A stretch of DNA of 64,000 nt from an uncultured Bacteroidota bacterium (GTDB taxonomy: Bacteria; Bacteroidota; Bacteroidia; Flavobacteriales; Flavobacteriaceae): positions 1-64,000 of the forward strand of contig CACEGG010000004.1 of the NCBI GenBank assembly GCA_902559035.1. The letters are read 5' to 3'. The notes below the pieces were generated by a model, which ran no database searches, was not told the DNA's origin, and saw only the letters and a program-made list of their open reading frames with translations. Positions within the stretch are counted from its first letter, which is position 1; each line of letters starts with the position of its first letter. Below, piece by piece: positions 1 through 64,000 of this stretch. The translations under genes and the position numbers were made by a program.

Positions 1-46
1 ATTAAATATTTGTATGTAATTTCCTTTTTGCTAAATCTTTTATTAA

Positions 47-54
47 TAATTTTG
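47..54 (+). promoter_or_regulatory. -7 promoter element of the ferredoxin gene
   Basis: TAATTTTG matches the Bacteroidota -7 consensus TAnnTTTG and lies 4 bases before the GTG start. No TTTG is found at the ideal 19-21 base distance; the nearest (27-30) is only 16 bases away. Transcription would start close to the start codon, giving a very short leader. Confidence 0.35.
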
Positions 55-58
55 CAAA

Positions 59-376
59 GTGTCTGACATAAAAATTTACATTATAGACAGGGATAAAAAG
101 AAGCATACAATTATTGTTCCTACTGATATGAATATGAATTTAATGGAAGCCTGTAAAAGTTATGAGTTTCCAATAGAAGGAATTTGTGGTGGTATGGCTA
201 TGTGTGCTTCGTGTCATGTTTATGTTAGCTGTAATAATTTACTTAAGGATGTTTCTGAGGATGAAAAAGCTATGCTTTCAGAAGCTTTTAATATACAGTC
301 AAACTCAAGACTTGGGTGTCAAATCCAGTTGACCCCAGATTTAAATGAAAAGTGTTTTGAAATAGCTCCTGAATAA
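59..376 (+). CDS. 2Fe-2S ferredoxin (adrenodoxin type)
   Basis: A 105-residue soluble electron carrier expected to bind one [2Fe-2S] cluster. The cluster ligands are visible as C43, C49 and C52 (spacing C-x5-C-x2-C) plus C87, the vertebrate/ISC-type ferredoxin arrangement. C58 is an extra cysteine. The reading frame begins at a GTG; no in-frame ATG gives a complete N-terminal beta strand, so GTG is taken as the start. A TAnnTTTG -7 element lies just upstream (47-54), implying a short leader. The gene ends three bases before the convergent aconitase end. The partner enzyme is not visible, as the window begins immediately upstream; Fe-S assembly or a P450 or oxygenase system are both possible. 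The family is secure, the role is not. Confidence 0.9.
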   Translation: MSDIKIYIIDRDKKKHTIIVPTDMNMNLMEACKSYEFPIEGICGGMAMCASCHVYVSCNNLLKDVSEDEKAMLSEAFNIQSNSRLGCQIQLTPDLNEKCFEIAPE

Positions 377-378
377 CT

Positions 379-2640
379 CTAGTTACCTTTTTTTATCAAA
401 TTTAATGCAGAACCTTCCTTATACCACTCAATTTGTTGTGCATTATAAGTGTGATCAGCCATTATAAGATCTTTTGTTCCGTCTGCGTGAACTATTTCAA
501 TTGAAATTTGTTTTCCAGGACTGAATGAATCTAAATCAATGAAATTAAATAGATCATCTTCTTTAATTAAATCATAATCATTTTCGTTTGAAAATGTTAT
601 ACCCAACATTCCTTGCTTTTTTAAGTTTGTTTCGTGAATTCTAGCAAATGATTTTACCAAAACTACTTTAACACCTAAGTGTCTTGGTTCCATTGCAGCA
701 TGTTCTCTGGATGATCCTTCTCCATAATTGTGGTCACCTACAACAACAGTGTCAATTCCATTTTTTTTGTATTCTCTTTGAGTGTCAGGAACACCTTCAT
801 ATTCACCACTGATGTGATTCTTTACAAAATTGGTTTTATTATTAAAAGCATTGATAGCGCCAATTAGGCAATTATTAGAAATATTATCTAAGTGTCCTCT
901 AAATCTTAACCATGGTCCGGCCATAGAAATATGGTCTGTTGTACATTTTCCTAAAGCTTTAATTAATAATCGAGCATTGGTTATATTTTGTCCATCCCAT
1001 GGTTTAAAGGGTTCAAGAAGTTGTAATCTTTCAGATTTTTCGCTGACAACAACATTGATATTAGAGCCATCTTCAACAGGCTCTAAATAACCGGCATCCT
1101 CGACTTCAAATCCTTTAGGTGGTAATTCCCAGCCAGTTGGCTCATCTAATTTGACTTCGTTACCTTCAGAATTTATCAAAGAATCTGTGATTGGGTTGAA
1201 ATCTAATCTTCCAGAGATTGCAATTGCAGCTACCATTTCAGGTGATGCAACAAAAGCATGCGTGTTTGGATTTCCATCAGCTCTTTTTGCAAAATTTCTA
1301 TTGAAAGAATGTACAATTGTATTTTTTTCTTTTAAATCGGCTCCCTGTCTAGCCCACTGACCAATACAAGGTCCGCAAGCGTTTGTAAATATTTTTGCAT
1401 TTAAATTTTCAAAGATGTCTAAAAAACCATCTCTATCAGCCGTATATCTTACTTGTTCAGAACCAGGATTAATACCAAATTCAGCTTTAGTTTCTAATTT
1501 TTTGTCAATTGCTTGTTGTGCTATTGAGGCTGCTCTAGACAAATCTTCGTAAGATGAGTTTGTGCATGAACCTATTAAGCCCCATTCTACTTTAATAGGC
1601 CAATCATTTTTTCTAGATTTCTCACTCATTTCACTTATTGGTGTAGCAATATCAGGTGAGAAAGGACCATTAACATGTGGCATAAGCTCAGATAAATTGA
1701 TTTCAATCACTTGATCAAAATATTTTTCAGGATTTTCATACACTTCTTTATCAGCAGTTAAATAGTCTTTGACTTTATTAGCAGCATCTGCAACATCATT
1801 TCTATCAGTAGATCTCAAATATCTTTCCATGGACTGGTCGTATCCAAATGTTGATGTAGTAGCACCTACTTCTGCTCCCATGTTACAAATGGTTCCTTTA
1901 CCTGTACATGACATTGATTGAGCACCTGGTCCAAAATATTCAATAATGGCTCCAGTTCCACCTTTAACAGTCAGAATTCCAGCAACTTTTAATATAACAT
2001 CCTTTGGAGCTGTCCAACCTGATAATTTTCCGGTTAATTTAACTCCAATTAGTTTAGGAAATTTTAATTCCCAAGGCATTCCTGCCATTACATCAACCGC
2101 ATCAGCACCTCCAACACCAATTGCAACCATTCCTAAACCACCTGCGTTGACAGTATGAGAATCTGTACCAATCATCATTCCACCAGGGAATGCATAATTT
2201 TCTAGTACAACTTGGTGAATAATACCAGCTCCTGGTTTCCAAAAACCTATTCCATATTTATTGGATACTGACTCCAAAAAATTAAAAACTTCATTACTAT
2301 TATTTAATGCAGATTGTAAATCTTTACTTGCTCCAACAGAAGCTTGAATTAAGTGATCACAATGGACAGTTGTAGGAACAGCAACCTTTTTCTTTCCAGC
2401 TTGCATAAACTGCAACAAGGCCATTTGAGCTGTGGCATCCTGACAAGCAATTCTATCTGGTGCAAAATCGACATAATCTTTACCTCTTGTAAAAGGAGTA
2501 TCAAGATTATCACTCCATAAATGAGAGTAAAGAATTTTTTCAGAAAGTGTTAGGGGCTTTTGTGTTAGCTCTCTTGCCTTGTCTACTTTGGTTTTAATTT
2601 CTTTATAAACCTTTTCGATCATTTCAATGTTAAATGCCAT
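379..2640 (-). CDS. acn: Aconitate hydratase, mitochondrial-type
   Basis: A TCA-cycle enzyme interconverting citrate and isocitrate through a [4Fe-4S] cluster, in the cytoplasm. At 753 residues it has the length of mitochondrial-type aconitases and not the roughly 890 of bacterial AcnA. Cluster ligands are visible as C359 (in [10 protein letters not shown]), C422 and C425 (in ACGPCIGQW), nearly the same numbers as in the mitochondrial enzyme. The C-terminal swivel domain carries the substrate-loop signature [15 protein letters not shown]. The start is ATG. It is transcribed alone, with a full -33/-7 promoter upstream and convergent with the ferredoxin gene downstream. Nothing looks damaged. 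Confidence 0.97.
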
Positions 2641-2656
2641 GTAGTAGTATTTTCTG

Positions 2657-2686
2657 CAAAATTAATCTATATAAAATGAATTCAAA
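2657..2686 (-). promoter_or_regulatory. Promoter of the aconitase gene
   Basis: On the minus strand a TTTG (2683-2686) is followed after 18 bases by TAATTTTG (2657-2664), matching the Bacteroidota -33/-7 pattern. The -7 element lies 16 bases before the ATG, so the leader would be about 10 bases. Confidence 0.55.
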
Positions 2687-2722
2687 GTAAAATAATATTA
2701 ATTTGAATATATAAGTTATGAC

Positions 2723-3085
2723 TTACAATATGATTAGGATGGAACACAGAATAAGCATAATTAGAGCCGGAACAGACTTAATAAATGGATCATTGATTTT
2801 AACATGAGCGAAAATTGCACCAACCATTAAAGTTCCAATTACAAAAGCAGCGTATTCAACAAGATTCGAATACCAAATCCCTGCAATAAGTAAAACAGCC
2901 ATAGACAGTTTTAAAAATCCAACTAATTTCATGAACCAGTTGTTAAATCCATATGTTTCAAATTCTTCAGACATATTACCTGCGTTTCCTCCTCTATATT
3001 TAGAGGATTTGCTAAAATTTATTAGCCACACATTAAAAATTCCTAAAGCAATAATGAGCTGAACAATGAGTTTTAAATTTTCCAT
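2723..3085 (-). CDS. DoxX-like family membrane protein
   Basis: A 120-residue integral inner-membrane protein with four predicted hydrophobic segments (about 5-22, 50-70, 75-93 and 101-120), the size and layout of the DoxX-like family. After TM1 it carries the loop SSKYRGGNAGNMSEEFETYG and then a WFMKLVGFLKLSMA segment, typical of the flavobacterial members. The biochemical role of these small proteins is not established; relatives are linked to thiosulfate:quinone oxidation or redox stress. It sits alone between aconitase and the divergent CDGSH peptide gene. Family call good, function open. Confidence 0.75.
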   Translation of the reverse strand: MENLKLIVQLIIALGIFNVWLINFSKSSKYRGGNAGNMSEEFETYGFNNWFMKLVGFLKLSMAVLLIAGIWYSNLVEYAAFVIGTLMVGAIFAHVKINDPFIKSVPALIMLILCSILIIL

Positions 3086-3203
3086 TTGATTTTATTTTCC
3101 TTTAAATTAATGAATAAATTTAAATTTTTTTAAAAAATCTATGATATTCCTTAATGGAATCCTATTTGGCATGGAACTTGATTTTTAAAGAAAAAATTAA
3201 GTT

Positions 3204-3284
3204 ATGTCAAATAAACCTAAATGTGGATGTGGAAGTACATTGGATCCTAATGGATTTTGTGACGGTTCACACAACAAGGATTAA
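3204..3284 (+). CDS. CDGSH-like iron-sulfur micropeptide
   Basis: A 26-codon reading frame with an ATG start and TAA stop. The peptide contains CGCGSTLDPNGFCDGSH, close to the CDGSH iron-sulfur signature C-x-C-x2-(S/T)-x3-P-x-C-D-G-(S/A/T)-H: three cysteines and the histidine are all in place, with one residue more than usual between the second and third cysteine. CDGSH domains bind a redox-active [2Fe-2S] cluster through 3Cys-1His and normally act as dimers. This peptide is almost nothing but the motif. It is divergent from the DoxX-like gene, and its stop overlaps the convergent stop of the acyl-CoA dehydrogenase by 4 bases. The intact motif in a clean ORF argues that it is real; expression is inferred. 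Confidence 0.65.
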   Translation: MSNKPKCGCGSTLDPNGFCDGSHNKD

Positions 3285-5095
3285 ATTAAAATTTCTCCTT
3301 CTTTCTTTATTGTTACAGATGATGGATTCATGATTATTTCTGAATGACTAATAGTTTTAGGTAATTCATATTCAAAGAAATATTTCATAGTTTCTATCTT
3401 ACTTTTATAGAAAATTTCTGAATATTTCTTATCTCCATTTTTAAGAGCTTCCTGTGAATTTGCCGCAATTTCTAACCAATTCCATCCAACTATTACTAAG
3501 CTGAAGAATTCCATAAATATACTTGCATCAGCTAAATACTTTTCAAAATCTCCTTTGAGGGCGTAAGGCATAAGTGTTTGTAAAATCTTTTCTGATAATT
3601 TAATTTTTTTACTAAGAGAATCACAATATTCTTTTAATTCTGGATAATTGCTTGCTTTTGTGATTGTTTCAATTATTTCTGCAAGTAATAGTTTCAAACC
3701 CTCTCCATTATTCATGGTAATTTTTCGGCCAAGAAGATCTTGAGACTGAATTCCAGTAGTCCCTTCATATATTGCCGAAATCCTAATGTCTCTATAATAC
3801 TGTTGTAGTATAAAGTCTGAACAAAATCCATATCCTCCTAATACTTGTAGTCCATTATTTACTGAATAAGCCCCAGCATCTGATGGGTAAGTTTTTACAA
3901 CTGGTATAATCATTTCAAGTAAAGTATTGTATTTTATTTTTTCCTCTTTTGATTGAGCAGTACTTTCTAAATCATAATATTTAGCTGCTAATAAAACAAG
4001 ACTCATAGAACCCTCAACAACCGCTTTTTGTAATAAGAGCATTCTTCTAACATCAGGATGTTCAATAATTAAGGACTGACTTTCTTCTACATTTTTCTTA
4101 CCATCACTCGAAAGTTTTCTTCCTTGTGGTCTCTCATTAGCATATTGAAGAGACGCATAATATGCGGCTGAAGAAATTGCTGATGCAGCTCTTCCAACTC
4201 CAATTCTAGCTGCATTCATCATCACAAACATGCATCTTAATCCATTGTTCTCTTCTCCAACTAACCAACCTCGACAATCTTCTTTATCTCCAAATCCTAA
4301 GTGAGTAGTGCAATATCCCTTTTGACCCATTTTTTGAAAATCAGCAACACTAGTTACATCATTTGGTTCTAAGGAACCATCATCTAATTTTCTATTTTTT
4401 GGAACAATAAATAATGATATTCCTTTTGTTCCTTTTGGAGCTCCTTCAACTCTAGCTAGAACTAAATGAACAATATTATCTAGATATTGGTTATCCCCAG
4501 CAGATATAAATATTTTTTGGCCACTAATATTATAGTACCCATTCTCATGTGGTGTAGCTTTTGTTACAATATCAGACAATGAGCTTCCAGCTTGCGGCTC
4601 AGTTAAACACATGGTTCCTCCCCAATTACCAGCAAGCATCTCTGGAACATACTTATCCAAAAGATCTTTTTTAGCAAAATGAATAATTAATTCAGCAGCA
4701 CCTTGAGTTAGACCTGCATATCCTGGTAAATGATTATTTGCAGCATCGAGTATGTAGCTTGATGCAGTACTAGCCATTAGAGGAATTTGTAAACCTCCAA
4801 CTTCGTAATCAAAACTTGAAGATATAAAACCTAATTCACCTCCTTTTTTCATCATTGTTTCCACCTGCTTGTGCACATATACCTGTCCATCTTTGTGAAA
4901 AGCTGGATTTTCATCCATTTCCTTAAAATATGGGAATAGTTCTCGATCGGCAAAATCTTTACTAGAGTCTAAAAACATATCTAAAGATTCTTTATCGTGA
5001 TCTACAAATCTTTCTCTTTTAAGTAATTTTTCTAACTCATGTACATCATACAATAAGTATTTTAGAGTGTCTATATCAACGTATTTGTCAGCCAT
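3281..5095 (-). CDS. Acyl-CoA dehydrogenase, 600-residue class with C-terminal extension
   Basis: An FAD enzyme that introduces a 2,3-double bond into acyl-CoA thioesters, probably passing electrons to ETF. At 604 residues it belongs to the long class (N-terminal, middle and central acyl-CoA dehydrogenase domains, then a C-terminal domain), which includes the 3-methylmercaptopropionyl-CoA dehydrogenase DmdC and broad fatty acyl-CoA enzymes. Visible motifs are CLTEPQAGSS (FAD/substrate region), GQKIFISAGD, and the active-site segment YRDIRISAIYEGTTGIQ with the catalytic Glu in IYEGTT. The ATG start is preceded by a TATATTTG -7 element and a 20-bp palindrome, so the gene looks regulated. It is not next to other beta-oxidation genes. 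Substrate is undetermined; DmdC-type demethylation of DMSP products is possible. Confidence 0.88.
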   Translation of the reverse strand: MADKYVDIDTLKYLLYDVHELEKLLKRERFVDHDKESLDMFLDSSKDFADRELFPYFKEMDENPAFHKDGQVYVHKQVETMMKKGGELGFISSSFDYEVGGLQIPLMASTASSYILDAANNHLPGYAGLTQGAAELIIHFAKKDLLDKYVPEMLAGNWGGTMCLTEPQAGSSLSDIVTKATPHENGYYNISGQKIFISAGDNQYLDNIVHLVLARVEGAPKGTKGISLFIVPKNRKLDDGSLEPNDVTSVADFQKMGQKGYCTTHLGFGDKEDCRGWLVGEENNGLRCMFVMMNAARIGVGRAASAISSAAYYASLQYANERPQGRKLSSDGKKNVEESQSLIIEHPDVRRMLLLQKAVVEGSMSLVLLAAKYYDLESTAQSKEEKIKYNTLLEMIIPVVKTYPSDAGAYSVNNGLQVLGGYGFCSDFILQQYYRDIRISAIYEGTTGIQSQDLLGRKITMNNGEGLKLLLAEIIETITKASNYPELKEYCDSLSKKIKLSEKILQTLMPYALKGDFEKYLADASIFMEFFSLVIVGWNWLEIAANSQEALKNGDKKYSEIFYKSKIETMKYFFEYELPKTISHSEIIMNPSSVTIKKEGEILI

Positions 5096-5142
5096 ATTTT
5101 TAGAAATTAATTATTGTAACAAATATATGGAAAATTGACAAA

Positions 5143-5162
5143 TTACTATGCATGCATAGTAA
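5143..5162. promoter_or_regulatory. Perfect 20-bp palindromic operator candidate
   Basis: TTACTATGCATGCATAGTAA is a perfect 20-base inverted repeat, 48 bases upstream of the acyl-CoA dehydrogenase ATG. It overlaps the place where the -33 element of that promoter would fall relative to a -7 element TATATTTG (minus strand, 5120-5127). It is not followed by a T run, so it is not a terminator. A two-fold symmetric site there is what a dimeric TetR- or GntR-type repressor would bind. The regulator is not identified; the TetR protein at 6938-7606 has a different presumed site. Confidence 0.6.
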
Positions 5163-5193
5163 ATTTATTAAACTTATTAATATTGAAATGATT

Positions 5194-5847
5194 TTAATTT
5201 TTTTTATTCCATAAAGCTATGGTAGATGCTGTAAAGAAAATTATTAAAATGTGATTTAAATAACCTCCACAAACGATAATCCAAATATTACCTGACAAAT
5301 TTTTACATATAAAATCTTGTATTAGAAAGGGTATTAATGGAAAAAAAAGAATTATCCATCTAGGGTATAGAGTATTTTTTTTCCAGACTTGGTAGATAAA
5401 CAAAACAGATAAAAGTCCAAAAATTGGATATACTAATAGTCTTAGTGTGTTATTAGCTTCCGAAGCTAATAAGACACTTTCATTTAAATCAAGATTATTT
5501 TGGATAGCTAATTTTGAAGAAGTCGCTATTGCCACAAAAGCTCCGTGAACAACTCCATAAGAAATTGTAATGGCAGCAAAACAAATAAAAATTATATTTT
5601 TTACAAGAGTTTTAGACGGTTTAAAAGCTTGATAAACATGAACGACCCCAAACATATAAAACCAAGCAGCCAATAACGCTGTAACTGCACTGTAAATAAT
5701 TCTTAAATCTGATGCATTACCCATGTTTTCAAATAAGTTACTATTTAGAGGATCATAATAAAAAAGCATATCTCCGGAGAATAAAGTGATACCACCAAGT
5801 ATTCCAAAAATCCCAAAAATTTTAGTCCAAAAGTTGTTTATATTCAT
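5194..5847 (-). CDS. Unidentified multi-pass membrane protein
   Basis: I do not recognise this 217-residue protein with confidence. It has about six hydrophobic segments (about 9-24, 50-72, 84-108, 134-151, 163-178 and 187-210) and few charged residues between them. The segment SYGVVHGAFVAIATSS and the acidic loop after it (NLDLNESVLLASEANN) are the most distinctive parts. No catalytic motif is evident. It lies upstream of the acyl-CoA dehydrogenase on the same strand, but the palindrome and promoter between them suggest separate transcription. It resembles in layout small DUF-type membrane proteins of Bacteroidota. Confidence 0.6.
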   Translation of the reverse strand: MNINNFWTKIFGIFGILGGITLFSGDMLFYYDPLNSNLFENMGNASDLRIIYSAVTALLAAWFYMFGVVHVYQAFKPSKTLVKNIIFICFAAITISYGVVHGAFVAIATSSKLAIQNNLDLNESVLLASEANNTLRLLVYPIFGLLSVLFIYQVWKKNTLYPRWIILFFPLIPFLIQDFICKNLSGNIWIIVCGGYLNHILIIFFTASTIALWNKKN

Positions 5848-5947
5848 ACTTTAAAATATCAAATCAAAAGCAAGTTACAAATAAATAAAAATCAATTATA
5901 AGTTAAACCTTATATTGTAACTCTTGTCAAATTTTAATAGTGTTAAC

Positions 5948-6913
5948 ATGAAAAAAATAGTTTTATTATTCGTTTTTATTTTATTTTCTTGTGGTAATAA
6001 TGAAAATGGTCTAGAACAAGAAATCGAAAACTGTTCCGGAAATTATACTACAGCTGGAGTGTTAGTTAATATTAATCAAAATATATTCAATAGTGATGAG
6101 TCGGTTAATACTAATAGTAGATATTCATGGTCATCTAATGGATCTGAAAGAATTTTAAACGGAAATGGTATTCCAAATCATGAAGTGGGAACTTTCCCCA
6201 ATAATCACAATCCAAATAGTATTAGAGAACAAACTATAAACAAACGATTTACTCTTTGTCCAAATATAATTTCTGAAAGTGGATTAGAGGTGGTTGGCCC
6301 CGCATTAGTAATTGCTTATGCTTTAAATAGTGTCAAATTTGACCCTGGAACAGCTGGAAGATGTAATGATCAAGGTGTTTGCAGCCTAGCTCAAGGTCAG
6401 GGAAATTGGAATATTGAAGCGCTAGGACATGATACATTTAATTTTGGAGATGATATGAATCATGCACATGTTCAGCCTAATGGCGCTTACCATTATCACG
6501 GAATTCCGGAACTTTTGGTAGATTTTCTTGGTGATAGTGAAGGGATGACTTTAGTTGGATGGGCTGCTGATGGTTTTCCTGTTTATGCTAGATACGGGTT
6601 TTCGGACCCTAATGACTCTTCTACTAAAACAATAGCTTTAAAATCTAGCTATAGATTAAAAAGTCAACCTGATCCTAATAGACCTATGGTTTTGACTAGA
6701 TTGTCTGGAGGTCCAGGCCAAGGAACAACGCCCAACACACCTATAGCAATGGGAGCATTTACTCAAGATTATGAATACGTTGATGGGTTAGGTGATTTAG
6801 ATCAATGTAATGGCAGATTTGGTGTGACACCTGAATTTCCTGAGGGAATATATTATTATGTAGTAAGTGATGACTTTCCTTTTTTTACAAGATGTTTAAA
6901 AGGGAATACTTAG
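5948..6913 (+). CDS. YHYH domain lipoprotein
   Basis: A 321-residue secreted protein with an SPII signal (hydrophobic stretch then LFSC, lipidated C15). It contains a YHYH domain: AHVQPNGAYHYHGIPELL followed by GWAADGFPVYARYG, the two hallmark segments of the family. The biochemical function is unknown; the His-rich core suggests metal binding. The frame is open from a TTG 24 bases further upstream, but the ATG at 5948 directly precedes the charged N-region of the signal peptide and is the better start. It is convergent with the tetR gene and apparently monocistronic. Confidence 0.85.
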   Translation: MKKIVLLFVFILFSCGNNENGLEQEIENCSGNYTTAGVLVNINQNIFNSDESVNTNSRYSWSSNGSERILNGNGIPNHEVGTFPNNHNPNSIREQTINKRFTLCPNIISESGLEVVGPALVIAYALNSVKFDPGTAGRCNDQGVCSLAQGQGNWNIEALGHDTFNFGDDMNHAHVQPNGAYHYHGIPELLVDFLGDSEGMTLVGWAADGFPVYARYGFSDPNDSSTKTIALKSSYRLKSQPDPNRPMVLTRLSGGPGQGTTPNTPIAMGAFTQDYEYVDGLGDLDQCNGRFGVTPEFPEGIYYYVVSDDFPFFTRCLKGNT

Positions 6914-6937
6914 TGTAAAATAAAAAATTACTAATTG

Positions 6938-7606
6938 CTAATATTGTTTTAACATATTTTTAATAATTGGGATCCCTTGAGTATTGAGGAAAGGATTTAA
7001 AATAGTAATTATATGTTTCAATCCTTTTAATCTAAGTGAATTTATACCAATGCTTGGATATTTTTTCATTGAGAAATCAAGCCAATATCTACCAATAACT
7101 AAAATTATTTCAGAAAGATTTTCTATTTCTTTTGAATTAATTTTTATCAATCCGCTATCGAATGAATGTAGAATTCTATTTTCTGCCCATTTATCCAAAT
7201 AATTATTTATTTCTGTTATGGATTTCAAAATAGATTCATCACCTTCAAAAGTCTTTTGAAAGTTATCTCTAAGAATGTACCTAAAGTCCCAAATTATGTT
7301 GTATGACTGAAAAAATTCACTAATGATTTTTTCAAAATCTTTTGATTTGTTTTGCTGATTTACAGATAAGAATACTTTCTGTAGAAGTTGAATATGGTTT
7401 GATAAAATATCTTTTTTGGAATTAAAATGATACCAAAGAGTTCCCTCAAGAATACCAGTATGTTTTGCTATTGAAGCTGTTGTAACATTATTAAAACCGC
7501 CTTCGTTGAATAAAATTAAACTGGAAATCAAAATTCTATCCTTTGTTTTATGTGAAAAAAATCCGAGAGATTGATGAGTTAATTGTAAAGAATCAGTTTG
7601 AATCAT
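6938..7606 (-). CDS. TetR-family transcriptional regulator
   Basis: A 222-residue dimeric repressor candidate. The N-terminal helix-turn-helix spans about residues 22-68, with the recognisable run FNNVTTASIAKHTGILEGTL then WYHFNSKKDIL, typical of TetR family DNA-binding domains. The remainder is a helical ligand-binding and dimerisation domain with no assignable ligand. Its ATG follows the alkB stop by a single base, so the two are co-transcribed and probably translationally coupled. The alkB promoter carries two matching palindromes, so the natural model is that this protein represses its own operon and is released by an alkane-derived or acyl ligand. The target is inferred, not shown. Confidence 0.88.
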   Translation of the reverse strand: MIQTDSLQLTHQSLGFFSHKTKDRILISSLILFNEGGFNNVTTASIAKHTGILEGTLWYHFNSKKDILSNHIQLLQKVFLSVNQQNKSKDFEKIISEFFQSYNIIWDFRYILRDNFQKTFEGDESILKSITEINNYLDKWAENRILHSFDSGLIKINSKEIENLSEIILVIGRYWLDFSMKKYPSIGINSLRLKGLKHIITILNPFLNTQGIPIIKNMLKQY

Positions 7607-7607
7607 A

Positions 7608-8654
7608 TTATTTATCTAAATTCATTTCATTAGGAACTCTTGGATTCATAATCATAAACCAAAGTGGAGGAATTAAACTTAAAAGTATTGAAGCCGGATA
7701 ACCAACAGGAAGGGTAGGGCATTCTTTATAGCTATTTAAAATTTGATATTTTTTTGAAGATTTATAGTGATGATCACTATGTCGTGTAAGTTCATAAAGT
7801 GTGATTCTTCCAATATTAAAGTTAGAGTTCCATGAGTGATGAGGTTGAACTCTTTCATATCTTCCAGAAGCTAATTTTTTACGCTGTAAACCATAATGTT
7901 CAATATAATTGATACACTCTAGAAATAGAAAAGAAATTATTCCAACAATAAAAGCAAAAATCATCACATTAAAAGAAAACAGATAATAAACAATAAAAAG
8001 ATATAGTGGCTGAATTAAATGGTACCAAAGCATATCATTTTTTAGGGAAATAAATGAACTGTTTTTAGTTTTAAGAAGTGTTTTTTGATTTTTCCATGCA
8101 TCGAAATATTGCTTGGTTACAGATGTTAACCAAAATGAATATACCGATTGGTTATATTTTGCGGTAGCACCGTCTTCAGGTGTAGCAACATTTAGGTGAT
8201 GACCAAAATTGTGTTCAATGTAAAAATGCATATATAAACAAGGCATATATAAAAATTTACTTAGAAATCTTTCAAAATAAGGTTTTCTATGTCCTAACTC
8301 ATGAGCTACATTAATACCATTAGTAGCTAATAAAATTCCAGTTGAAAGTGCTAAGCCAATAGTTTCAAATACATTGTAGTCATTCACTAGAAATGAAGAA
8401 AATATTACATATAGTAATCCAAAAATAATAGGAACATTAAAATATAGCATTATGTCAAAAATCCATTTTTTATTTAGATATGAAGCATCATTACTTGAGA
8501 GATTTTTCTCAGTTTCTCCGAAAAGAAAATCTAGTAATGGGATTAATAAGAAGACATAGAAAATAGCAGAATATGTCCAGATACCTGTAGATATGAATGA
8601 TATGTAAACCGAAATAGGAACTGTGTATGCAAATAGATATTTAAGATCTTTCAT
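7608..8654 (-). CDS. alkB: Alkane 1-monooxygenase (AlkB type)
   Basis: An integral-membrane non-heme diiron hydroxylase that oxidises terminal methyl groups of alkanes or related hydrocarbon chains using O2 and rubredoxin or ferredoxin electrons. All histidine boxes are present in the 348-residue protein: HELGH (118-122), EHNFGHH (147-153), NYIEHYG (249-255) and RHSDHHY (291-297). Several hydrophobic segments precede and separate them. The frame stays open 30 bases further to a TTG, but that codon lies inside the second operator, so the ATG at 8654 is used. It forms an operon with the following tetR gene. No rubredoxin or rubredoxin reductase gene is adjacent; the electron donor must be elsewhere. 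Confidence 0.93.
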   Translation of the reverse strand: MKDLKYLFAYTVPISVYISFISTGIWTYSAIFYVFLLIPLLDFLFGETEKNLSSNDASYLNKKWIFDIMLYFNVPIIFGLLYVIFSSFLVNDYNVFETIGLALSTGILLATNGINVAHELGHRKPYFERFLSKFLYMPCLYMHFYIEHNFGHHLNVATPEDGATAKYNQSVYSFWLTSVTKQYFDAWKNQKTLLKTKNSSFISLKNDMLWYHLIQPLYLFIVYYLFSFNVMIFAFIVGIISFLFLECINYIEHYGLQRKKLASGRYERVQPHHSWNSNFNIGRITLYELTRHSDHHYKSSKKYQILNSYKECPTLPVGYPASILLSLIPPLWFMIMNPRVPNEMNLDK

Positions 8655-8668
8655 TTTTATAATATTTT

Positions 8669-8684
8669 TTGGGTAAACACCCAA
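8669..8684. promoter_or_regulatory. Operator 2 of alkB-tetR (near-perfect palindrome)
   Basis: TTGGGTAAACACCCAA keeps both TTGGGT/ACCCAA half sites of operator 1 with two centre changes, and lies at the expected transcription start. Two identical half-site pairs flanking the -7 element are hard to explain by chance. Confidence 0.65.
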
Positions 8685-8691
8685 ATTATTA

Positions 8692-8724
8692 CAAATATAT
8701 TAAATTTTTGGGTAATTACCCAAA
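8692..8724 (-). promoter_or_regulatory. Promoter of the alkB-tetR operon
   Basis: On the minus strand TTTG (8721-8724) and TATATTTG (8692-8699) are separated by 21 bases, a full match to the Bacteroidota -33/-7 pattern. The expected start point is near 8685, inside the downstream operator. The -33 element overlaps the upstream operator. Confidence 0.7.
8708..8723. promoter_or_regulatory. Operator 1 of alkB-tetR (perfect palindrome)
   Basis: TTGGGTAATTACCCAA is a perfect 16-bp palindrome that covers the -33 element of the alkB promoter. A second copy lies 39 bases downstream in the direction of transcription. It is most simply read as a binding site for the TetR-family protein encoded by the operon. 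Confidence 0.7.
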
Positions 8725-8770
8725 TAATAAACATTCTTAAGTTTTGATCACTAATTTTCAATATACTTAG

Positions 8771-10777
8771 TTATTTAAGCTCTTTCCTTGTTGAGTGTTT
8801 ATCAAACCAAGCATTAATGTAGCCATGAGTTCTTAAAAAATTTGAGGGTTTACTGCTTGTACCATGATATTCTTCGTTAAACCTTATCATAACAGTAGGA
8901 ACTTTGTTCATTTTCAAGGCTTGATAATATTCTTCTGTTTGAGAGATTGGAGTTCTTAAATCATCCTCTCCACACATAAGCATAGTAGGTGTTTTTACAT
9001 TTCCAACACGCATTAAAGGAGATCTTCTGATATGTTCACTTGGATCTTCCCATGGATATTTTTCAAAATTATAATACCATCCCGCACCATCAGTAGTTCC
9101 TACAAAAGAAAACCAATTAGTTACAGGGTAGTTTACAGAAGCTGCAGCAAATCGATCTGTTTTTCCAACAATCCAGCTTGTTAATACTCCACCACCACTG
9201 CCTCCATATACATACATTTTATTTTCATCAATATATCCCTTGGAAATAACCTCATCCACACCAGCCATTATATCATCATAATCATTACCTGGATAAGCAT
9301 TTTGAATAGCATTGGCAAAATCATATCCATAACCTGTAGATCCTCTAGGGTTTGTATATAATACAACCTGGTCTTGTGCTGCATGTAATTGAAAATTATA
9401 GTTAAATCCAACATGATACATACTATGAGGGCCTCCATGAATTCTTAGAACCAAAGGGTATTTTTTATTTGAATCGAATTGAGGTGGTTTTACAATCCAA
9501 CCTTGTACCTTTTTACCATCAATAGATTCATAAGTTATCTCTTCAACCTTGCCAAATTCTACATTATAAAAGATATCCTCATTTACATTAGAAAGTCGAT
9601 TTATTTTATTGAACTTATCAACTGAAAAACTTACGATATCACTAGGATTTGATGGATTAGTCCAGCTAGCTACAGCATTCTTACCAACTAAATCATTCAT
9701 GGAAAGCATATGATTTCCGTTTGTAATTTTCTTTACTTTTCCCTTTATATCTGCATGATATATATTGCTTTGTCCATATTCCCTTATATTGAAATAAACA
9801 CCTGAACTATTACTTGCCCAAATAGGTGAACTAGGGGTTTGATCTAAACTTTTAGTTACACATTTTAAGTTTGAACCGTCTATATTCATAATATACATTT
9901 TACGATCATTATAAAAATTTTTGGACCAAGTTGAGCCCACAAATGCAATCTTAGATCCATCTGGTGAAATACGTGGTGATGATTCAGTACCTTCTCGTGA
10001 AGTAAGCTCTGTAAGTCTTAATGTGTTTATATTTAATGAATATAGATTAGATTGTCCCCTTGCATATTCAGCCTCGGGTTTTAGATAGCTACTAAATACT
10101 ATAGATTTATTGTCTTTAGACCATGATATTCCGCCAGAAACATTATCGTATTCACCAAATGTAATCTGTCTTTCAGTACCACCCTCTGTAGAAACAATAA
10201 ATAATTGATTAAACCCTCTTTCAAGAAAACCAACACGATCTTGTCTATAATCTACTTGATCTATAACCTGAGGACCTTTTGTCCAGTTAGCTTCTTTCGG
10301 TTTCGATGGAACACCTATTGGTTTCAATGCTGGTTCAGACGACACATGCATTAAAAATGCAATATACTTACCATCTGGAGACCATTCCATACTGGATGGG
10401 GACTTGTCTAGTTTTGTAATTTGGGTTGGTTCTCCTTCAACTCCTAAATACTTAATAAAAATCTGAGTACCATTTGGTTCGCCTTTTTTGGTAAATGCAA
10501 TTTTATCTCCATTTGGAGACCATTTACCATTAGATCCATTTAAGAAAAATCGATTAGTTGAACCATCTTTATTCATTATCCATAAATCCGTCTCCCGTTT
10601 ATCATCAATCATGTTAATCCAAGATCGAGAATAAAGGATTTGTTGACCATCGGGTGATAGCTTTGGATTTGATGTCCATTCATAATTTTTATAATGTTCA
10701 AGTGATAGCTTATTTTTTTCTTGCGCTTGTACATTGGTTAGTAGCAAAATAAATGCTATAAATAGTATACGTTTCAT
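8771..10777 (-). CDS. S9 family peptidase (prolyl oligopeptidase / acylaminoacyl peptidase type)
   Basis: A secreted serine peptidase of 668 residues, probably periplasmic, cutting short peptides after proline or releasing N-terminal blocked or dipeptide units. It starts with a signal peptide (hydrophobic 4-17, cleavage after VQA). The N-terminal half is a beta-propeller with repeated blade motifs such as SPDGKYIAF, SPDGSKIAFVG and WSPNGDKIAFT. The C-terminal alpha/beta-hydrolase has the nucleophile S527 in GGSGGG, the acid in CGEDDLRTP and the histidine in EEYHGTS. Oxyanion segment RIHGGPHS is present. It is transcribed alone: a hairpin terminator lies between it and the upstream lipoprotein gene. 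Substrate preference cannot be read from sequence. Confidence 0.93.
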   Translation of the reverse strand: MKRILFIAFILLLTNVQAQEKNKLSLEHYKNYEWTSNPKLSPDGQQILYSRSWINMIDDKRETDLWIMNKDGSTNRFFLNGSNGKWSPNGDKIAFTKKGEPNGTQIFIKYLGVEGEPTQITKLDKSPSSMEWSPDGKYIAFLMHVSSEPALKPIGVPSKPKEANWTKGPQVIDQVDYRQDRVGFLERGFNQLFIVSTEGGTERQITFGEYDNVSGGISWSKDNKSIVFSSYLKPEAEYARGQSNLYSLNINTLRLTELTSREGTESSPRISPDGSKIAFVGSTWSKNFYNDRKMYIMNIDGSNLKCVTKSLDQTPSSPIWASNSSGVYFNIREYGQSNIYHADIKGKVKKITNGNHMLSMNDLVGKNAVASWTNPSNPSDIVSFSVDKFNKINRLSNVNEDIFYNVEFGKVEEITYESIDGKKVQGWIVKPPQFDSNKKYPLVLRIHGGPHSMYHVGFNYNFQLHAAQDQVVLYTNPRGSTGYGYDFANAIQNAYPGNDYDDIMAGVDEVISKGYIDENKMYVYGGSGGGVLTSWIVGKTDRFAAASVNYPVTNWFSFVGTTDGAGWYYNFEKYPWEDPSEHIRRSPLMRVGNVKTPTMLMCGEDDLRTPISQTEEYYQALKMNKVPTVMIRFNEEYHGTSSKPSNFLRTHGYINAWFDKHSTRKELK

Positions 10778-10831
10778 AATTCAGATTTATTATTGATTGT
10801 CTATTCTAAGTTACAAATTTGACTTTAAAGC

Positions 10832-10862
10832 AAAAAAAGAGTCACTATTTCTAATGACTCTT
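10832..10862 (-). terminator. Rho-independent terminator downstream of the cadherin-like lipoprotein gene
   Basis: On the minus strand the 8-bp stem AAGAGTCA/TGACTCTT with a 10-base loop is followed by a run of T residues. It separates the lipoprotein gene at 10998-11468 from the S9 peptidase gene. Confidence 0.75.
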
Positions 10863-10900
10863 ATTATAAAATATTGAACATCAGTTTTACTCCAAGAGAC

Positions 10901-10945
10901 TTATTCGACACTCATCATATAATGAGTCTTATTATGAACGAATAA
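10901..10945 (-). repeat. Nested inverted repeat, partial copy of the adjacent terminator
   Basis: An outer stem TTATTCG (10901-10907)/CGAATAA (10939-10945) encloses an inner stem ACTCAT (10910-10915)/ATGAGT (10922-10927). Bases 10921-10938 repeat 10853-10870 with 16 of 18 identities, so this looks like a diverged duplicate of the terminator arm next to it, or a structured 3' untranslated region. Confidence 0.45.
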
Positions 10946-10997
10946 CCCTGGTTACAATTTAAATTTCTTTTCAATATCCATTGCAAAAAGTGCCCCC

Positions 10998-11468
10998 TTA
11001 ATTTGAAGTGTCTTTTATTACTTTTATCGCAAACGTCTTGGTTGTACTCAACATACCATTTGCACTGCAGTAGTTGCCATCCCCATCCTCAACAGTAATT
11101 GTGATTCTGTATATATTGTCTCTATCAATATCCTGGGGATTTTCGTAATCAGGGGCTTCATTAAAAGTAACCACGCCTGTCCATTTATCAATAGTTATTA
11201 AATATGTAGCATTAAAAAATGTGCTATCACTTGTAAATTCGCCTCCATCCTCATTGCCGTTTATTTCAAAGGATAAGTCATCTCCGTCCTCATCATTAGC
11301 ATTAACGGTAAATGCATATGTTTGATTTTCTTCCATAATGATGTACTCATCACTATTATTAATAATTACCGGCGCTGAATTAATCTTAGAGAAATCACAC
11401 TCATCCTCTTGACCACAACTGGCAAGGATGAATGCTAAAACTAAGATATAAGAACTAAATTTCTTCAT
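10998..11468 (-). CDS. Cadherin-like repeat lipoprotein
   Basis: A 156-residue exported lipoprotein: SPII signal with hydrophobic stretch and C18 in LASCGQ, then an acidic mature part. Residues about 30-150 read as one cadherin/Ig-like repeat: NSAPVIINNS, then ENQTYAFTVNANDEDGDDLS, a WTGVVTFNEAPDYE segment and ITITVEDGDGN. DEDGDD and EDGDGN are typical calcium-binding stretches of such repeats. Cysteines at the end of the domain (around NYCSAN) may pair with the C in DECDF. It has a TACTTTTG -7 element far upstream (11559-11566), implying a leader of about 85 bases. Role unknown; adhesion or carbohydrate binding at the outer membrane is plausible. Confidence 0.75.
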   Translation of the reverse strand: MKKFSSYILVLAFILASCGQEDECDFSKINSAPVIINNSDEYIIMEENQTYAFTVNANDEDGDDLSFEINGNEDGGEFTSDSTFFNATYLITIDKWTGVVTFNEAPDYENPQDIDRDNIYRITITVEDGDGNYCSANGMLSTTKTFAIKVIKDTSN

Positions 11469-11635
11469 TTTATATTTTTTTTTGTGCTTGGAAACTCCTT
11501 TTAAATTTTATAAATAATGCCAAAAAGTGTGCCATATTCTCAATAACTTTTAAGAATTCAAAAGTATATTGAATATTTATTTTAATAATTGACAAAGGTT
11601 AATATGTATTTTATTTTTGGGAAAGTCTTTTAATT

Positions 11636-11675
11636 AAAAAACGGCTACACTTTTATAAAAGTATAACCGTTTTAT
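11636..11675 (-). terminator. Terminator of the initiator tRNA transcript
   Basis: On the minus strand a long stem (AAACGG...CCGTTT extended by a U-rich/A-rich arm pair through two G-U pairs) ends in a run of Ts. The two positions that would be mismatched on the plus strand become G-U pairs only on the minus strand, which sets its direction and fits termination of the tRNA transcript. Confidence 0.75.
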
Positions 11676-11683
11676 TGTTTTAG

Positions 11684-11756
<73 letters not shown>

Positions 11757-11810
11757 ATTTGGAGTGTAAATATATAATAAATTAATTTTATGGGGAAGAA
11801 ATAAATATTA

Positions 11811-12743
11811 TTACTTTTTATAAGTTTCTTTTTTCATTGCAACCTTAGGAGTTCTGTTTTCGTTATATAAACCCCAATGCTTTTCAGGTTCTAAAGAGTC
11901 ATCTGATCCTTTCCAAGGCTCATCAAAGGCTTCAAATAAGAAAGTCAGGACTTTTTTTTCTTCACTCCATTTAGAAAGTTGTTTGTAGTATATTTTTTGA
12001 AAATGTTCGTTAGTATTATGCTTTTTTATTTCAATGTCATTAGTTGAAGTTGTCCAGCCAGCCTCAGTTATAACAATTAATTTATTAGGATATTTAGAAC
12101 GAACCAAATCAAAATTCTCAATCGTATAATTTAAGGCATCGTCTATATAAACATTTTCCCATTGAGGGTAGGTGTGAATAGAAATAAAGTCCAATACCTC
12201 AACTAGTTTTTCTAGTTTATTTACCCATGTAACATAGTTTTCACAAAAAGTAATAGGTTGTTTAGCTTTTGACTTTAAGATCTTAGCGTAGTTTACTACA
12301 CTTTCCACGGGGACCATATGGTCTGTCCAACTTACACAAGCTTCATTACCAATTGAGAGTGAAAAGATAATTTTAGGGTATTTCTTTCCAAGTTCAGAAA
12401 GTAAATCAATTCTTTCTAAATTTCTTTTCTTATTTATTTTTAATTGATCATTAGAATACTCTCCTCCCCAAGGACATGAGTAATTATTTACTTCTGCTTC
12501 AATATAACAACCAAGCATAACTTTTAAGTTGAGTTTTTCATTTTTTATAACCTCTAGAACAGTTCTCGAATGAAAATCACAACTGTATAACCTAATGTAT
12601 TTCCATGTTTTGTTTATAATAAAAAGGTCTTCTTTTACCTGGTTGTAAGTAGGAAAAATTTCTCCAGGTGTTTGACCTTTTCTATATCCAGAGTAGCAAA
12701 CTGCTTTTCCAATATCTATATTAAGTACTTTTGAATAATCCAA
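11811..12743 (-). CDS. GH17-like beta-1,3-glucan hydrolase/transferase, cytoplasmic
   Basis: A 310-residue TIM-barrel protein of glycoside hydrolase family 17 type (COG5309-like). The acid/base Glu is E134 in SIGNEACVSW and the nucleophile is E227 in VITEAGWTT. Other family marks are GKAVCYSGYRKGQTPGE near the N-terminus, YIRLYSCD, IHTYPQWENV and LFEAFDEPWK near the end. There is no signal peptide, so it should act in the cytoplasm on imported beta-1,3-gluco-oligosaccharides, either hydrolysing them or transglycosylating. It is the last gene of the operon, two bases after the preceding GH17 gene. Whether it cuts or rearranges glucan cannot be told from sequence. Confidence 0.82.
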   Translation of the reverse strand: MDYSKVLNIDIGKAVCYSGYRKGQTPGEIFPTYNQVKEDLFIINKTWKYIRLYSCDFHSRTVLEVIKNEKLNLKVMLGCYIEAEVNNYSCPWGGEYSNDQLKINKKRNLERIDLLSELGKKYPKIIFSLSIGNEACVSWTDHMVPVESVVNYAKILKSKAKQPITFCENYVTWVNKLEKLVEVLDFISIHTYPQWENVYIDDALNYTIENFDLVRSKYPNKLIVITEAGWTTSTNDIEIKKHNTNEHFQKIYYKQLSKWSEEKKVLTFLFEAFDEPWKGSDDSLEPEKHWGLYNENRTPKVAMKKETYKK

Positions 12744-12745
12744 TA

Positions 12746-13630
12746 TTAAAATTTTAATTTTTCATCTTTATCCCACAAACCCCAGTAAGCTCCTACATCT
12801 CCTTCAACACCAACTTTCCACGATTCATCAAAAGCTGAAAAATAAAACATTTCAATATTATCTTCAAATGACCAATTTTGTGCATTAATGAAATACTTAT
12901 GAGCATTTTCTTTCGATGGGTGAGCACCTCTTAAACTTGCTCCTTGACTAGGCCAACCAGTTTCGGTAATAATTACTTTTTTTCCCTTTCCAGCTGAATT
13001 TGCCTCAAAGTACATTTGTTTCATGTACATTAAAGAGTATTCTAAACTACAACCTTCCCAATAAGGATAGCAATTAGCTAATATAACATCACATGAATCT
13101 GCTAAATTGGGTCTAGCAGAAAATTCATAGTATGCATCAACATAACCAGCAGGAACATCTCCAATTTCCTTTTTAACTAAATTAATGTAGTCGATAAGTT
13201 CAGTTTCAGACATTTCCTTTCTGTATAAAACCTCATTTCCAACTCCTGCAACATCGACATGTCCAGATTTACATAAAGAAATTAATCCATTGATTTCCTT
13301 TTCATTTGTTAGTTTATCATCACTGAGCCATGCACCAACTAATGTTTTTAAACCTAATTCTTTTGCAAGGACTGGAATTCTTTCATTTCCTTCGGTACAA
13401 GAAAATGTTCTAATCCATTTAATGTAAGGTTTAATAATATTTAATTTTCTTAAAATTTGCTCGTCAGAAATATTATCACCAGGCTTTTGACCTTCATCAT
13501 AAGCACTAAAACAGAATCCATGAATTCCATTTTTAAGAAACTTATTACAAAGCTTTTTTAACTCTGATTCAGAAACTATATTTAAGTTGATACCTGTTAA
13601 AGAATGTATTTTTTCCTTTCTATAAGACAT
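12746..13630 (-). CDS. GH17 beta-1,3-glucanase-like enzyme, cytoplasmic
   Basis: A 294-residue family GH17 TIM barrel. Catalytic residues are both present: E133 in GVGNEVLYR and E223 in ITETGWPSQG, the classical GH17 nucleophile motif. The segment GFCFSAYDEGQKPGD parallels GYRKGQTPGE in the neighbouring paralogue. No signal peptide is seen, so a cytoplasmic role on imported laminarin oligosaccharides is expected. Its ATG lies 11 bases inside the end of the transporter gene, so the two are translationally coupled, which links the enzyme directly to uptake. It may release glucose or shorten chains for the phosphorylase. Confidence 0.85.
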   Translation of the reverse strand: MSYRKEKIHSLTGINLNIVSESELKKLCNKFLKNGIHGFCFSAYDEGQKPGDNISDEQILRKLNIIKPYIKWIRTFSCTEGNERIPVLAKELGLKTLVGAWLSDDKLTNEKEINGLISLCKSGHVDVAGVGNEVLYRKEMSETELIDYINLVKKEIGDVPAGYVDAYYEFSARPNLADSCDVILANCYPYWEGCSLEYSLMYMKQMYFEANSAGKGKKVIITETGWPSQGASLRGAHPSKENAHKYFINAQNWSFEDNIEMFYFSAFDESWKVGVEGDVGAYWGLWDKDEKLKF

Positions 13631-15041
13631 TTTTATTTTTTAACTCCAATTGTTTTTTAATTTCATTAGCTTTTTCTTCCGAAATATCATAATCTTTCAT
13701 TATTAGTATCGCTAAAACAACTCCGGTTATGGGTAAAAAAGTATAGAACAAACGCATTCCTGTTAGCGCTGTTTCAGTTACTTGATCTGGATTAAATCCA
13801 ACAAGCCATAATATAAATCCGCTAAATAATGCAGCAACACCAAATCCAAGTTTTACCATCCACCAGTATACTGCACCAAGAACACCTTCTCTTCTAACGC
13901 CATTTTCTAATTCATCTAAATCACATACATCTGCAGTCATTGACATCATTATCGTAAATAAGCTTCCGATTCCAAAAGAATGGAATGGTAAAGCAAACAA
14001 AAACATATAAGGTTTTCCAGGTATAAATAAAAACCAAAATAAAATATATCCTATTATTGAAATTAATTGAGAAAGTATAAAGGCTTTCTTTTTTCCTATT
14101 CTTTTTGAAATTATAGTGATTAATGGAATAACCAAAAAAGATGTAATAAGTGCACCAACTGATCCGTGTAATGCAGGCCAGTTTCCAGCACTTGCGGGGT
14201 CACTGTTAAATAAATAATGAACAATTATTAAAAAAGTAAAAGCTGCAATTACTTGAAATGAGTTAAAAATTAAAAATGTTGCAAACGCAATTTTTTTAAA
14301 TTGTTTAATTTTAAAAGCCTCAAAAGCAGAAATAAAAATCCCTTTTATACTTTTACTTATATAGCTAGAATTAACAGGTAAAAAATCTTTTCTATTGAGC
14401 GTTGATTTACTCTTTATGAAAATTGCGGGTATAATTGCAAAAATTGTACACGGTATAGCTACCCAAATAGATAAATCCCTTACACCTTGACCTGCTCCAT
14501 CAGGAAACCAGGTAGGATCATAGAGAATAACCCAAAACCATGGAGCTATTACCCATGCCCATTGCCCTATAAATTGAGCAATAGCCATAATCTGAGTTCT
14601 CTCATGAAAATCATCACTTATTTCATATCCCATGGCAACATAAGGAACACTGAAAATAGTTAACCCAAGATAAAACACTAGTGACCATGAAAAGAAATAA
14701 ATAAAATTATATATGATTCCGTCGTCTTCATACAATTGCCACATTGCAACATAAGCTAATCCCATTAATATTCCACCAACAAAGACATATTGCCTTCTTC
14801 TTCCCCATCTAGATTTTGTATTATCTGAAATAAATCCCATTAAAGGATCTGTTATGGCATCAAAGATTCGAGGGGCAAATTGTATTATTCCCCACAGTAG
14901 CGCTGCAAAACCGAGATCTTGAACAAGAACAATTATAAATACTCCTAAAGCCGCAGGAAACATTTGATTTGCTAACATTCCAAAACCAAAAGCTATCTTT
15001 TGGCCCATTCCAACTGAACTCTTTAAAGTATTGTTTCCCAT
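13620..15041 (-). CDS. GPH-family sugar:cation symporter (MFS)
   Basis: A 473-residue inner-membrane transporter of the glycoside-pentoside-hexuronide:cation symporter type. It has about 12 hydrophobic segments. Family marks are the N-terminal FAPRIFDAITDPLMGFISDN, then TKSRWGRRRQYVFVGG, and the TM4 region FSVPYVAMGYEIS. The C-terminal tail is a charged helix. Its position between a GH30 lipoprotein and a cytoplasmic GH17, with an 11-base overlap with the latter, makes beta-glucan oligosaccharides or glucose/gentiobiose-like products the likely cargo. It is the only transporter of the locus; no SusC/SusD pair is present in the window. Sodium or proton coupling cannot be decided here. Confidence 0.9.
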   Translation of the reverse strand: MGNNTLKSSVGMGQKIAFGFGMLANQMFPAALGVFIIVLVQDLGFAALLWGIIQFAPRIFDAITDPLMGFISDNTKSRWGRRRQYVFVGGILMGLAYVAMWQLYEDDGIIYNFIYFFSWSLVFYLGLTIFSVPYVAMGYEISDDFHERTQIMAIAQFIGQWAWVIAPWFWVILYDPTWFPDGAGQGVRDLSIWVAIPCTIFAIIPAIFIKSKSTLNRKDFLPVNSSYISKSIKGIFISAFEAFKIKQFKKIAFATFLIFNSFQVIAAFTFLIIVHYLFNSDPASAGNWPALHGSVGALITSFLVIPLITIISKRIGKKKAFILSQLISIIGYILFWFLFIPGKPYMFLFALPFHSFGIGSLFTIMMSMTADVCDLDELENGVRREGVLGAVYWWMVKLGFGVAALFSGFILWLVGFNPDQVTETALTGMRLFYTFLPITGVVLAILIMKDYDISEEKANEIKKQLELKNKNVL

Positions 15042-15045
15042 GATA

Positions 15046-16527
15046 TTAGTTCTTTAGTGTTATGGTTTGAATTGCTTGTGGGCTTATTGTTACGGATTTT
15101 GAAAATCCATTTAAATTAAGATTGAAACTTTTTTCTTCAAATCCTTCATTAAATAATACAACAGCAATACTCTTGTCAGGATTTAAAGCGGCAGTAACCA
15201 TTAATTCAGAATCAGTATTCTTTGCTTCAATAATTTCAGCACCTGGTCTTATATACTTACTAAAATGTGTCATTACATAGTAAAGAGGAGTGTAGTATAT
15301 TTCATCAATATTTGGATCAACAATAATTGGTGCTACACACCAATTATTCACCCAATTAGGGCCTCCCTGAGTATCTAAAATCATATTCCAATCTACCCAG
15401 CCATCTACCCAATTATTAAGAGACCCAATGATGTCTCTTGAATATCTGTTAAATGGCGCATATTTTGGGTGTAAATATTTTTTTGCATCCTCTCTCCAAT
15501 CATAACCCCAATCAGTGGCCTCTTTTCTAAAGTACCAATCGTCATCATTCCAATGAGGGACTTCGGAGTCTATACAAGCTTCAGTTTGAATTAAATATTT
15601 GTTTGGTGCTTTGTTGTGAGCGTATTGAAGTTCGTCAGGATAAAATTCATAAGTACTATCGTACCAATGAACAGCAGTTCCATCAAAATATTTAGATGAT
15701 TCTTCGTTTTCAAACATTGAGTTAACCCATTTTTTTAGATCTGCTCTGTTTTGATCATAACCAAGAATTACTATATCTCCTTTACCGTCTTCTTCCAGTT
15801 GAGGACCTAAGTAATCTTTTACAAAATGTGTCATTTCTTCTGGTGTATAATGCATACTTTCCCAACTTGAATTATTTCCGTGTGGTTCATTTTCAACTGT
15901 AAAACCCCATATATCTATACCTTGATCTTTATAAGCATCAACATATTTTGAGAAAAATAGGGCCCAAGTATCGTAATATTTTGGTAATAATTTTCCGCCT
16001 TTCCACTCATTGTTATCTTTCATCCATGGAGCTGCTGTCCATGGAGATGCAAAAATTTTAAATCCATCTTGTGAAACTTCCATGGCTTCTTTTATCATTG
16101 GAATTATATCATCCATATCTTCATTAACAGAAAAATGTTTAAGATTGACATCTCCCTCTACTGGGCTGTAAGAATAATTGGAAATAGAAAAATCACATGA
16201 GTTCATGTGGGTTCTTGTAAGAGAATAATTAGAACCTTTTTCAGAAAAATAAGCATCTAAAATTTCTTGTCTTTTTTCTTTGCTCATTTGATTAAGTAGA
16301 TAAGCAGAGGATTCAGTGAAGGCTCCTCCAAAACCTGTAATAGTTTGAAATTTTTTATTAGTATTTAAGGTAATTTCTGATAAATTTTTGTTGATTTGAA
16401 ATTCTTTAATTTCCGATAATTTATTTCCATTTCTAGATGTTTCAAAAATATTAATTTCCATATTAGAATTTTTTTCACAAGAACAGAATGCTATTACTAC
16501 AAGTAAAGATTTAATAATTTTGTTCAT
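15046..16527 (-). CDS. GH30 beta-glucosidase / beta-1,6-glucanase lipoprotein
   Basis: A 493-residue glycoside hydrolase of family 30 (glucosylceramidase-like, subfamily 1 or 3 by overall look), probably removing beta-1,6-glucosyl branches of laminarin. The SPII signal ends at C17 (FCSCEK), so it is envelope-anchored. The family start QTITGFGGAFTESSAYLL, the acid/base E214 in FTVENEPHG and the nucleophile E316 in IQTEACID are all visible. The C-terminal 80 residues form the small beta-sandwich side domain (ELMVTAALNPDKSIAVVLFN). It is placed between a clan GH-A hydrolase and the transporter, 2-4 bases from each. No defect seen. Confidence 0.92.
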   Translation of the reverse strand: MNKIIKSLLVVIAFCSCEKNSNMEINIFETSRNGNKLSEIKEFQINKNLSEITLNTNKKFQTITGFGGAFTESSAYLLNQMSKEKRQEILDAYFSEKGSNYSLTRTHMNSCDFSISNYSYSPVEGDVNLKHFSVNEDMDDIIPMIKEAMEVSQDGFKIFASPWTAAPWMKDNNEWKGGKLLPKYYDTWALFFSKYVDAYKDQGIDIWGFTVENEPHGNNSSWESMHYTPEEMTHFVKDYLGPQLEEDGKGDIVILGYDQNRADLKKWVNSMFENEESSKYFDGTAVHWYDSTYEFYPDELQYAHNKAPNKYLIQTEACIDSEVPHWNDDDWYFRKEATDWGYDWREDAKKYLHPKYAPFNRYSRDIIGSLNNWVDGWVDWNMILDTQGGPNWVNNWCVAPIIVDPNIDEIYYTPLYYVMTHFSKYIRPGAEIIEAKNTDSELMVTAALNPDKSIAVVLFNEGFEEKSFNLNLNGFSKSVTISPQAIQTITLKN

Positions 16528-16529
16528 AC

Positions 16530-17537
16530 TTAATTGTTGTATTTTTTCTTAATTACTTCAAATGATTTCTTTTTGTTACGATTAATATCAAGTATCCCCC
16601 AATATTCTTCATTTGGAGCTCCATCATAAGGCACACCAATACTGTTTGGAGCCCAACCTCCAACATCTTGTTTACTTGGATTACCCGCCTTCCATAACCC
16701 ATCAATAAATTGAAATATTAAAACACCAGCAACAGTATCAGAATTATTAAATACCGCATCAATAATTTTAGAGTTAGCATCTGCTTGAGCGATTTGATTT
16801 TCTCCTTTTTTATATCCATCTTTTTCAATAGTCATGTAGCTGTCACTACCTGCTTCAGAAATATATAGTGGCTTTTCTGAAATATCTATCCATTCTTTAA
16901 AAATACTTGTTGGATCATCCCATCTATATACATTTAAACCCCATACATCTATATTATCTAATTTTGAAACCAAAGATTTAGAAGGAATTTCTCCATGAGC
17001 TGTTGAAATCGGTTTACTAATGTCAATTTCTTTGATTTTTAAAGCAGCTTCATTTAAAGCTTTGTACCAATTATTGATATTGTCTTCAAACCACTCTGGA
17101 TGATAATTGTATTCATTTCCCAGTTCCCACATCAATATTGCATTATGATCTTTATATTTTTTTATATAATCAGTGAAATTACCAGAAAGAATATCATAAT
17201 ATCCATTTTGATTATAACCAATACCAATTATAATTTTAATTCCAGCTTCATTAATCTTATCAAGGATTTTTATGTCATCTATGGGTGAATACACACGAAT
17301 TGTATTTACTCCAGCTTCAATCATTAATTCTAGATCTTGGTCAATATTTTCAAAACTTCTGTTTTCTTCTCCAATTTTAACTGGGTGGTAGCAAACACCT
17401 TTTATAAAGTAATTGGTATTATTGACTAATAAAGTTCTTTTTTTTATTGAAATATTATCATTCTCACAACAGTTATAATAGTTCCAACCAACAACAATAA
17501 TTGCGGAAATAAAAATGATAAAGTATTTTACTTTCAT
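16530..17537 (-). CDS. Clan GH-A glycoside hydrolase, GH2-type TIM barrel only
   Basis: A 335-residue TIM-barrel hydrolase resembling the catalytic domain of GH2 enzymes without their jelly-roll domains. The N-terminus has a hydrophobic segment (4-18) followed by cysteines C23-C24, so it is exported, as a lipoprotein or membrane-anchored protein. FIKGVCYHP opens the barrel, E142 in WELGNEYN is the predicted acid/base and E228 in YISEAGSD the nucleophile. The trailing segment around EYWGILDINRNKKKSFE resembles the end of GH2 barrels. I cannot assign a CAZy family with confidence; GH2-like, GH5 or a GH17 neighbour family are options. Its place between GH17 and GH30 genes implies beta-glucan or branch cleavage. 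Confidence 0.7.
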   Translation of the reverse strand: MKVKYFIIFISAIIVVGWNYYNCCENDNISIKKRTLLVNNTNYFIKGVCYHPVKIGEENRSFENIDQDLELMIEAGVNTIRVYSPIDDIKILDKINEAGIKIIIGIGYNQNGYYDILSGNFTDYIKKYKDHNAILMWELGNEYNYHPEWFEDNINNWYKALNEAALKIKEIDISKPISTAHGEIPSKSLVSKLDNIDVWGLNVYRWDDPTSIFKEWIDISEKPLYISEAGSDSYMTIEKDGYKKGENQIAQADANSKIIDAVFNNSDTVAGVLIFQFIDGLWKAGNPSKQDVGGWAPNSIGVPYDGAPNEEYWGILDINRNKKKSFEVIKKKYNN

Positions 17538-17540
17538 AAA

Positions 17541-18839
17541 CTATTCAATTTCAGGTGGAGTCAGTATGCTATTAAATAAGGTTTCACTATTTCCGTTAAA
17601 AGTTTTAGTTATTGAATTACCATTTCTTGTGAGTCCTTTAAAACTTCCATTATCAACATTTTCCCATAATGCATACTTTGCTTTTCCATCAACTGTAAAT
17701 AAACCAAAATGATTTTCAGAACCATTTGGATTATTTTGTGAATCTTTCCAAGGCTCGTCAAATGCTTCGAAATAAAAACAGCTAATTTTTTCTTTTATGG
17801 TCCACTCTCTAATTTTTTTAAAAAACAATGCTTGCTTGTACTCGTCAGCAGCATGAGTTCCATTGTTTCCATAAAGTTCATTTGAAACGGTTGACCAACC
17901 TAGTTCCCCAATATGAACTTGTTTTTCTACTCCAATTTTATCAAGATAATTTTTAACGCTATTGTATTGTGAGATAGTATATTTATGCACATTATCCATT
18001 GATTTATTTATAATTTCTAAATCAGAGAAGTCGTTCTTTAGGTTCTTATTAAATTTCCAAAAAGATGGATTGTAATGAGTATCATGAAATGCATATGTAT
18101 GCATTGAGATAAAGTCAACAGCTTTAATTAATGAATTTAAGTCTTCAGTATGGTAAGATTCTTCTCCACCTCCCCATGAGGCAAAATTATCTGAGCTAGT
18201 TATCCATAAATTTTCAGGAAGTTTTTTTTGTTTTTTCAAATCCTGAAGATGGTTGACCCAATTTAAAATAACTCTTGGTTTGACATAGTAGCTCCAAGCC
18301 CAATTAACCATTGCTTCATTTCCAACTGCAATAATTTTCACAATTTCTGGATACATATTTGCGAGATTAATTGCTTTTTGAATTTCTATTGCATTAGCAG
18401 ATTCATTTTCTTTTTCATGATTAGGATTATCAGTCCAGGCATTTTCACAATCAATCCAGGTACCTAACATTACATACATCTCAAAATCTGCATCTGACAT
18501 TTTTAGTTCTTTAATAGCCTTTAAAATATTAGGTGCTTGATCTAATTGTAGATTATATGTTCTTAAAATTTTTATTCCAAAAGAAGAAAGTATTTTTAAA
18601 TCTTCTTTTAATTCGTCCATGGTTGGTTGAATATCCCTAGTATTATGTCTATATCCTCCATATGAAATCGCTAAATAGTCAGGATTATTTAATATTTCTT
18701 CAGCTGTAATTTCTTTTTTATTTATCATTTGGTTTTCCAAAAAATTACAAGAAATAAATAAGCAAATCACTAACAACATAATCAAGTTTTTATTGATTAA
18801 TTTATTTTTAGAGAACTTATGTATTTCTTTAATTATCAT
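17541..18839 (-). CDS. GH17 beta-1,3-glucanase lipoprotein
   Basis: A 432-residue family GH17 enzyme exported as a lipoprotein (hydrophobic 20-30, lipidated C31 in LFISC). Catalytic residues are E175 in AVGNEAMVNW and E312 in HIGELGWST. YGGYRHNTRDIQPT at residues 60-73 marks the barrel start and YFEAFDEPWKD its last strand. The C-terminal 45 residues form a short extension not seen in the cytoplasmic paralogues. Its ATG overlaps the stop of the phosphorylase gene (ATGA), so the long N-terminal region before the signal is retained. It should act at the cell surface or in the periplasm, cutting laminarin before import. Confidence 0.87.
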   Translation of the reverse strand: MIIKEIHKFSKNKLINKNLIMLLVICLFISCNFLENQMINKKEITAEEILNNPDYLAISYGGYRHNTRDIQPTMDELKEDLKILSSFGIKILRTYNLQLDQAPNILKAIKELKMSDADFEMYVMLGTWIDCENAWTDNPNHEKENESANAIEIQKAINLANMYPEIVKIIAVGNEAMVNWAWSYYVKPRVILNWVNHLQDLKKQKKLPENLWITSSDNFASWGGGEESYHTEDLNSLIKAVDFISMHTYAFHDTHYNPSFWKFNKNLKNDFSDLEIINKSMDNVHKYTISQYNSVKNYLDKIGVEKQVHIGELGWSTVSNELYGNNGTHAADEYKQALFFKKIREWTIKEKISCFYFEAFDEPWKDSQNNPNGSENHFGLFTVDGKAKYALWENVDNGSFKGLTRNGNSITKTFNGNSETLFNSILTPPEIE

Positions 18840-21800
18840 TTTAATACATTAACATTAATTTGCTTAATAATATTTTCTCTATCAAAGAGAGACTTGCTTG
18901 ACTCATTATCAAGTTCATTGCCTTGAATGCTAACTGATTTTCCGTTAATAAAATCTATAGTGATTTTTTGTGAAGAAGATTTAGAATAGATTATTGGAAC
19001 TTGACAATATGTAAAGCATAGTGAATTCTTTTTAACATCTAATTCGATTTTTTCTTTTGATAAATTCACATATCTAAAAGTTTCAGTAGTTTCTAAAAAT
19101 TCCTGATCTCTTAGCATTTCAGGGTTGAAACTTATAACACCATTATTAACTTCAACACCAAGTTCTCCAAACCTGGATATTACATCTTCTTTAACCTGGC
19201 CAGTCATTCCCGGTTGTTGAGCTCCTTTTCCAGCTGGAGTATGTGAATAAGGGTCGGTTGGAAATGCCCCGTACAATTCAGGAGATTTATTAACGCCAAT
19301 TCCTTCTAATATTTCAAAATAGTGATCAAAGAATCTCCCAATTATAACATTATCTTTTTCACTTATTGCTTTTTTGGTGGTTTCCAGAACAGCTAAAGAA
19401 AGTTTAGATACCATGTGCCAGTAAATTGAACCTAACCCTTCATATCCAAAGAAAGTTCCTGATCGACCAGTAAATTCTTTGTGATTAAATACATCTTCAA
19501 AAACTTCAAGAATGTTGTTGTATTCTTCTTTAACTAATGAAGTGTACTTTTCTGGTAAATTTTTCAGTTCACTAATTAATCCATTTACATTATTGAAATC
19601 ACAATTAAAATGGTATGAACTTTCACAGTCTTTTGAAATTATTTGTTGGTTACCATCATTTAATAATTCTCTCAATAATTTAGATTCATTTACCTTTAAT
19701 GAAGGAATAGTATTCTTATTTAAGAATAAGCCTAAATCTTTATTAGGATAGAGTATATAACTGTATTGATCATCTCTGAACAATTGACTTGATTTTAGAG
19801 CATCTAAAACTTCTAAATTTTCTTTTGAACTAAGATATCCAGAACTTAATACAGCTACTTGACCTTCAAGCATTTCAGGCAAGTAAGAAACTGATATTTT
19901 GTCCTTTTTTATAGTTAATAAATTGTAAGCATGATAAAGTTTATCTTTTCTTTTGTTTGAATCAATAGAATGGTCTATATATAGTAAAAGAAGTTTAGTA
20001 AAATCCTTAATTTCTTTGATTCCAATGGCAGATTTTGTTCCAGAGAAACTATTATCATAAATTTTATTTCTAAAATTTGAACCTGCTATTCCAAGTAAGT
20101 CAACTATTTTTTTTCTGTTTTGATCAGAAATTGATGAGTCGATAACTTTTTTATTATTGTTTAAAGCATAATGAAGATCATTAAAAAACTCATTGAGCTC
20201 AAATGATATTTCTACAGAAATTAAATCAGTTTTTTCTAATAATGAATTGAAAAAGTTAACAAATCTTCTCAAATAATATAAAGTTACCATTGAGATTCCA
20301 TTACCAACTAGTGCATTGTTAGCATCATTCCATTCAGGTCTTTGAGTATTCATCCATATTCCACCTTCAGGGACAAAATTTGAAACTTTTGAAAGTAATG
20401 TTGCTAAAATCTTTTCAATAAAGTTAACATGGTGAATTTCAGAATTTTTATTGTGTAGTAATGACCCGTCTATTCCGAGTTTTTTTCTTCTTTTCTCAAT
20501 AATTTCTTCATTGGAATGGTCATAATCAATTGTATTTTTAGAATCCTCTAAAATCTTATCATAAGGTTTAATTTTATAGGGGACATTAGCATATACAAAT
20601 AAGCTCTTTGAGAAATATTTATAAAGTTTATTTGGAAAATGATTTTCAATGAATTCTAAAAATTTTAAAAGGTATATTATTTGATGATCCCCCCAGTATC
20701 CAATATATGACCATGGATTATCAGGCTCAATTGTTTCCCAATCAAATCCATATTTTGTCACCCTGTATGGATTATAACCATCAAAAGTTGTAGAATTTAA
20801 AAACTTATGAATCATTCCCTCAATAAATTGTGGGTATGAGTACGCTAAAGCTTCCCAGTTTTGAAAAATATCTCTCCAATTACCTTGGTAATCTAAAATT
20901 TTAGATCCGTCAACTTCACTTCTTGTGTTAATTGAGAATTTATTCCAAGGTCTACTTGGGTCACCATGTCTTCTACTAAATTTTAATGGCAGGTATTCTG
21001 TACATAATCTTTTAAAGTCATGATTTGAGATATTTTCTGAAATTGACTTCAAATGATGCAAAGTAAAATTGTCAGGAAGGCTATTTAGAGTCTCATTAAA
21101 GGATTGAAAAATAGACGAATTTGATTTACTCATGTATGAGAGAAAGTCATTTTTTTCAATTTGATAATTCTCATCAAAAATACCACCCCTCATTATGTTA
21201 AACATTGTATTAGAAAAATGCCTAATCATTCTTAGTTTATCATTAGTTAGTTGTAATCCATCTGAATTTCCAACCAATTCTCTTAGGTTTGATGATCCTA
21301 AAACAATATCATTTTTAACCTTGGTAACAATTTCTTTTTCAGTGATTATTGATTTTTTTAAGCGAACAATGTCTGAGATAGTTTGGTTAACATTACATAT
21401 AATCATCCACTGTTTTGAAGAATTTTCTCTTAATTCAATCTTTTTATTTATGAAATAAGCACCTTTTTCTGCTTTAATTTCGCTTTCACTTTTTACATCA
21501 ACACCCTTTCTAAAATCATTTAATTGTAATGAAGATAAAAGGTGTTTTGTGTTCTCTATTTCACTAGACCAAACAGTATTAGCTTTTAAAGCTTCGCTAG
21601 GCTCAGCTTTATCAACAATTATAGCACTCAAGGAAAAAATTCCTATTTTGCTTTTATCTTCTAGTTCACATTTTTTGTAAGCATCAACCAAATTACTTTG
21701 AGCATTTTGAAGCCCCTCTCCAACACCGTAGGGTAGAATATTTTGAATTCCATCAATCAAATTTATACTTACGTTTTCTTTAGAATTATTTTTTATGAAA

Positions 21801-22285
21801 GATTTTTTAATAAAACCAAATTTATTGCTTGAGTTCCATTGATAGCTAAACTCAATATTAAGGTCATGGTTAATTTCCTCAAAAATTACTTTATTTCCGA
21901 TAGTGTTTTTATAAATATTTCTAGAAATATTATAAATCCCAGAATATTTGTCAGAAAAAGGCTCCCATAAATATTTTTTTCCATTAATTTTTATAATCAG
22001 TATAGTTTTACTTCCGGTAATTTCACTTGATTCTGTAATTTTGTCATCAGTGTAATAAGGGAAAAGAGCAAATTCACTATTTTTTCTTCCAGCTGAAAGA
22101 CTTCCTGTACTCGAAATAAACATCCAGTGGTTAGAGTTACTCACAATGCTCATGAAAAATGGACGCATTTTATTCACGTTGGATATTTTATAAAAATTTT
22201 CATTTTTAATTTTTATTTGTTTCCCCTCCACTTTTTTTTCATCTAAAAAGTATTCCAAGTTTCCAATGTGAATCTTTTCTGGCAT
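18836..22285 (-). CDS. Beta-1,3-glucan phosphorylase (GH149/GH161 type, GH94-related)
   Basis: A 1149-residue cytoplasmic enzyme expected to split beta-1,3-gluco-oligosaccharides with phosphate, giving alpha-glucose-1-phosphate. It has the architecture of GH94-clan phosphorylases: an N-terminal beta-sandwich (NHWMFISSTGSLSAGRKNSE), a helical linker, and an (alpha/alpha)6 barrel. The proposed general acid is D654 in PEWNDANNALVG, comparable to the DWND motif of GH94 enzymes. Other barrel segments are GYWGDHQIIYLLKF, FRDDQYSYILYPNK and GRSGTFFGYEGLGSIYWHM. No signal peptide. The length fits GH149 and GH161 and exceeds GH94 cellobiose phosphorylase. It is the first gene of the operon, so its promoter drives the locus. 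Family assignment between GH149 and GH161 was not resolved. Confidence 0.85.
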   Translation of the reverse strand: MPEKIHIGNLEYFLDEKKVEGKQIKIKNENFYKISNVNKMRPFFMSIVSNSNHWMFISSTGSLSAGRKNSEFALFPYYTDDKITESSEITGSKTILIIKINGKKYLWEPFSDKYSGIYNISRNIYKNTIGNKVIFEEINHDLNIEFSYQWNSSNKFGFIKKSFIKNNSKENVSINLIDGIQNILPYGVGEGLQNAQSNLVDAYKKCELEDKSKIGIFSLSAIIVDKAEPSEALKANTVWSSEIENTKHLLSSLQLNDFRKGVDVKSESEIKAEKGAYFINKKIELRENSSKQWMIICNVNQTISDIVRLKKSIITEKEIVTKVKNDIVLGSSNLRELVGNSDGLQLTNDKLRMIRHFSNTMFNIMRGGIFDENYQIEKNDFLSYMSKSNSSIFQSFNETLNSLPDNFTLHHLKSISENISNHDFKRLCTEYLPLKFSRRHGDPSRPWNKFSINTRSEVDGSKILDYQGNWRDIFQNWEALAYSYPQFIEGMIHKFLNSTTFDGYNPYRVTKYGFDWETIEPDNPWSYIGYWGDHQIIYLLKFLEFIENHFPNKLYKYFSKSLFVYANVPYKIKPYDKILEDSKNTIDYDHSNEEIIEKRRKKLGIDGSLLHNKNSEIHHVNFIEKILATLLSKVSNFVPEGGIWMNTQRPEWNDANNALVGNGISMVTLYYLRRFVNFFNSLLEKTDLISVEISFELNEFFNDLHYALNNNKKVIDSSISDQNRKKIVDLLGIAGSNFRNKIYDNSFSGTKSAIGIKEIKDFTKLLLLYIDHSIDSNKRKDKLYHAYNLLTIKKDKISVSYLPEMLEGQVAVLSSGYLSSKENLEVLDALKSSQLFRDDQYSYILYPNKDLGLFLNKNTIPSLKVNESKLLRELLNDGNQQIISKDCESSYHFNCDFNNVNGLISELKNLPEKYTSLVKEEYNNILEVFEDVFNHKEFTGRSGTFFGYEGLGSIYWHMVSKLSLAVLETTKKAISEKDNVIIGRFFDHYFEILEGIGVNKSPELYGAFPTDPYSHTPAGKGAQQPGMTGQVKEDVISRFGELGVEVNNGVISFNPEMLRDQEFLETTETFRYVNLSKEKIELDVKKNSLCFTYCQVPIIYSKSSSQKITIDFINGKSVSIQGNELDNESSKSLFDRENIIKQINVNVLK

Positions 22286-22529
22286 TTATATATTAATTTT
22301 AATGATCCTGTTAATGTTGTTATGTTAAGAAATCAATAGTTACCTTCTCTGATTTCTGTATATTCTAAAATTAAATTATATATACTTACTTTTTTCTGAT
22401 AAAACCTTTACAGATATTATATAGAAATGTTTAGTGCTGTTTTCCTGGTTTTTATCTGTTAGAATAAATAAGATCTTAAAATGTTGTGTTTGATAAAATA
22501 CTAATGTCTAAGTATTGTATAGGTATTTT

Positions 22530-22546
22530 ATGTTATTTAATAACAT
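22530..22546. promoter_or_regulatory. 17-bp inverted repeat upstream of the glucan operon
   Basis: ATGTTATT and AATAACAT are perfect 8-base arms around a single T. It lies about 245 bases before the phosphorylase ATG and 177 before era. A sugar-responsive dimeric regulator could bind here, but such AT-rich symmetry is not rare in this genome. Confidence 0.35.
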
Positions 22547-22707
22547 TTAAAAATCTTAAATTACCTCTTATTTTGACTTATTTTAATTAATGACTTTTTA
22601 TTTTTAACATTTCTGTATTGTAGAGGTGTTTGAGCTGAATAATTCTTATAAAAACAAGCTGTTTTTTATAAAATAGTTAAAAAGATTATTAATCTTGATT
22701 TAAAACT

Positions 22708-22715
22708 TAAATTTG
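22708..22715 (+). promoter_or_regulatory. -7 promoter element of era
   Basis: TAAATTTG fits TAnnTTTG and ends 7 bases before the era ATG, which would give an almost leaderless message. No TTTG occurs at the right upstream spacing. Confidence 0.35.
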
Positions 22716-22722
22716 CGTTAAT

Positions 22723-23604
22723 ATGCATAGATCTAGTTTTGTTAATATTATTGGAAATCCTAATGTTGGTAAATCATCTCTTACTAATTCATTATTGGGA
22801 CATAAACTTTCAATAATAACATCAAAAGCTCAAACAACAAGACATAGAATTCTTGCCATTCTAAATGAAGAAAATTACCAATTGGTAATTTCTGACACAC
22901 CTGGAATAATTAAACCTGCTCACAAGTTACATGAAACAATGATGGATTTTGTTTCATTAACAACCGAGGATGCTGACATATTGCTTTATGTAGTTGAGTA
23001 TAAAGACCACACTTTAAAAGATGAAAAACTTTTTTCAAAAATTAAAAAAATTAATATTCCAGTAATACTTGTTATTAATAAAATTGATTTAATAAATCAG
23101 GATAAGTTAAATGATGAATTAGATTTTTGGAAATTAAAACTTCCTAATGCTGAGACATGGCCAATTTCAGTTAAAGAATCATTCAATATAGATAAATTAT
23201 TAGAAAGACTTGTTGAGCTAAGCCCAGAGTCACCACCATTTTTTCCGAAAGATCAGCTCACTGATAGAAACGAAAGATTTTTTGTTAACGAAATAATAAG
23301 GGAAAAAATTTTATTAAACTATAAAAAAGAGGTTCCTTATTCAGTCGAGGTTCTAACGGATGAATTCAAAGAAGATGAAAATATTATAAGAATTCGCTCA
23401 ATTATATATGTTGAAAGACCTACACAAAAGGGAATTTTAATTGGTCATAAGGGTTCCGCAATAAAGAATTTGGGAACAGTGTCTAGAATTGATCTTGAAA
23501 AATTTTTTAGTAAAAAAGTATTTTTAGACTTACATGTTAAGGTCAATAAAAACTGGAGATCAGATGAAAATAAACTTAAACAATTTGGTTACCAGAATAA
23601 TTAA
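22723..23604 (+). CDS. era: GTPase Era
   Basis: A 293-residue GTPase that binds the 3' end of 16S rRNA and assists 30S subunit maturation at the inner face of the membrane. The G1 loop is GNPNVGKSS (residues 11-19), G3 is DTPG and G4 is NKID. The C-terminal KH RNA-binding domain carries GHKGSAIKNLGT. Its length is usual for the family. It is followed 48 bases later by the gene for the related GTPase Der, a common flavobacterial pairing. The ATG start matches the family N-terminus. Confidence 0.97.
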   Translation: MHRSSFVNIIGNPNVGKSSLTNSLLGHKLSIITSKAQTTRHRILAILNEENYQLVISDTPGIIKPAHKLHETMMDFVSLTTEDADILLYVVEYKDHTLKDEKLFSKIKKINIPVILVINKIDLINQDKLNDELDFWKLKLPNAETWPISVKESFNIDKLLERLVELSPESPPFFPKDQLTDRNERFFVNEIIREKILLNYKKEVPYSVEVLTDEFKEDENIIRIRSIIYVERPTQKGILIGHKGSAIKNLGTVSRIDLEKFFSKKVFLDLHVKVNKNWRSDENKLKQFGYQNN

Positions 23605-23624
23605 GTGTTTTTAAAATAAAAGTT

Positions 23625-23632
23625 TAGTTTTG
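23625..23632 (+). promoter_or_regulatory. -7 promoter element of der
   Basis: TAGTTTTG fits TAnnTTTG, 20 bases before the der ATG. No convincing -33 element precedes it, so der may also be read through from era. Confidence 0.35.
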
Positions 23633-23652
23633 TACACCTTTAAAAAATCATA

Positions 23653-24957
23653 ATGAGTTCCATAGTTGCTATTGTAGGACGTCCAAATGTTGGGAAATCT
23701 ACTTTTTTTAACAGATTGATACAAAAAAGAGATGCAATTGTAGATTCTCAAAGTGGAGTTACTAGAGATCGACATTACGGATATTCATTTTGGAATGGAA
23801 AAGAATTTACTGTTATAGACACTGGAGGCTTCATGCTTGGAGGAGAAGATAATTTTGAAAAAGAAATTAATTCTCAAGTTATGATAGCAATTGAAGAAGC
23901 TGATATAGTAGTATTTGTTGTTGATGTTGAAACGGGAGTTGGTTCGATGGATTATGAAATCTCCAGACTTTTACACAAATCGAGCAAAGAAGTTGTATTG
24001 GCGGTTAATAAAGTAGACAATTCTAAAAGACAGTTAGATTCTATTGAATTTCATTCACTTGGATTTGACAAGACATTTAATTTTAGTGCAATTAACGGAT
24101 CAGGAACAGGAGAGGTATTAGACTGTTTAGTCTCACTAATGCCTGATGAATCTGTCATTGAAAATGATGAGATCCCTGGTTTTGCTGTAGTTGGGAGACC
24201 CAATGCAGGTAAATCATCATTTATTAATGCGTTACTTGGTCAAGAGCGATATGTTGTAAAAGATTTAGCAGGAACCACCCGTGATAGCATTGATACACAT
24301 TTTAATAGATTTGGTTTTGATTTTAAATTAATTGATACTGCCGGAATTAGAAAGAAATCGAAAATTAGTGATGATGTAGAATTTTATTCAGTAGTAAGGT
24401 CTATAAAAACCATTGAAAATTCAGATGTGTGTTTAATAATTTTTGATGCTACAAGATCTTTTGATTCTCAAGTAAAAAATATATTTTGGTTAGCTGCTAG
24501 AAACAACAAAGGAATTGTAATATTGGTTAACAAATGGGATCTAGTTGATAAAAAAACTAATACAATTAAAATTATAGAGCAAGAAATAAGAAAAGAATTA
24601 GAGCCATTCACTGACGTGCCAATAGTTTTTATTTCAAGTACAACAAAGCAAAGAATTTTTAAAGCTATTGAAACGGCAATGACAGTCTATAAAAATAGAT
24701 CTAAAAAAATTGTCACCAGAAAATTTAATGATTGTATGCTTCCAATTATTGAAAAGAACCCACCTCCAGCATATAAAGGAAAGTACGTTAAAATTAAATT
24801 TTGTACACAACTTCCATCATCATTCCCACAATTTGCATTTTTTTGTAACCTTCCTCAATATATTAAGGATCCATACAAGAGATTTATCGAGAATAAGATT
24901 AGAGAAATGTATGACTTTAATGGAACTCCTATTAGGATATTTTTCAGAAAAAAATAA
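23653..24957 (+). CDS. der: GTPase Der (EngA)
   Basis: A 434-residue ribosome-assembly GTPase for the 50S subunit with two tandem G domains and a C-terminal KH-like domain. Both G1 loops are visible: GRPNVGKSTF (residues 8-17) and GRPNAGKSSF in the second half, each followed by a DTxG motif (DTGG, DTAG) and NKxD (NKVD, NKWD). The C-terminal domain ends in the basic tail FFRKK, usual for the family. It is downstream of era on the same strand and convergent with the MerR regulator gene. Confidence 0.97.
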   Translation: MSSIVAIVGRPNVGKSTFFNRLIQKRDAIVDSQSGVTRDRHYGYSFWNGKEFTVIDTGGFMLGGEDNFEKEINSQVMIAIEEADIVVFVVDVETGVGSMDYEISRLLHKSSKEVVLAVNKVDNSKRQLDSIEFHSLGFDKTFNFSAINGSGTGEVLDCLVSLMPDESVIENDEIPGFAVVGRPNAGKSSFINALLGQERYVVKDLAGTTRDSIDTHFNRFGFDFKLIDTAGIRKKSKISDDVEFYSVVRSIKTIENSDVCLIIFDATRSFDSQVKNIFWLAARNNKGIVILVNKWDLVDKKTNTIKIIEQEIRKELEPFTDVPIVFISSTTKQRIFKAIETAMTVYKNRSKKIVTRKFNDCMLPIIEKNPPPAYKGKYVKIKFCTQLPSSFPQFAFFCNLPQYIKDPYKRFIENKIREMYDFNGTPIRIFFRKK

Positions 24958-24958
24958 A

Positions 24959-25276
24959 TTAAAGCTCTTTTTTTATGTTAATTAAATTTGCTTTTATCTT
25001 TTCTAACTTTTTTATTATTTCAAAGTTCTTATTTAATACTTTTAGTTGATCTTTAGCCCCTTCCAGAGTATATCCTTTTTCTTTTACTAAGTGATGAATA
25101 ACTTGAAGCTTCTCAATATCCATTGATGAATATCTTCTGGTTCCTTTTACATTTTTTTTTGGGTTTAAGTATTCAAATTCTTTTTCCCAAAAACGAATAA
25201 GCGAAGCATTTACATTAAAAGCTTTTGATACTTCTCCAATACTGTAATAAAGTTTTTGAGGTAAATCTACATGCAT
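24959..25276 (-). CDS. MerR-family transcriptional regulator
   Basis: A 105-residue protein with an N-terminal MerR helix-turn-helix: YYSIGEVSKAFNVNASLIRF then WEKEFEYLNPKKNVKGTRRY, followed by helix DIEKLQVIHHLVKEKGYTL and a short charged helix. It lacks a metal- or ligand-binding C-terminal domain. Flavobacterial genomes commonly carry this short MerR protein behind an M23 peptidase, and here the two overlap by one base (TAATG), so translation is coupled. The regulated genes are not known; a role in envelope or cell-wall control is inferred from the pairing. Confidence 0.85.
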   Translation of the reverse strand: MHVDLPQKLYYSIGEVSKAFNVNASLIRFWEKEFEYLNPKKNVKGTRRYSSMDIEKLQVIHHLVKEKGYTLEGAKDQLKVLNKNFEIIKKLEKIKANLINIKKEL

Positions 25277-26253
25277 TAGTCTAATGATTGATTTTCTTGA
25301 TTAGCTAATTTCAACAAATCATCAAATTCATCGGGCGTTAAGTTTCCTAGATAAAAATTGATAGGGTTAACTCTTTTTTTATCTTTATGAACTTCATAAT
25401 GGAGGTGAGGAGCTTGAGATCTTCCGGTACTTCCGACAAACCCAATTATATCTCCTTTTTTTACTTTTTGACCTCTTCGAACATTATATTTATTTAGGTG
25501 ACCATATAGAGTGACATATCCAAATCCATGATCAATTCTTATGTGTTTTCCATATCCTGTAGATCTGGAATCCGCTCTAGTCACTTTACCATCACTAGCT
25601 GCATAAATTGGAGTTCCTCTTGGTGCAGTAAAATCCATTCCATAATGCATTTTTCTAGATTTGTTGAAAGGATCTGTTCTGTAACCATATCCTGAAGCCA
25701 TTCTGGTTAAATCTCCTTTTTTAATTGGTTGAATCGAGGGTATTGCAGCTAATAATTTTTCTTTCTCACTAGCAAGCCTTTCAATTTCATCAAGAGATTT
25801 TGATTGAATAACAATTTGTTTTGTTAAAATTTCAATTTTTTTAGTGGTTTCAATTACTAATTCAGAATTTTCAAAACCCTCAAGGTTTTCATACCTATTT
25901 ACCCCTCCAAAACCAGCTTTTCTTACTTCGCTAGGAATTGGATTTGCTTCAAACAGCACCCTATATATATTGTTATCTCTTTGCTCAATCTCTTCTAAAA
26001 CTATATTGAGTTGATCAAGTTTTTTGTTCATCAAATCAAGTTGAAATTTATAATTAGAAATTTCTCTTGATTGTGATAGTTCAGTAGGTGTGTTCAATAG
26101 GGGAGATTGAATTAGAACCAACAAAACAACAATTCCAAAAAATGCAGAGGTAAAAAGAAAAGCCAAAATATTTCTTAACTGAACTCTCTTACTAACCTTA
26201 ATCTTTCTGTAGGAAAGAGTTTTAGAATCGTAATAATATTTGGTCTTAAACAT
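25276..26253 (-). CDS. M23 family metallopeptidase (LytM domain), membrane-anchored
   Basis: A 325-residue murein peptidase that should cleave cross-link peptides in the periplasm, or act as an amidase activator. One transmembrane helix (about 28-49) follows a basic cytoplasmic N-terminus. A coiled coil covers about 60-170. The LytM domain (about 185-300) has all zinc and catalytic residues: H203 and D207 in MHYGMD, H252 in YGHLN, and H283/H285 in HLHYE, so it is predicted active. A 20-residue C-terminal tail follows. It is transcribed divergently from alaS and coupled to the MerR gene downstream. Confidence 0.92.
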   Translation of the reverse strand: MFKTKYYYDSKTLSYRKIKVSKRVQLRNILAFLFTSAFFGIVVLLVLIQSPLLNTPTELSQSREISNYKFQLDLMNKKLDQLNIVLEEIEQRDNNIYRVLFEANPIPSEVRKAGFGGVNRYENLEGFENSELVIETTKKIEILTKQIVIQSKSLDEIERLASEKEKLLAAIPSIQPIKKGDLTRMASGYGYRTDPFNKSRKMHYGMDFTAPRGTPIYAASDGKVTRADSRSTGYGKHIRIDHGFGYVTLYGHLNKYNVRRGQKVKKGDIIGFVGSTGRSQAPHLHYEVHKDKKRVNPINFYLGNLTPDEFDDLLKLANQENQSLD

Positions 26254-26352
26254 TGATTAAATTATAGTATTTTTACTCTTAAATTATTAAGATAATATTT
26301 AGTAAAGATATAAAATAGTTTATTTTAATGTAAACCAGTAATTTAATAATTA

Positions 26353-28962
26353 ATGAAGTCGAGTAAAGTTAGATCAACATTTCTAGAATTTTTTAAGAAT
26401 AAAAACCATCAGATTGTTAAATCTGCTCCAATGGTAATTAAAAATGATCCAACATTAATGTTTACAAATGCTGGTATGAATCAATTTAAAGATAACTTTT
26501 TAGGAAATTCAAAAATAGTTAATAGCAGAGTGGCCGATTCCCAAAAGTGTCTAAGAGTTTCAGGAAAGCACAACGATCTTGAGGAAGTAGGGTTAGATAC
26601 TTACCACCATACTATGTTTGAAATGCTTGGTAATTGGAGCTTTGGAGATTACTTTAAAAAAGAAGCAATTGAATGGGCTTGGGAACTACTAACAGATGTT
26701 TACAATATTGACAAAAATTCATTATATGTCACTGTTTTTGAGGGGTCTAAAGAAGATAAAACTGAGCTTGATCAGGAAGCTTTTGACTTGTGGAGTCAAA
26801 TAGTAGACAAAGAAAAAATCATTTTAGGAAACAAAAAAGATAATTTTTGGGAAATGGGTGATGTGGGTCCATGCGGTCCTTGCTCTGAAATTCATGTTGA
26901 TATAAGGTCTGAAAAAGAAAAATTAAAAATTCCAGGTAAAAATTTAGTAAATAAAGATCATCCTGAAGTTATTGAAATTTGGAATCTAGTTTTTATACAA
27001 TTCAATAGAAGAAAGAATGGTAAATTAGAAAATCTTCCCTCAAAACATATTGATACTGGGATGGGTTTTGAAAGACTATGCATGGTTTTACAAAACGTTA
27101 AATCTAATTATGACACTGATGTATTCACTCCACTGATTAAAAAACTTGAATCAGTTTCTAATTCTAAATATGGCAGTAGTAGTGATATTGACATTGCTTT
27201 CAGAGTTATTGTTGATCATTTACGTGCTGTCGTTTTTTCTATATGTGATGGTCAACTTCCTTCAAACAATGGGGCAGGATATGTTATTAGAAGGATTCTT
27301 AGAAGAGCTGTTAGGTACGGATATACTTTTTTAAATCTTAAAGAGCCATTTATATACAAACTGGTCAAAACATTTTCTGAACAATATATTTCTATTTTTC
27401 CTGAGGTTGACTCACAGTTCAATATTATTGAAAATGTGGTATTAAGTGAGGAAAGCTCTTTTCTTAAAACTTTAGATAAAGGAATAATTAAGCTAGAAGA
27501 TATTATTTCAAGTAGTGAATCAAAAGTTATTTCTGGCTCAGATGCCTTTGAGTTATATGATACTTTTGGATTTCCAATTGATTTGACCGCGTTGATTCTT
27601 AAAGAAAATGGTTTAAATTATAATGAAGAGGAGTTTATTGATTTATTAGATACTCAAAAAAATAGATCTAAAGCTGCCCATGTAAATTCAAATGAAGAGT
27701 GGGTTCCAGTTTTAGATTCAAATGAAACGGAATTTATAGGTTATGATAATTTAAGAGCTAATATTAGAATTTTAAAGTATAGAAAATCAATAACTAAAAA
27801 CGGAGATAAGATTTTTCAATTAGTATTTGATTCTACTCCCTTTTATCCTCAGGGAGGTGGACAGGTTGGAGATAAGGGACATCTTATTTTAGATAAAAAT
27901 GAAATTATTGAGATTCAAAATACTGTTAAAGAAAATGATACAATAATTCATGAGTGTAAAAAATTACCAAATGACCTAAACTCAAGTTATGAAGTTATCG
28001 TAGATAAAGATAAAAGGTTTGACAGTTCATGTAATCACACTTCAACTCATTTATTACATGAAGCTCTCAGAAAGACTCTTGGTGACCATGTTCAGCAGAA
28101 AGGATCTATGGTTTCAGAAAAATATTTAAGATTTGATTTTTCTCATTATGAAAAACTTACTAGTCAGCAAATTACAAGTATTCAAAACCTTGTAAATGAA
28201 AAGATCGACGAACAATTTCCACTCGAGGAAAACAGAGAAGCAAACTATGAAGATTGTATAAAAAATGGTGTAATTGCACTTTTTGGAGAAAAGTATGGTG
28301 ATGTAGTGAGGTCTGTAAAATTTGGTGATTCTTATGAATTATGTGGTGGTACCCATGTAGCAAATACTGGATTAATTAAAAACTTTATTATAAAATCAGA
28401 ATCTGCAATATCAAGTGGTATTAGAAGGATAGAAGCTATTAGTGGAAATGTTGCTAAAGATTTTTTAGAACAAAAACTAAATACACTAGATCAATTATCA
28501 TCAATGTTAAATAATGATAAAGATTTAGTTTCAGCACTTAATAAAATTAAGACACAAAATAACCTACTTAATAAAAAACTTGAAAATGCTAATAAGGAAC
28601 TAGTAGAGTTTTATTTAAATACAATCTCTAATAATTCTTTAATTAAAAATGGTATAAGTGTAAGTTGCTTGGAAATAGGTTGTAGCCCTGAGATGTTGAA
28701 AAATTTATCTTTTAGTTACAGTAAAAAAAATGATAAAATTTTTTTAGTTCTTGTTGCTAAAAGTAAAGACAAAGTTTATTTGACTTGTTATATTTCTAAG
28801 GAAATAGCCAATGAAGAGAATTTCAATGCAAATACAATTGTTAAAAGCCTTTCAAAGCATATTAATGGTTCAGGTGGGGGTCAACCATTTTTTGCAAGTG
28901 CAAGCGGAAATAATACCCAGGGTGTAGGAAAATTACTACAAGAGGCTTTGAAAATTATCTAA
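26353..28962 (+). CDS. alaS: Alanyl-tRNA synthetase
   Basis: A cytoplasmic class II synthetase of 869 residues charging tRNA-Ala, full length for the family. The N-terminal catalytic core starts with FLEFFKNKNHQIV and contains FEMLGNWSFGDYFK. The editing domain has both zinc motifs HTSTH-x3 and CGGTH, and the C-terminal C-Ala domain ends with NGSGGGQPFFASASG. The ATG start fits the family. It stands alone, divergent from the M23 peptidase gene and convergent with the DUF4136 gene two bases later. Confidence 0.98.
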   Translation: MKSSKVRSTFLEFFKNKNHQIVKSAPMVIKNDPTLMFTNAGMNQFKDNFLGNSKIVNSRVADSQKCLRVSGKHNDLEEVGLDTYHHTMFEMLGNWSFGDYFKKEAIEWAWELLTDVYNIDKNSLYVTVFEGSKEDKTELDQEAFDLWSQIVDKEKIILGNKKDNFWEMGDVGPCGPCSEIHVDIRSEKEKLKIPGKNLVNKDHPEVIEIWNLVFIQFNRRKNGKLENLPSKHIDTGMGFERLCMVLQNVKSNYDTDVFTPLIKKLESVSNSKYGSSSDIDIAFRVIVDHLRAVVFSICDGQLPSNNGAGYVIRRILRRAVRYGYTFLNLKEPFIYKLVKTFSEQYISIFPEVDSQFNIIENVVLSEESSFLKTLDKGIIKLEDIISSSESKVISGSDAFELYDTFGFPIDLTALILKENGLNYNEEEFIDLLDTQKNRSKAAHVNSNEEWVPVLDSNETEFIGYDNLRANIRILKYRKSITKNGDKIFQLVFDSTPFYPQGGGQVGDKGHLILDKNEIIEIQNTVKENDTIIHECKKLPNDLNSSYEVIVDKDKRFDSSCNHTSTHLLHEALRKTLGDHVQQKGSMVSEKYLRFDFSHYEKLTSQQITSIQNLVNEKIDEQFPLEENREANYEDCIKNGVIALFGEKYGDVVRSVKFGDSYELCGGTHVANTGLIKNFIIKSESAISSGIRRIEAISGNVAKDFLEQKLNTLDQLSSMLNNDKDLVSALNKIKTQNNLLNKKLENANKELVEFYLNTISNNSLIKNGISVSCLEIGCSPEMLKNLSFSYSKKNDKIFLVLVAKSKDKVYLTCYISKEIANEENFNANTIVKSLSKHINGSGGGQPFFASASGNNTQGVGKLLQEALKII

Positions 28963-28964
28963 AT

Positions 28965-29507
28965 TTAATCTAAATTTTTTTCGGGTGGATAAACTTCAAG
29001 AATTTTGGTTACATAATTGTTTACTAGTTCATCCCTATCAGATTTTTTTGAAGACAAAACTCCGACACCTTTACCTTGCCAAATTAGTTGCTTAGATTTT
29101 GTATCAATAACATCAATGTATAGCGCACCTTGAGATGTTGAGTAGGCTACTTGTCTGTGGCCTCTGCTATAGTGTGGATACCAACCAGTGTAATATGGGC
29201 TGTAAAATGAGTTGTCTATATAAATATTTTCAGAAGATTTGGTAGAAATATTAATTAAAATATCAGGATTTTCGTCGAGAGTTAAACCTTTATTTAAAAG
29301 AGTATTTTGAATCGACTTTAAGATTCTTTTTTTATCAATGTCAGAAATTTCAACTTTGTCAATTCCAGATTTATAGAAAGCAAAAGTTTTATAATTAGAA
29401 AAATCAGCATCAGAATCATAATCAGATGCTACTTTAATTGATCCACAACTTAAAATTGAAAGTGAAAATAATATCGTAAATAAAATTCTATTGATCTTGT
29501 TTGTCAT
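28965..29507 (-). CDS. DUF4136 lipoprotein
   Basis: A 180-residue exported lipoprotein (hydrophobic 8-20, lipidated C21 in ILSCGS). The mature part matches the DUF4136 pattern: YDSDADFSNYKTFAFYKSG near the start, RILKSIQNTLLNKGLTLDEN in the middle, GALYIDVIDTKSKQLIWQG and a C-terminal helix VNNYVTKILEVYPP. The central segment is rich in Tyr, Ser and His. Such proteins sit in the outer membrane or periplasm and have no established function. Convergent with alaS, divergent from the deaminase gene. Confidence 0.85.
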   Translation of the reverse strand: MTNKINRILFTILFSLSILSCGSIKVASDYDSDADFSNYKTFAFYKSGIDKVEISDIDKKRILKSIQNTLLNKGLTLDENPDILINISTKSSENIYIDNSFYSPYYTGWYPHYSRGHRQVAYSTSQGALYIDVIDTKSKQLIWQGKGVGVLSSKKSDRDELVNNYVTKILEVYPPEKNLD

Positions 29508-29599
29508 AACTGAGTTTATTTAATATATAACAAAGATTATGCCTTTGTTTAATTAAATTTATGTTTTTTATTTAATAGAAAATATTTATTTAACATTTA

Positions 29600-30529
29600 A
29601 TGTCGTTTTTTAAAAATATAAAAACAGAAAATATTGAGTTAAAGTTACCATTTTTAAAAGATGATGGGTTTGAAATTTTCATGAAGCGAGAGGACCTAAT
29701 TCATCCTATTATTTCTGGAAATAAATTTAGAAAATTAAAGTACAATATTGAAAAATTTAAAAAAAATAAAAATTCTACTTTAATTACTTTTGGTGGTGCT
29801 TACTCAAATCATCTTCTGGCCGTATCATACATAGCAAAAATTGAAAATATCAATTCAATAGCATTCGTTAGAGGAGATGAGCTGGGAGTATTACCACTCA
29901 ATTCAACACTTCAAAGGTGTTTTGATAATGGAATGGTATTTAAATTTATAAGTAGAGAAAAATATAGATTTAGAAATGATAGTGATTTTCTCAAGAATTT
30001 GAGTTCAAAATATAATAATGCCTTTATAATACCTGAGGGAGGAACTAATGATTTAGGAATATTGGGATGCGAAGAAATATTAACCCTACGTGATAAAAAT
30101 TTTTTCGATGTTATTTGTGTGCCAGTTGGTTCAGGAGGAACTTTTTCTGGATTAATCAATTCGAGTTTAAAAAAACAAAAAATTTTAGGATTTTCTGCTT
30201 TAAAAAATAGTAACATAATCAATGTAATTAATAAATTTGTAAATAAAAATAACTGGGAATTAATTGATGAAGACTTATTTGGAGGATATGCAAAGTCTAA
30301 TCAAAACTTAATTCACTTTATAAACAAATTTTATAATGATTCAAATATCAAGCTAGATCCAATCTATAATTCAAAAATGATCTTTAAAATATTAAAAATA
30401 ATAAAACAGAATAAATGGATTTATGGAAAAAAAATTTTAATAGTAAACACTGGAGGGCTGCAGTCTGTAGAAAGTTTCAATAAAACACTAAAAAATAAAA
30501 AATGCGCAACTATAAATTACTCACTTTAA
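29600..30529 (+). CDS. PLP-dependent D-cysteine desulfhydrase / ACC deaminase family
   Basis: A 309-residue cytoplasmic PLP enzyme of the tryptophan synthase beta superfamily. The PLP lysine is K42 in SGNKFRKLKY, followed by GGAYSNHLLA, which grips the substrate carboxylate. The phosphate loop VPVGSGGTFSGL is present. Members deaminate 1-aminocyclopropane-1-carboxylate or release sulfide from D-cysteine; these cannot be separated by eye. It is somewhat shorter than typical ACC deaminases (about 340). Its 3' end overlaps the next gene by 28 bases, so they form an operon with hemL further downstream. Confidence 0.85.
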   Translation: MSFFKNIKTENIELKLPFLKDDGFEIFMKREDLIHPIISGNKFRKLKYNIEKFKKNKNSTLITFGGAYSNHLLAVSYIAKIENINSIAFVRGDELGVLPLNSTLQRCFDNGMVFKFISREKYRFRNDSDFLKNLSSKYNNAFIIPEGGTNDLGILGCEEILTLRDKNFFDVICVPVGSGGTFSGLINSSLKKQKILGFSALKNSNIINVINKFVNKNNWELIDEDLFGGYAKSNQNLIHFINKFYNDSNIKLDPIYNSKMIFKILKIIKQNKWIYGKKILIVNTGGLQSVESFNKTLKNKKCATINYSL

Positions 30530-31320
30530 TTTTATTATTATTTTTTAGTTCATGTGGAGTTAAAAAAGTTTCCTATAGAGATAAAAATCCCAAAAAAATT
30601 AAAAATAAATCGGTAAAAGCAGTTAACCGTTTTTTCAATTCTATGTCTAATGTAGAAAGAACACATTGGTATGTAAATACTTATTCTAAAATTGCTATAA
30701 ATGAAATGAATAAGTATAATATTCCAGCTAGCATTACTATGGCTCAAGGTATATTAGAATCTAATGCAGGAAAGGGAACATTAGCTTTAAAATCAAATAA
30801 TCATTTTGGAATCAAGTGTCACAAAGGATGGAATGGTAAAAAAGTATATCATGATGATGATGCAAAAGGAGAATGTTTTAGAAAGTATAAAAATCCTGAA
30901 AAATCCTATCGAGATCACTCCATTTTTCTAGAAACTAGGGACAGGTATAATTTTTTATTTAAGTACAGTAAAAAGAATTATGTTAAGTGGGCTAAAGGAT
31001 TAAAAAAAGCAGGTTATGCCACTGACCCTAAGTATGCTGAAAAACTAATTTCTATTATTGAAAGATATGAGCTTTGGAAATTAGATGGCTCCAAAAAACC
31101 ATTAAATAAAACTAGAGAAAAAAAAATATCAAAAAAACAACAAGAAAAAATACAAGAAAATAAATCAGATAAAATAGAAAACAAACATGTTGTTAAGAAA
31201 GGCGATACTTTATATTCAATTTCTAAAAAATTTAATATTTCTGTTTCAGAATTAGTTAAAATAAATGATATTAAAAATAATACAATAAGTATAGGTCAAA
31301 CCCTAAAAATTATAAAATAA
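30502..31320 (+). CDS. Glucosaminidase-LysM lipoprotein (peptidoglycan hydrolase)
   Basis: A 272-residue exported murein hydrolase: SPII signal with C18 (FFSSCG), a glucosaminidase domain (about 50-190) and one LysM repeat (about 227-270). The catalytic Glu is E86 in [14 protein letters not shown], with the downstream segments [20 protein letters not shown] and [14 protein letters not shown] typical of the family. The LysM runs from [16 protein letters not shown] to the end. A Lys-rich linker joins the two domains. It should cleave between N-acetylglucosamine and muramic acid during growth or division. The gene overlaps the preceding deaminase gene and ends one base before hemL. Confidence 0.92.
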
Positions 31321-31321
31321 G

Positions 31322-32608
31322 ATGATTTACAAAAGAAGTAGTGAATTGTTCAAAACAGCCAAAGATTATATTCCAGGAGGTGTAAATTCACCTGTTCGAG
31401 CATTTAAATCTGTTGGTGGTACTCCAATTTTTGCTTCAGAAGCATTAGGAGCATACGTGTACGATGAAGATGGTAATAAATACATCGATTATATTTCCTC
31501 ATGGGGACCAATGATTTTAGGACATGCACACAAAAAAGTAATAAATGCTATCTCAGAAACTGCAAAAAAAGGTACTTCATTTGGAATGCCAACAAGTTTA
31601 GAAACTGACCTAGCAAAACTAGCCTTATCTATGGTTTCTGGAATGGATAAAATAAGATTTGTTAATTCTGGAACCGAGGCTTGTATGAGTGCAATTAGGC
31701 TTGCAAGAGGATTTACTAAAAAAGATAAAATAGTTAAATTTTCAGGTTGTTATCACGGACATTCTGATTCTTTTTTAATTCAAGCAGGTAGTGGAGTAGT
31801 TACTTTTGGTACACCAAATAGTCCAGGAGTTACACAAGGGACGGCAAAAGACACACTCATCGCACCTTACAATAATTTAAAATTTGTTGAAAGACTTATA
31901 GAAAATAATATTAATGAAATAGCAGCGATAATAATAGAACCTGTAGCAGGTAATATGGGTTGTATAGTACCTAAAGATGGATTTATTGAAGGTTTAAGAG
32001 TTTTGTGTGATAAAAATGACATCCTCTTAATATTTGATGAAGTCATGACTGGATTTAGATTAGCTTGTGGTGGAGCTCAGGAATTGTTAGGAGTTAATGC
32101 TGATATTGTTACCTATGGAAAAGTTATTGGAGGAGGACTTCCAGTTGGCGCTTTTGCTTCAAGAAACGAAATTATGAAAGAATTGTCCCCTGAGGGATCT
32201 GTCTATCAAGCTGGTACATTAAGTGGAAATCCACTGGCTATGTCAGCGGGAATTGCAACTTTAACTGAGCTTAAAGAAAATAATGGTATTTATAAAAGTT
32301 TGGAAGAAAAGTCTTTGTATTTAGAAAAAGAAATGATAAAAGTCTTAGAAAAAACCTCTCTTGACTTTAAAATAAATCGTTTAGGCTCAATGATATCATT
32401 ACATTTTACATCTGACGATGTGATAGACTTTGAAACTGCTCAAAAAGGGAACAATGATAAATTCAAAAAATATTTTCATGGAATGCTTAAAGAGGGGATA
32501 TATTTACCTCCAAGTGCATTTGAAAGTTATTTTTTGAATGATGCTTTGTCTTATTCAGATATTGATTTTACTATAAATGCGTTGACGAAAGTTTTAAAAT
32601 CATTTTAA
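31322..32608 (+). CDS. hemL: Glutamate-1-semialdehyde 2,1-aminomutase
   Basis: A PLP enzyme of 428 residues in the C5 pathway of tetrapyrrole synthesis, converting glutamate-1-semialdehyde to 5-aminolevulinate in the cytoplasm. [11 protein letters not shown] near the N-terminus is a clear family signature and K267 in [15 protein letters not shown] binds [12 protein letters not shown] carries the PLP-ring Asp. Length is normal. It is the third gene of a compact run with the deaminase and LysM genes, starting one base after the LysM stop. It is convergent with the metalloprotease gene, the stops overlapping. Confidence 0.97.
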
Positions 32609-35052
32609 ATAGGTTTCCCGATTAGAATACTAGAAATTTTATTCTTAACCATTTCTAAATGCATTTTAGTCATTTTGTCAGATTTGTTTTTATGCTTTTT
32701 TAAATCTTTTCTGAGTTCAATTAATTGATTAGCTGCAACAGTTCTAATATCTGATTGACTAACTTTTACAGAAGTTATTCGATCCCTTGCCCAAGAAGGT
32801 ATTGAACTTTGTTCATTACTCATTAAATAACTAATTCTATCTAAATACGCAAGTTGAAGGTTTCTTCTATAAACATCTATAATTTTGTTATTATAAATCT
32901 CATTAAAAATGCCTTTTCTCAAATCTGTCATCATTTCAATTAATGAATAAGCGTTTTCACCATTTATAGCTTCATTTTCAATTAGTCTAGCCATTCTACC
33001 AAAATCCAAGACTCCGTTTAAATAACTTGATTGTAATGATCTAATTCTATTAAGAGTACCAGCATATTCAATTTTATTAAGTATTTCCTTGTTAATCATC
33101 CATTCAGGTGTTTCAAATAGATGCTTATTAAGAAAATTTACACATGCTCTTTGATGAGCTTTATCAACATGAGTATATACAGCACCTTCTTGGTCAGATG
33201 TTTTATAATATTGGTAAACCCCGCCAATATTATTAGAAACATGTCCCATATACCTTCTAAATTGTGATAAAACAGTATTATACATTTCTCTTAGATCAGA
33301 ATAATCTTCACCATCTTCAGTTGCCCAATCAGTAAGATTTGGTAAAATCCTTTTCAAATTTGCAATACCATATTCACTGGCTTTAATTGCATCATCACCT
33401 AAATCTTCTGTTTGAGAGCTAGGATCTATTCCAGCATCTCCATATCTATAGGCTAAATCATCCTGTTTTTCAATAATCCAATTTTTTAGGATTGATTTTT
33501 CTTGTTCTTCAGAAACATCTAGAAGTGGTTTATAACCCCATTTAATTGAATATTTATCATAAATTCCAATATTAGGAGTATCCCAATATGACGGCATAAG
33601 AGCTACGCCTTCATCACCTGGTTGAGCCACATAGTTCCATCTGGCATAGTCCATAATTGATGGAGCTGTTCCATACTTTTTTGTAAAAGTTGCTGATCTT
33701 AGTGAATCGACAGGGTAGGCACTACTACTTCCCATATTGTGCGGAAGTCCGATTGCATGTCCAACTTCGTGGGCTGAAACAAATCGAACACCTTCACCCA
33801 TAACTTCATTTTTTAATTCAACGGATCTTGCTTCAGGATTAACAGCACCAGTTTGTACTACCCACCAATTTCTTAAAAGTTTTAAAACGTTATGGTACCA
33901 ATTAACATCGAATTGTAATATTTCACCAGACCTAGGATCTGCAACTTGTCCTCCATTAGCGTTTATTGTTGTTGATGCCAAGTACCTAAAAACTGAATAT
34001 CTAATATCTTCTGAACTCCAGTCAGGATCCTCTTCTTTAGTCGGTGGATCTTTAGCAAGTATTGCATTTTTAAATCCTGCTTCCTCAAAAGCTACTTGCC
34101 AATCTTCAATACCTTGCTTTATATATTTTCTCCATTTGATAGGGGTACCAGGATCAATGTAAAATATAATTGGGTTCTTAGGTTCGACTAATTCACCATT
34201 TTTAAACTTTTCAATATCTTCATCCTTGACTTCTAATCTCCACCTTCTTAAATACCTAACAGTTTCAGCTTCTTGATTATCTAACCCATAGTCGACCTGA
34301 CGAGATGTAATCCATCCAACTCTTTGATCAAAATATCTTTTTCTCATTGGAACTTTTGGTAAAAGAATAATTGAATTATTTAATAACATTGAAATCTGAC
34401 CATTTTTGGAGTCAGAGGATTTATAGGTTTTAATATGTCTAACCTCAATATTTAAGGGAAAACTTTTTTGTGATTCAATAAAAGAAAGTTTTTTATCTAA
34501 ACTAGATATTTTATAAGATTTTCTTCTTGATTGAGGAAATCCAAAAGCTTTCACATCTGAAAGAAATAAATTTGATACATCTATGACATAAGAGTTATTA
34601 CTTTTATTTTCAACTTCAATTTTAAAATTTGCTATAATTGGCTCAAAATTAGAATTTGATACAGCTTCATAGATTGGGAGAGAATCGTTTGCAAATTTTG
34701 AATAGGAAGCTACTTTTAAGAGTATTTGTTTATCAAACTTTTCCCATTTGATAACTTGTTCACTAAGTTTATGAGCTGACAAAGGAATTTCGGTTGCCAT
34801 TTTTACAACTCGAGTTACCATCATCATGTCTCTTCCAATTAAACTATCATTTATCTCAAAATAATATTTTTCTTTAACCTTGTGGATATCAAATAAACCA
34901 TTATCAGTTATTGCATCCTTAGTGATTATATCTTCATAAGTTTTTTCTTTTTTTGGTTTTGTTTCTTTTTCAGTTGAATCTTTTTTCTGCGCATTTATTC
35001 CTAAAGAAAATATAAGAGTAAATAAAATCGGGAAATAAAATAATTTTTTCAT
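32605..35052 (-). CDS. Secreted zinc-dependent metalloprotease
   Basis: An 815-residue exported protease common in Bacteroidota. It has a signal peptide (hydrophobic 5-20, GINAQ) and a charged linker, then N-terminal regions reading like DUF5118/DUF5117 ([31 protein letters not shown]). The catalytic zinc motif is [11 protein letters not shown] with H428, E429, H432 and H438, the metzincin HExxHxxGxxH pattern, followed by the Met-turn SIMDYA. A helical C-terminal domain of about 250 residues follows. It should act in the periplasm or outside the cell; substrate unknown. It stands alone between hemL and lysS. Confidence 0.9.
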
Positions 35053-35181
35053 AGACTATTATTAAATTAGATTTCGAATATATTAAAAGATTGAGAATAT
35101 TTTTTAGAAATTATCATAAAAAGTTTACAATTAGTAATAAATCAACAAAAAAATCTACCAATTGGTACGTTTGAATATTGT

Positions 35182-36870
35182 TTATTCAATAACTTCAATG
35201 ATTAACTTGTCATTTATTTTTTTTACTAAAGCAAGTTTATTTTTTGTCAAACTTTTAATTGTTTTATCCCATTTTTTATTTGAAAGGCCTGACTCTGATT
35301 TAGCTAATGTTAATTCTACGGGTGAATTATGTTTAATAAACTTAATCAATTTTTTTTCCTCCTCACTGAGCTCAATTCCTTTTTTTTCTGGTTTCATTTG
35401 TGGAAAAAACAACACTTCTTGAATTGAAGCATTATTTGTAAATAACATTACTAACCTATCAATTCCAATACCGATTCCAGACGTTGGCGGCATGCCATAT
35501 TCAAGTGCTCTTACAAAATCATTGTCAATAAACATAGCTTCATCATCTCCTTTTTCGGAAAGTTTTAATTGATCCTCAAATCTTTCTAATTGATCAATTG
35601 GATCATTTAGTTCTGAATATGCGTTAGCTAATTCTTTTCCATTTACTAGCAGTTCAAATCTTTCAGTTAATTCAGGATTGTCTCTGTGCTCTTTTGTTAG
35701 AGGACTCATTTCTTTCGGATAATCTGTTATAAAAGTTGGTTGAATATAATTATGTTCACATTTTTCTCCGAAGATTTCATCTATCAGTTTTCCTTTACCC
35801 ATGGTGTTATCAACTTCAATACCTAATTTTTTTGCTGTTTCAAAAAGTTCATTTACATTCATTTGTGAAATATCGATACCAGTGTATTCTTTGATAGATT
35901 CTAAAATGCTTATTCTTTTGAAAGGTGCTTTGAAATTTATTTCCTTGTCATTTAATTTTACAATTGTTGAATTATTTAATTCAATGGCAACTTTTTCTAA
36001 TAATGATTCGGTCATTTCCATCATCCAGTAATAGTCTTTATAAGCAACATATAATTCGACCATAGTAAATTCAGGATTATGGGTTCTATCCATTCCTTCA
36101 TTTCTGAAAGCTTTAGCAAATTCATAAACACCATCAAAACCACCAACAATTAATCTTTTAAGATATAGTTCATTTGCAATTCTTAAATAAAGAGGAATAC
36201 TTAAAGCGTTATGATGTGTTACAAAAGGTCTTGCAGAAGCACCACCAGGAATAGATTGTAGTATCGGAGTTTCAACTTCCAAATAGTCATTGTCATTAAA
36301 AAAATTTCTTATAACATTAATAATCTTAGTTCGTTTGATAAACGTTTCTTTAACACTTGGATTAACAATTAAATCAACATATCGTTGTCTATATCTTAAT
36401 TCGGGATCTGAGAACTCATCGTAAGTTTTTCCTTCAGAATCTGTTTTTGGAAGTGGTATGGGTTTGATTGATTTACTAAGTAGAGTAAATTTCTTCACGA
36501 GGATTGTTTTTTGGCCAACTTGAGTTGTAAACAATTTTCCTTCAATTCCAATAATATCTCCGATATCTAAAAGTTTTTTATAAACTTCATTGTACATTGA
36601 CTTGTCTTCTCCTTCACAAATCTCGTCTCGATTAAAATAAACTTGAATTTTTCCTTTACTATCCTGAATTTCAGCAAAACTAGCTTTACCTTGAATTCTT
36701 CTTGACATTAATCTTCCAGCCACAACTACATCTTTATCCTCCTTGAAATTTGAAGTAATATCCAGTGAATTATTATTAACTGGATATAGATTAGCAGGAA
36801 AAGGATTAATTCCTAAAGATTTTAGTTTATTTAATTTCTCTCTTCTTATTTGCTCTTGTTCAGACAACAT
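35182..36870 (-). CDS. lysS: Lysyl-tRNA synthetase (class II)
   Basis: A 562-residue cytoplasmic synthetase charging tRNA-Lys. An N-terminal OB fold ([20 protein letters not shown]) precedes the class II core, with motif 2 [20 protein letters not shown] and motif 3 [13 protein letters not shown]. About 75 residues after motif 3 form a charged helical extension ([19 protein letters not shown] onward), a Bacteroidota trait of this enzyme. The frame stays open to a TTG 18 bases upstream, but the ATG at 36870 gives [13 protein letters not shown], the usual family N-terminus, so it is preferred. Confidence 0.96.
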
Positions 36871-36973
36871 ATTTAGAATTTTATTCAAATATAATCAATC
36901 AAATTCAAAGGAAACTCTGTATTTGAATCTTCATTTAATTAATATATTTACTAAATAATATTAAAAAAAAAAT

Positions 36974-37129
36974 TTGAGTTTTTGGAGAGTTATTCTTTCA
37001 ATCTTATTTCCACCACTTTCAGTAATTGATAAAGGTTGTGGATCTATTACGATAGTATTTATTCTAACGCTTTTTGGATGGGTTCCTGGTGTTATTGCTG
37101 CTTTGGTTATTTTAAATAATAATAAATGA
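36974..37129 (+). CDS. Pmp3/YqaE family small membrane protein
   Basis: A 51-residue hydrophobic protein with two membrane segments, matching the Pmp3/YqaE (UPF0057) family: ILSILFPPLSVIDKGCG as the first segment with the conserved PPL turn, then FILTLFGWVPGVIAALVIL with the conserved GW-PG motif. In yeast and bacteria such proteolipids influence membrane potential and stress tolerance. The frame has an in-frame stop at 36962, so the only practical start is the TTG at 36974. Its TGA overlaps the lipB ATG (ATGA), so the two are translationally coupled. The gene is too short for most ORF callers and is likely to be missed. Confidence 0.75.
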   Translation: MSFWRVILSILFPPLSVIDKGCGSITIVFILTLFGWVPGVIAALVILNNNK

Positions 37130-37833
37130 ATAGAGATATAGTTTTACATGATTTGGGTTTATTAGATTATCAAAAAGCTGTAGATTATCAAACTAAAATT
37201 TTTAATAAAATTATTGATCAAAAACTTAAAAATAGAAAGTCAGTTAACAAAGAAATTACTCAAAATCACCTAATTTTTGTTGAACACCCCAATGTGTATA
37301 CACTTGGTAAAAGTGGTGATATTAATAACCTTTTATTAAGTAAAGAAGATTTAGAAAAAAAAGAGATTCAATTTTTTAATACGAATCGAGGAGGAGATAT
37401 TACATGCCACGGCCCAGGTCAAATTGTTTGTTATCCAATTTTAGATTTAGATAATTTTTTCTCTGACATTCATAAATATCTTAGATATCTAGAGGAGGTT
37501 GTAATTCAAACATTAAATGAATTTGGAATAAAATCAGAAAGAAGTTCTGATGAAACTGGAGTTTGGATAGAGCCTAAACAAATCTCAGCAAGAAAAATTT
37601 GTGCAATGGGAGTAAAAGCCAGTCGCTGGGTTACCATGCATGGATTTGCTTTAAATGTAGATAATGACTTAAGTTATTTCGAAAATATTATCCCTTGCGG
37701 GATATCAAATAAGTCAGTTACATCTATTACAAATGAAATATCAAATCAAGTGGATAAATATGATGTTAAAGAAAAAATAATTAAAAATTTCGAAAATATT
37801 TTTTCGGCGAAATTAATTAATGGTATAAATTAG
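37126..37833 (+). CDS. lipB: Lipoyl(octanoyl) transferase LipB
   Basis: A 235-residue cytoplasmic enzyme that moves the octanoyl group from acyl carrier protein to lipoyl domains of 2-oxoacid dehydrogenases. The active pair is K157 in SARKICAMG and C191 in IIPCGI, with the family signatures NRGGDITCHGPGQ and MHGFALNVDND. lipA, the next step in the pathway, is in the same window at 58463-59338. The gene overlaps the Pmp3-like gene by 4 bases at its start and the lipoprotein gene convergently at its end (21 bases). Confidence 0.96.
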   Translation: MNRDIVLHDLGLLDYQKAVDYQTKIFNKIIDQKLKNRKSVNKEITQNHLIFVEHPNVYTLGKSGDINNLLLSKEDLEKKEIQFFNTNRGGDITCHGPGQIVCYPILDLDNFFSDIHKYLRYLEEVVIQTLNEFGIKSERSSDETGVWIEPKQISARKICAMGVKASRWVTMHGFALNVDNDLSYFENIIPCGISNKSVTSITNEISNQVDKYDVKEKIIKNFENIFSAKLINGIN

Positions 37834-40179
37834 AATTTCATTTTTTTCTCCCATTGTTGTTATATGTTTTTGTAATAGTTTGTCTTCAAAATAATCAATA
37901 GAGCTTGATCCAAAAACTGGAAAATTCGGTAATATATTTGCGTCAGAATCAAATAAATAAATTTTATTTTCTTGTTTATCGTTAATAGAAATTATATCAT
38001 TTGACTTTGTTTTAAAAATTTTTGGTTTAGAATAATCTCCAAATTTAAGTTCAATGATTTTTTCATTTATTGTTAAGATATTCTCGCTTAAGTAAACAAG
38101 ATTATCTCTGTCAGCATTAATTAAATATTTACTTTCAAGGGGTAAAGGATTTTTTATTATTTTACCATCAGTTCCTATTTTAATAATATTATTTTCAGAA
38201 TCAATAGTAGTAAAATAATTACTATTTAGGAAAATTTCATTATTGATATTTTTAAGTTTATTTTCAATTCTGATATTACCTCTCCTGTCTGTAATTATCA
38301 ATTTATTATTTACATTAAAAATTAGATAATCCTTACTTCCAATTCTAAAATGTTTTGGGCTTTTGGTTAACTCACCTTTTAAATTTTTTTTAGAAAAACC
38401 ACTAACATTTCTCATTTTTGAATTAATAACTTTTATGTTATTGTCAAAAAGAAAAAATCTATAATTTTTTATTTTATCATAATCAAAAACAGAAAGACCT
38501 AATTTATTTTTGTTTTTAACTTTTTTTACAACATTACTATTCTTATCAATGATTTGAAAGTCCTCAGTAGTATTAAACGCATATTGTAGTCTTCCATTTT
38601 TATAAAGATCCACTTGAACTATTTCTCCAATAATCTTTGCTCCAATATCCTTTTTCCAAATTAATTCACCATCAATAGAAATTAGAAATAATTGATTTTT
38701 TTCGTCCTGAAAAATAATTTCTCTTTTTTTTGTAACATAATTTGTAACAAATTTTGGTGTGTTAATAATGTTATTATCAATTTTGAAATTGTTAACAAGA
38801 TTTATCTTGTTCTTATCAAGTTTTGCAATATTTTTTAAAACACTATGAGTATTGTAAATTAAATTTTCATCTAATGTTATCAAATTTATCATGTAAGGAA
38901 AATCGTCAACTGAAATATCTAGATTTTTTAAAATTTTGCTTTTTATTTTTTTTAGATTAGATAGTTTTAAATAATTATTTTTTGTTGGAATTTTGCTCTC
39001 AAGTTGTCTGTATCCTTCCTGATCAATAATAGTGGAATTACCAGATAAACTAACTATAAATCTTTCAATTTCTTCTTTTGATTGACTAATAATTAATCTA
39101 TTTCCTAAAATACTTGCAAAGTTTTGTTTGAGTTTATAATCATTGAAATATAAATTATCAAAATTTAAAATATTCTTTTTTAACGAATAAACTACATAGT
39201 CTCGGTAATTGTAAGTACTATAACTTATTTCATTAATTTTTCTTTCTAATAATTCATTTTCTTTAAAATTCACAAGAAAAATAGAATCTTTTACTGTATT
39301 TAATGTTCCAAACTCATTTATATCAATTAATAGAGAATCTGTTTTTATTTTACCTATTTGAGTAATAGATTCCGTTTTTTCAATATTTTCTAAATAATTG
39401 TAAAAATTAAAACTGTAACGTTCAAACTCTAAAAAATTGTAAGGAATTAAGCCGGTAAGATTACTTTTACTTGGCTTGGTTCCATTTAAGTAAGAAATAT
39501 TTTTTGGGATAGAATCATTAAGTAACGCTAAACCGTTAAATGTCAATCCATTTTTATTTAATTCAACATCAAATTGAAACCAGTTCGATAATTTGGAAAT
39601 ATTTATTATGTCAGTTAATTTATCAGAATCAACAAAACTTTTCAATTCCTTGGAGATAAAAATTACAATATTTGAATTCGATATATTATATAGCTCTTCC
39701 AATTCATTATTAGAATTTTTTAATACGAGATTTGAATTTCTAATAGAATTTTCAATTAATAATTTACTTTCTGATTGTATGTGTATACCATTCTTCAATG
39801 TTGAATAATAAAAATTATTATCGTTACCAATTCTTTTTATAATGTGACGATCATAAACTATTGAATCAACAATATTTTTTTGAAACTTTGAATTTGTATT
39901 TGATTTGGAAAAAATAATGGGAGTTATCTTATTTTTTCCAATTTTATGATAACTTACTAAAATCTCAGAATTACCGATTTTTGATAAAATAGAATCATTA
40001 TTGACATTAAGAATTTTATTCAAGTTTCGATTAAAATTTATTAAATTTTTTTCTGAATAATTATTGTTTTTTATTAAAAGTAAAGGTTCAGTGGGGACAA
40101 GATCAATTAATCTATTAGTATTGTTATTTTGTTGACAACCTGCAAGAAATAGTAATAATATAATCCAACTTTTTTTCAT
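37813..40179 (-). CDS. Large lipoprotein of unknown function with propeller-like C-terminal half
   Basis: A 788-residue exported lipoprotein (SPII signal, C15 in FLAGCQQ). I do not recognise the family. It is very rich in Asn, Lys, Ile and Ser. The N-terminal half (about 25-420) holds a repeated alpha/beta pattern of DUF3352-like look (EPLLLIKNNNYSEKNLINF, SNWFQFDVELNKNGLTFNG). The C-terminal half (about 470-780) reads as a beta-propeller with short blades such as LFLISIDGELIWKKDIG and LIITDRRGNIRIENK. The same gene order, with RNase HII and the putative porin next to it, occurs in flavobacteria. Outer-membrane or periplasmic scaffold is a guess. Confidence 0.65.
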   Translation of the reverse strand: MKKSWIILLLFLAGCQQNNNTNRLIDLVPTEPLLLIKNNNYSEKNLINFNRNLNKILNVNNDSILSKIGNSEILVSYHKIGKNKITPIIFSKSNTNSKFQKNIVDSIVYDRHIIKRIGNDNNFYYSTLKNGIHIQSESKLLIENSIRNSNLVLKNSNNELEELYNISNSNIVIFISKELKSFVDSDKLTDIINISKLSNWFQFDVELNKNGLTFNGLALLNDSIPKNISYLNGTKPSKSNLTGLIPYNFLEFERYSFNFYNYLENIEKTESITQIGKIKTDSLLIDINEFGTLNTVKDSIFLVNFKENELLERKINEISYSTYNYRDYVVYSLKKNILNFDNLYFNDYKLKQNFASILGNRLIISQSKEEIERFIVSLSGNSTIIDQEGYRQLESKIPTKNNYLKLSNLKKIKSKILKNLDISVDDFPYMINLITLDENLIYNTHSVLKNIAKLDKNKINLVNNFKIDNNIINTPKFVTNYVTKKREIIFQDEKNQLFLISIDGELIWKKDIGAKIIGEIVQVDLYKNGRLQYAFNTTEDFQIIDKNSNVVKKVKNKNKLGLSVFDYDKIKNYRFFLFDNNIKVINSKMRNVSGFSKKNLKGELTKSPKHFRIGSKDYLIFNVNNKLIITDRRGNIRIENKLKNINNEIFLNSNYFTTIDSENNIIKIGTDGKIIKNPLPLESKYLINADRDNLVYLSENILTINEKIIELKFGDYSKPKIFKTKSNDIISINDKQENKIYLFDSDANILPNFPVFGSSSIDYFEDKLLQKHITTMGEKNEILIYTIN

Positions 40180-40219
40180 AATAAATTGTGAGGTAAAAGT
40201 AATGAACTATTCACTTAAT

Positions 40220-40792
40220 TTAAAGTAACTTAAAACTTTTTCTGTGATGCTTTGTTACACCAAATTTCAAAATTGCTTTTCTATGTTCTTTTGTTGGGTA
40301 CCCATTGTTTTTATCCCATTTATATTTGATGTTTTGAATTGACATAATTTTCATTAATTCGTCTCTTGATGTCTTGGCTAAAATAGAGGCTGCAGCAATA
40401 TTCATATATTTTGAATCTCCTTTAATAATGCATTTAAAAGGGATTTTTAGTTTGGTATTAAATCTATTACCATCAACCAAAATAAACTCAGGTTTGGTTT
40501 TGAGATTAAGTATTGCTTTGTTCATAGCTAGGATGGATGCATTTAAAATATTTATTTTATCAATAGTTTTTACATCTATATGAACTATTGAGTAGTCAAT
40601 TGCCTCCTCAATTATTATTTTTTTTAACCTGTTTCTCTTGTGTTCTGAAAGTTTTTTAGAATCTGTTAACTCACTGTTTTTAAAATCTTTTGGAAGAATT
40701 ACTGCGGCAGCTGTAACGGGACCTGCTAAACACCCTCTGCCAGCCTCATCTGTACCACATTCTAAAAGTTTCGAAAAGGAATTGATTAACAT
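40220..40792 (-). CDS. rnhB: Ribonuclease HII
   Basis: A 190-residue cytoplasmic endonuclease that removes RNA and single ribonucleotides from RNA-DNA hybrids. The catalytic motif GTDEAGRG carries D14 and E15; [18 protein letters not shown] and FILVDG provide further conserved acidic positions, and [20 protein letters not shown] the usual basic segment. An upstream TTG-type extension to 40849 would add 19 hydrophobic residues unlike the family; the ATG at 40792 is chosen. It is divergent from the porin gene. Confidence 0.95.
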
Positions 40793-40857
40793 TATTATTA
40801 AAATTAAAAATTTTAAAATAATTAAATGAAATGAATAACTTTGAATCAAACAGAAAA

Positions 40858-42777
40858 ATGAAGATTTATTACTTTATATTATTTCTATTATTAAAATTGA
40901 ATTTTTCATACAGTCAAGAAGCTTCTGATCTTAGTTCTATGTCAAGAAATATGGAAATGCAAAATGACTCCATCTCTAAAGAAAAAACTCCACCCATAAA
41001 TAAATACTTAATTTTTGATCAAAAGGGAGATTCAACTGTAGTTGACACATCTTTAACTTTAAAAAAATATTATAAGTTCAATTATTTAAGAAAAGATAAT
41101 TTAGAAAAATTAAAATTTTCAAACTTTGGACAGTCTTATAATTCCTTAACTTATAGCTACGAAAAGTCATCATTACCATTTTCAAGTTTTTCATCTAAAC
41201 ACCATGCTTACTTAAAATCAAGTGAAGTAAAATATTATAAAGTACCAACTCCTCTAACTGAACTATTATTTAAATCAGTAATGAAGCAAGGTCAATTTAC
41301 TGATGTTCTGTTTTCAACTAATACATCAGAAAATTTTAATTTTTCAATAGCATTCAAAGGAATGAGATCTCTTGGAAATTATCAAAATATATTATCTGGA
41401 CTTAAGAAATTTCGTTTTACATCTAATTATAACTCAATTAATGAAAAATATAAATTTAAAATGCATTATGTCAGTCAAAATTTTGAAAACAGAGAAAATG
41501 GTGGATTAACTAATTCATCTGTAGATAATTTTGAGTCTGAGGATAATTTGTTTTCAGAAAGATCAAAACTTTCTGTGAAATTTGAAGATGCCACTAGCTA
41601 TTTTTTAAGTAAGAGGTTTTTCTTAGATCATCAGTTCAGGATATTAAAGTCTAAAAAAAATAATTCTCTATTTATAGGTCACATATTTGAGTACGAAACA
41701 ACTTATAACGCTTTTGAACAAAATAATCCTACCCCATTTTATGGCAGTTCTGCAACTCCGATCAATGATAAGACTCAAATTAAAACCATGTCTAATAAGT
41801 TTTATACTTATCTAAGTTCTAAGTTTTTTGGAGACATCAAAGTTTCTTATTTAAACTATAATTATAATTATTTAACAAATGCCTTAAGTTCATCTGAATT
41901 AGGTTTTAATGAAAATGAAAATTCTATTTCATTTGAGTTAAAAAATAACATTTTCAATCATGAGTTGCGTGGAAAATTAGAAAAAAATTTATTTGGAGAT
42001 AGGCTTGGAGACTTAATTAACATCATAATGGTTTCTCAAAATAAAAACTTTAATTATTCTTTAGGATTTAATACTTTAAATAAACATCCCGGTTTGTATT
42101 TCGAACTTTTTGAAAGTAATTATTCCGAGATTAGATGGGCAAATAAATTAAACTCAGTTAAAATCAATAATATTAATTTAGAATTTAGTTCTAGAACTTT
42201 CGGTTCTTTTAATTTTGACTATTCTAAAATTGATAATTTCACCTATTTTGATTTAAAAGATAAATCTACATTAAATGATGATCAAGATTTAAAATTAGTT
42301 CCTAAAGTCAATCAACATAGTAATTCAATTAATTATTTAAAATTAAAATGGCAAAAGGAATTTAACTTTGGGAAATTTGCATTAGATAATTCATTTATTT
42401 TTCAAAATGTTGATCAAGATCAGAACATATTAAACTTGCCAGATTATATTTTTAGAAACACTATTTATTTTTCAGACCATGTTTTTAAAAAAGCTATGTT
42501 TTTACAAACAGGATTAACTTTTAAGTATTTTTCAAATTATTATGCCAATGAATACAATCCTTTAATAAGTTCTTTTCATATTCAAAATGATAAGAAAATT
42601 GGAAATTTTCCAATGATTGATGTTTTTGTCAATGCAAGGATTAAAAGAACTCGACTTTTTTTAAAGGCTGAACACATTAATTCGACTATAACAGGCAATA
42701 ATTTTTATTCTACTCCCTCTTATCCATACAGGGATTTTATAATAAGATTTGGATTAATATGGAATTTCTTTAACTAA
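40858..42777 (+). CDS. Putative porin (Porin_10-type outer-membrane protein)
   Basis: A 639-residue outer-membrane beta-barrel. It has a signal peptide ([20 protein letters not shown]), a short Ser-rich linker and then amphipathic strands throughout, ending [12 protein letters not shown] with a C-terminal aromatic as expected for barrel insertion. Segments YGSSATP and [18 protein letters not shown] are in line with the flavobacterial putative-porin family (Porin_10). The frame extends to an ATG 27 bases upstream, but the ATG at 40858 directly starts the signal peptide. Adjacent rnhB is the usual neighbour. Cargo unknown. Confidence 0.85.
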
Positions 42778-42782
42778 TAATA

Positions 42783-44243
42783 TTATCTAACTAAAGGAAG
42801 ATCACCTTTTTCTTTAGTTTCAAGTTTGGATGATCCCATTAAAAATTTATCAACTTGGTATGCAGCCTCTCTTCCCTCGGAAATTGCCCATACAATAAGG
42901 GATTGACCTCTTCTCATATCACCAGCACTGAAAATGTTAGGGATACTTGTCTGATAATTTTTTGTTTTAATTTGTTGATTTTCGTTAGTTTCTAAACTTA
43001 ATTTATCAATTAAATCAGGTTCGTGACCTGTAAAACCTAAAGCAAGCAAAGCTAAGTCACATGGCCATAATTTTTCAGATCCGTCAATTTCTTTTAGCTG
43101 TGGTCTTTTTCCATCTTCTTTAATCCATTCAACTTCAATTGTTTTTAAACCTTTTACATTTCCTTCATTATCTCCAACAAATTCTTTGGTTAAAATACTC
43201 CATTCTCGATGAATCCCTTCTTCGTGAGAAGAGGTTGTTTTTAGTTTAAATGGCCAGTATGGCCATGGATTTTCATCAGATCTATCTTTACTTGGCTTTG
43301 GCATTATTTCAAAATTCGTCACCGATTTAGCTTCTTGTCTATTTGAGGTTCCAATACAATCAGATCCAGTGTCACCTCCACCAATCACTATTACATGTTT
43401 GTCTTTTGCGTTTAAAGATTTTTTTGTCTTGTTTAATCCATCAACAACTTCATTTTGAAGTGTTAAAAATTCCATTGCTTGTTTTACTCCATTTAGATCA
43501 GATCCTTTTATTGGGAGATTTCTTTTAATGGTTGCTCCCCCACATAAAACAATTGAGTCGTATTTTTTTAATTTATCACATGTTAAATCTTTTCCAACCT
43601 CTGTATTTGGAAAAAATTTAATACCCTCTTTTTCTAAAATTGATAATCTTCTGTCGATAATATGTTTTTCCATTTTGAAGTCAGGAATACCATATCTTAA
43701 TAAACCTCCTATTTTTTGATCTCTCTCAAAAACATGCACGGTGTGCCCTGCTTTATTTAATTGTTGAGCAGCTGCAAGTCCTGCAGGACCAGAACCAACT
43801 ATTGCAATTTTCTTGCTTGTTCTTTCAGAGGGTGGATTTGGTTTAATCCAACCTTCTATGAAACCTCTTTCAACGATATACTTTTCAATCATTTCAATAG
43901 AAACAGGTGGATTTATAATTCCTAAAACACAAGCCGCTTCACACGGGGCAGGGCATAATCTTCCAGTAAATTCTGGAAAATTATTTGTAGAGTGTAGTAG
44001 ATATAGAGCTTTCTCCCATTCATTATTATAAACGGCATCATTAAAATCAGGAATTAGATTTCCTAAAGGACAACCAGAATGACAAAATGGAACACCACAG
44101 TCCATACATCTTCCGCCTTGTTCTCTCAGCTTATCATCTGAGGGCTTGAGAGTAAACTCTTTATAATTTTTTACTCTTTTCTTAACGGGTATTAGTCCTT
44201 CATCCGTTCTTTCATATTCAATAAATCCTTTTAATTTACCCAT
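42783..44243 (-). CDS. gltD: Glutamate synthase, small subunit
   Basis: A 486-residue FAD- and Fe-S-containing subunit that takes electrons from NADPH and passes them to the large subunit. The N-terminal cysteines C46, C49, C54 and C58 (CMDCGVPFCHSGCPLGN) and the CPAPCEAAC segment bind 4Fe-4S clusters. The FAD fold is GSGPAGLAAAQQL and the NADPH fold VIGGGDTGSDCIGT. The C-terminal segment SAGDMRRGQSLIVWAISEG is diagnostic. It follows gltB by 5 bases; together they make the GOGAT for ammonium assimilation with glutamine synthetase. Confidence 0.97.
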   Translation of the reverse strand: MGKLKGFIEYERTDEGLIPVKKRVKNYKEFTLKPSDDKLREQGGRCMDCGVPFCHSGCPLGNLIPDFNDAVYNNEWEKALYLLHSTNNFPEFTGRLCPAPCEAACVLGIINPPVSIEMIEKYIVERGFIEGWIKPNPPSERTSKKIAIVGSGPAGLAAAQQLNKAGHTVHVFERDQKIGGLLRYGIPDFKMEKHIIDRRLSILEKEGIKFFPNTEVGKDLTCDKLKKYDSIVLCGGATIKRNLPIKGSDLNGVKQAMEFLTLQNEVVDGLNKTKKSLNAKDKHVIVIGGGDTGSDCIGTSNRQEAKSVTNFEIMPKPSKDRSDENPWPYWPFKLKTTSSHEEGIHREWSILTKEFVGDNEGNVKGLKTIEVEWIKEDGKRPQLKEIDGSEKLWPCDLALLALGFTGHEPDLIDKLSLETNENQQIKTKNYQTSIPNIFSAGDMRRGQSLIVWAISEGREAAYQVDKFLMGSSKLETKEKGDLPLVR

Positions 44244-44248
44244 TAAAA

Positions 44249-47200
44249 TTAATTTACTATTTCGTCAATTTTTTCTTTTGCCATTTTTTCTAGTGCTAGT
44301 TTATACTCAGTTGGCATTATTTTAACAAAATTTGATGATTCTTTTTTCCAATCATTTAGAATTTTTTCTGCCACTTTACTTGATGTGTAGGTAAAGTGAT
44401 TTTCAATTAGTGTTTTAACTAAATCTAAATCTTGATCTGAAGGATTTTCAAATTCTATCATTTCAGTATTAAAATTTCTTTTATCAAAATTCTTTGTCTT
44501 GTAAATATAAGCGGTTCCACCACTCATTCCAGCAGCAAAATTTCTTCCAATATCCCCAAGAATGATCGCTGTTCCACCTGTCATATACTCACATCCATGA
44601 TCACCAACACCTTCAACAACAGCTTGAGCTCCAGAATTCCTAACACAGAATCTTTCACCAGCAATACCATTTATATAAGCTTCTCCAGCAGTTGCACCAT
44701 ATAATGCAACATTTCCTGTTATGATATTTTCTTCTGATTTAAAGTCAGCCTCTTTAGGAACTTTAACAATTATCTTTGCACCTGATAATCCTTTACCAAA
44801 ATAATCATTAGTGTTTCCATCAACAATTAATGAAAGACCATTTGTTCCAAAAGCACCAAAGCTTTGACCTGCAGCTCCCTTAAAATTCAATTCCAATGTG
44901 TCTTTTGGAAGCCCTTTTGCACCATAAAGTTTTGAAATTTCATTACTTAGAATTGTACCAACTGTTCTGTCTGTATTTTTAATTTTATATGACAAACTCA
45001 TTTTTATCTTCTTTTCTACAGCAAGTTTAGCTTCTTTTAAAATTTTAAAATCAATAACATTTTCTAAATTATGATCTTGAGTAGTGATATTTTTTAATGG
45101 AGTATTCTCAGGAACGTTGGGCTTGTAAAGTATCTTAGACAAATTAATTCCTTTAGTTTTGTAGTTTTTAATAGCATCCTCCATATTAATTTTTTGGCTT
45201 TGACCTACCATTTCATCAACTGTTCTAAAACCTAATTGTGCCATTATTTCCCTAAGTTCTTCAGCAACAAAGTACATGAAGTTGATTACATGTTCTGGCT
45301 TTCCTTTAAAGTTTTTTCTTAATTCAGGATCTTGAGTGGCTATACCAACAGGACAAGTATTTAAATGACATGCCCTCATCATGATACATCCTGATGCTAC
45401 AAGTGGAGCAGTTGAGAAACCAAATTCTTCAGCACCTAATAAACATGCTATAGCTACATCTCTTCCCGTTTTTAATTGCCCATCACATTCAATTACAACT
45501 CTGCCTCTTAAATCATTCATTACGAGAGTTTGTTGTGCTTCAGCAATTCCTAATTCCCAAGGGAGACCCGCATGTTTTAATGATGTTAGGGGAGAAGCAC
45601 CAGTTCCTCCATCAAAACCAGAAATTAAAATAACATCTGCTTTAGCTTTTGCAACACCAGCTGCAATTGTACCAACACCAACTTCAGAAACTAATTTTAC
45701 ATTAATTCTGGCTTCTCTATTTGCATTTTTTAAATCATAAATTAATTGGGACAAATCTTCAATTGAATAAATATCGTGATGAGGAGGAGGAGAAATCAAA
45801 CCTACATAAGGGGTAGAGTTTCTGACCTCAGCAATCATTGGATTTACTTTAGGGCCAGGTAATTGTCCACCTTCACCAGGTTTTGCTCCTTGAGCCATTT
45901 TAATTTGAATTTCTTTAGCACTGCTTAGATAATGAGAGCTTACGCCAAATCTACCAGATGCAACTTGCTTTATTGCGCTATTTTTCCATACACCATTTTT
46001 ATCTTTAAGAAATCTGCTAGAATCTTCTCCTCCTTCACCTGAATTGCTTTTTCCCCCAATTCTATTCATTGCAATGGCTAAGTTTTCATGTGCCTCTTTA
46101 CTAATTGAACCATATGACATAGCACCTGTCTTAAATCTTTTTACAATTTCGGTCCAGGGTTCAACTTCTTCAATTGGAATAGGATCAAAATCAACAAGTT
46201 TGAACATTCCTCTAATGGTCATCAATTGTTTATTTTGATTATTGATTAAATCTGAATAAACTTTATAAGTCTCAATTTTATCTTCTTTTACTGCTTGTTG
46301 TAATTTTGAGATTGTAGATGGATTTAAAAGATGAGCTTCTCCATTTCTTCTCCAGCGATAGTTTCCTCCAATTTCTAAACTTACAAACTTATTTTTATGG
46401 TTAAAAGCATCAGAATGTCTTTTAGAGAGTTCTTTTTCAAGGCTATACAAACCTATCCCTTCAATCCTTGTAGGAGTATTAGAAAAGTACTTCTCAGTGA
46501 AACTTTCTCTAAGACCTAATGCTTCAAAAATCTGAGCTCCACGGTACGAATGTAGTGTGGAAATACCAATTTTATTCATAACCTTAAGAATACCTTTATC
46601 AATTCCTTTGTTATAATTATATATAGATTCTTTTAATGATTGATCTCCAATAGCACCTTTAGAATGATGATATTCAATCACCTCATTTACTAGGTATGGA
46701 TTTATGGCACTTGCTCCATAACCAAATAGCATTGAAAAGTGATGAGGTTCTCTGGGTTCAGATGATTCTATGACTATTCCAAACTTAGATCTTTTTTTAG
46801 CTTTCATTAAAACGTGATGAACATTTGAACAAGCTAATAGAATTGGAATTGCTCCTTTTTCTTTTGTTACCCCTCTATCACTTATTATTATAATATTGTA
46901 TCCATCATCAACAAAAGATTTAACGTCATTGACCATTTTATCTAATGCCTCTTCAATTCCATTGTGACCTTTAATTACATCATATAAGGCACTTACTGAC
47001 GCAGTTTTGAAGTTTTTGTTTTTTATAAATTTTATTTTATCTAAATCTTCATTTGAAATGATCGGATTGTTGATTTTTAGTTTTTTACAATGATCAGGAA
47101 CTATATCAAAAATGTTGAAGTCACTTCCAATTCCAAGTCCAGTATCAGTAACTATTTCTTCTCTTATACCATCAAGTGGTGGATTAGTTACTTGGGCAAA

Positions 47201-48751
47201 AAGCTGCTTGAAATAGTTAAACAGTAACTGTGGTTTAGTAGATAATACTGCAAGTGGTGTATCAGACCCCATTGAACCGATAGCTTCTTTTCCAGAGGAA
47301 CACATTGGAAGTATTATGGTTTTCAAGTCTTCTTGTGTGTAACCAAAAATTCTTAATCTTGTTTCAAAATCAACTTTTTCTTTAGGTGTTTTATTGCCAG
47401 TATATGGAACATCTTTTAATGGAAGAACATTTTGATTTATCCATTTTCTGTAAGGATATTTATTAACAATACTATTTTTAATCTCTTCATCCTCAATAAT
47501 CCTCCCTTCATTCATATCAACTAAAAACATTTTTCCAGGTTCAAGTCTACCGTGAGATTGAACATTTTTAGGTTCTATATCCACAACCCCAGTTTCAGAT
47601 GACATGACTACGTAACCATCTTTGGTTACAGTATATCTAGATGGTCTTAGTCCATTTCTGTCCAATAAAGCACCGATATATTTTCCGTCTGTAAATGGTA
47701 TTGATGCCGGGCCATCCCAAGGTTCCATTATACTTGAGTTAAATTCGTAAAATGCCTTTTTTTCATCAGACATAGATTTATGTTTTTCCCATGCTTCAGG
47801 AACCATCATCATCATTACCTCTGGAAGTGATCTGCCTGTTGTTAGTAATAATTCTACAACCATATCCATTTGTGCAGAATCTGACTTTCCTTTTAAAATT
47901 GTTGGAAAAATTTTAGAAATATCCTCACCAATGAATTCACTTTTCATAAGTTCTTCTCTTGAATTCATTCTGGTTACATTTCCTTTAATCGTATTTATTT
48001 CTCCATTGTGACACATGTATCTGAAAGGCTGAGCTAAGTCCCATGTTGGAAAAGTATTGGTGGAAAATCTTTGATGAACAAGAGCAAGGCGAGTTACTAA
48101 TTCAGGATCTTTCAGGTCCAAATAAAAACGATCAATGTCTTCCGGAATTAAAAGTCCTTTGTAAATTAATGTCCTGTTGTGTAAACTAGAAAAATAGAAA
48201 TAATTTTTTTGATGTAATACACTATTGTATATTTCGTTTTCAGCAATTTTTCTAGCAATAAATAATTTTGTATTAAACTCAATGTCTGTTAATTGAGTAT
48301 TGTTTTTTCCAATAAAAACTTGTTTAATGATTGGTTGAGTTTTGGCCGCTATCGACCCCACAACTTTTGAATTTACAGGAACATTTCTCCATCCCAAGAT
48401 CTTTAAACCTTGCTTGATTATTTCTTTTTCAAAAATTTCAACACAATAGTTTAACTGATTTATCTTTTGAGGAAGAAAAACCATTCCTACGGCATATTCG
48501 TACGAATCCGGAAGTTTGAAATTACATTGTTTTGTAAAAAAATCGTGTGGAATTTCAATTAATATCCCGGCACCGTCTCCTGTTTTACCATCTGAACTAA
48601 CAGCACCCCTATGCTCCAAACATGTTAATATATTTAAAGCTTTTGGAATAATGTTATTAGTTTTTTCTCCTCTAAGACTACAAATAAAACCGGCACCACA
48701 ATTGTCGTGTTCGTATTCAGGGGAGTATAAACCTTGTTTTTTAGGTAGCAT
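44249..48751 (-). CDS. gltB: Glutamate synthase, large subunit
   Basis: The 1500-residue catalytic subunit of GOGAT, which makes two glutamates from glutamine and 2-oxoglutarate in the cytoplasm. A 17-residue propeptide precedes the N-terminal nucleophile C18 of the type II amidotransferase (EHDNCGAGFICS). The FMN/synthase domain contains GGKSNSGEGGEDSSR, ISGFDGGTGASPLTS, and the 3Fe-4S cysteines in CIMMRACHLNTCPVGIATQ. The C-terminal GXGXG beta-helix follows (GDIGRNFAAGMSGGTAYIY). Length and order of domains are normal. A TATCTTTG -7 element sits 20 bases upstream. It is the first gene of gltBD. Confidence 0.98.
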   Translation of the reverse strand: MLPKKQGLYSPEYEHDNCGAGFICSLRGEKTNNIIPKALNILTCLEHRGAVSSDGKTGDGAGILIEIPHDFFTKQCNFKLPDSYEYAVGMVFLPQKINQLNYCVEIFEKEIIKQGLKILGWRNVPVNSKVVGSIAAKTQPIIKQVFIGKNNTQLTDIEFNTKLFIARKIAENEIYNSVLHQKNYFYFSSLHNRTLIYKGLLIPEDIDRFYLDLKDPELVTRLALVHQRFSTNTFPTWDLAQPFRYMCHNGEINTIKGNVTRMNSREELMKSEFIGEDISKIFPTILKGKSDSAQMDMVVELLLTTGRSLPEVMMMMVPEAWEKHKSMSDEKKAFYEFNSSIMEPWDGPASIPFTDGKYIGALLDRNGLRPSRYTVTKDGYVVMSSETGVVDIEPKNVQSHGRLEPGKMFLVDMNEGRIIEDEEIKNSIVNKYPYRKWINQNVLPLKDVPYTGNKTPKEKVDFETRLRIFGYTQEDLKTIILPMCSSGKEAIGSMGSDTPLAVLSTKPQLLFNYFKQLFAQVTNPPLDGIREEIVTDTGLGIGSDFNIFDIVPDHCKKLKINNPIISNEDLDKIKFIKNKNFKTASVSALYDVIKGHNGIEEALDKMVNDVKSFVDDGYNIIIISDRGVTKEKGAIPILLACSNVHHVLMKAKKRSKFGIVIESSEPREPHHFSMLFGYGASAINPYLVNEVIEYHHSKGAIGDQSLKESIYNYNKGIDKGILKVMNKIGISTLHSYRGAQIFEALGLRESFTEKYFSNTPTRIEGIGLYSLEKELSKRHSDAFNHKNKFVSLEIGGNYRWRRNGEAHLLNPSTISKLQQAVKEDKIETYKVYSDLINNQNKQLMTIRGMFKLVDFDPIPIEEVEPWTEIVKRFKTGAMSYGSISKEAHENLAIAMNRIGGKSNSGEGGEDSSRFLKDKNGVWKNSAIKQVASGRFGVSSHYLSSAKEIQIKMAQGAKPGEGGQLPGPKVNPMIAEVRNSTPYVGLISPPPHHDIYSIEDLSQLIYDLKNANREARINVKLVSEVGVGTIAAGVAKAKADVILISGFDGGTGASPLTSLKHAGLPWELGIAEAQQTLVMNDLRGRVVIECDGQLKTGRDVAIACLLGAEEFGFSTAPLVASGCIMMRACHLNTCPVGIATQDPELRKNFKGKPEHVINFMYFVAEELREIMAQLGFRTVDEMVGQSQKINMEDAIKNYKTKGINLSKILYKPNVPENTPLKNITTQDHNLENVIDFKILKEAKLAVEKKIKMSLSYKIKNTDRTVGTILSNEISKLYGAKGLPKDTLELNFKGAAGQSFGAFGTNGLSLIVDGNTNDYFGKGLSGAKIIVKVPKEADFKSEENIITGNVALYGATAGEAYINGIAGERFCVRNSGAQAVVEGVGDHGCEYMTGGTAIILGDIGRNFAAGMSGGTAYIYKTKNFDKRNFNTEMIEFENPSDQDLDLVKTLIENHFTYTSSKVAEKILNDWKKESSNFVKIMPTEYKLALEKMAKEKIDEIVN

Positions 48752-48771
48752 AAAATATCAATTGGAACTTA

Positions 48772-48779
48772 CAAAGATA
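48772..48779 (-). promoter_or_regulatory. -7 promoter element of gltB
   Basis: On the minus strand TATCTTTG fits TAnnTTTG, 20 bases before the ATG of gltB. A -33 element at the ideal distance is not seen. Confidence 0.35.
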
Positions 48780-48938
48780 ATACATAAAATATGCCTAAGT
48801 GCGTGATTGTATGTCAAATGCCTCAATTATATAAAGTTGATAATTAAAATCCTTAATATTGATAATATGCTATTTTTCTTCTTTTTAATTAAGAATTTCA
48901 TAATTTTTGATGAACATGACTTTCTTTATTTTTTTTTA

Positions 48939-48946
48939 TATTTTTG
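48939..48946 (+). promoter_or_regulatory. -7 promoter element of nhaD
   Basis: TATTTTTG fits TAnnTTTG and ends 18 bases before the nhaD ATG. The region upstream is T-rich with no clear -33 element. Confidence 0.35.
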
Positions 48947-48964
48947 AGGCCTAATATTTAAAAA

Positions 48965-50290
48965 ATGATGGAAATAATAATTATTGGAGTATTTGTCTTA
49001 GGTTATCTTTTGATAACACTTGAACACACAATTAAGATTGATAAATTAATTCCCGCCTTGGCGATGATGGGAATTCTTTGGGCTATTATTGCTCTCAATC
49101 ATTTGGATGTTTATGACATTAATTTAGAATTATTAAAACTTGAGCCTACTCACATCGAAGAGGTTCTTTTACATCATTTAGGTAAAACAGCGGAAATTCT
49201 AATTTTTCTTTTAGGAGCGATGACAATAGTAGAAATTATCGATTATTTTGATGGTTTCTCTGGAATTAAACAAGTTATTAAAACTAGAAGTAAGGTGAAA
49301 ATTTTATGGATTTTTGGTTTTTTAGCTTTTGTGTTATCTGCTATAATCGATAACCTTACTGCAACAATTGTATTAATTACTCTTCTTCAAAAACTTGTAA
49401 AAGTAAGGTCACTAAAATTATGGTATGCTGGTTTAATCATTATAGCTGCTAATGCAGGTGGAGCATGGTCTCCAATTGGCGATATTACCACTACCATGTT
49501 ATGGATTGGAAACAAAGTCAGTGAAATTAACCTAGTTAAGTATTTGATAATTCCTTCTTTGGTTTGTATGATAGTTCCATTTATAGTTGCTTCAAGATTT
49601 AGTATTTTCAAAGGTGATTTGGAAGTAACTGAAATTAGTGAAGAAAATAATCCTCATGGAAATAAAATGCTATTTTTGGGTTTGGGTTCAATACTATTTG
49701 TCCCATTTTTTAAAGTTATTACTCATCTCCCACCTTATGTTGGAATGATGCTCTCTTTAGCATTTGTTGCTACAATAGCTGAAATTTTATCGAACAAAAA
49801 AATTAATATTTCTAATGTTGATTCTGAAAGTGATGCAGTTGCTCATCATAGTCCTGTTCATCACTCACTTTCAAAAATCGAACTTCCTAGTATCTTATTT
49901 TTCTTGGGAATTTTATTAGCTGTAGGCGCATTAGAATCCTTAGGAATTCTATTTAATTTTGCTGGATACTTGACAGAGATATTTCCAAACACCGATGTTT
50001 TAATGATATTATTTGGATTTTTATCAGCTATCATTGATAATGTACCATTGGTTGCTGCTTCAATGGGAATGTTTCCAAATTTAATAGATGATCCCTTATG
50101 GCATGCATTAGCTTTTTCAGCAGGAACAGGTGGTAGTATGCTTATAATTGGTTCTGCAGCTGGAGTAGTTGCTATGGGTATGGAAAAGATTGACTTTTTT
50201 TGGTACCTAAAAAAAGTTGCTATCCTAGCCCTAATAGGATTCTTATCAGGCTATGGAACATTCATGTTACTTAGAGATTTTGTTCTTTAA
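48965..50290 (+). CDS. nhaD: Na+/H+ antiporter NhaD
   Basis: A 441-residue inner-membrane antiporter of the NhaD type (ArsB/NhaD superfamily), exporting sodium in exchange for protons. About 11-12 hydrophobic segments are seen. Family marks are IIDNLTATIVLITLLQKL, NAGGAWSPIGDITTTMLWIG and AIIDNVPLVAASMGMFP, the transport-core half helices. The His-rich loop VAHHSPVHHSLS between the two halves may be a pH- or metal-sensing segment. It is followed 5 bases later by folC on the same strand. A marine setting fits. Confidence 0.94.
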   Translation: MMEIIIIGVFVLGYLLITLEHTIKIDKLIPALAMMGILWAIIALNHLDVYDINLELLKLEPTHIEEVLLHHLGKTAEILIFLLGAMTIVEIIDYFDGFSGIKQVIKTRSKVKILWIFGFLAFVLSAIIDNLTATIVLITLLQKLVKVRSLKLWYAGLIIIAANAGGAWSPIGDITTTMLWIGNKVSEINLVKYLIIPSLVCMIVPFIVASRFSIFKGDLEVTEISEENNPHGNKMLFLGLGSILFVPFFKVITHLPPYVGMMLSLAFVATIAEILSNKKINISNVDSESDAVAHHSPVHHSLSKIELPSILFFLGILLAVGALESLGILFNFAGYLTEIFPNTDVLMILFGFLSAIIDNVPLVAASMGMFPNLIDDPLWHALAFSAGTGGSMLIIGSAAGVVAMGMEKIDFFWYLKKVAILALIGFLSGYGTFMLLRDFVL

Positions 50291-50295
50291 AAAAT

Positions 50296-51501
50296 ATGGA
50301 CTATCAACAAACAGTTAATTGGCTATTTGACCAACTACCTGTTTATCAAGTTGATGGGTTTTTTAAATACAAAGTTGATTTAGAACCTATAATTAGGGTT
50401 TGCAACCACCTAGATAATCCACAAAATAATTTTAAATCTATTCATGTTGCGGGTACAAATGGTAAAGGATCATCTTCACACATGATTTCATCTGTTTTAC
50501 AAGAAGCAGGCTATAGAGTTGGATTATACACTTCTCCACATTTAAAGGATTTTAGAGAAAGAATAAAATTAAATGGGGAAAAAGTTGATGAAAAATTTGT
50601 AGTAGACTTTGTTGAAAACAATAAAGATTTTTTTTTAGAAAATAAAATTTCTTTTTTTGAAATGACTGTGGCTATGGCTTTCAAATTTTTTTCAAAATCA
50701 AAAGTTGATATAGCAGTTATCGAAACAGGACTAGGGGGCAGGTTAGATGCAACAAACATTATTAAACCTTTAATTAGTTTAATCACAAATATAGGATTGG
50801 ATCACAAAGAGTTTTTGGGTGATAGTCTTACAGAGATTGCAATGGAAAAAGCTGGCATAATTAAAAATGAAGTACCAGTAGTTGTAAGTCAACATCAAAG
50901 AGATGTGTTTTCAGTTTTTGAAGAAACAGCAAAAAATTTAAACTCTAATATTTTTCTGTCAGACAGTAATACTAAATTTAAAACAGATCTAAAGGGAAAT
51001 TTTCAAAATAAAAATATATCAGGTGTTTTAAAAGTTTTATCCTTGCTAAAGGAATTTGAATTTTCAGACTCAATAATAAAAAATGGACTTTTAAACGTAG
51101 TTAAGAATACTGGTTTGATTGGAAGGTTTCAAGTTATCAATAAAGAGCCTTTTGTTATTTGTGATGTAGGTCATAATTTAGAGGCATTTAATGAAATTTA
51201 TAGTCACATAAAATCAATAAAACATCAACAGTTAAGATTGGTTTTAGGCTTTGTAAGGGGAAAAGATTTTAAAAAAATATTAGATTTATTTCCAAAATCT
51301 GCAGAATTTTATTTTTGTTCTCCAAATATAAGTAGGGGCTTAGATATTAAAGAATTAAAAAATTATTCGAAAGCAAATAAATTAAATTCTACTTTTTACA
51401 ATAATGTGAAAGATGCTTACAAATGTGCTTTATTTAATTGTAATAAAAATGATCTCCTATTTATTGGAGGAAGCAATTTCGTAGTAGCCGAAATTTTATG
51501 A
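50296..51501 (+). CDS. folC: Folylpolyglutamate synthase / dihydrofolate synthase
   Basis: A 401-residue cytoplasmic Mur-ligase-like enzyme that attaches glutamate to dihydropteroate and extends folate polyglutamate tails. The ATP loop GTNGKGSSSHMI (residues 53-64) and the Mg/Lys region ETGLGGRLDATNII, then LGDSLTEIAMEKAGIIK, are all family signatures. Length is normal. It is 5 bases downstream of nhaD, so probably in the same transcript. Confidence 0.95.
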   Translation: MDYQQTVNWLFDQLPVYQVDGFFKYKVDLEPIIRVCNHLDNPQNNFKSIHVAGTNGKGSSSHMISSVLQEAGYRVGLYTSPHLKDFRERIKLNGEKVDEKFVVDFVENNKDFFLENKISFFEMTVAMAFKFFSKSKVDIAVIETGLGGRLDATNIIKPLISLITNIGLDHKEFLGDSLTEIAMEKAGIIKNEVPVVVSQHQRDVFSVFEETAKNLNSNIFLSDSNTKFKTDLKGNFQNKNISGVLKVLSLLKEFEFSDSIIKNGLLNVVKNTGLIGRFQVINKEPFVICDVGHNLEAFNEIYSHIKSIKHQQLRLVLGFVRGKDFKKILDLFPKSAEFYFCSPNISRGLDIKELKNYSKANKLNSTFYNNVKDAYKCALFNCNKNDLLFIGGSNFVVAEIL

Positions 51502-51531
51502 TCTTGGCACAATCTTTGAAAAATTTTAAAT

Positions 51532-52440
51532 ATGAAAAATTTTATTTTATTGCTTACTTTAATTTTTTCTTTTTCTTGTTCAAGCGATGAATTTGAAAAA
51601 GAGGGTTATGATAAGGATGGTAGCTCTTATGATGGTCCGATTGAAACTATCACACACAATGGTGTAGAAAGGAAATATGTTATTTATACTCCACAAGGTT
51701 ATGATGGCACTTCAAAATTACCACTTTTGCTAAATTTTCATGGATTCGGTGGACAGGCTGGTGATTATATGTCGTACACTAATATGACATCTACTGCCGA
51801 TACAGAGAATTTTATTTTAGTATATCCACAAGGCACTGATTTGGACGGTTCTCCTCATTGGAATGCTGCTCTGAATGGAGGAGACAACAAAAGTGATGTT
51901 GATGATTTAGGTTTTATTGAAGCTTTAATTAATAAATTAAATAATGATAATTTAATAGATTTAAAAAGAGTTTATTCTGTTGGTTATTCAAATGGCGGCA
52001 TGATGAGTTACGCTTTAGCTTGCTATAAAAGTAATTTAATAGCTGCTATTGGTTCAGTTTCAGGATACATGCTTCAATCGACAAGTTCAGTCTCTGAGTC
52101 CGAATGCACTCCTACTCACTCAATTCCATTAATAAAATTCCATGGAACAACTGACTATTATGATGGAGAAGGGGTTTATAATTCTGTAGACTCTGTTTTG
52201 AATTTTTGGGTAAACTTTAATAATACTGATCCTGATCCAATAATAAATAATATTGAAGATAATGGCACTTCAATAGAAAGTTACAAATACGATAATGGTG
52301 ACAATAACGTTTCTGTAGAACACTATAAAATTATTGGTGGTGAACATGTTTGGTTTAGTAATGATTTTAACGGTAAAAATACTGGACAGTTAATTTGGGA
52401 TTTCGTATCTCAATATGATATAGATGGCTTAATAGACTAA
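51532..52440 (+). CDS. Alpha/beta-hydrolase esterase lipoprotein (LpqC / PHB depolymerase-like)
   Basis: A 302-residue exported lipoprotein (SPII signal, C16 in FSFSCSS) with a CE1/PHB-depolymerase-like alpha/beta-hydrolase domain. The oxyanion segment is NFHGFGGQAGDY, the nucleophile Ser lies in SVGYSNGGMMSYALA, the acid is likely in FHGTTDYYDG and the His in GGEHVWFS. Relatives include feruloyl and acetyl xylan esterases, LpqC and PHB depolymerases; which substrate applies is unclear. It follows folC by 30 bases on the same strand and is convergent with the deacetylase gene. Confidence 0.85.
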   Translation: MKNFILLLTLIFSFSCSSDEFEKEGYDKDGSSYDGPIETITHNGVERKYVIYTPQGYDGTSKLPLLLNFHGFGGQAGDYMSYTNMTSTADTENFILVYPQGTDLDGSPHWNAALNGGDNKSDVDDLGFIEALINKLNNDNLIDLKRVYSVGYSNGGMMSYALACYKSNLIAAIGSVSGYMLQSTSSVSESECTPTHSIPLIKFHGTTDYYDGEGVYNSVDSVLNFWVNFNNTDPDPIINNIEDNGTSIESYKYDNGDNNVSVEHYKIIGGEHVWFSNDFNGKNTGQLIWDFVSQYDIDGLID

Positions 52441-52457
52441 ATTTTAAGTTTATTTAT

Positions 52458-53360
52458 TCAAAAATAAATTTCCTGTGCAAGTCTGAACGTGTTTGAATGA
52501 GCCTCAATTATTTCTTCAATATTAAACGAATAACCACCACCCATACTCACTTGAACTGGAATATTATTTTTTTTACAATTATTTAAAATAAACCTATCTC
52601 TTTCTAAACATCCTTTTATTGTTAATGATAATCTGCCAAGCTTGTCGTTTTTTAAAACATCAACACCGGCTAAATAATAAATAAAATCAGGTTGGAAATT
52701 ATCAATCACTCTTGGAATAATTTCTTTTAATTTTTTTAAATAAAACACATCATTAGTAAAATCATCAAATCCTAAATCTAAGTCACTATTTTCTTTTCTG
52801 AAAGGATAATTTTTTTGACCGTGAAAAGATAATGTAAATACATTAGGATTATTTTTAAAAATAGATGCTGTACCATTTCCCTGATGAACATCTAAATCAA
52901 TTATTAAAATTTTTTTTATAAAACTATTATTCAACAAATAATTTGCTGCTATAGCTTGATCATTCAACATACAAAACCCTTCTCCTTTGTCGTAGAAAGC
53001 ATGGTGCGTACCACCAGCTATGTTCATAGATATTCCATTGTTAATTGAAAAATCTGAACATTCAATTGTTCCTTGCGCTATTTTTTTCTCTCTGGTAATT
53101 AGTTCTCTGCTCATTGGAAATCCAATCGGTCTGATTTCTTTTTTACTTAAACTAAGTGAACATAATTTTTCATAGTATTCTTTTTGATGTGTTTTTAAAA
53201 CATCTTCATCACTTAAACTTTTTGGAACAAAAAAATTATTAGGATTACAGGTTGTTTCTTTAATTAATTGAATAGGAATCAAATCATACTTTTCCATTGG
53301 AAATCTATGGTTTTTTTCCAATGGATGTCTATAAATAATATCATGTGCTATTTTTAACAT
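52458..53360 (-). CDS. Histone deacetylase family protein
   Basis: A 300-residue zinc deacetylase of the HDAC/AcuC/acetylpolyamine amidohydrolase superfamily. The active-site segment is NIAGGTHHAFYDKGEGFC, with the His-His pair, and the zinc site starts in LIIDLDVHQGNGTASIF; a later YYLAGVDVLKNDKLGRLSL supplies the second Asp. In bacteria the substrate may be acetylated polyamines or proteins. The frame extends to a TTG 9 bases upstream, but the ATG at 53360 is used (MLKIAHDIIYRHPL). It is divergent from the quinone reductase gene. Confidence 0.93.
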   Translation of the reverse strand: MLKIAHDIIYRHPLEKNHRFPMEKYDLIPIQLIKETTCNPNNFFVPKSLSDEDVLKTHQKEYYEKLCSLSLSKKEIRPIGFPMSRELITREKKIAQGTIECSDFSINNGISMNIAGGTHHAFYDKGEGFCMLNDQAIAANYLLNNSFIKKILIIDLDVHQGNGTASIFKNNPNVFTLSFHGQKNYPFRKENSDLDLGFDDFTNDVFYLKKLKEIIPRVIDNFQPDFIYYLAGVDVLKNDKLGRLSLTIKGCLERDRFILNNCKKNNIPVQVSMGGGYSFNIEEIIEAHSNTFRLAQEIYF

Positions 53361-53384
53361 TATAATCAATTAAATTTATGGCAT

Positions 53385-53392
53385 TAGTTTTG
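53385..53392 (+). promoter_or_regulatory. -7 promoter element of the quinone reductase gene
   Basis: TAGTTTTG fits TAnnTTTG, 16 bases before the ATG. No -33 TTTG at the right distance. Confidence 0.35.
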
Positions 53393-53408
53393 AATTAATA
53401 ATATAATT

Positions 53409-53987
53409 ATGAAAAACTTAATTATTGTAGGTCATCCAAATGTCGAATCATTTTGTTACAGTGGTATTTTTAAGACTGTCAAAAATAGCTTATCTAAAAA
53501 TAATGAAGAAATGGAGGTTATTGATTTGTATAGGGATAGTTTTACAAGACCAAGAAAAAAATTAATTAAAAAATATCAAGATCTAGTTACTTGGTCTGAC
53601 AGAATTTACTTTATTTCACCTGTATGGTGGTTCAGATTAACTCCAAGAATGGAAATTTTTTTTGATGAAGTCTTTGAACCAGGATTTGCATACGAATTTG
53701 TAAATATTACAAAATTGTATGCTTACCCAAAACCATTTTTAAAAGATAAAAAAGTAAGAACTTACGTAACTCACGGTGCTCCAGCAATCCCAGTACTGAC
53801 CTTGTATCTTAACTCTGTAAAATTAAGATTGGTTATGGGTGTATATACTTTCGTTTTCGGATGGAGATTTTCTTTATTTACCAAAACAAGACAATTTTGG
53901 TCTGTTCCTTTTGTATCTCAAAAAAAGAGGGAAAAATATCTTAAAATAGTAGAAAAAGATATTCAGAATGATTTAGCCTTTGATTAA
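53409..53987 (+). CDS. NAD(P)H dehydrogenase (quinone), flavodoxin fold
   Basis: A 192-residue flavoprotein of the NQO1/YheR/MdaB group, reducing quinones or nitro compounds by two electrons in the cytoplasm. The flavin loop is IIVGHPNVESFCYSG (residues 4-18) and the quinone-side segment is ISPVWWFRLTPRMEIFFDEV, followed by PGFAYEF. The C-terminal 40 residues are basic. It is monocistronic, with a TAGTTTTG -7 element 16 bases upstream, and precedes tRNA-Val on the same strand. Confidence 0.88.
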   Translation: MKNLIIVGHPNVESFCYSGIFKTVKNSLSKNNEEMEVIDLYRDSFTRPRKKLIKKYQDLVTWSDRIYFISPVWWFRLTPRMEIFFDEVFEPGFAYEFVNITKLYAYPKPFLKDKKVRTYVTHGAPAIPVLTLYLNSVKLRLVMGVYTFVFGWRFSLFTKTRQFWSVPFVSQKKREKYLKIVEKDIQNDLAFD

Positions 53988-53997
53988 ATATTTATAT

Positions 53998-54005
53998 TAT
54001 ATTTG
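53998..54005 (+). promoter_or_regulatory. -7 promoter element of tRNA-Val
   Basis: TATATTTG fits TAnnTTTG and ends 11 bases before the tRNA, placing the transcription start a few bases ahead of the mature 5' end. The nearest TTTG (53979-53982) is only 15 bases away, so the -33 element is weak. Confidence 0.45.
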
Positions 54006-54016
54006 CCTTCGTTTTA

Positions 54017-54091
54017 GGGCGCTTAGCTCAGTTGGTTCAGAGCACTTGGTTTACACCCAAGGGGTCAGGGGTTCGAATCCCTTAGCGCCCA
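54017..54091 (+). tRNA. tRNA-Val (TAC)
   Basis: A 75-base cloverleaf with a complete 7-bp acceptor stem (GGGCGCT/AGCGCCC), D-arm, the anticodon stem CTTGG/CCAAG around loop TTTACAC, and T-arm GTTCGAATC. Anticodon TAC reads valine codons. CCA is not encoded. A hairpin terminator follows within 10 bases. Confidence 0.97.
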
Positions 54092-54097
54092 CAAAAT

Positions 54098-54130
54098 AAA
54101 AACCCCCACTCAATTAGGTGGGGTTTTTTA
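54098..54130 (+). terminator. Rho-independent terminator of tRNA-Val
   Basis: AAAACCCCCAC pairs with GTGGGGTTTT with one bulged C and a short loop, followed by TT. The symmetric A and T runs mean it can also end the convergent minus-strand XRE transcript. Confidence 0.85.
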
Positions 54131-54149
54131 TTAAACACTTTATTTAATT

Positions 54150-54362
54150 TTATGGTAATTGAAATAATGCTTCAACTTTACAATTTAGAGTTTTTGCAAT
54201 TTTTAATGCGAGTACCGTCGAAGGCACATAAACACCGTTTTCTATAGCGTTAATACTTTTTCTAGAAACCTCTGCTTTAATTGATAATTCATGCTGAGTT
54301 AAGCCACCAGATTTTCTGATATCTTCAAGATTATTTAAAAGTTTTTTATGGTTTTTACCCAT
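54150..54362 (-). CDS. XRE-family helix-turn-helix regulator (YozG/PvuII-C type)
   Basis: A 70-residue DNA-binding protein that is almost only a Cro/C1-type helix-turn-helix: GLTQHELSIKAEVSRKSINA then IENGVYVPSTVLALKIAKTL, ending in the NCKVEALFQLP tail typical of short YozG-like regulators. It has no other domain. The gene follows the DUF6249 membrane protein gene by 2 bases, so both are from one transcript. It may regulate that operon. Short XRE regulators paired with small membrane proteins are frequent in bacteria with unknown targets. Confidence 0.88.
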   Translation of the reverse strand: MGKNHKKLLNNLEDIRKSGGLTQHELSIKAEVSRKSINAIENGVYVPSTVLALKIAKTLNCKVEALFQLP

Positions 54363-54364
54363 TG

Positions 54365-54766
54365 TTACTTTTTTTCAAATTCTTCAACAGCATTTGTTAA
54401 TTCTTGACTTGTATTTGGATAAAGATATCCGGCTATCATTGTTCCCAAGCCAACTAGTGAAACTAATGCTCCTACTGCTTGCATAATATTGCCTAAAAAG
54501 AATACTCCAAAAAGAAAAAGACCTACACCAGTAAACAAGGTTATTATTCCATTTCTTCTATAATCAATAGGTTCTTTTTTTCTTTCATCAAATATTTTTA
54601 AAAGTTCATCTAGTTTTGATTTGTCGTCAAGATTTTTTGATATTTCTATTATTGTTGCTCTTTTGTTTTTGGAATCGTGGTATAACCACAGAAAAACGGC
54701 AATTGGAACGACCATTCCAGATATAATTCCTAATATTGGTATTATTAATTCAGCTTGATATTGCAT
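54365..54766 (-). CDS. DUF6249-like membrane protein
   Basis: A 133-residue protein with three membrane segments (about 6-29, 73-93 and 97-115) and a charged cytoplasmic loop between the first two (NLDDKSKLDELLKIFDERKK). The pattern IISGMVVPIAVFLWLYHDSK then RRNGIITLFTGVGLFLFG resembles the DUF6249 family. The frame is open 33 bases further, but the ATG at 54766 leaves a proper leader after the promoter. It is the first gene of an operon with an XRE regulator. Function unknown. Confidence 0.72.
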   Translation of the reverse strand: MQYQAELIIPILGIISGMVVPIAVFLWLYHDSKNKRATIIEISKNLDDKSKLDELLKIFDERKKEPIDYRRNGIITLFTGVGLFLFGVFFLGNIMQAVGALVSLVGLGTMIAGYLYPNTSQELTNAVEEFEKK

Positions 54767-54787
54767 AGTTATTTTTTTAATGTAACG

Positions 54788-54819
54788 CAAACGTAACATT
54801 TTTTTTAATGAGAAGCAAA
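54788..54819 (-). promoter_or_regulatory. Repeat-built promoter of the DUF6249-XRE operon
   Basis: On the minus strand TTTG (54816-54819) and TACGTTTG (54788-54795) are separated by 20 bases, a full -33/-7 match. Each element is embedded in a copy of the 13-base direct repeat ATGTWACGTTTGC (54815-54827 and 54787-54799), 28 bases apart. The repeats may be operator sites for the XRE protein. Confidence 0.65.
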
Positions 54820-54841
54820 CGTTACATATAAAATTTTAAAT

Positions 54842-55771
54842 TTATTTCTTAAAACCTAAAAACATTGGAACATTTTCCTGGTAGTTTTTATAATCGGGAT
54901 ATTTTTTTTCACTAATGCTTTCTGTATAATTGGAACTGTTATAGAACAGTATTATTAATAGAACACAACCAATAATAGACCAATTAAAATAAATTCCTGT
55001 AGATGAAATTGAAAAAAGATAAAATGTAACCCAAATTAATTGTTCTGAAATAAAATTTGGATGTCTAGAAATACTCCACAATCCTTTTGTTAAAAACCCT
55101 TTTTTAAAATCTCCTGTTAATGTTTTCTTATTATTAATGAGACTATACTTGGTAGTTTGAAAATTGTATTGTTGATTATCAGCAATCGATTCTGTTATTA
55201 TAAAAACTAACATAGCAATTGAAATTAACACATCTGATATTCCAATGGGGGTGTTTTGACCTTGCCATGCAGCCAGAATAGGTAAACTAAATAGAAAAAT
55301 TAATCCCATTTGATAGGTGCATATAAATAATAGATTGAATAGGCTCCAAATTAATTTAATATTAAAAACGGGAACTCTTTCTTTTAATATCTTCCACCTG
55401 TAATCTTCTTCACCTCTCCAAAAATAAATGCTATATCCGCTTTTGCGAGCAAAATTATAAGTCAATCTAATTCCCCACACAGTAACCAATATTGACATTA
55501 TTACCATTCTTGAATTAAATCCTGAATTATATGTAAAAAACCAAACATAAATGATTGGAGCTATACTCCAAATTTTGTCAACCTGACTGTAATTTTTTGA
55601 AATTTCACCAACCAAAAAACACATAGTAGTTAAGATTCCATAAATAATCAAAGATTTTTTGAAAACTGAGGATTGAATTTCATTTAATTTAAACTCAAAA
55701 ATATTTCCATAAAAAATTATACTTACCAAAAAGATAAGACTCAATAAAAGAACAGCTACTTTTTTAATCAT
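54842..55771 (-). CDS. DUF1295 / steroid 5-alpha-reductase-like membrane protein
   Basis: A 309-residue inner-membrane protein with about seven hydrophobic segments. The C-terminal part carries the family motif GLWSISRHPNFISEQLIWVT and ends with SEKKYPDYKNYQENVPMF, both typical of DUF1295/isoprenylcysteine methyltransferase- and 5-alpha-reductase-like folds. The upstream segment SGYSIYFWRGEEDYRWKILK is also a family mark. A NADPH-dependent lipid reductase activity is plausible but not established for the bacterial members. It is separated from the zinc-ribbon-type gene by a terminator. Confidence 0.85.
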   Translation of the reverse strand: MIKKVAVLLLSLIFLVSIIFYGNIFEFKLNEIQSSVFKKSLIIYGILTTMCFLVGEISKNYSQVDKIWSIAPIIYVWFFTYNSGFNSRMVIMSILVTVWGIRLTYNFARKSGYSIYFWRGEEDYRWKILKERVPVFNIKLIWSLFNLLFICTYQMGLIFLFSLPILAAWQGQNTPIGISDVLISIAMLVFIITESIADNQQYNFQTTKYSLINNKKTLTGDFKKGFLTKGLWSISRHPNFISEQLIWVTFYLFSISSTGIYFNWSIIGCVLLIILFYNSSNYTESISEKKYPDYKNYQENVPMFLGFKK

Positions 55772-55797
55772 TAAAGCAAATTAATGATATAAATTGT

Positions 55798-55824
55798 AAA
55801 AAAAAAGCCGCTATAAAAAGCGGC
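55798..55824 (-). terminator. Rho-independent terminator after the Nif3 / coiled-coil operon
   Basis: On the minus strand GCCGCT-TTTTAT-AGCGGC is followed by a run of at least eight Ts. The arms are GC-rich against an AT-rich background. It ends the transcript of the genes at 55850-57411. Confidence 0.85.
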
Positions 55825-55849
55825 ATTTATAAAAATATTTTGAGAAAAA

Positions 55850-56629
55850 TTAAATGCTAGTAAAAAGTTTAGCCATTTTTTCATTTTCTTCTTCAGCTAA
55901 TTCTTTATCAACTAGAATTCTTCCGCTATGTTCGTCAGTAATGAATTTTTTCCTAGATGCAATATCTAATTGAACCTGAGGAGGAATTGTAAAGAATGAC
56001 CCCGCAGAGGCACCTCTTTCAACGGCAACTACAGCAAGACCATTTCTAACACTTGATCTTATTTTTTTGTAGGAAATCAAAAGGGATTCATCAATTTTTG
56101 ATTCATATTCTGAAGATTTTTTGAGAAGATCTCCTTCTTCTTTTTCAGTCTCTTTCAAAATATCACCTAACTCATTTTTTTTATGTTTTAGGTGTTCTTT
56201 TCTTTCATCTAACTTCTCGTTATTTTCTTCAATTGTTTGTTTTTTTAACTCAATCTGTGCTTGAAGTTCTTTTGTTTGTTTTGCACAAAGTTCAATTTCT
56301 AATTCTTGAAACTCAATTTCTTTACTCAATGACTCAAAAGCTCTGTTATTTCTAACATTCTTTTGTTGTTCATTGTATTTTTTAATCATTGTTTTTGCAT
56401 GTTCAGTAGCAATTTCTTTAGATTTGATATCATCAGTAAATTGTTTTGAATCCTCTTCAAGTTTTGATATCCTAACTTCTAATCCCGCTACCTCATCTTC
56501 AAGGTCTTCTACTTCAAGGGGTAATTCTCCTCTTACGCTTCTAATTTTATCAATTCTTGAATGAATAAGTTGTAGATCATATAAAGCTCTTAATCTATCT
56601 TCTACCGAGAATTCTACTTTTTTTGCCAT
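55850..56629 (-). CDS. Coiled-coil protein of the C4 zinc-ribbon family, cysteines lost
   Basis: A 259-residue cytoplasmic protein: a long coiled coil (about 30-180) and a C-terminal domain whose line-up with zinc-ribbon proteins of this family is clear (SFFTIPPQVQLDIASRKK, EHSGRILVD). In the family the ribbon has two CxxC pairs; here the four positions appear as S208, S211, D232 and S235, so no zinc should be bound. The N-terminus SVEDRLRALYDLQLIHSRID is characteristic. It may be a structural partner of the adjacent Nif3-like protein: the genes lie 2 bases apart, a known flavobacterial pair. Function not established. Confidence 0.82.
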   Translation of the reverse strand: MAKKVEFSVEDRLRALYDLQLIHSRIDKIRSVRGELPLEVEDLEDEVAGLEVRISKLEEDSKQFTDDIKSKEIATEHAKTMIKKYNEQQKNVRNNRAFESLSKEIEFQELEIELCAKQTKELQAQIELKKQTIEENNEKLDERKEHLKHKKNELGDILKETEKEEGDLLKKSSEYESKIDESLLISYKKIRSSVRNGLAVVAVERGASAGSFFTIPPQVQLDIASRKKFITDEHSGRILVDKELAEEENEKMAKLFTSI

Positions 56630-56631
56630 AA

Positions 56632-57411
56632 CTAAAAATAATTAACTGGGTTTGTATTTGATTTTGATATAATGCACGCAAACTTAGGAATTTTTTCGTT
56701 AAGAAATTCTAAAATTAATTCTTTTGTAAATTGTTCACTTTCATAGTGCCCTATATCTGCCAATAATATCTTATTATCAGCTTTAAAATAATCATGATAT
56801 TTGAGGTCAGATGTTAAGTAACAATCAGCCTTTTCAGCTATAGCATTTTCAATCGCAAAACTACCAGACCCACCTAAAACAGCAACTTTCTTTATATTTT
56901 TTCCAATAAATGGTGAATGTTTAATATTCTTAATATTCATTTTAGATTTTAGAAAATTAAAAAATTCTATTTCACTAAGTTCTTTGTTTAATTCTCCAAC
57001 CATTCCCATTCCAAAAGTTCCCTCTACTTTGGAAATGAGAAATTTGGTATTATTCATTTCCAGTTTTTGACAAATTTTATAATTAACTCCTCTGGGATTA
57101 TTATCAAGATTGGTGTGAATGGCATAAATATTAATATTATTTTGTATTGCTTTAAATACTATTCTTTCAACATAAGTTTGTTCTGTGATATTTTTTAAAC
57201 CATCAAATATTATTGGATGAAATGTAATAATTAAATTACAATCATTTTTTATAGCTTCATCTACAACTTCTTCAGTTGTATCAATTGTTATGATTGCCTT
57301 AGTTATAATTTCATTAGAGTTACCTACAAGTAATCCAACATTATCAAATTCTTCAGCAGAGTTTAACGGACACCAGTTTTCAAGAATATTTATTATTTCT
57401 TTTAATAGCAT
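56632..57411 (-). CDS. Nif3-like dinuclear metal centre protein (YbgI/GCH type 2 family)
   Basis: A 259-residue cytoplasmic protein of the Nif3/YbgI family with a binuclear metal site. Ligands are seen in NLIITFHPIIFD (H65), AIHTNLDNNPRGVN and near the C-terminus in LADIGHYESEQF. At 259 residues it lacks the PII-like insert found in many Bacteroidota homologues of about 365. The family has been annotated as GTP cyclohydrolase I type 2, with weak support. First gene of the operon with the coiled-coil gene. Confidence 0.92.
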   Translation of the reverse strand: MLLKEIINILENWCPLNSAEEFDNVGLLVGNSNEIITKAIITIDTTEEVVDEAIKNDCNLIITFHPIIFDGLKNITEQTYVERIVFKAIQNNINIYAIHTNLDNNPRGVNYKICQKLEMNNTKFLISKVEGTFGMGMVGELNKELSEIEFFNFLKSKMNIKNIKHSPFIGKNIKKVAVLGGSGSFAIENAIAEKADCYLTSDLKYHDYFKADNKILLADIGHYESEQFTKELILEFLNEKIPKFACIISKSNTNPVNYF

Positions 57412-57468
57412 AACTCTACAAAGTTAAAAATTATTAAATGATCAAATTAAATTTTAATTTAGATAAAA

Positions 57469-58470
57469 ATGAATAAACTTAAATTTTTACTTTTTCCTCT
57501 TGGTATTTTCTATTTAATTATTACTAATATTAGAAATTCACTTTATGATCTTGATATATTCAAATCACATTCATTTAATGTTCCGTTAGTAGGAGTTGGT
57601 AATATTAGTTCTGGTGGAACAGGTAAGACTCCATTTGTTGAATATTTATTAAAGAAATATTCAAAAACTTTCAAAACAGTTTTAATAAGCCGGGGATATA
57701 AAAGATGCTCAAAAGGTTTTCAAAAAGCAAATCGCTCAAGTTCTCCACTATCAATTGGTGATGAACCTTATCAAATATTTAAAAAATTTAAAAACATTCA
57801 AGTAGCTGTTGATAAAAATAGAGTTAATGCAGTATCTAAAATTTTAAATGATGATCCTGATACTAATCTCGTTCTTTTAGATGATTCTTTTCAGCATAGA
57901 AAAATTAGACCGAAACTCAATATTCTTTTAACTACTTATAATAATCCATTTTTTAATGACCATATTTTACCCATAGGGTCTTTGAGAGAAAGTAAATCTT
58001 CATATAAAAGAGCAGATATATTAATAGTTACTAAATGTCCAGAAAAAATTGATATAATAAAGCTAAAATCACAATTAAATACCAAACCTTACCAAAATCT
58101 TTTTTTTACTAAAATTTCTTATAATTCTATATTAAAGGGAGATTACAAACAGGATATTAACTCTTTGAAAAAACAAAAGATTTTTCTAGTTACTGGAATT
58201 GCTGACAGTTCTAAATTCATAAATTTTTTCAAAAAAAATGAAATTGATTTTGATCACTATTCTTTTTCAGATCATCATAATTACACACAAAAAGAAATAA
58301 ATAAAATTGAAAATTCAGGAGATAATTTGGTTGTAACCACAGAGAAAGATTTTCAAAAAATTCAATTTCTAGAAAGAAAAAATAAATGGTCTTATTTAGA
58401 AATAGAAGTTAAATTTTTAGAAAATGAAGACGAATTTGACGATTTGTTCAGAAAAAAAATTTCTATGTAA
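57469..58470 (+). CDS. lpxK: Tetraacyldisaccharide 4'-kinase
   Basis: A 333-residue inner-membrane-associated kinase that phosphorylates the lipid A precursor, the sixth step of lipid A synthesis. One N-terminal hydrophobic helix (about 4-20) precedes the Walker A loop GNISSGGTGKTPF (44-56). Further family segments are LISRGYKR, GDEPYQIFKKF and LLDDSFQHRKI. Its presence confirms a Gram-negative envelope. Divergent from the Nif3 gene and convergent with lipA, with 8 bases of overlap. Confidence 0.95.
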   Translation: MNKLKFLLFPLGIFYLIITNIRNSLYDLDIFKSHSFNVPLVGVGNISSGGTGKTPFVEYLLKKYSKTFKTVLISRGYKRCSKGFQKANRSSSPLSIGDEPYQIFKKFKNIQVAVDKNRVNAVSKILNDDPDTNLVLLDDSFQHRKIRPKLNILLTTYNNPFFNDHILPIGSLRESKSSYKRADILIVTKCPEKIDIIKLKSQLNTKPYQNLFFTKISYNSILKGDYKQDINSLKKQKIFLVTGIADSSKFINFFKKNEIDFDHYSFSDHHNYTQKEINKIENSGDNLVVTTEKDFQKIQFLERKNKWSYLEIEVKFLENEDEFDDLFRKKISM

Positions 58471-59338
58471 TATGCTTTTGCGCTTTGTAAGATGAACGAA
58501 CAAGTGGGCCACTTTCAACATGTCTAAAGCCGAGATCTTTTCCAAAAAGCTCGTATTTTTTAAATTGTTCAGGGGTAATAAATTCTTTAACAGGTAAATG
58601 TTTTTTTGAGGGCTGTAGATACTGTCCTAAAGTAACAATATCAACATTATTTTTTCTTAAATCTTCAAGTGATTCAAAGACCTCCTTCTCTTCTTCACCT
58701 AAACCTAACATGATTCCTGACTTAGTTCTATCTATGCCATTTTCTTTTAAATAGTGCAAAACTTTTAAACTTCTATCATATTTTGCTTGAATTCTCACCT
58801 CTCTAGTTAGTCTTCTAACGGTTTCCATATTGTGCGATACAACTTCAGGTTTTACATTCGTAATTTTATCTAGGTGTCTTTCAATACCCTGAAAATCTGG
58901 GATAAGTGTTTCCAGTGTAGTTCCAGGACTAATTCTTCTAATACTTTTAACTGTTTCAGTCCAAATTAGAGTTCCCATGTCTTTTAAATCATCCCTGTCA
59001 ACGGAGGTTAAAACAGCATGCTTAATCTTCATGATTTTTATTGAGTTAGCGACTTTTTCAGGTTCTTCCCAATCAATATTTTCTGGTCTTCCAGTTTTCA
59101 CACCACAAAATCCACATGATCTTGTACAGATGTTTCCTAAAATCATAAATGTTGCAGTCCCTTCACCCCAGCATTCTCCCATGTTGGGGCAACTTCCGGA
59201 TGAGCAGATTGTATTAAGTTTATACTTATCCACTAAAGACCTTAATTCAGTGTATTTTTTTCCAGTAGGTAATTTTACACGAATCCATTTAGGTTTTTTT
59301 GAAACCTTAGGCTTGCTAACTATAGAATCAACTAACAT
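58463..59338 (-). CDS. lipA: Lipoyl synthase
   Basis: A 291-residue radical SAM enzyme that inserts two sulfurs into protein-bound octanoyl groups. Both clusters are visible: the auxiliary cluster cysteines C45, C50 and C56 (TICSSGSCPNMGECW) and the radical SAM C71, C75 and C78 (CTRSCGFC). The C-terminal SGPLVRSSYKA contains the serine ligand of the auxiliary cluster. Length is normal. It works after LipB, which is encoded at 37126-37833. Convergent with lpxK. Confidence 0.98.
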   Translation of the reverse strand: MLVDSIVSKPKVSKKPKWIRVKLPTGKKYTELRSLVDKYKLNTICSSGSCPNMGECWGEGTATFMILGNICTRSCGFCGVKTGRPENIDWEEPEKVANSIKIMKIKHAVLTSVDRDDLKDMGTLIWTETVKSIRRISPGTTLETLIPDFQGIERHLDKITNVKPEVVSHNMETVRRLTREVRIQAKYDRSLKVLHYLKENGIDRTKSGIMLGLGEEEKEVFESLEDLRKNNVDIVTLGQYLQPSKKHLPVKEFITPEQFKKYELFGKDLGFRHVESGPLVRSSYKAQKHIT

Positions 59339-59391
59339 TTAAAATTTAAATTTATGTAGACAAATATACAAACTGATATCTAAAATCTAGC

Positions 59392-60603
59392 TTATAAAAT
59401 AGTAATATACCACAAACTAAAACAAGCTAGAAAAAACAAGCCTATCACACTTAGCACGTTAATAAATTTTGAAGGTCTAAACTTTTTTGGAGTATGAGAG
59501 CTATTAATTAACTTGTAATTTATGTAGGCATAAAATGGAGCTGTAATAAATGAAAGAATAGTAGCAATTTTTACAAGAGATCCCATTTCGGAAATAAAAA
59601 ATATAAAAATAGATAATGTTCCAGCTGAAAGTAAAAAGATCCATAAATTATAACTTTTAAACCCATCAAGATTTAAAAGTTCAGAGCTTATTTTCATGGC
59701 TCTAGGTGATGCATCTAAACAAGTGATAGTTGTACTAAACATTGTTGTAAATGCTGCGATCGCAATTATTAAAAAGACACTATCTCCAATAGAACTTGTA
59801 TATAGATTAATAAGTTGTTTTGCAAATTCACCACCAGAATTTGAAAAAACTTCACCACTTCCATACATAACAAAAGCACCTAAGGATAGAAAACTTAAAC
59901 CTAAAATAATGGTTGTTAAATATCCAATGTTAAAATCAAAAAGAGCATCTTTAATTTTAAAATTATCTTCTTTTTTAGTTTTTTCTAATGTCCATATTGA
60001 TTGCCATATCGATACATCCATTGGGGCTGGCATCCAACCCATAAATGCAGCAAGAAAAATTATCCCAACTTCTGTTCTTGGGAAAACTTGATTTATCTCA
60101 ATTGAGGTATTTGAATTAAATCCTGCAAAAAACACAGCAACTACTGTACTTAATGTTAGAAGAATAATTACAAATTTCATTAGGTTATCTAAAAACTTGT
60201 ATCGTCCGATAATTAATATTAAAACACATACAATTGTAATAATAGTAGCCCACGTTGTAATATTTGACGATATCCCAAATAGTTCTATTGCTAAACCAGC
60301 TGTGACTATAGTTACTGCAGTTTGAATTGTGAACATGGTTACTATAGAAAGTACAAAATATGCTACTAAATAATATTTACTCATTTTTTTATAGCCGTGA
60401 AGAAGAGTTTCTCCTGTCGCCATCGTATACTTTGGTCCAAATAAAAAAAATGGGTATTTAATTATATTAGCGAGGATTAATGCCCAAATCAGAGTGAATC
60501 CATAATCTGCTCCGGCCCTAGTCGATTGAACCAAATGTGAAACACCAATTGCAGCACCTGCAAAAAGTAAACCTGGACCAAGTTTTTTAATGATATTAAT
60601 CAT
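59392..60603 (-). CDS. Nramp-superfamily transporter lacking the canonical metal motifs
   Basis: A 403-residue inner-membrane protein with about 11 hydrophobic segments, homologous to Nramp (COG1914-like) by its N-terminus GPGLLFAGAAIGVSHLVQS. In true Nramps the first helix has the DPGN motif and helix 6 has MPH; here the same places read GVSH (20-23) and MPAPMD, so classic Mn/Fe binding is not expected. Family members with such changes exist and may carry other ions or be NRMT-like. It overlaps the upstream sigma factor gene by 8 bases, so it is in the same transcript. Confidence 0.8.
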   Translation of the reverse strand: MINIIKKLGPGLLFAGAAIGVSHLVQSTRAGADYGFTLIWALILANIIKYPFFLFGPKYTMATGETLLHGYKKMSKYYLVAYFVLSIVTMFTIQTAVTIVTAGLAIELFGISSNITTWATIITIVCVLILIIGRYKFLDNLMKFVIILLTLSTVVAVFFAGFNSNTSIEINQVFPRTEVGIIFLAAFMGWMPAPMDVSIWQSIWTLEKTKKEDNFKIKDALFDFNIGYLTTIILGLSFLSLGAFVMYGSGEVFSNSGGEFAKQLINLYTSSIGDSVFLIIAIAAFTTMFSTTITCLDASPRAMKISSELLNLDGFKSYNLWIFLLSAGTLSIFIFFISEMGSLVKIATILSFITAPFYAYINYKLINSSHTPKKFRPSKFINVLSVIGLFFLACFSLWYITIL

Positions 60604-61147
60604 TTTCTTTTATTAATTGAGATAGTATTTTTTTTGCTCTCAAAACTTTGACTTTAATATTATTTACCGGCTGATTTAGTTTTTTAGAAATTTCTTTGTA
60701 GCTAAGTTCATTAAAACATTTTAGTTCAATTACTTCCTTATAGTGAGGTTTTAATTTATTAATTTTTAGTTTTAATGATTTTAGCTTTTGTTCATTAATG
60801 AGTTTATCTTCAGGGCTTGGAGAGTTTTCTCGAACAGAAATTTTTTCATTGAACTCGTTTATATCAATCTTATTTTTATTTCTTCTAAGTTTGTCTATGT
60901 GTAGGTTTTTAGAAATTGTTATTAACCAAGTCTTAAAAACATAATTATCATTATATGAGTTTATTTTGTGAAATGCCTTAGCAAAGCTTTCGATTGTAAT
61001 ATCTTCAGCTTCAATTTCATTTCCTGTCCGTTTTAATTGAAATTTATAAACATCATCCCAAAACATATTTAGTAAAAAGCTAAAAGCATTTTGATTATTA
61101 TCTTTTGCTAGCTCAATTTGATTTTGAATAATATTATTTTCAGACAA
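60596..61147 (-). CDS. ECF-type RNA polymerase sigma factor
   Basis: A 183-residue sigma-70-family protein. Region 2 is LLNMFWDDVYKFQLKRTGNE then DITIESFAKAFHKINSYN and FKTWLITISKNLHIDKLRR; region 4 is LKPHYKEVIELKCFNELSYK then EISKKLNQPVNNIKVKVLRA. No anti-sigma factor is adjacent. The start is a TTG; it follows the stop of the upstream small membrane protein by one codon in the same frame. The next in-frame ATG is 28 codons in and would remove region 2.1, so TTG is preferred. It is co-transcribed with the Nramp-like gene. Confidence 0.88.
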   Translation of the reverse strand: MSENNIIQNQIELAKDNNQNAFSFLLNMFWDDVYKFQLKRTGNEIEAEDITIESFAKAFHKINSYNDNYVFKTWLITISKNLHIDKLRRNKNKIDINEFNEKISVRENSPSPEDKLINEQKLKSLKLKINKLKPHYKEVIELKCFNELSYKEISKKLNQPVNNIKVKVLRAKKILSQLIKEND

Positions 61148-61150
61148 AAT

Positions 61151-61348
61151 TTAATTTAATTCAGGATTTTTACACTCAGTTTCAGTTGGGAGTTTACCAC
61201 AAATTCCACATGGTTCGTTATTCTTATTTAAAAATGGACTTGCACTTGCACATGTTCCAGCAAATTCTCCATCTTTTTTAACTATAATTTTGATAGCTAT
61301 TCCCGCAATTGCTAACCCAACTAGTATAAAAGTTATTATATATATCAT
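61151..61348 (-). CDS. Short membrane-anchored Cys-rich protein
   Basis: A 65-residue protein with one N-terminal membrane helix (about 3-23) and a Cys-rich tail TCASASPFLNKNNEPCGICG then ETECKNPELN: four cysteines (C33, C47, C50, C59) with a CGIC pair. It could bind a metal or form disulfides outside the membrane. No characterised homologue is known to me; similar short proteins accompany a sigma factor in other flavobacteria. It lies between murB and the sigma gene (5 and 3 bases), with the sigma gene in the same reading frame after its TAA. Confidence 0.65.
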   Translation of the reverse strand: MIYIITFILVGLAIAGIAIKIIVKKDGEFAGTCASASPFLNKNNEPCGICGKLPTETECKNPELN

Positions 61349-61353
61349 AAAAT

Positions 61354-62364
61354 TTAATCAATAATATTTACTTCCTCTTCAAGCAAGATATTAAATTTTT
61401 TTAAAACAAGTTTTTTAATTTTTTGAGAGAAATTATAAATTTCAGTTCCAGTTGCAGCACCCAAGTTTATTATTACCAGCGCATGTTCTTTATGAGTGCC
61501 TGTTTGCCCTTCAATTCTACCTTTCATTCCGCATTTTTCTATTAACCATGCAGCAGGAATTTTAAATTTTTCATCAGATAATTTGTAAAAAGGTATTAAT
61601 TTATCAATGGAAGATATTTTTTCAAGTTTGTTTTTTGAAATAATTGGATTTTTAAAGAAACTTCCACAGTTTCCAATGATTTTTGGATCTGGAAGTTTAC
61701 TGGATCTAATCTCTTTGACTAAATTAGAAATATCTTGAATCGTAGGATTGGAAATATTTTTAATTTTAATAAGTTCTTTTAACGGTTTGTAATTTGTTTT
61801 TAAAAAATGACTTTTTTTTGTCAATTTAAATACAACTCTTGAAATTATGTATTTATTTTTTAATTTCTCTTTAAAAATTGAACTTCTATAAGTAAAGTCA
61901 CAATCTATTTTATGAAATATTTTTACTTTTTTATTTTCAAGCGATATTGCTCTACAACTTTCAAAAACGGAATCTAATTCTACACCATATGCTCCAATAT
62001 TTTGAATTGGAGCACTACCAACGTTCCCAGGTATTAAACTTAAATTTTCAATCCCCCCATAATCTTTTCTTAAAGTCCAATTGACAAAATTATCCCAATT
62101 TTCACCAGCACCAACAGAAATATAAACAAAAGCAGAGTCTTCTTTTACTACATTAATTCCTTTAATTTCAATTTTTAAGACAGGTCTTTCAATATCCTTC
62201 TTAAATAAAATGTTAGATCCTCCTCCTAAAACTATTGGGTTATTATTAGAATGCTTATTTAAAAAATTAATTATTTCATCTTCGTTTTTAGCAATATTAA
62301 AATCATTTGAAACTACATCTAATCCAAATGTATTAAATTGCTTTATAGATTTTGAAATATTCAA
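61354..62364 (-). CDS. murB: UDP-N-acetylenolpyruvoylglucosamine reductase
   Basis: A 336-residue FAD enzyme reducing UDP-GlcNAc-enolpyruvate to UDP-MurNAc in cytoplasmic peptidoglycan synthesis. FAD-binding segments are VLGGGSNILF, GGIENLSLIPGNVGSAPIQN and IGAYGVEL. The catalytic Ser is in NCGSFFKNP and the second half has IPAAWLIEKCGMKG and HALVIINLGAATG. The start is a TTG, since no in-frame ATG lies upstream before a stop; SIKQFNTFGLD then lines up with the family start. It lies 17 bases after the DUF1573 gene. Confidence 0.96.
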   Translation of the reverse strand: MNISKSIKQFNTFGLDVVSNDFNIAKNEDEIINFLNKHSNNNPIVLGGGSNILFKKDIERPVLKIEIKGINVVKEDSAFVYISVGAGENWDNFVNWTLRKDYGGIENLSLIPGNVGSAPIQNIGAYGVELDSVFESCRAISLENKKVKIFHKIDCDFTYRSSIFKEKLKNKYIISRVVFKLTKKSHFLKTNYKPLKELIKIKNISNPTIQDISNLVKEIRSSKLPDPKIIGNCGSFFKNPIISKNKLEKISSIDKLIPFYKLSDEKFKIPAAWLIEKCGMKGRIEGQTGTHKEHALVIINLGAATGTEIYNFSQKIKKLVLKKFNILLEEEVNIID

Positions 62365-62381
62365 TTTTATGAGTATTTGAA

Positions 62382-62801
62382 TTATTTTTCTTCTTTAATA
62401 TCTTCCTCATCAGTCTCATCAGGTTCAGGGAGAACTTCTCCTTTAATTCGCAAAATTATATTAGGAGTCCTAGCATTTGATTTAACAGTAATCGCTTTTT
62501 GAAAAATACCAGTTCTTTTTGTATCATAATTAACTTGAATTTCTCCAGATTCACCTGGCAAGACTGGTTTTTCTGGTTTTTTAGGAATTGTACATCCGCA
62601 TGAAGAAAAAATTCTATTAAATACTAAAGGAGCATTACCAGTATTTTTGAATTCGAAAATTTTTTTACCATCCTCACCATTTTCAATGATTCCGTAATCA
62701 ATAACAGTTTCTTTAAATTGAATTTCAGCTATCTTTTCTTGTCCGTAAGCTTGAGATGAGATAACTAAAAAGACTATTACAAATATTATTTTTTTTATCA
62801 T
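62382..62801 (-). CDS. DUF1573 secreted protein
   Basis: A 139-residue exported protein with a signal peptide (hydrophobic 5-17, AYGQ) and a DUF1573 Ig-like domain: FKETVIDYGIIENGEDGKKI then FEFKNTGNAPLVF, the SSCGCTIPKKPEKPVLPGES segment, and a closing IILRIKGEVL. The CGC pair is typical of the family. The tail is acidic (PEPDETDEEDIKEEK). Function unknown; periplasmic or surface location likely. It has a TATTTTTG -7 element upstream (62837-62844) and is divergent from valS. Confidence 0.88.
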   Translation of the reverse strand: MIKKIIFVIVFLVISSQAYGQEKIAEIQFKETVIDYGIIENGEDGKKIFEFKNTGNAPLVFNRIFSSCGCTIPKKPEKPVLPGESGEIQVNYDTKRTGIFQKAITVKSNARTPNIILRIKGEVLPEPDETDEEDIKEEK

Positions 62802-62876
62802 AATTTAAATTTTGAATACTTTTTTTAAATATATTACAAAAATACAACTTACCTTTTAAAATCCTTTTTAGTTAAC

Positions 62877-62884
62877 TACTTTTG
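62877..62884 (+). promoter_or_regulatory. -7 promoter element of valS
   Basis: TACTTTTG fits TAnnTTTG, 25 bases before the valS ATG. No TTTG at 19-21 bases upstream. Confidence 0.35.
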
Positions 62885-62909
62885 TTTTCTGGAAAATCAA
62901 AAATATTAA

Positions 62910-64000
62910 ATGGAAATTTCAAAAAATTTTGATTCGAAAAATCTAGAATCCAAGTGGTACGACTATTGGGTTAAAAATAAATATTTTAGTTCAATTCCAA
63001 ATGAAAAAACACCCTATACTATAGTTATTCCACCACCAAACGTGACAGGAATTTTACATATGGGTCATATGCTTAATAATACAATTCAAGATATATTGAT
63101 AAGGAAAGCAAGACTCGAAGGCTATAATGCTTGTTGGATTCCAGGAACTGATCATGCCTCCATTGCTACAGAGGCTAAAGTTGTTAATAAATTGAAATCA
63201 CAAGGAATCACTAAAAAGGACCTGACTAGAGATGAGTTTTTAAATCACGCTTGGGATTGGACAGAAGAACACGGTGGATTAATTTTAGAGCAATTAAAGA
63301 AGTTGGGTTGTTCGTGTGATTGGGACAGAACTAAATTTACTTTGGATAATGACATGTCAGAGTCTGTAATCAAAGTTTTTATTGAATTACATGAAAAAAA
63401 CCTAATTTACAAGGGTTATAGAATGGTGAATTGGGATCCTGAAGCCAAAACAACTCTCTCAAATGAGGAAGTGATATATGAGGAAGTTAATAGTAAGTTG
63501 TATCATATTAAATATAAAATAATAGGATCCGAAGAGACCCTTTCTGTTGCAACTACTAGACCTGAAACAATTTTTGGAGATACTGCAATTGCTATCAACC
63601 CATCTGATGAAAGATATACTCACTTAAAAGGAAAAAAAGTTTTAATTCCAATAGTAAATAAAGAAATTCCAGTAATATATGATGATTATGTAGATATTAA
63701 ATTTGGTACTGGATGTTTAAAAGTGACCCCCGCTCACAGTGAAAATGATAAAATAATTGGAGACAAGCATAATTTAGAGATCGTCGATATATTTAATGAA
63801 GACGCTACTTTAAATCATTTTGGTTTACATTTTGAGGGACTTGACAGATTCGTTGTTAGAGACAAAATTTCTATCGAATTAAATGAAATTGGTGCTCTCT
63901 CAAAAACTAAGAATCATATAAATAGTGTAGGAAAATCGGAAAGGACAAAATGCATAATTGAACCTAGATTATCTGAGCAATGGTTTTTAAAAATGGAAGA
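62910..64000 (+). CDS. valS: Valyl-tRNA synthetase, N-terminal part (runs off the window)
   Basis: The first 363 codons of a class I synthetase charging tRNA-Val; no stop before the window ends. The ATP signature is HMGH (H50-H53) in [15 protein letters not shown], followed by [11 protein letters not shown]. The editing domain begins with [17 protein letters not shown], and the segment [12 protein letters not shown] is also a family mark. The start ATG fits [29 protein letters not shown] -7 element (62877-62884) lies 25 bases upstream. The full enzyme is about 880 residues, so about 60 percent is beyond the window. Confidence 0.96.

Follow-up and report, generated by a model that had tools for sequence, protein, structure and literature searches.

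How does a bacterium make use of a β-1,3-glucan when the genes for its digestion form a tight array with no SusC or SusD among them? The question is raised by the window analyzed here, a 64,000-nt stretch of DNA (C4:1-64000) from a 1.58-Mb flavobacterial MAG that is 88.6% complete (genome G000). A first-pass annotation of the window proposed that uptake relies on the symporter encoded in the array, and added, as a hedge, that the array might represent one half of a split system, the one at the inner membrane. The hedge is now the best reading, as a matching half was found on another contig, C7. We consider it highly probable that the block encodes half of a system for laminarin, a β-1,3/1,6-glucan, namely the part at the inner membrane and in the cytoplasm, and that the outer-membrane half is the one carried by C7 of the same genome.

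The Block and Its Borders

ORF calling on the 64,000-nt window finds seven minus-strand ORFs with the exact span 11811–22285, confirming the tight packing described earlier. Transcription runs in the order GH149, GH17a, single-domain GH-A barrel, GH30, MFS_2 symporter, GH17b, GH17c. The junctions are overlaps of 4 and 11 nt or gaps of 2–4 nt (3, 2, 4, and 2 nt). The genes and the two borders are as follows.

18836–22285, minus strand: GH149 β-1,3-glucan phosphorylase (NF058639, PDB 6HQ6/6HQ8, RD and WND motifs)
17541–18839, minus strand: GH17a, lipoprotein-type endo-β-1,3-glucanase, FbGH17A relative (6FCG match, lipobox in orthologues)
16530–17537, minus strand: single-domain clan GH-A barrel, GH2_C-like (PF02836, 9ORO, fold Z)
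15046–16527, minus strand: GH30, probable β-1,6-glucosidase debranching enzyme (PF02055; FbGH30 role per PMC6246565)
13620–15041, minus strand: MFS_2/GPH-type inner-membrane sugar symporter (PF13347; TIGR00792 below cut-off)
12746–13630, minus strand: GH17b (PF00332; 4WTP)
11811–12743, minus strand: GH17c, TTG start (PF00332 under cut-off; 6FCG)
11683–11756, minus strand: tRNA-Met (CAT), bordering the block on the left (ARAGORN)
22723–23604, plus strand: era GTPase gene, bordering the block on the right (ORF; MMR_HSR1 and KH_2)

The two bordering genes are unrelated to the block. The domain scan places der/engA, a merR-type gene, an M23 peptidase gene, and alaS downstream of era, and an aconitase gene lies at 379–2640; era, der, alaS, and aconitase are all named by Pfam. 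The block is interior to the 148,282-base contig C4, away from the contig edges. No SusC or SusD is found among the seven block proteins, and no GH16 is found in the block. A scan of the proteins encoded between 379 and 28962 (a 120-aa ORF at 2723–3085 is outside the scan) revealed no recombinase. The two border regions, each searched separately, contain no direct repeats. A promoter scan gave 65 promoter-like sites versus 69.1 in shuffles, i.e., no excess. A comparison of gene order across flavobacterial genomes, suggested in the first-pass annotation, finds like gene sets in like order in many relatives. Thus, the block is not a product of chance.

The Phosphorylase, the Hydrolases, and the Symporter

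The phosphorylase had been left as GH149/GH161-type. The GH149 half of that label stands: the protein matches NF058639 over its full length (residues 16–1147; 1763.5 bits against a cut-off of 1150) and the solved GH149 enzyme Pro_7066 (PDB 6HQ6/6HQ8) at 1525.6 bits. The GH161 half is ruled out by a score of about 47 bits for the GH161 chain 9QQK, versus 1525.6 for 6HQ6. The protein has WRD at residues 470–472 (the RD motif) and WND at 652–654 (in the catalytic loop), motifs named for GH149 in PMC6771811. GH149 phosphorolysis is described as proceeding down to the disaccharide (PMC6484121). No signal peptide is seen in GH149, and the sole "lipobox" that turned up in ten GH149 rows is at an internal position; a cytoplasmic location is predicted.

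GH17a scores 30.0 bits against PF00332 (cut-off 28.2), GH17b 46.8 bits, and GH17c 26.7 bits, just below the cut-off. All three contain GNE plus one of GELG, TETG, or TEAG, presumably the two GH17 catalytic glutamate motifs. GH17a matches the Formosa GH17 structure 6FCG, which we take to be the endo-laminarinase FbGH17A, at 550 bits over query residues 19–429, and a lipobox is present in 10 of 10 genus orthologues. GH17c also matches 6FCG (E 1.7e-26). GH17b matches the transglycosylase 4WTP at 118 bits and appears nearer to this β-1,3-glucanosyltransferase. No signal peptide was seen in GH17b or GH17c. The GH17b and MFS genes share 11 nt, and the pair is the unfused counterpart of an MFS-GH17 fusion; among 93 loci searched, 61 have a close MFS-GH17b pair, which is fused in 17.

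The GH30 protein matches PF02055 at 266.9 bits, along with the C-terminal domain PF17189. The biochemistry of FbGH30, FbGH17A, and the MFS-GH17 fusion is described in PMC6246565, and by analogy with FbGH30 the block's GH30 is a probable β-1,6-glucosidase that removes branches. The MFS protein matches PF13347 (MFS_2) at 193.5 bits, well over the cut-off of 27, and scores 172.8 bits against the NCBIfam "gph" model TIGR00792, under its cut-off of 231.35.

The GH-A barrel is left without a family. It matches PF02836 (GH2_C-like) at 32.9 bits and the GH158 structure 9ORO (annotated Pro) at 37 bits, and in sequence and fold searches its fold Z of 26–28 is tied among GH2, GH157, and GH158. Residues E142 and E228, presumably catalytic-type glutamates, are invariant in 11 rows. 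Taken together, the family assignments bear out the β-1,3-glucan enzyme set proposed earlier.

The Probable Outer-Membrane Half

The description of the locus as SusCD-less is accurate for the block but does not extend to the genome. There are four SusD genes in the window's genome, and one of them is part of an array on contig C7 that includes a regulator with a Y_Y_Y domain, SusC, SusD, a PKD-domain protein, a small lipoprotein, GH16, and GH5+CBM6. The C7 SusD (SusD7) lies within 5 kb of GH16. The GH5+CBM6 gene runs off the start of C7, the contig ending inside GH5. SusD7 is the best of the genome's four SusDs for 34 of the 38 stretches upstream of GH149 that have a SusD match (39–53% identity); another of the four scores best in the other 4 of 38. 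The genes flanking the C7 array recur by the same SusC locus in genomes G312 and G317, so C7 fits the window's genus. The placement of C7 and C4 in the same cell rests on binning.

In Bacteroidota, acidic residues just after the lipidated cysteine are a known signal for export of lipoproteins to the cell surface. Among the genus sequences, a lipobox with two or more acidic residues in the five positions after the lipid Cys is found in SusD (10 of 10), the PKD protein (S849; 9 of 9), and the small lipoprotein (S301; 11 of 12). GH17a has such acidic residues in 5 of 10 sequences; of 6 GH30 sequences, 3 have a strict lipobox, and none of these has the acidic residues. For GH16, a strict lipobox is present in 4 of 12 sequences, one of which is a lipoprotein mistaken for GH16 by weak identity, and the acidic signal is not clear.

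A genome-wide search for SusC/SusD and for GH16 or GH3 laminarinases, as the first-pass annotation advised, thus yields SusCD and GH16 on C7 but no GH3 partner. The sole GH3 match in the genome precedes a beta-lactamase-like domain, carries a motif that we take to be NagZ-like, and was rejected as the missing laminarinase partner. Inspection by eye of the ORFs in the surrounding 20-kb stretch revealed no other glycoside hydrolase. At that place (L119:8024-10929), the GH3 match is followed by a separate ORF, and the beta-lactamase-like domain seems to be split in two. A second GH16 is on contig C5 (23.5 bits), for which the genome SusD search gives no match. Two genes of the phosphoglucomutase family are present in the genome.

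Arrangements of the Locus within the Genus

The genus sample comprises 22 genomes, 10 of which have GH149. These ten display two arrangements. In the contiguous form, found in G239 (FRAM18_bin141, L008), G307, and G316, GH16 is followed directly by GH149, GH17a, the GH-A barrel, and MFS; only G239 among the three has GH30 before MFS. SusC-SusD are upstream of GH16-GH149 in G239 and G307, and the G316 contig begins within the lipoprotein gene that precedes GH16. In the split form, found in G000, G302, G305, G299, G315, G314, and G309, GH149 faces era across 427–447 bp. In the four of these with the far end assembled (G000, G302, G305, and G309), tRNA-Met follows GH17c.

An empty site is also found. 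In 11 of the 22 genomes (G239, G307, G313, G004, G311, G304, G310, G308, G303, G300, and G317), no block lies between tRNA-Met and era, and the distance from tRNA-Met to the first aligned era codon is about 82–86 bp. The junction is not visible in four genomes: the G316 contig starts inside era, and no era was found in G301, G306, and G312. Distant second era copies in G302 (L212) and G303 (L207) were left out of this count. The L212 copy, with 58% identity, has the tRNA-Met and no block; no tRNA was found at the L207 copy.

The same era junction in seven genomes, together with the empty site, indicates that the split is genomic and not an assembly break. The first-pass annotation had named, as a refutation, a locus adjacent to a SusCD pair in close relatives that had lost it by an assembly break. 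The adjacency in relatives is real; the assembly break is not, given seven shared era junctions and 11 empty sites. Its claim that uptake relies on the symporter proves too strong. With SusCD on C7, and with GH16 running into the module in three congeners, passage of the outer membrane need not rest on the symporter alone.

Are both halves found in every split genome? A SusC7 orthologue is present in four of the seven (G000, G302, G305, and G309) and a GH16 orthologue in three (G000, G302, and G305). Neither was found in G299, G314, and G315, which are 66, 79, and 80% complete. The two halves may not always occur together.

Two broken genes were seen in the genus. The MFS gene of G239 is followed by a fragmented GH5 remnant, in several pieces (L008:18741-19407), and the window's genome keeps its GH5+CBM6 on C7, open to the contig end. 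In G313, the laminarin-locus SusC orthologue is split into two pieces and interrupted by many stops (L190:1674-4795).

History of the Block

GH149s from the split genomes cluster with those from the contiguous ones in a FastTree phylogeny (support 99; 123 rows) and in an IQ-TREE phylogeny of 32 rows made without the SAR86 row (SH-aLRT 97). When the long-branched SAR86 row is included (33 rows), the best IQ-TREE tree nests it inside the genus group (80/95). Holding the ten genus GH149s together gives a p-AU of 0.251 in an AU test, which does not decide the matter.

An rpoB tree covers 18 of the 22 genus genomes, there being no match in G305, G308, G310, and G311. Six split genomes are within one group of eight genomes (support 99). 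No era gene was found in the remaining members, G312 and G306. The confinement of the six to one rpoB group fits a single placement of the block at era. On the opposite side of the midpoint root are six genomes that have the outer half minus GH149, or neither. The identity between G000 and G239 is 65% for GH149 versus 81% for SusD; that is, the inner half has diverged more. The module may have moved out of the PUL to era, or in the other direction.

A broader proposal can be offered tentatively, as possible but rather unlikely. The inner-membrane laminarin module may be a movable unit, separable from SusCD, for which a single, clean insertion between tRNA-Met and era took place in this genus. 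A Schleiferiaceae MAG, a Cryomorphaceae MAG, and a further genus of the family have the same SusCD-less module immediately upstream of era-der, oriented the opposite way. It may be that some species retain the inner half only and live on oligosaccharides that their neighbors release.

A Proposed Two-Part Laminarin System

We infer the substrate, the protein locations, the joint work of the halves, and the energetics, and propose the following scheme. GH16 and GH5 would cut laminarin outside the cell, and SusCD would import the oligosaccharides across the outer membrane. In the periplasm, GH30 would take off the β-1,6 side branches, leaving cleavage of the chain to GH17a and the GH-A barrel. 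The symporter would then move short oligosaccharides into the cytoplasm. There, GH149 would release glucose-1-phosphate by phosphorolysis, and GH17b and GH17c would trim or rearrange the chains. Phosphoglucomutase would feed the product into glycolysis, with one ATP saved per glucose-1-phosphate released. Since GH149 acts down to the disaccharide, many units could leave as glucose-1-phosphate; ATP would still be spent on the glucose freed by GH30 and on the final unit of every chain.

The main alternative, which we regard as unlikely, is that the block is an autonomous scavenger of small diffusible laminari-oligosaccharides from other bacteria, independent of SusCD. The symporter would be the sole dedicated importer, and general porins would serve for crossing the outer membrane. 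G299, G314, and G315, which have the block and no detected SusC7 or GH16 orthologue, would suit such a role, but all three are incomplete MAGs, and G309, in the same rpoB group, has a SusC7 with 93% identity. Loci in other genera give the scavenger some further footing: 23 of 59 GH149 loci elsewhere in the family, each with at least 15 kb of upstream sequence, have no SusC/SusD match in that sequence, and one of these genomes, G085, has no SusD match at all. The window's own genome, however, contains the matching SusCD-GH16 half, and GH17a is a relative of an endo-glucanase, suited to longer chains.

It is very improbable that the block serves another glucan, such as a mixed-linkage or a fungal or bacterial β-glucan, in place of algal laminarin. 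GH149 and GH17 act on β-1,3-glucans from any source and the GH-A barrel fits the GH2, GH157, and GH158 folds equally, but the gene set is like that of the laminarin-induced Formosa locus and of "variant 1" of North Sea bloom bacteria (PMC6246565, PMC10108472). Finally, an assembly or binning artefact, in which a block belonging beside SusCD was misjoined to era, might be suspected from its place in the SusCD/GH16 locus of G239, G307, and G316, but is scarcely credible for a block well inside a 148-kb contig, with the era junction common to seven genus genomes at a GH149-era distance confined to 427–447 bp and with GH149s of the two arrangements that differ by 35% (G000 versus G239).

Comparison with Known Laminarin Loci

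The variant 1 laminarin PUL is known from Formosa sp. Hel1_33_131, Polaribacter, and Cd. Prosiliicoccus, with a homologue in Muricauda (PMC6246565, PMC10108472, PMC13188888), and variant B of PMC6794258 is GH16-GH30_1-GH17. The block resembles variants 1 and B in its clustering of GH149, a GH17 pair, GH30, an MFS transporter, and an unassigned GH, and in having GH30 and MFS between two GH17 genes. It differs from them in having no SusC/SusD or GH16, which lie on another contig, and in its position between tRNA-Met and era. Unlike the Formosa-type fusion, its MFS and GH17b are separate, overlapping genes. The block is thus a SusCD-less CAZyme cluster rather than a canonical PUL, and is read here as half of a split system.

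SusCD-less GH149 clusters are neither rare nor new. The MAG W_MB115, an uncultured marine flavobacterium of the NS4 clade, has the variant 1 CAZyme set without susCD (PMC10108472); the available text of that report names neither the position of the locus nor a second half. Clusters in Bacteroidetes with GH149 and no susCD, containing GH17 and/or GH16 plus GH3 and/or GH30_1, are drawn in Fig. 7C of PMC5827456. These share the susCD-less GH149 with the window and are described, in the part of the paper at hand, as a class, without a comparison of split and empty sites.

As for the C7 locus, its SusCD, GH16, and GH5+CBM6 resemble the variant C β-glucan PUL, CBM6-GH5_46 plus GH16 (PMC6794258), a likeness at the GH5 family level only. 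Unlike variant C as described there, the C7 locus shares its genome with a detached GH149 block, and a congener, G239, has a GH5 remnant after the MFS gene. We found no description of a laminarin locus split like the window's in the open-access literature, supplements aside. The new part is the genomic split with its empty site; the enzyme set is already known.

PUL surveys count SusCD beside CAZymes, and would score this system as a canonical PUL plus an unexplained cluster. Congeners show both halves as a single locus. With contiguous, split, outer-only, and possibly inner-only forms, the genus is a natural set for asking whether laminarin uptake and digestion decouple in streamlined plankton.

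GH149 Loci in Other Genomes

GH149 is present in 102 of 299 Flavobacteriaceae genomes. Upstream stretches were examined for 67 GH149 genomes, all outside the window's genus; eight of them fell short of 15 kb and were set aside, leaving 59. By tblastn with the window genome's four SusC/SusD pairs, 35 of these stretches of at least 15 kb have SusC and SusD, one has SusC only, and 23 have neither. When those 24 genomes were searched with a SusD profile, none of the matches listed was within 20 kb upstream of GH149; among the same matches, a SusD is about 10 kb downstream in G002 and about 17 kb off on the downstream side in G181. Absence of SusCD at the level of the GH149 locus is therefore common. 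G085, 99% complete at 3.1 Mb, has a GH149-GH16 locus and no SusD match genome-wide.

The SusCD-less block, from GH149 through GH17b or GH17c, precedes era-der and is read in the direction of era at three loci: in the Schleiferiaceae MAG (L012:10001-21748; 58 bp gap), in the Cryomorphaceae MAG (L016:708-13713; gap of about 1.4 kb), and in G167, of the other family genus (L129:2191-15157; gap of about 0.1 kb). Their orientation is opposite to that in the window, and no tRNA was found there. They may reflect an old linkage or a repeated landing site.

On a contig labeled SAR86 (Gammaproteobacteria), GH149, GH17a, the GH-A barrel, and MFS occur in that order (L066:10001-15983), with a GH149 near that of the window's genus; a transfer between phyla is possible. 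Two further GH149 loci, L014 and L078, labeled Rhodobacteraceae and Bdellovibrio, sit among flavobacterial rows of the tree, and their labels are probably binning errors.
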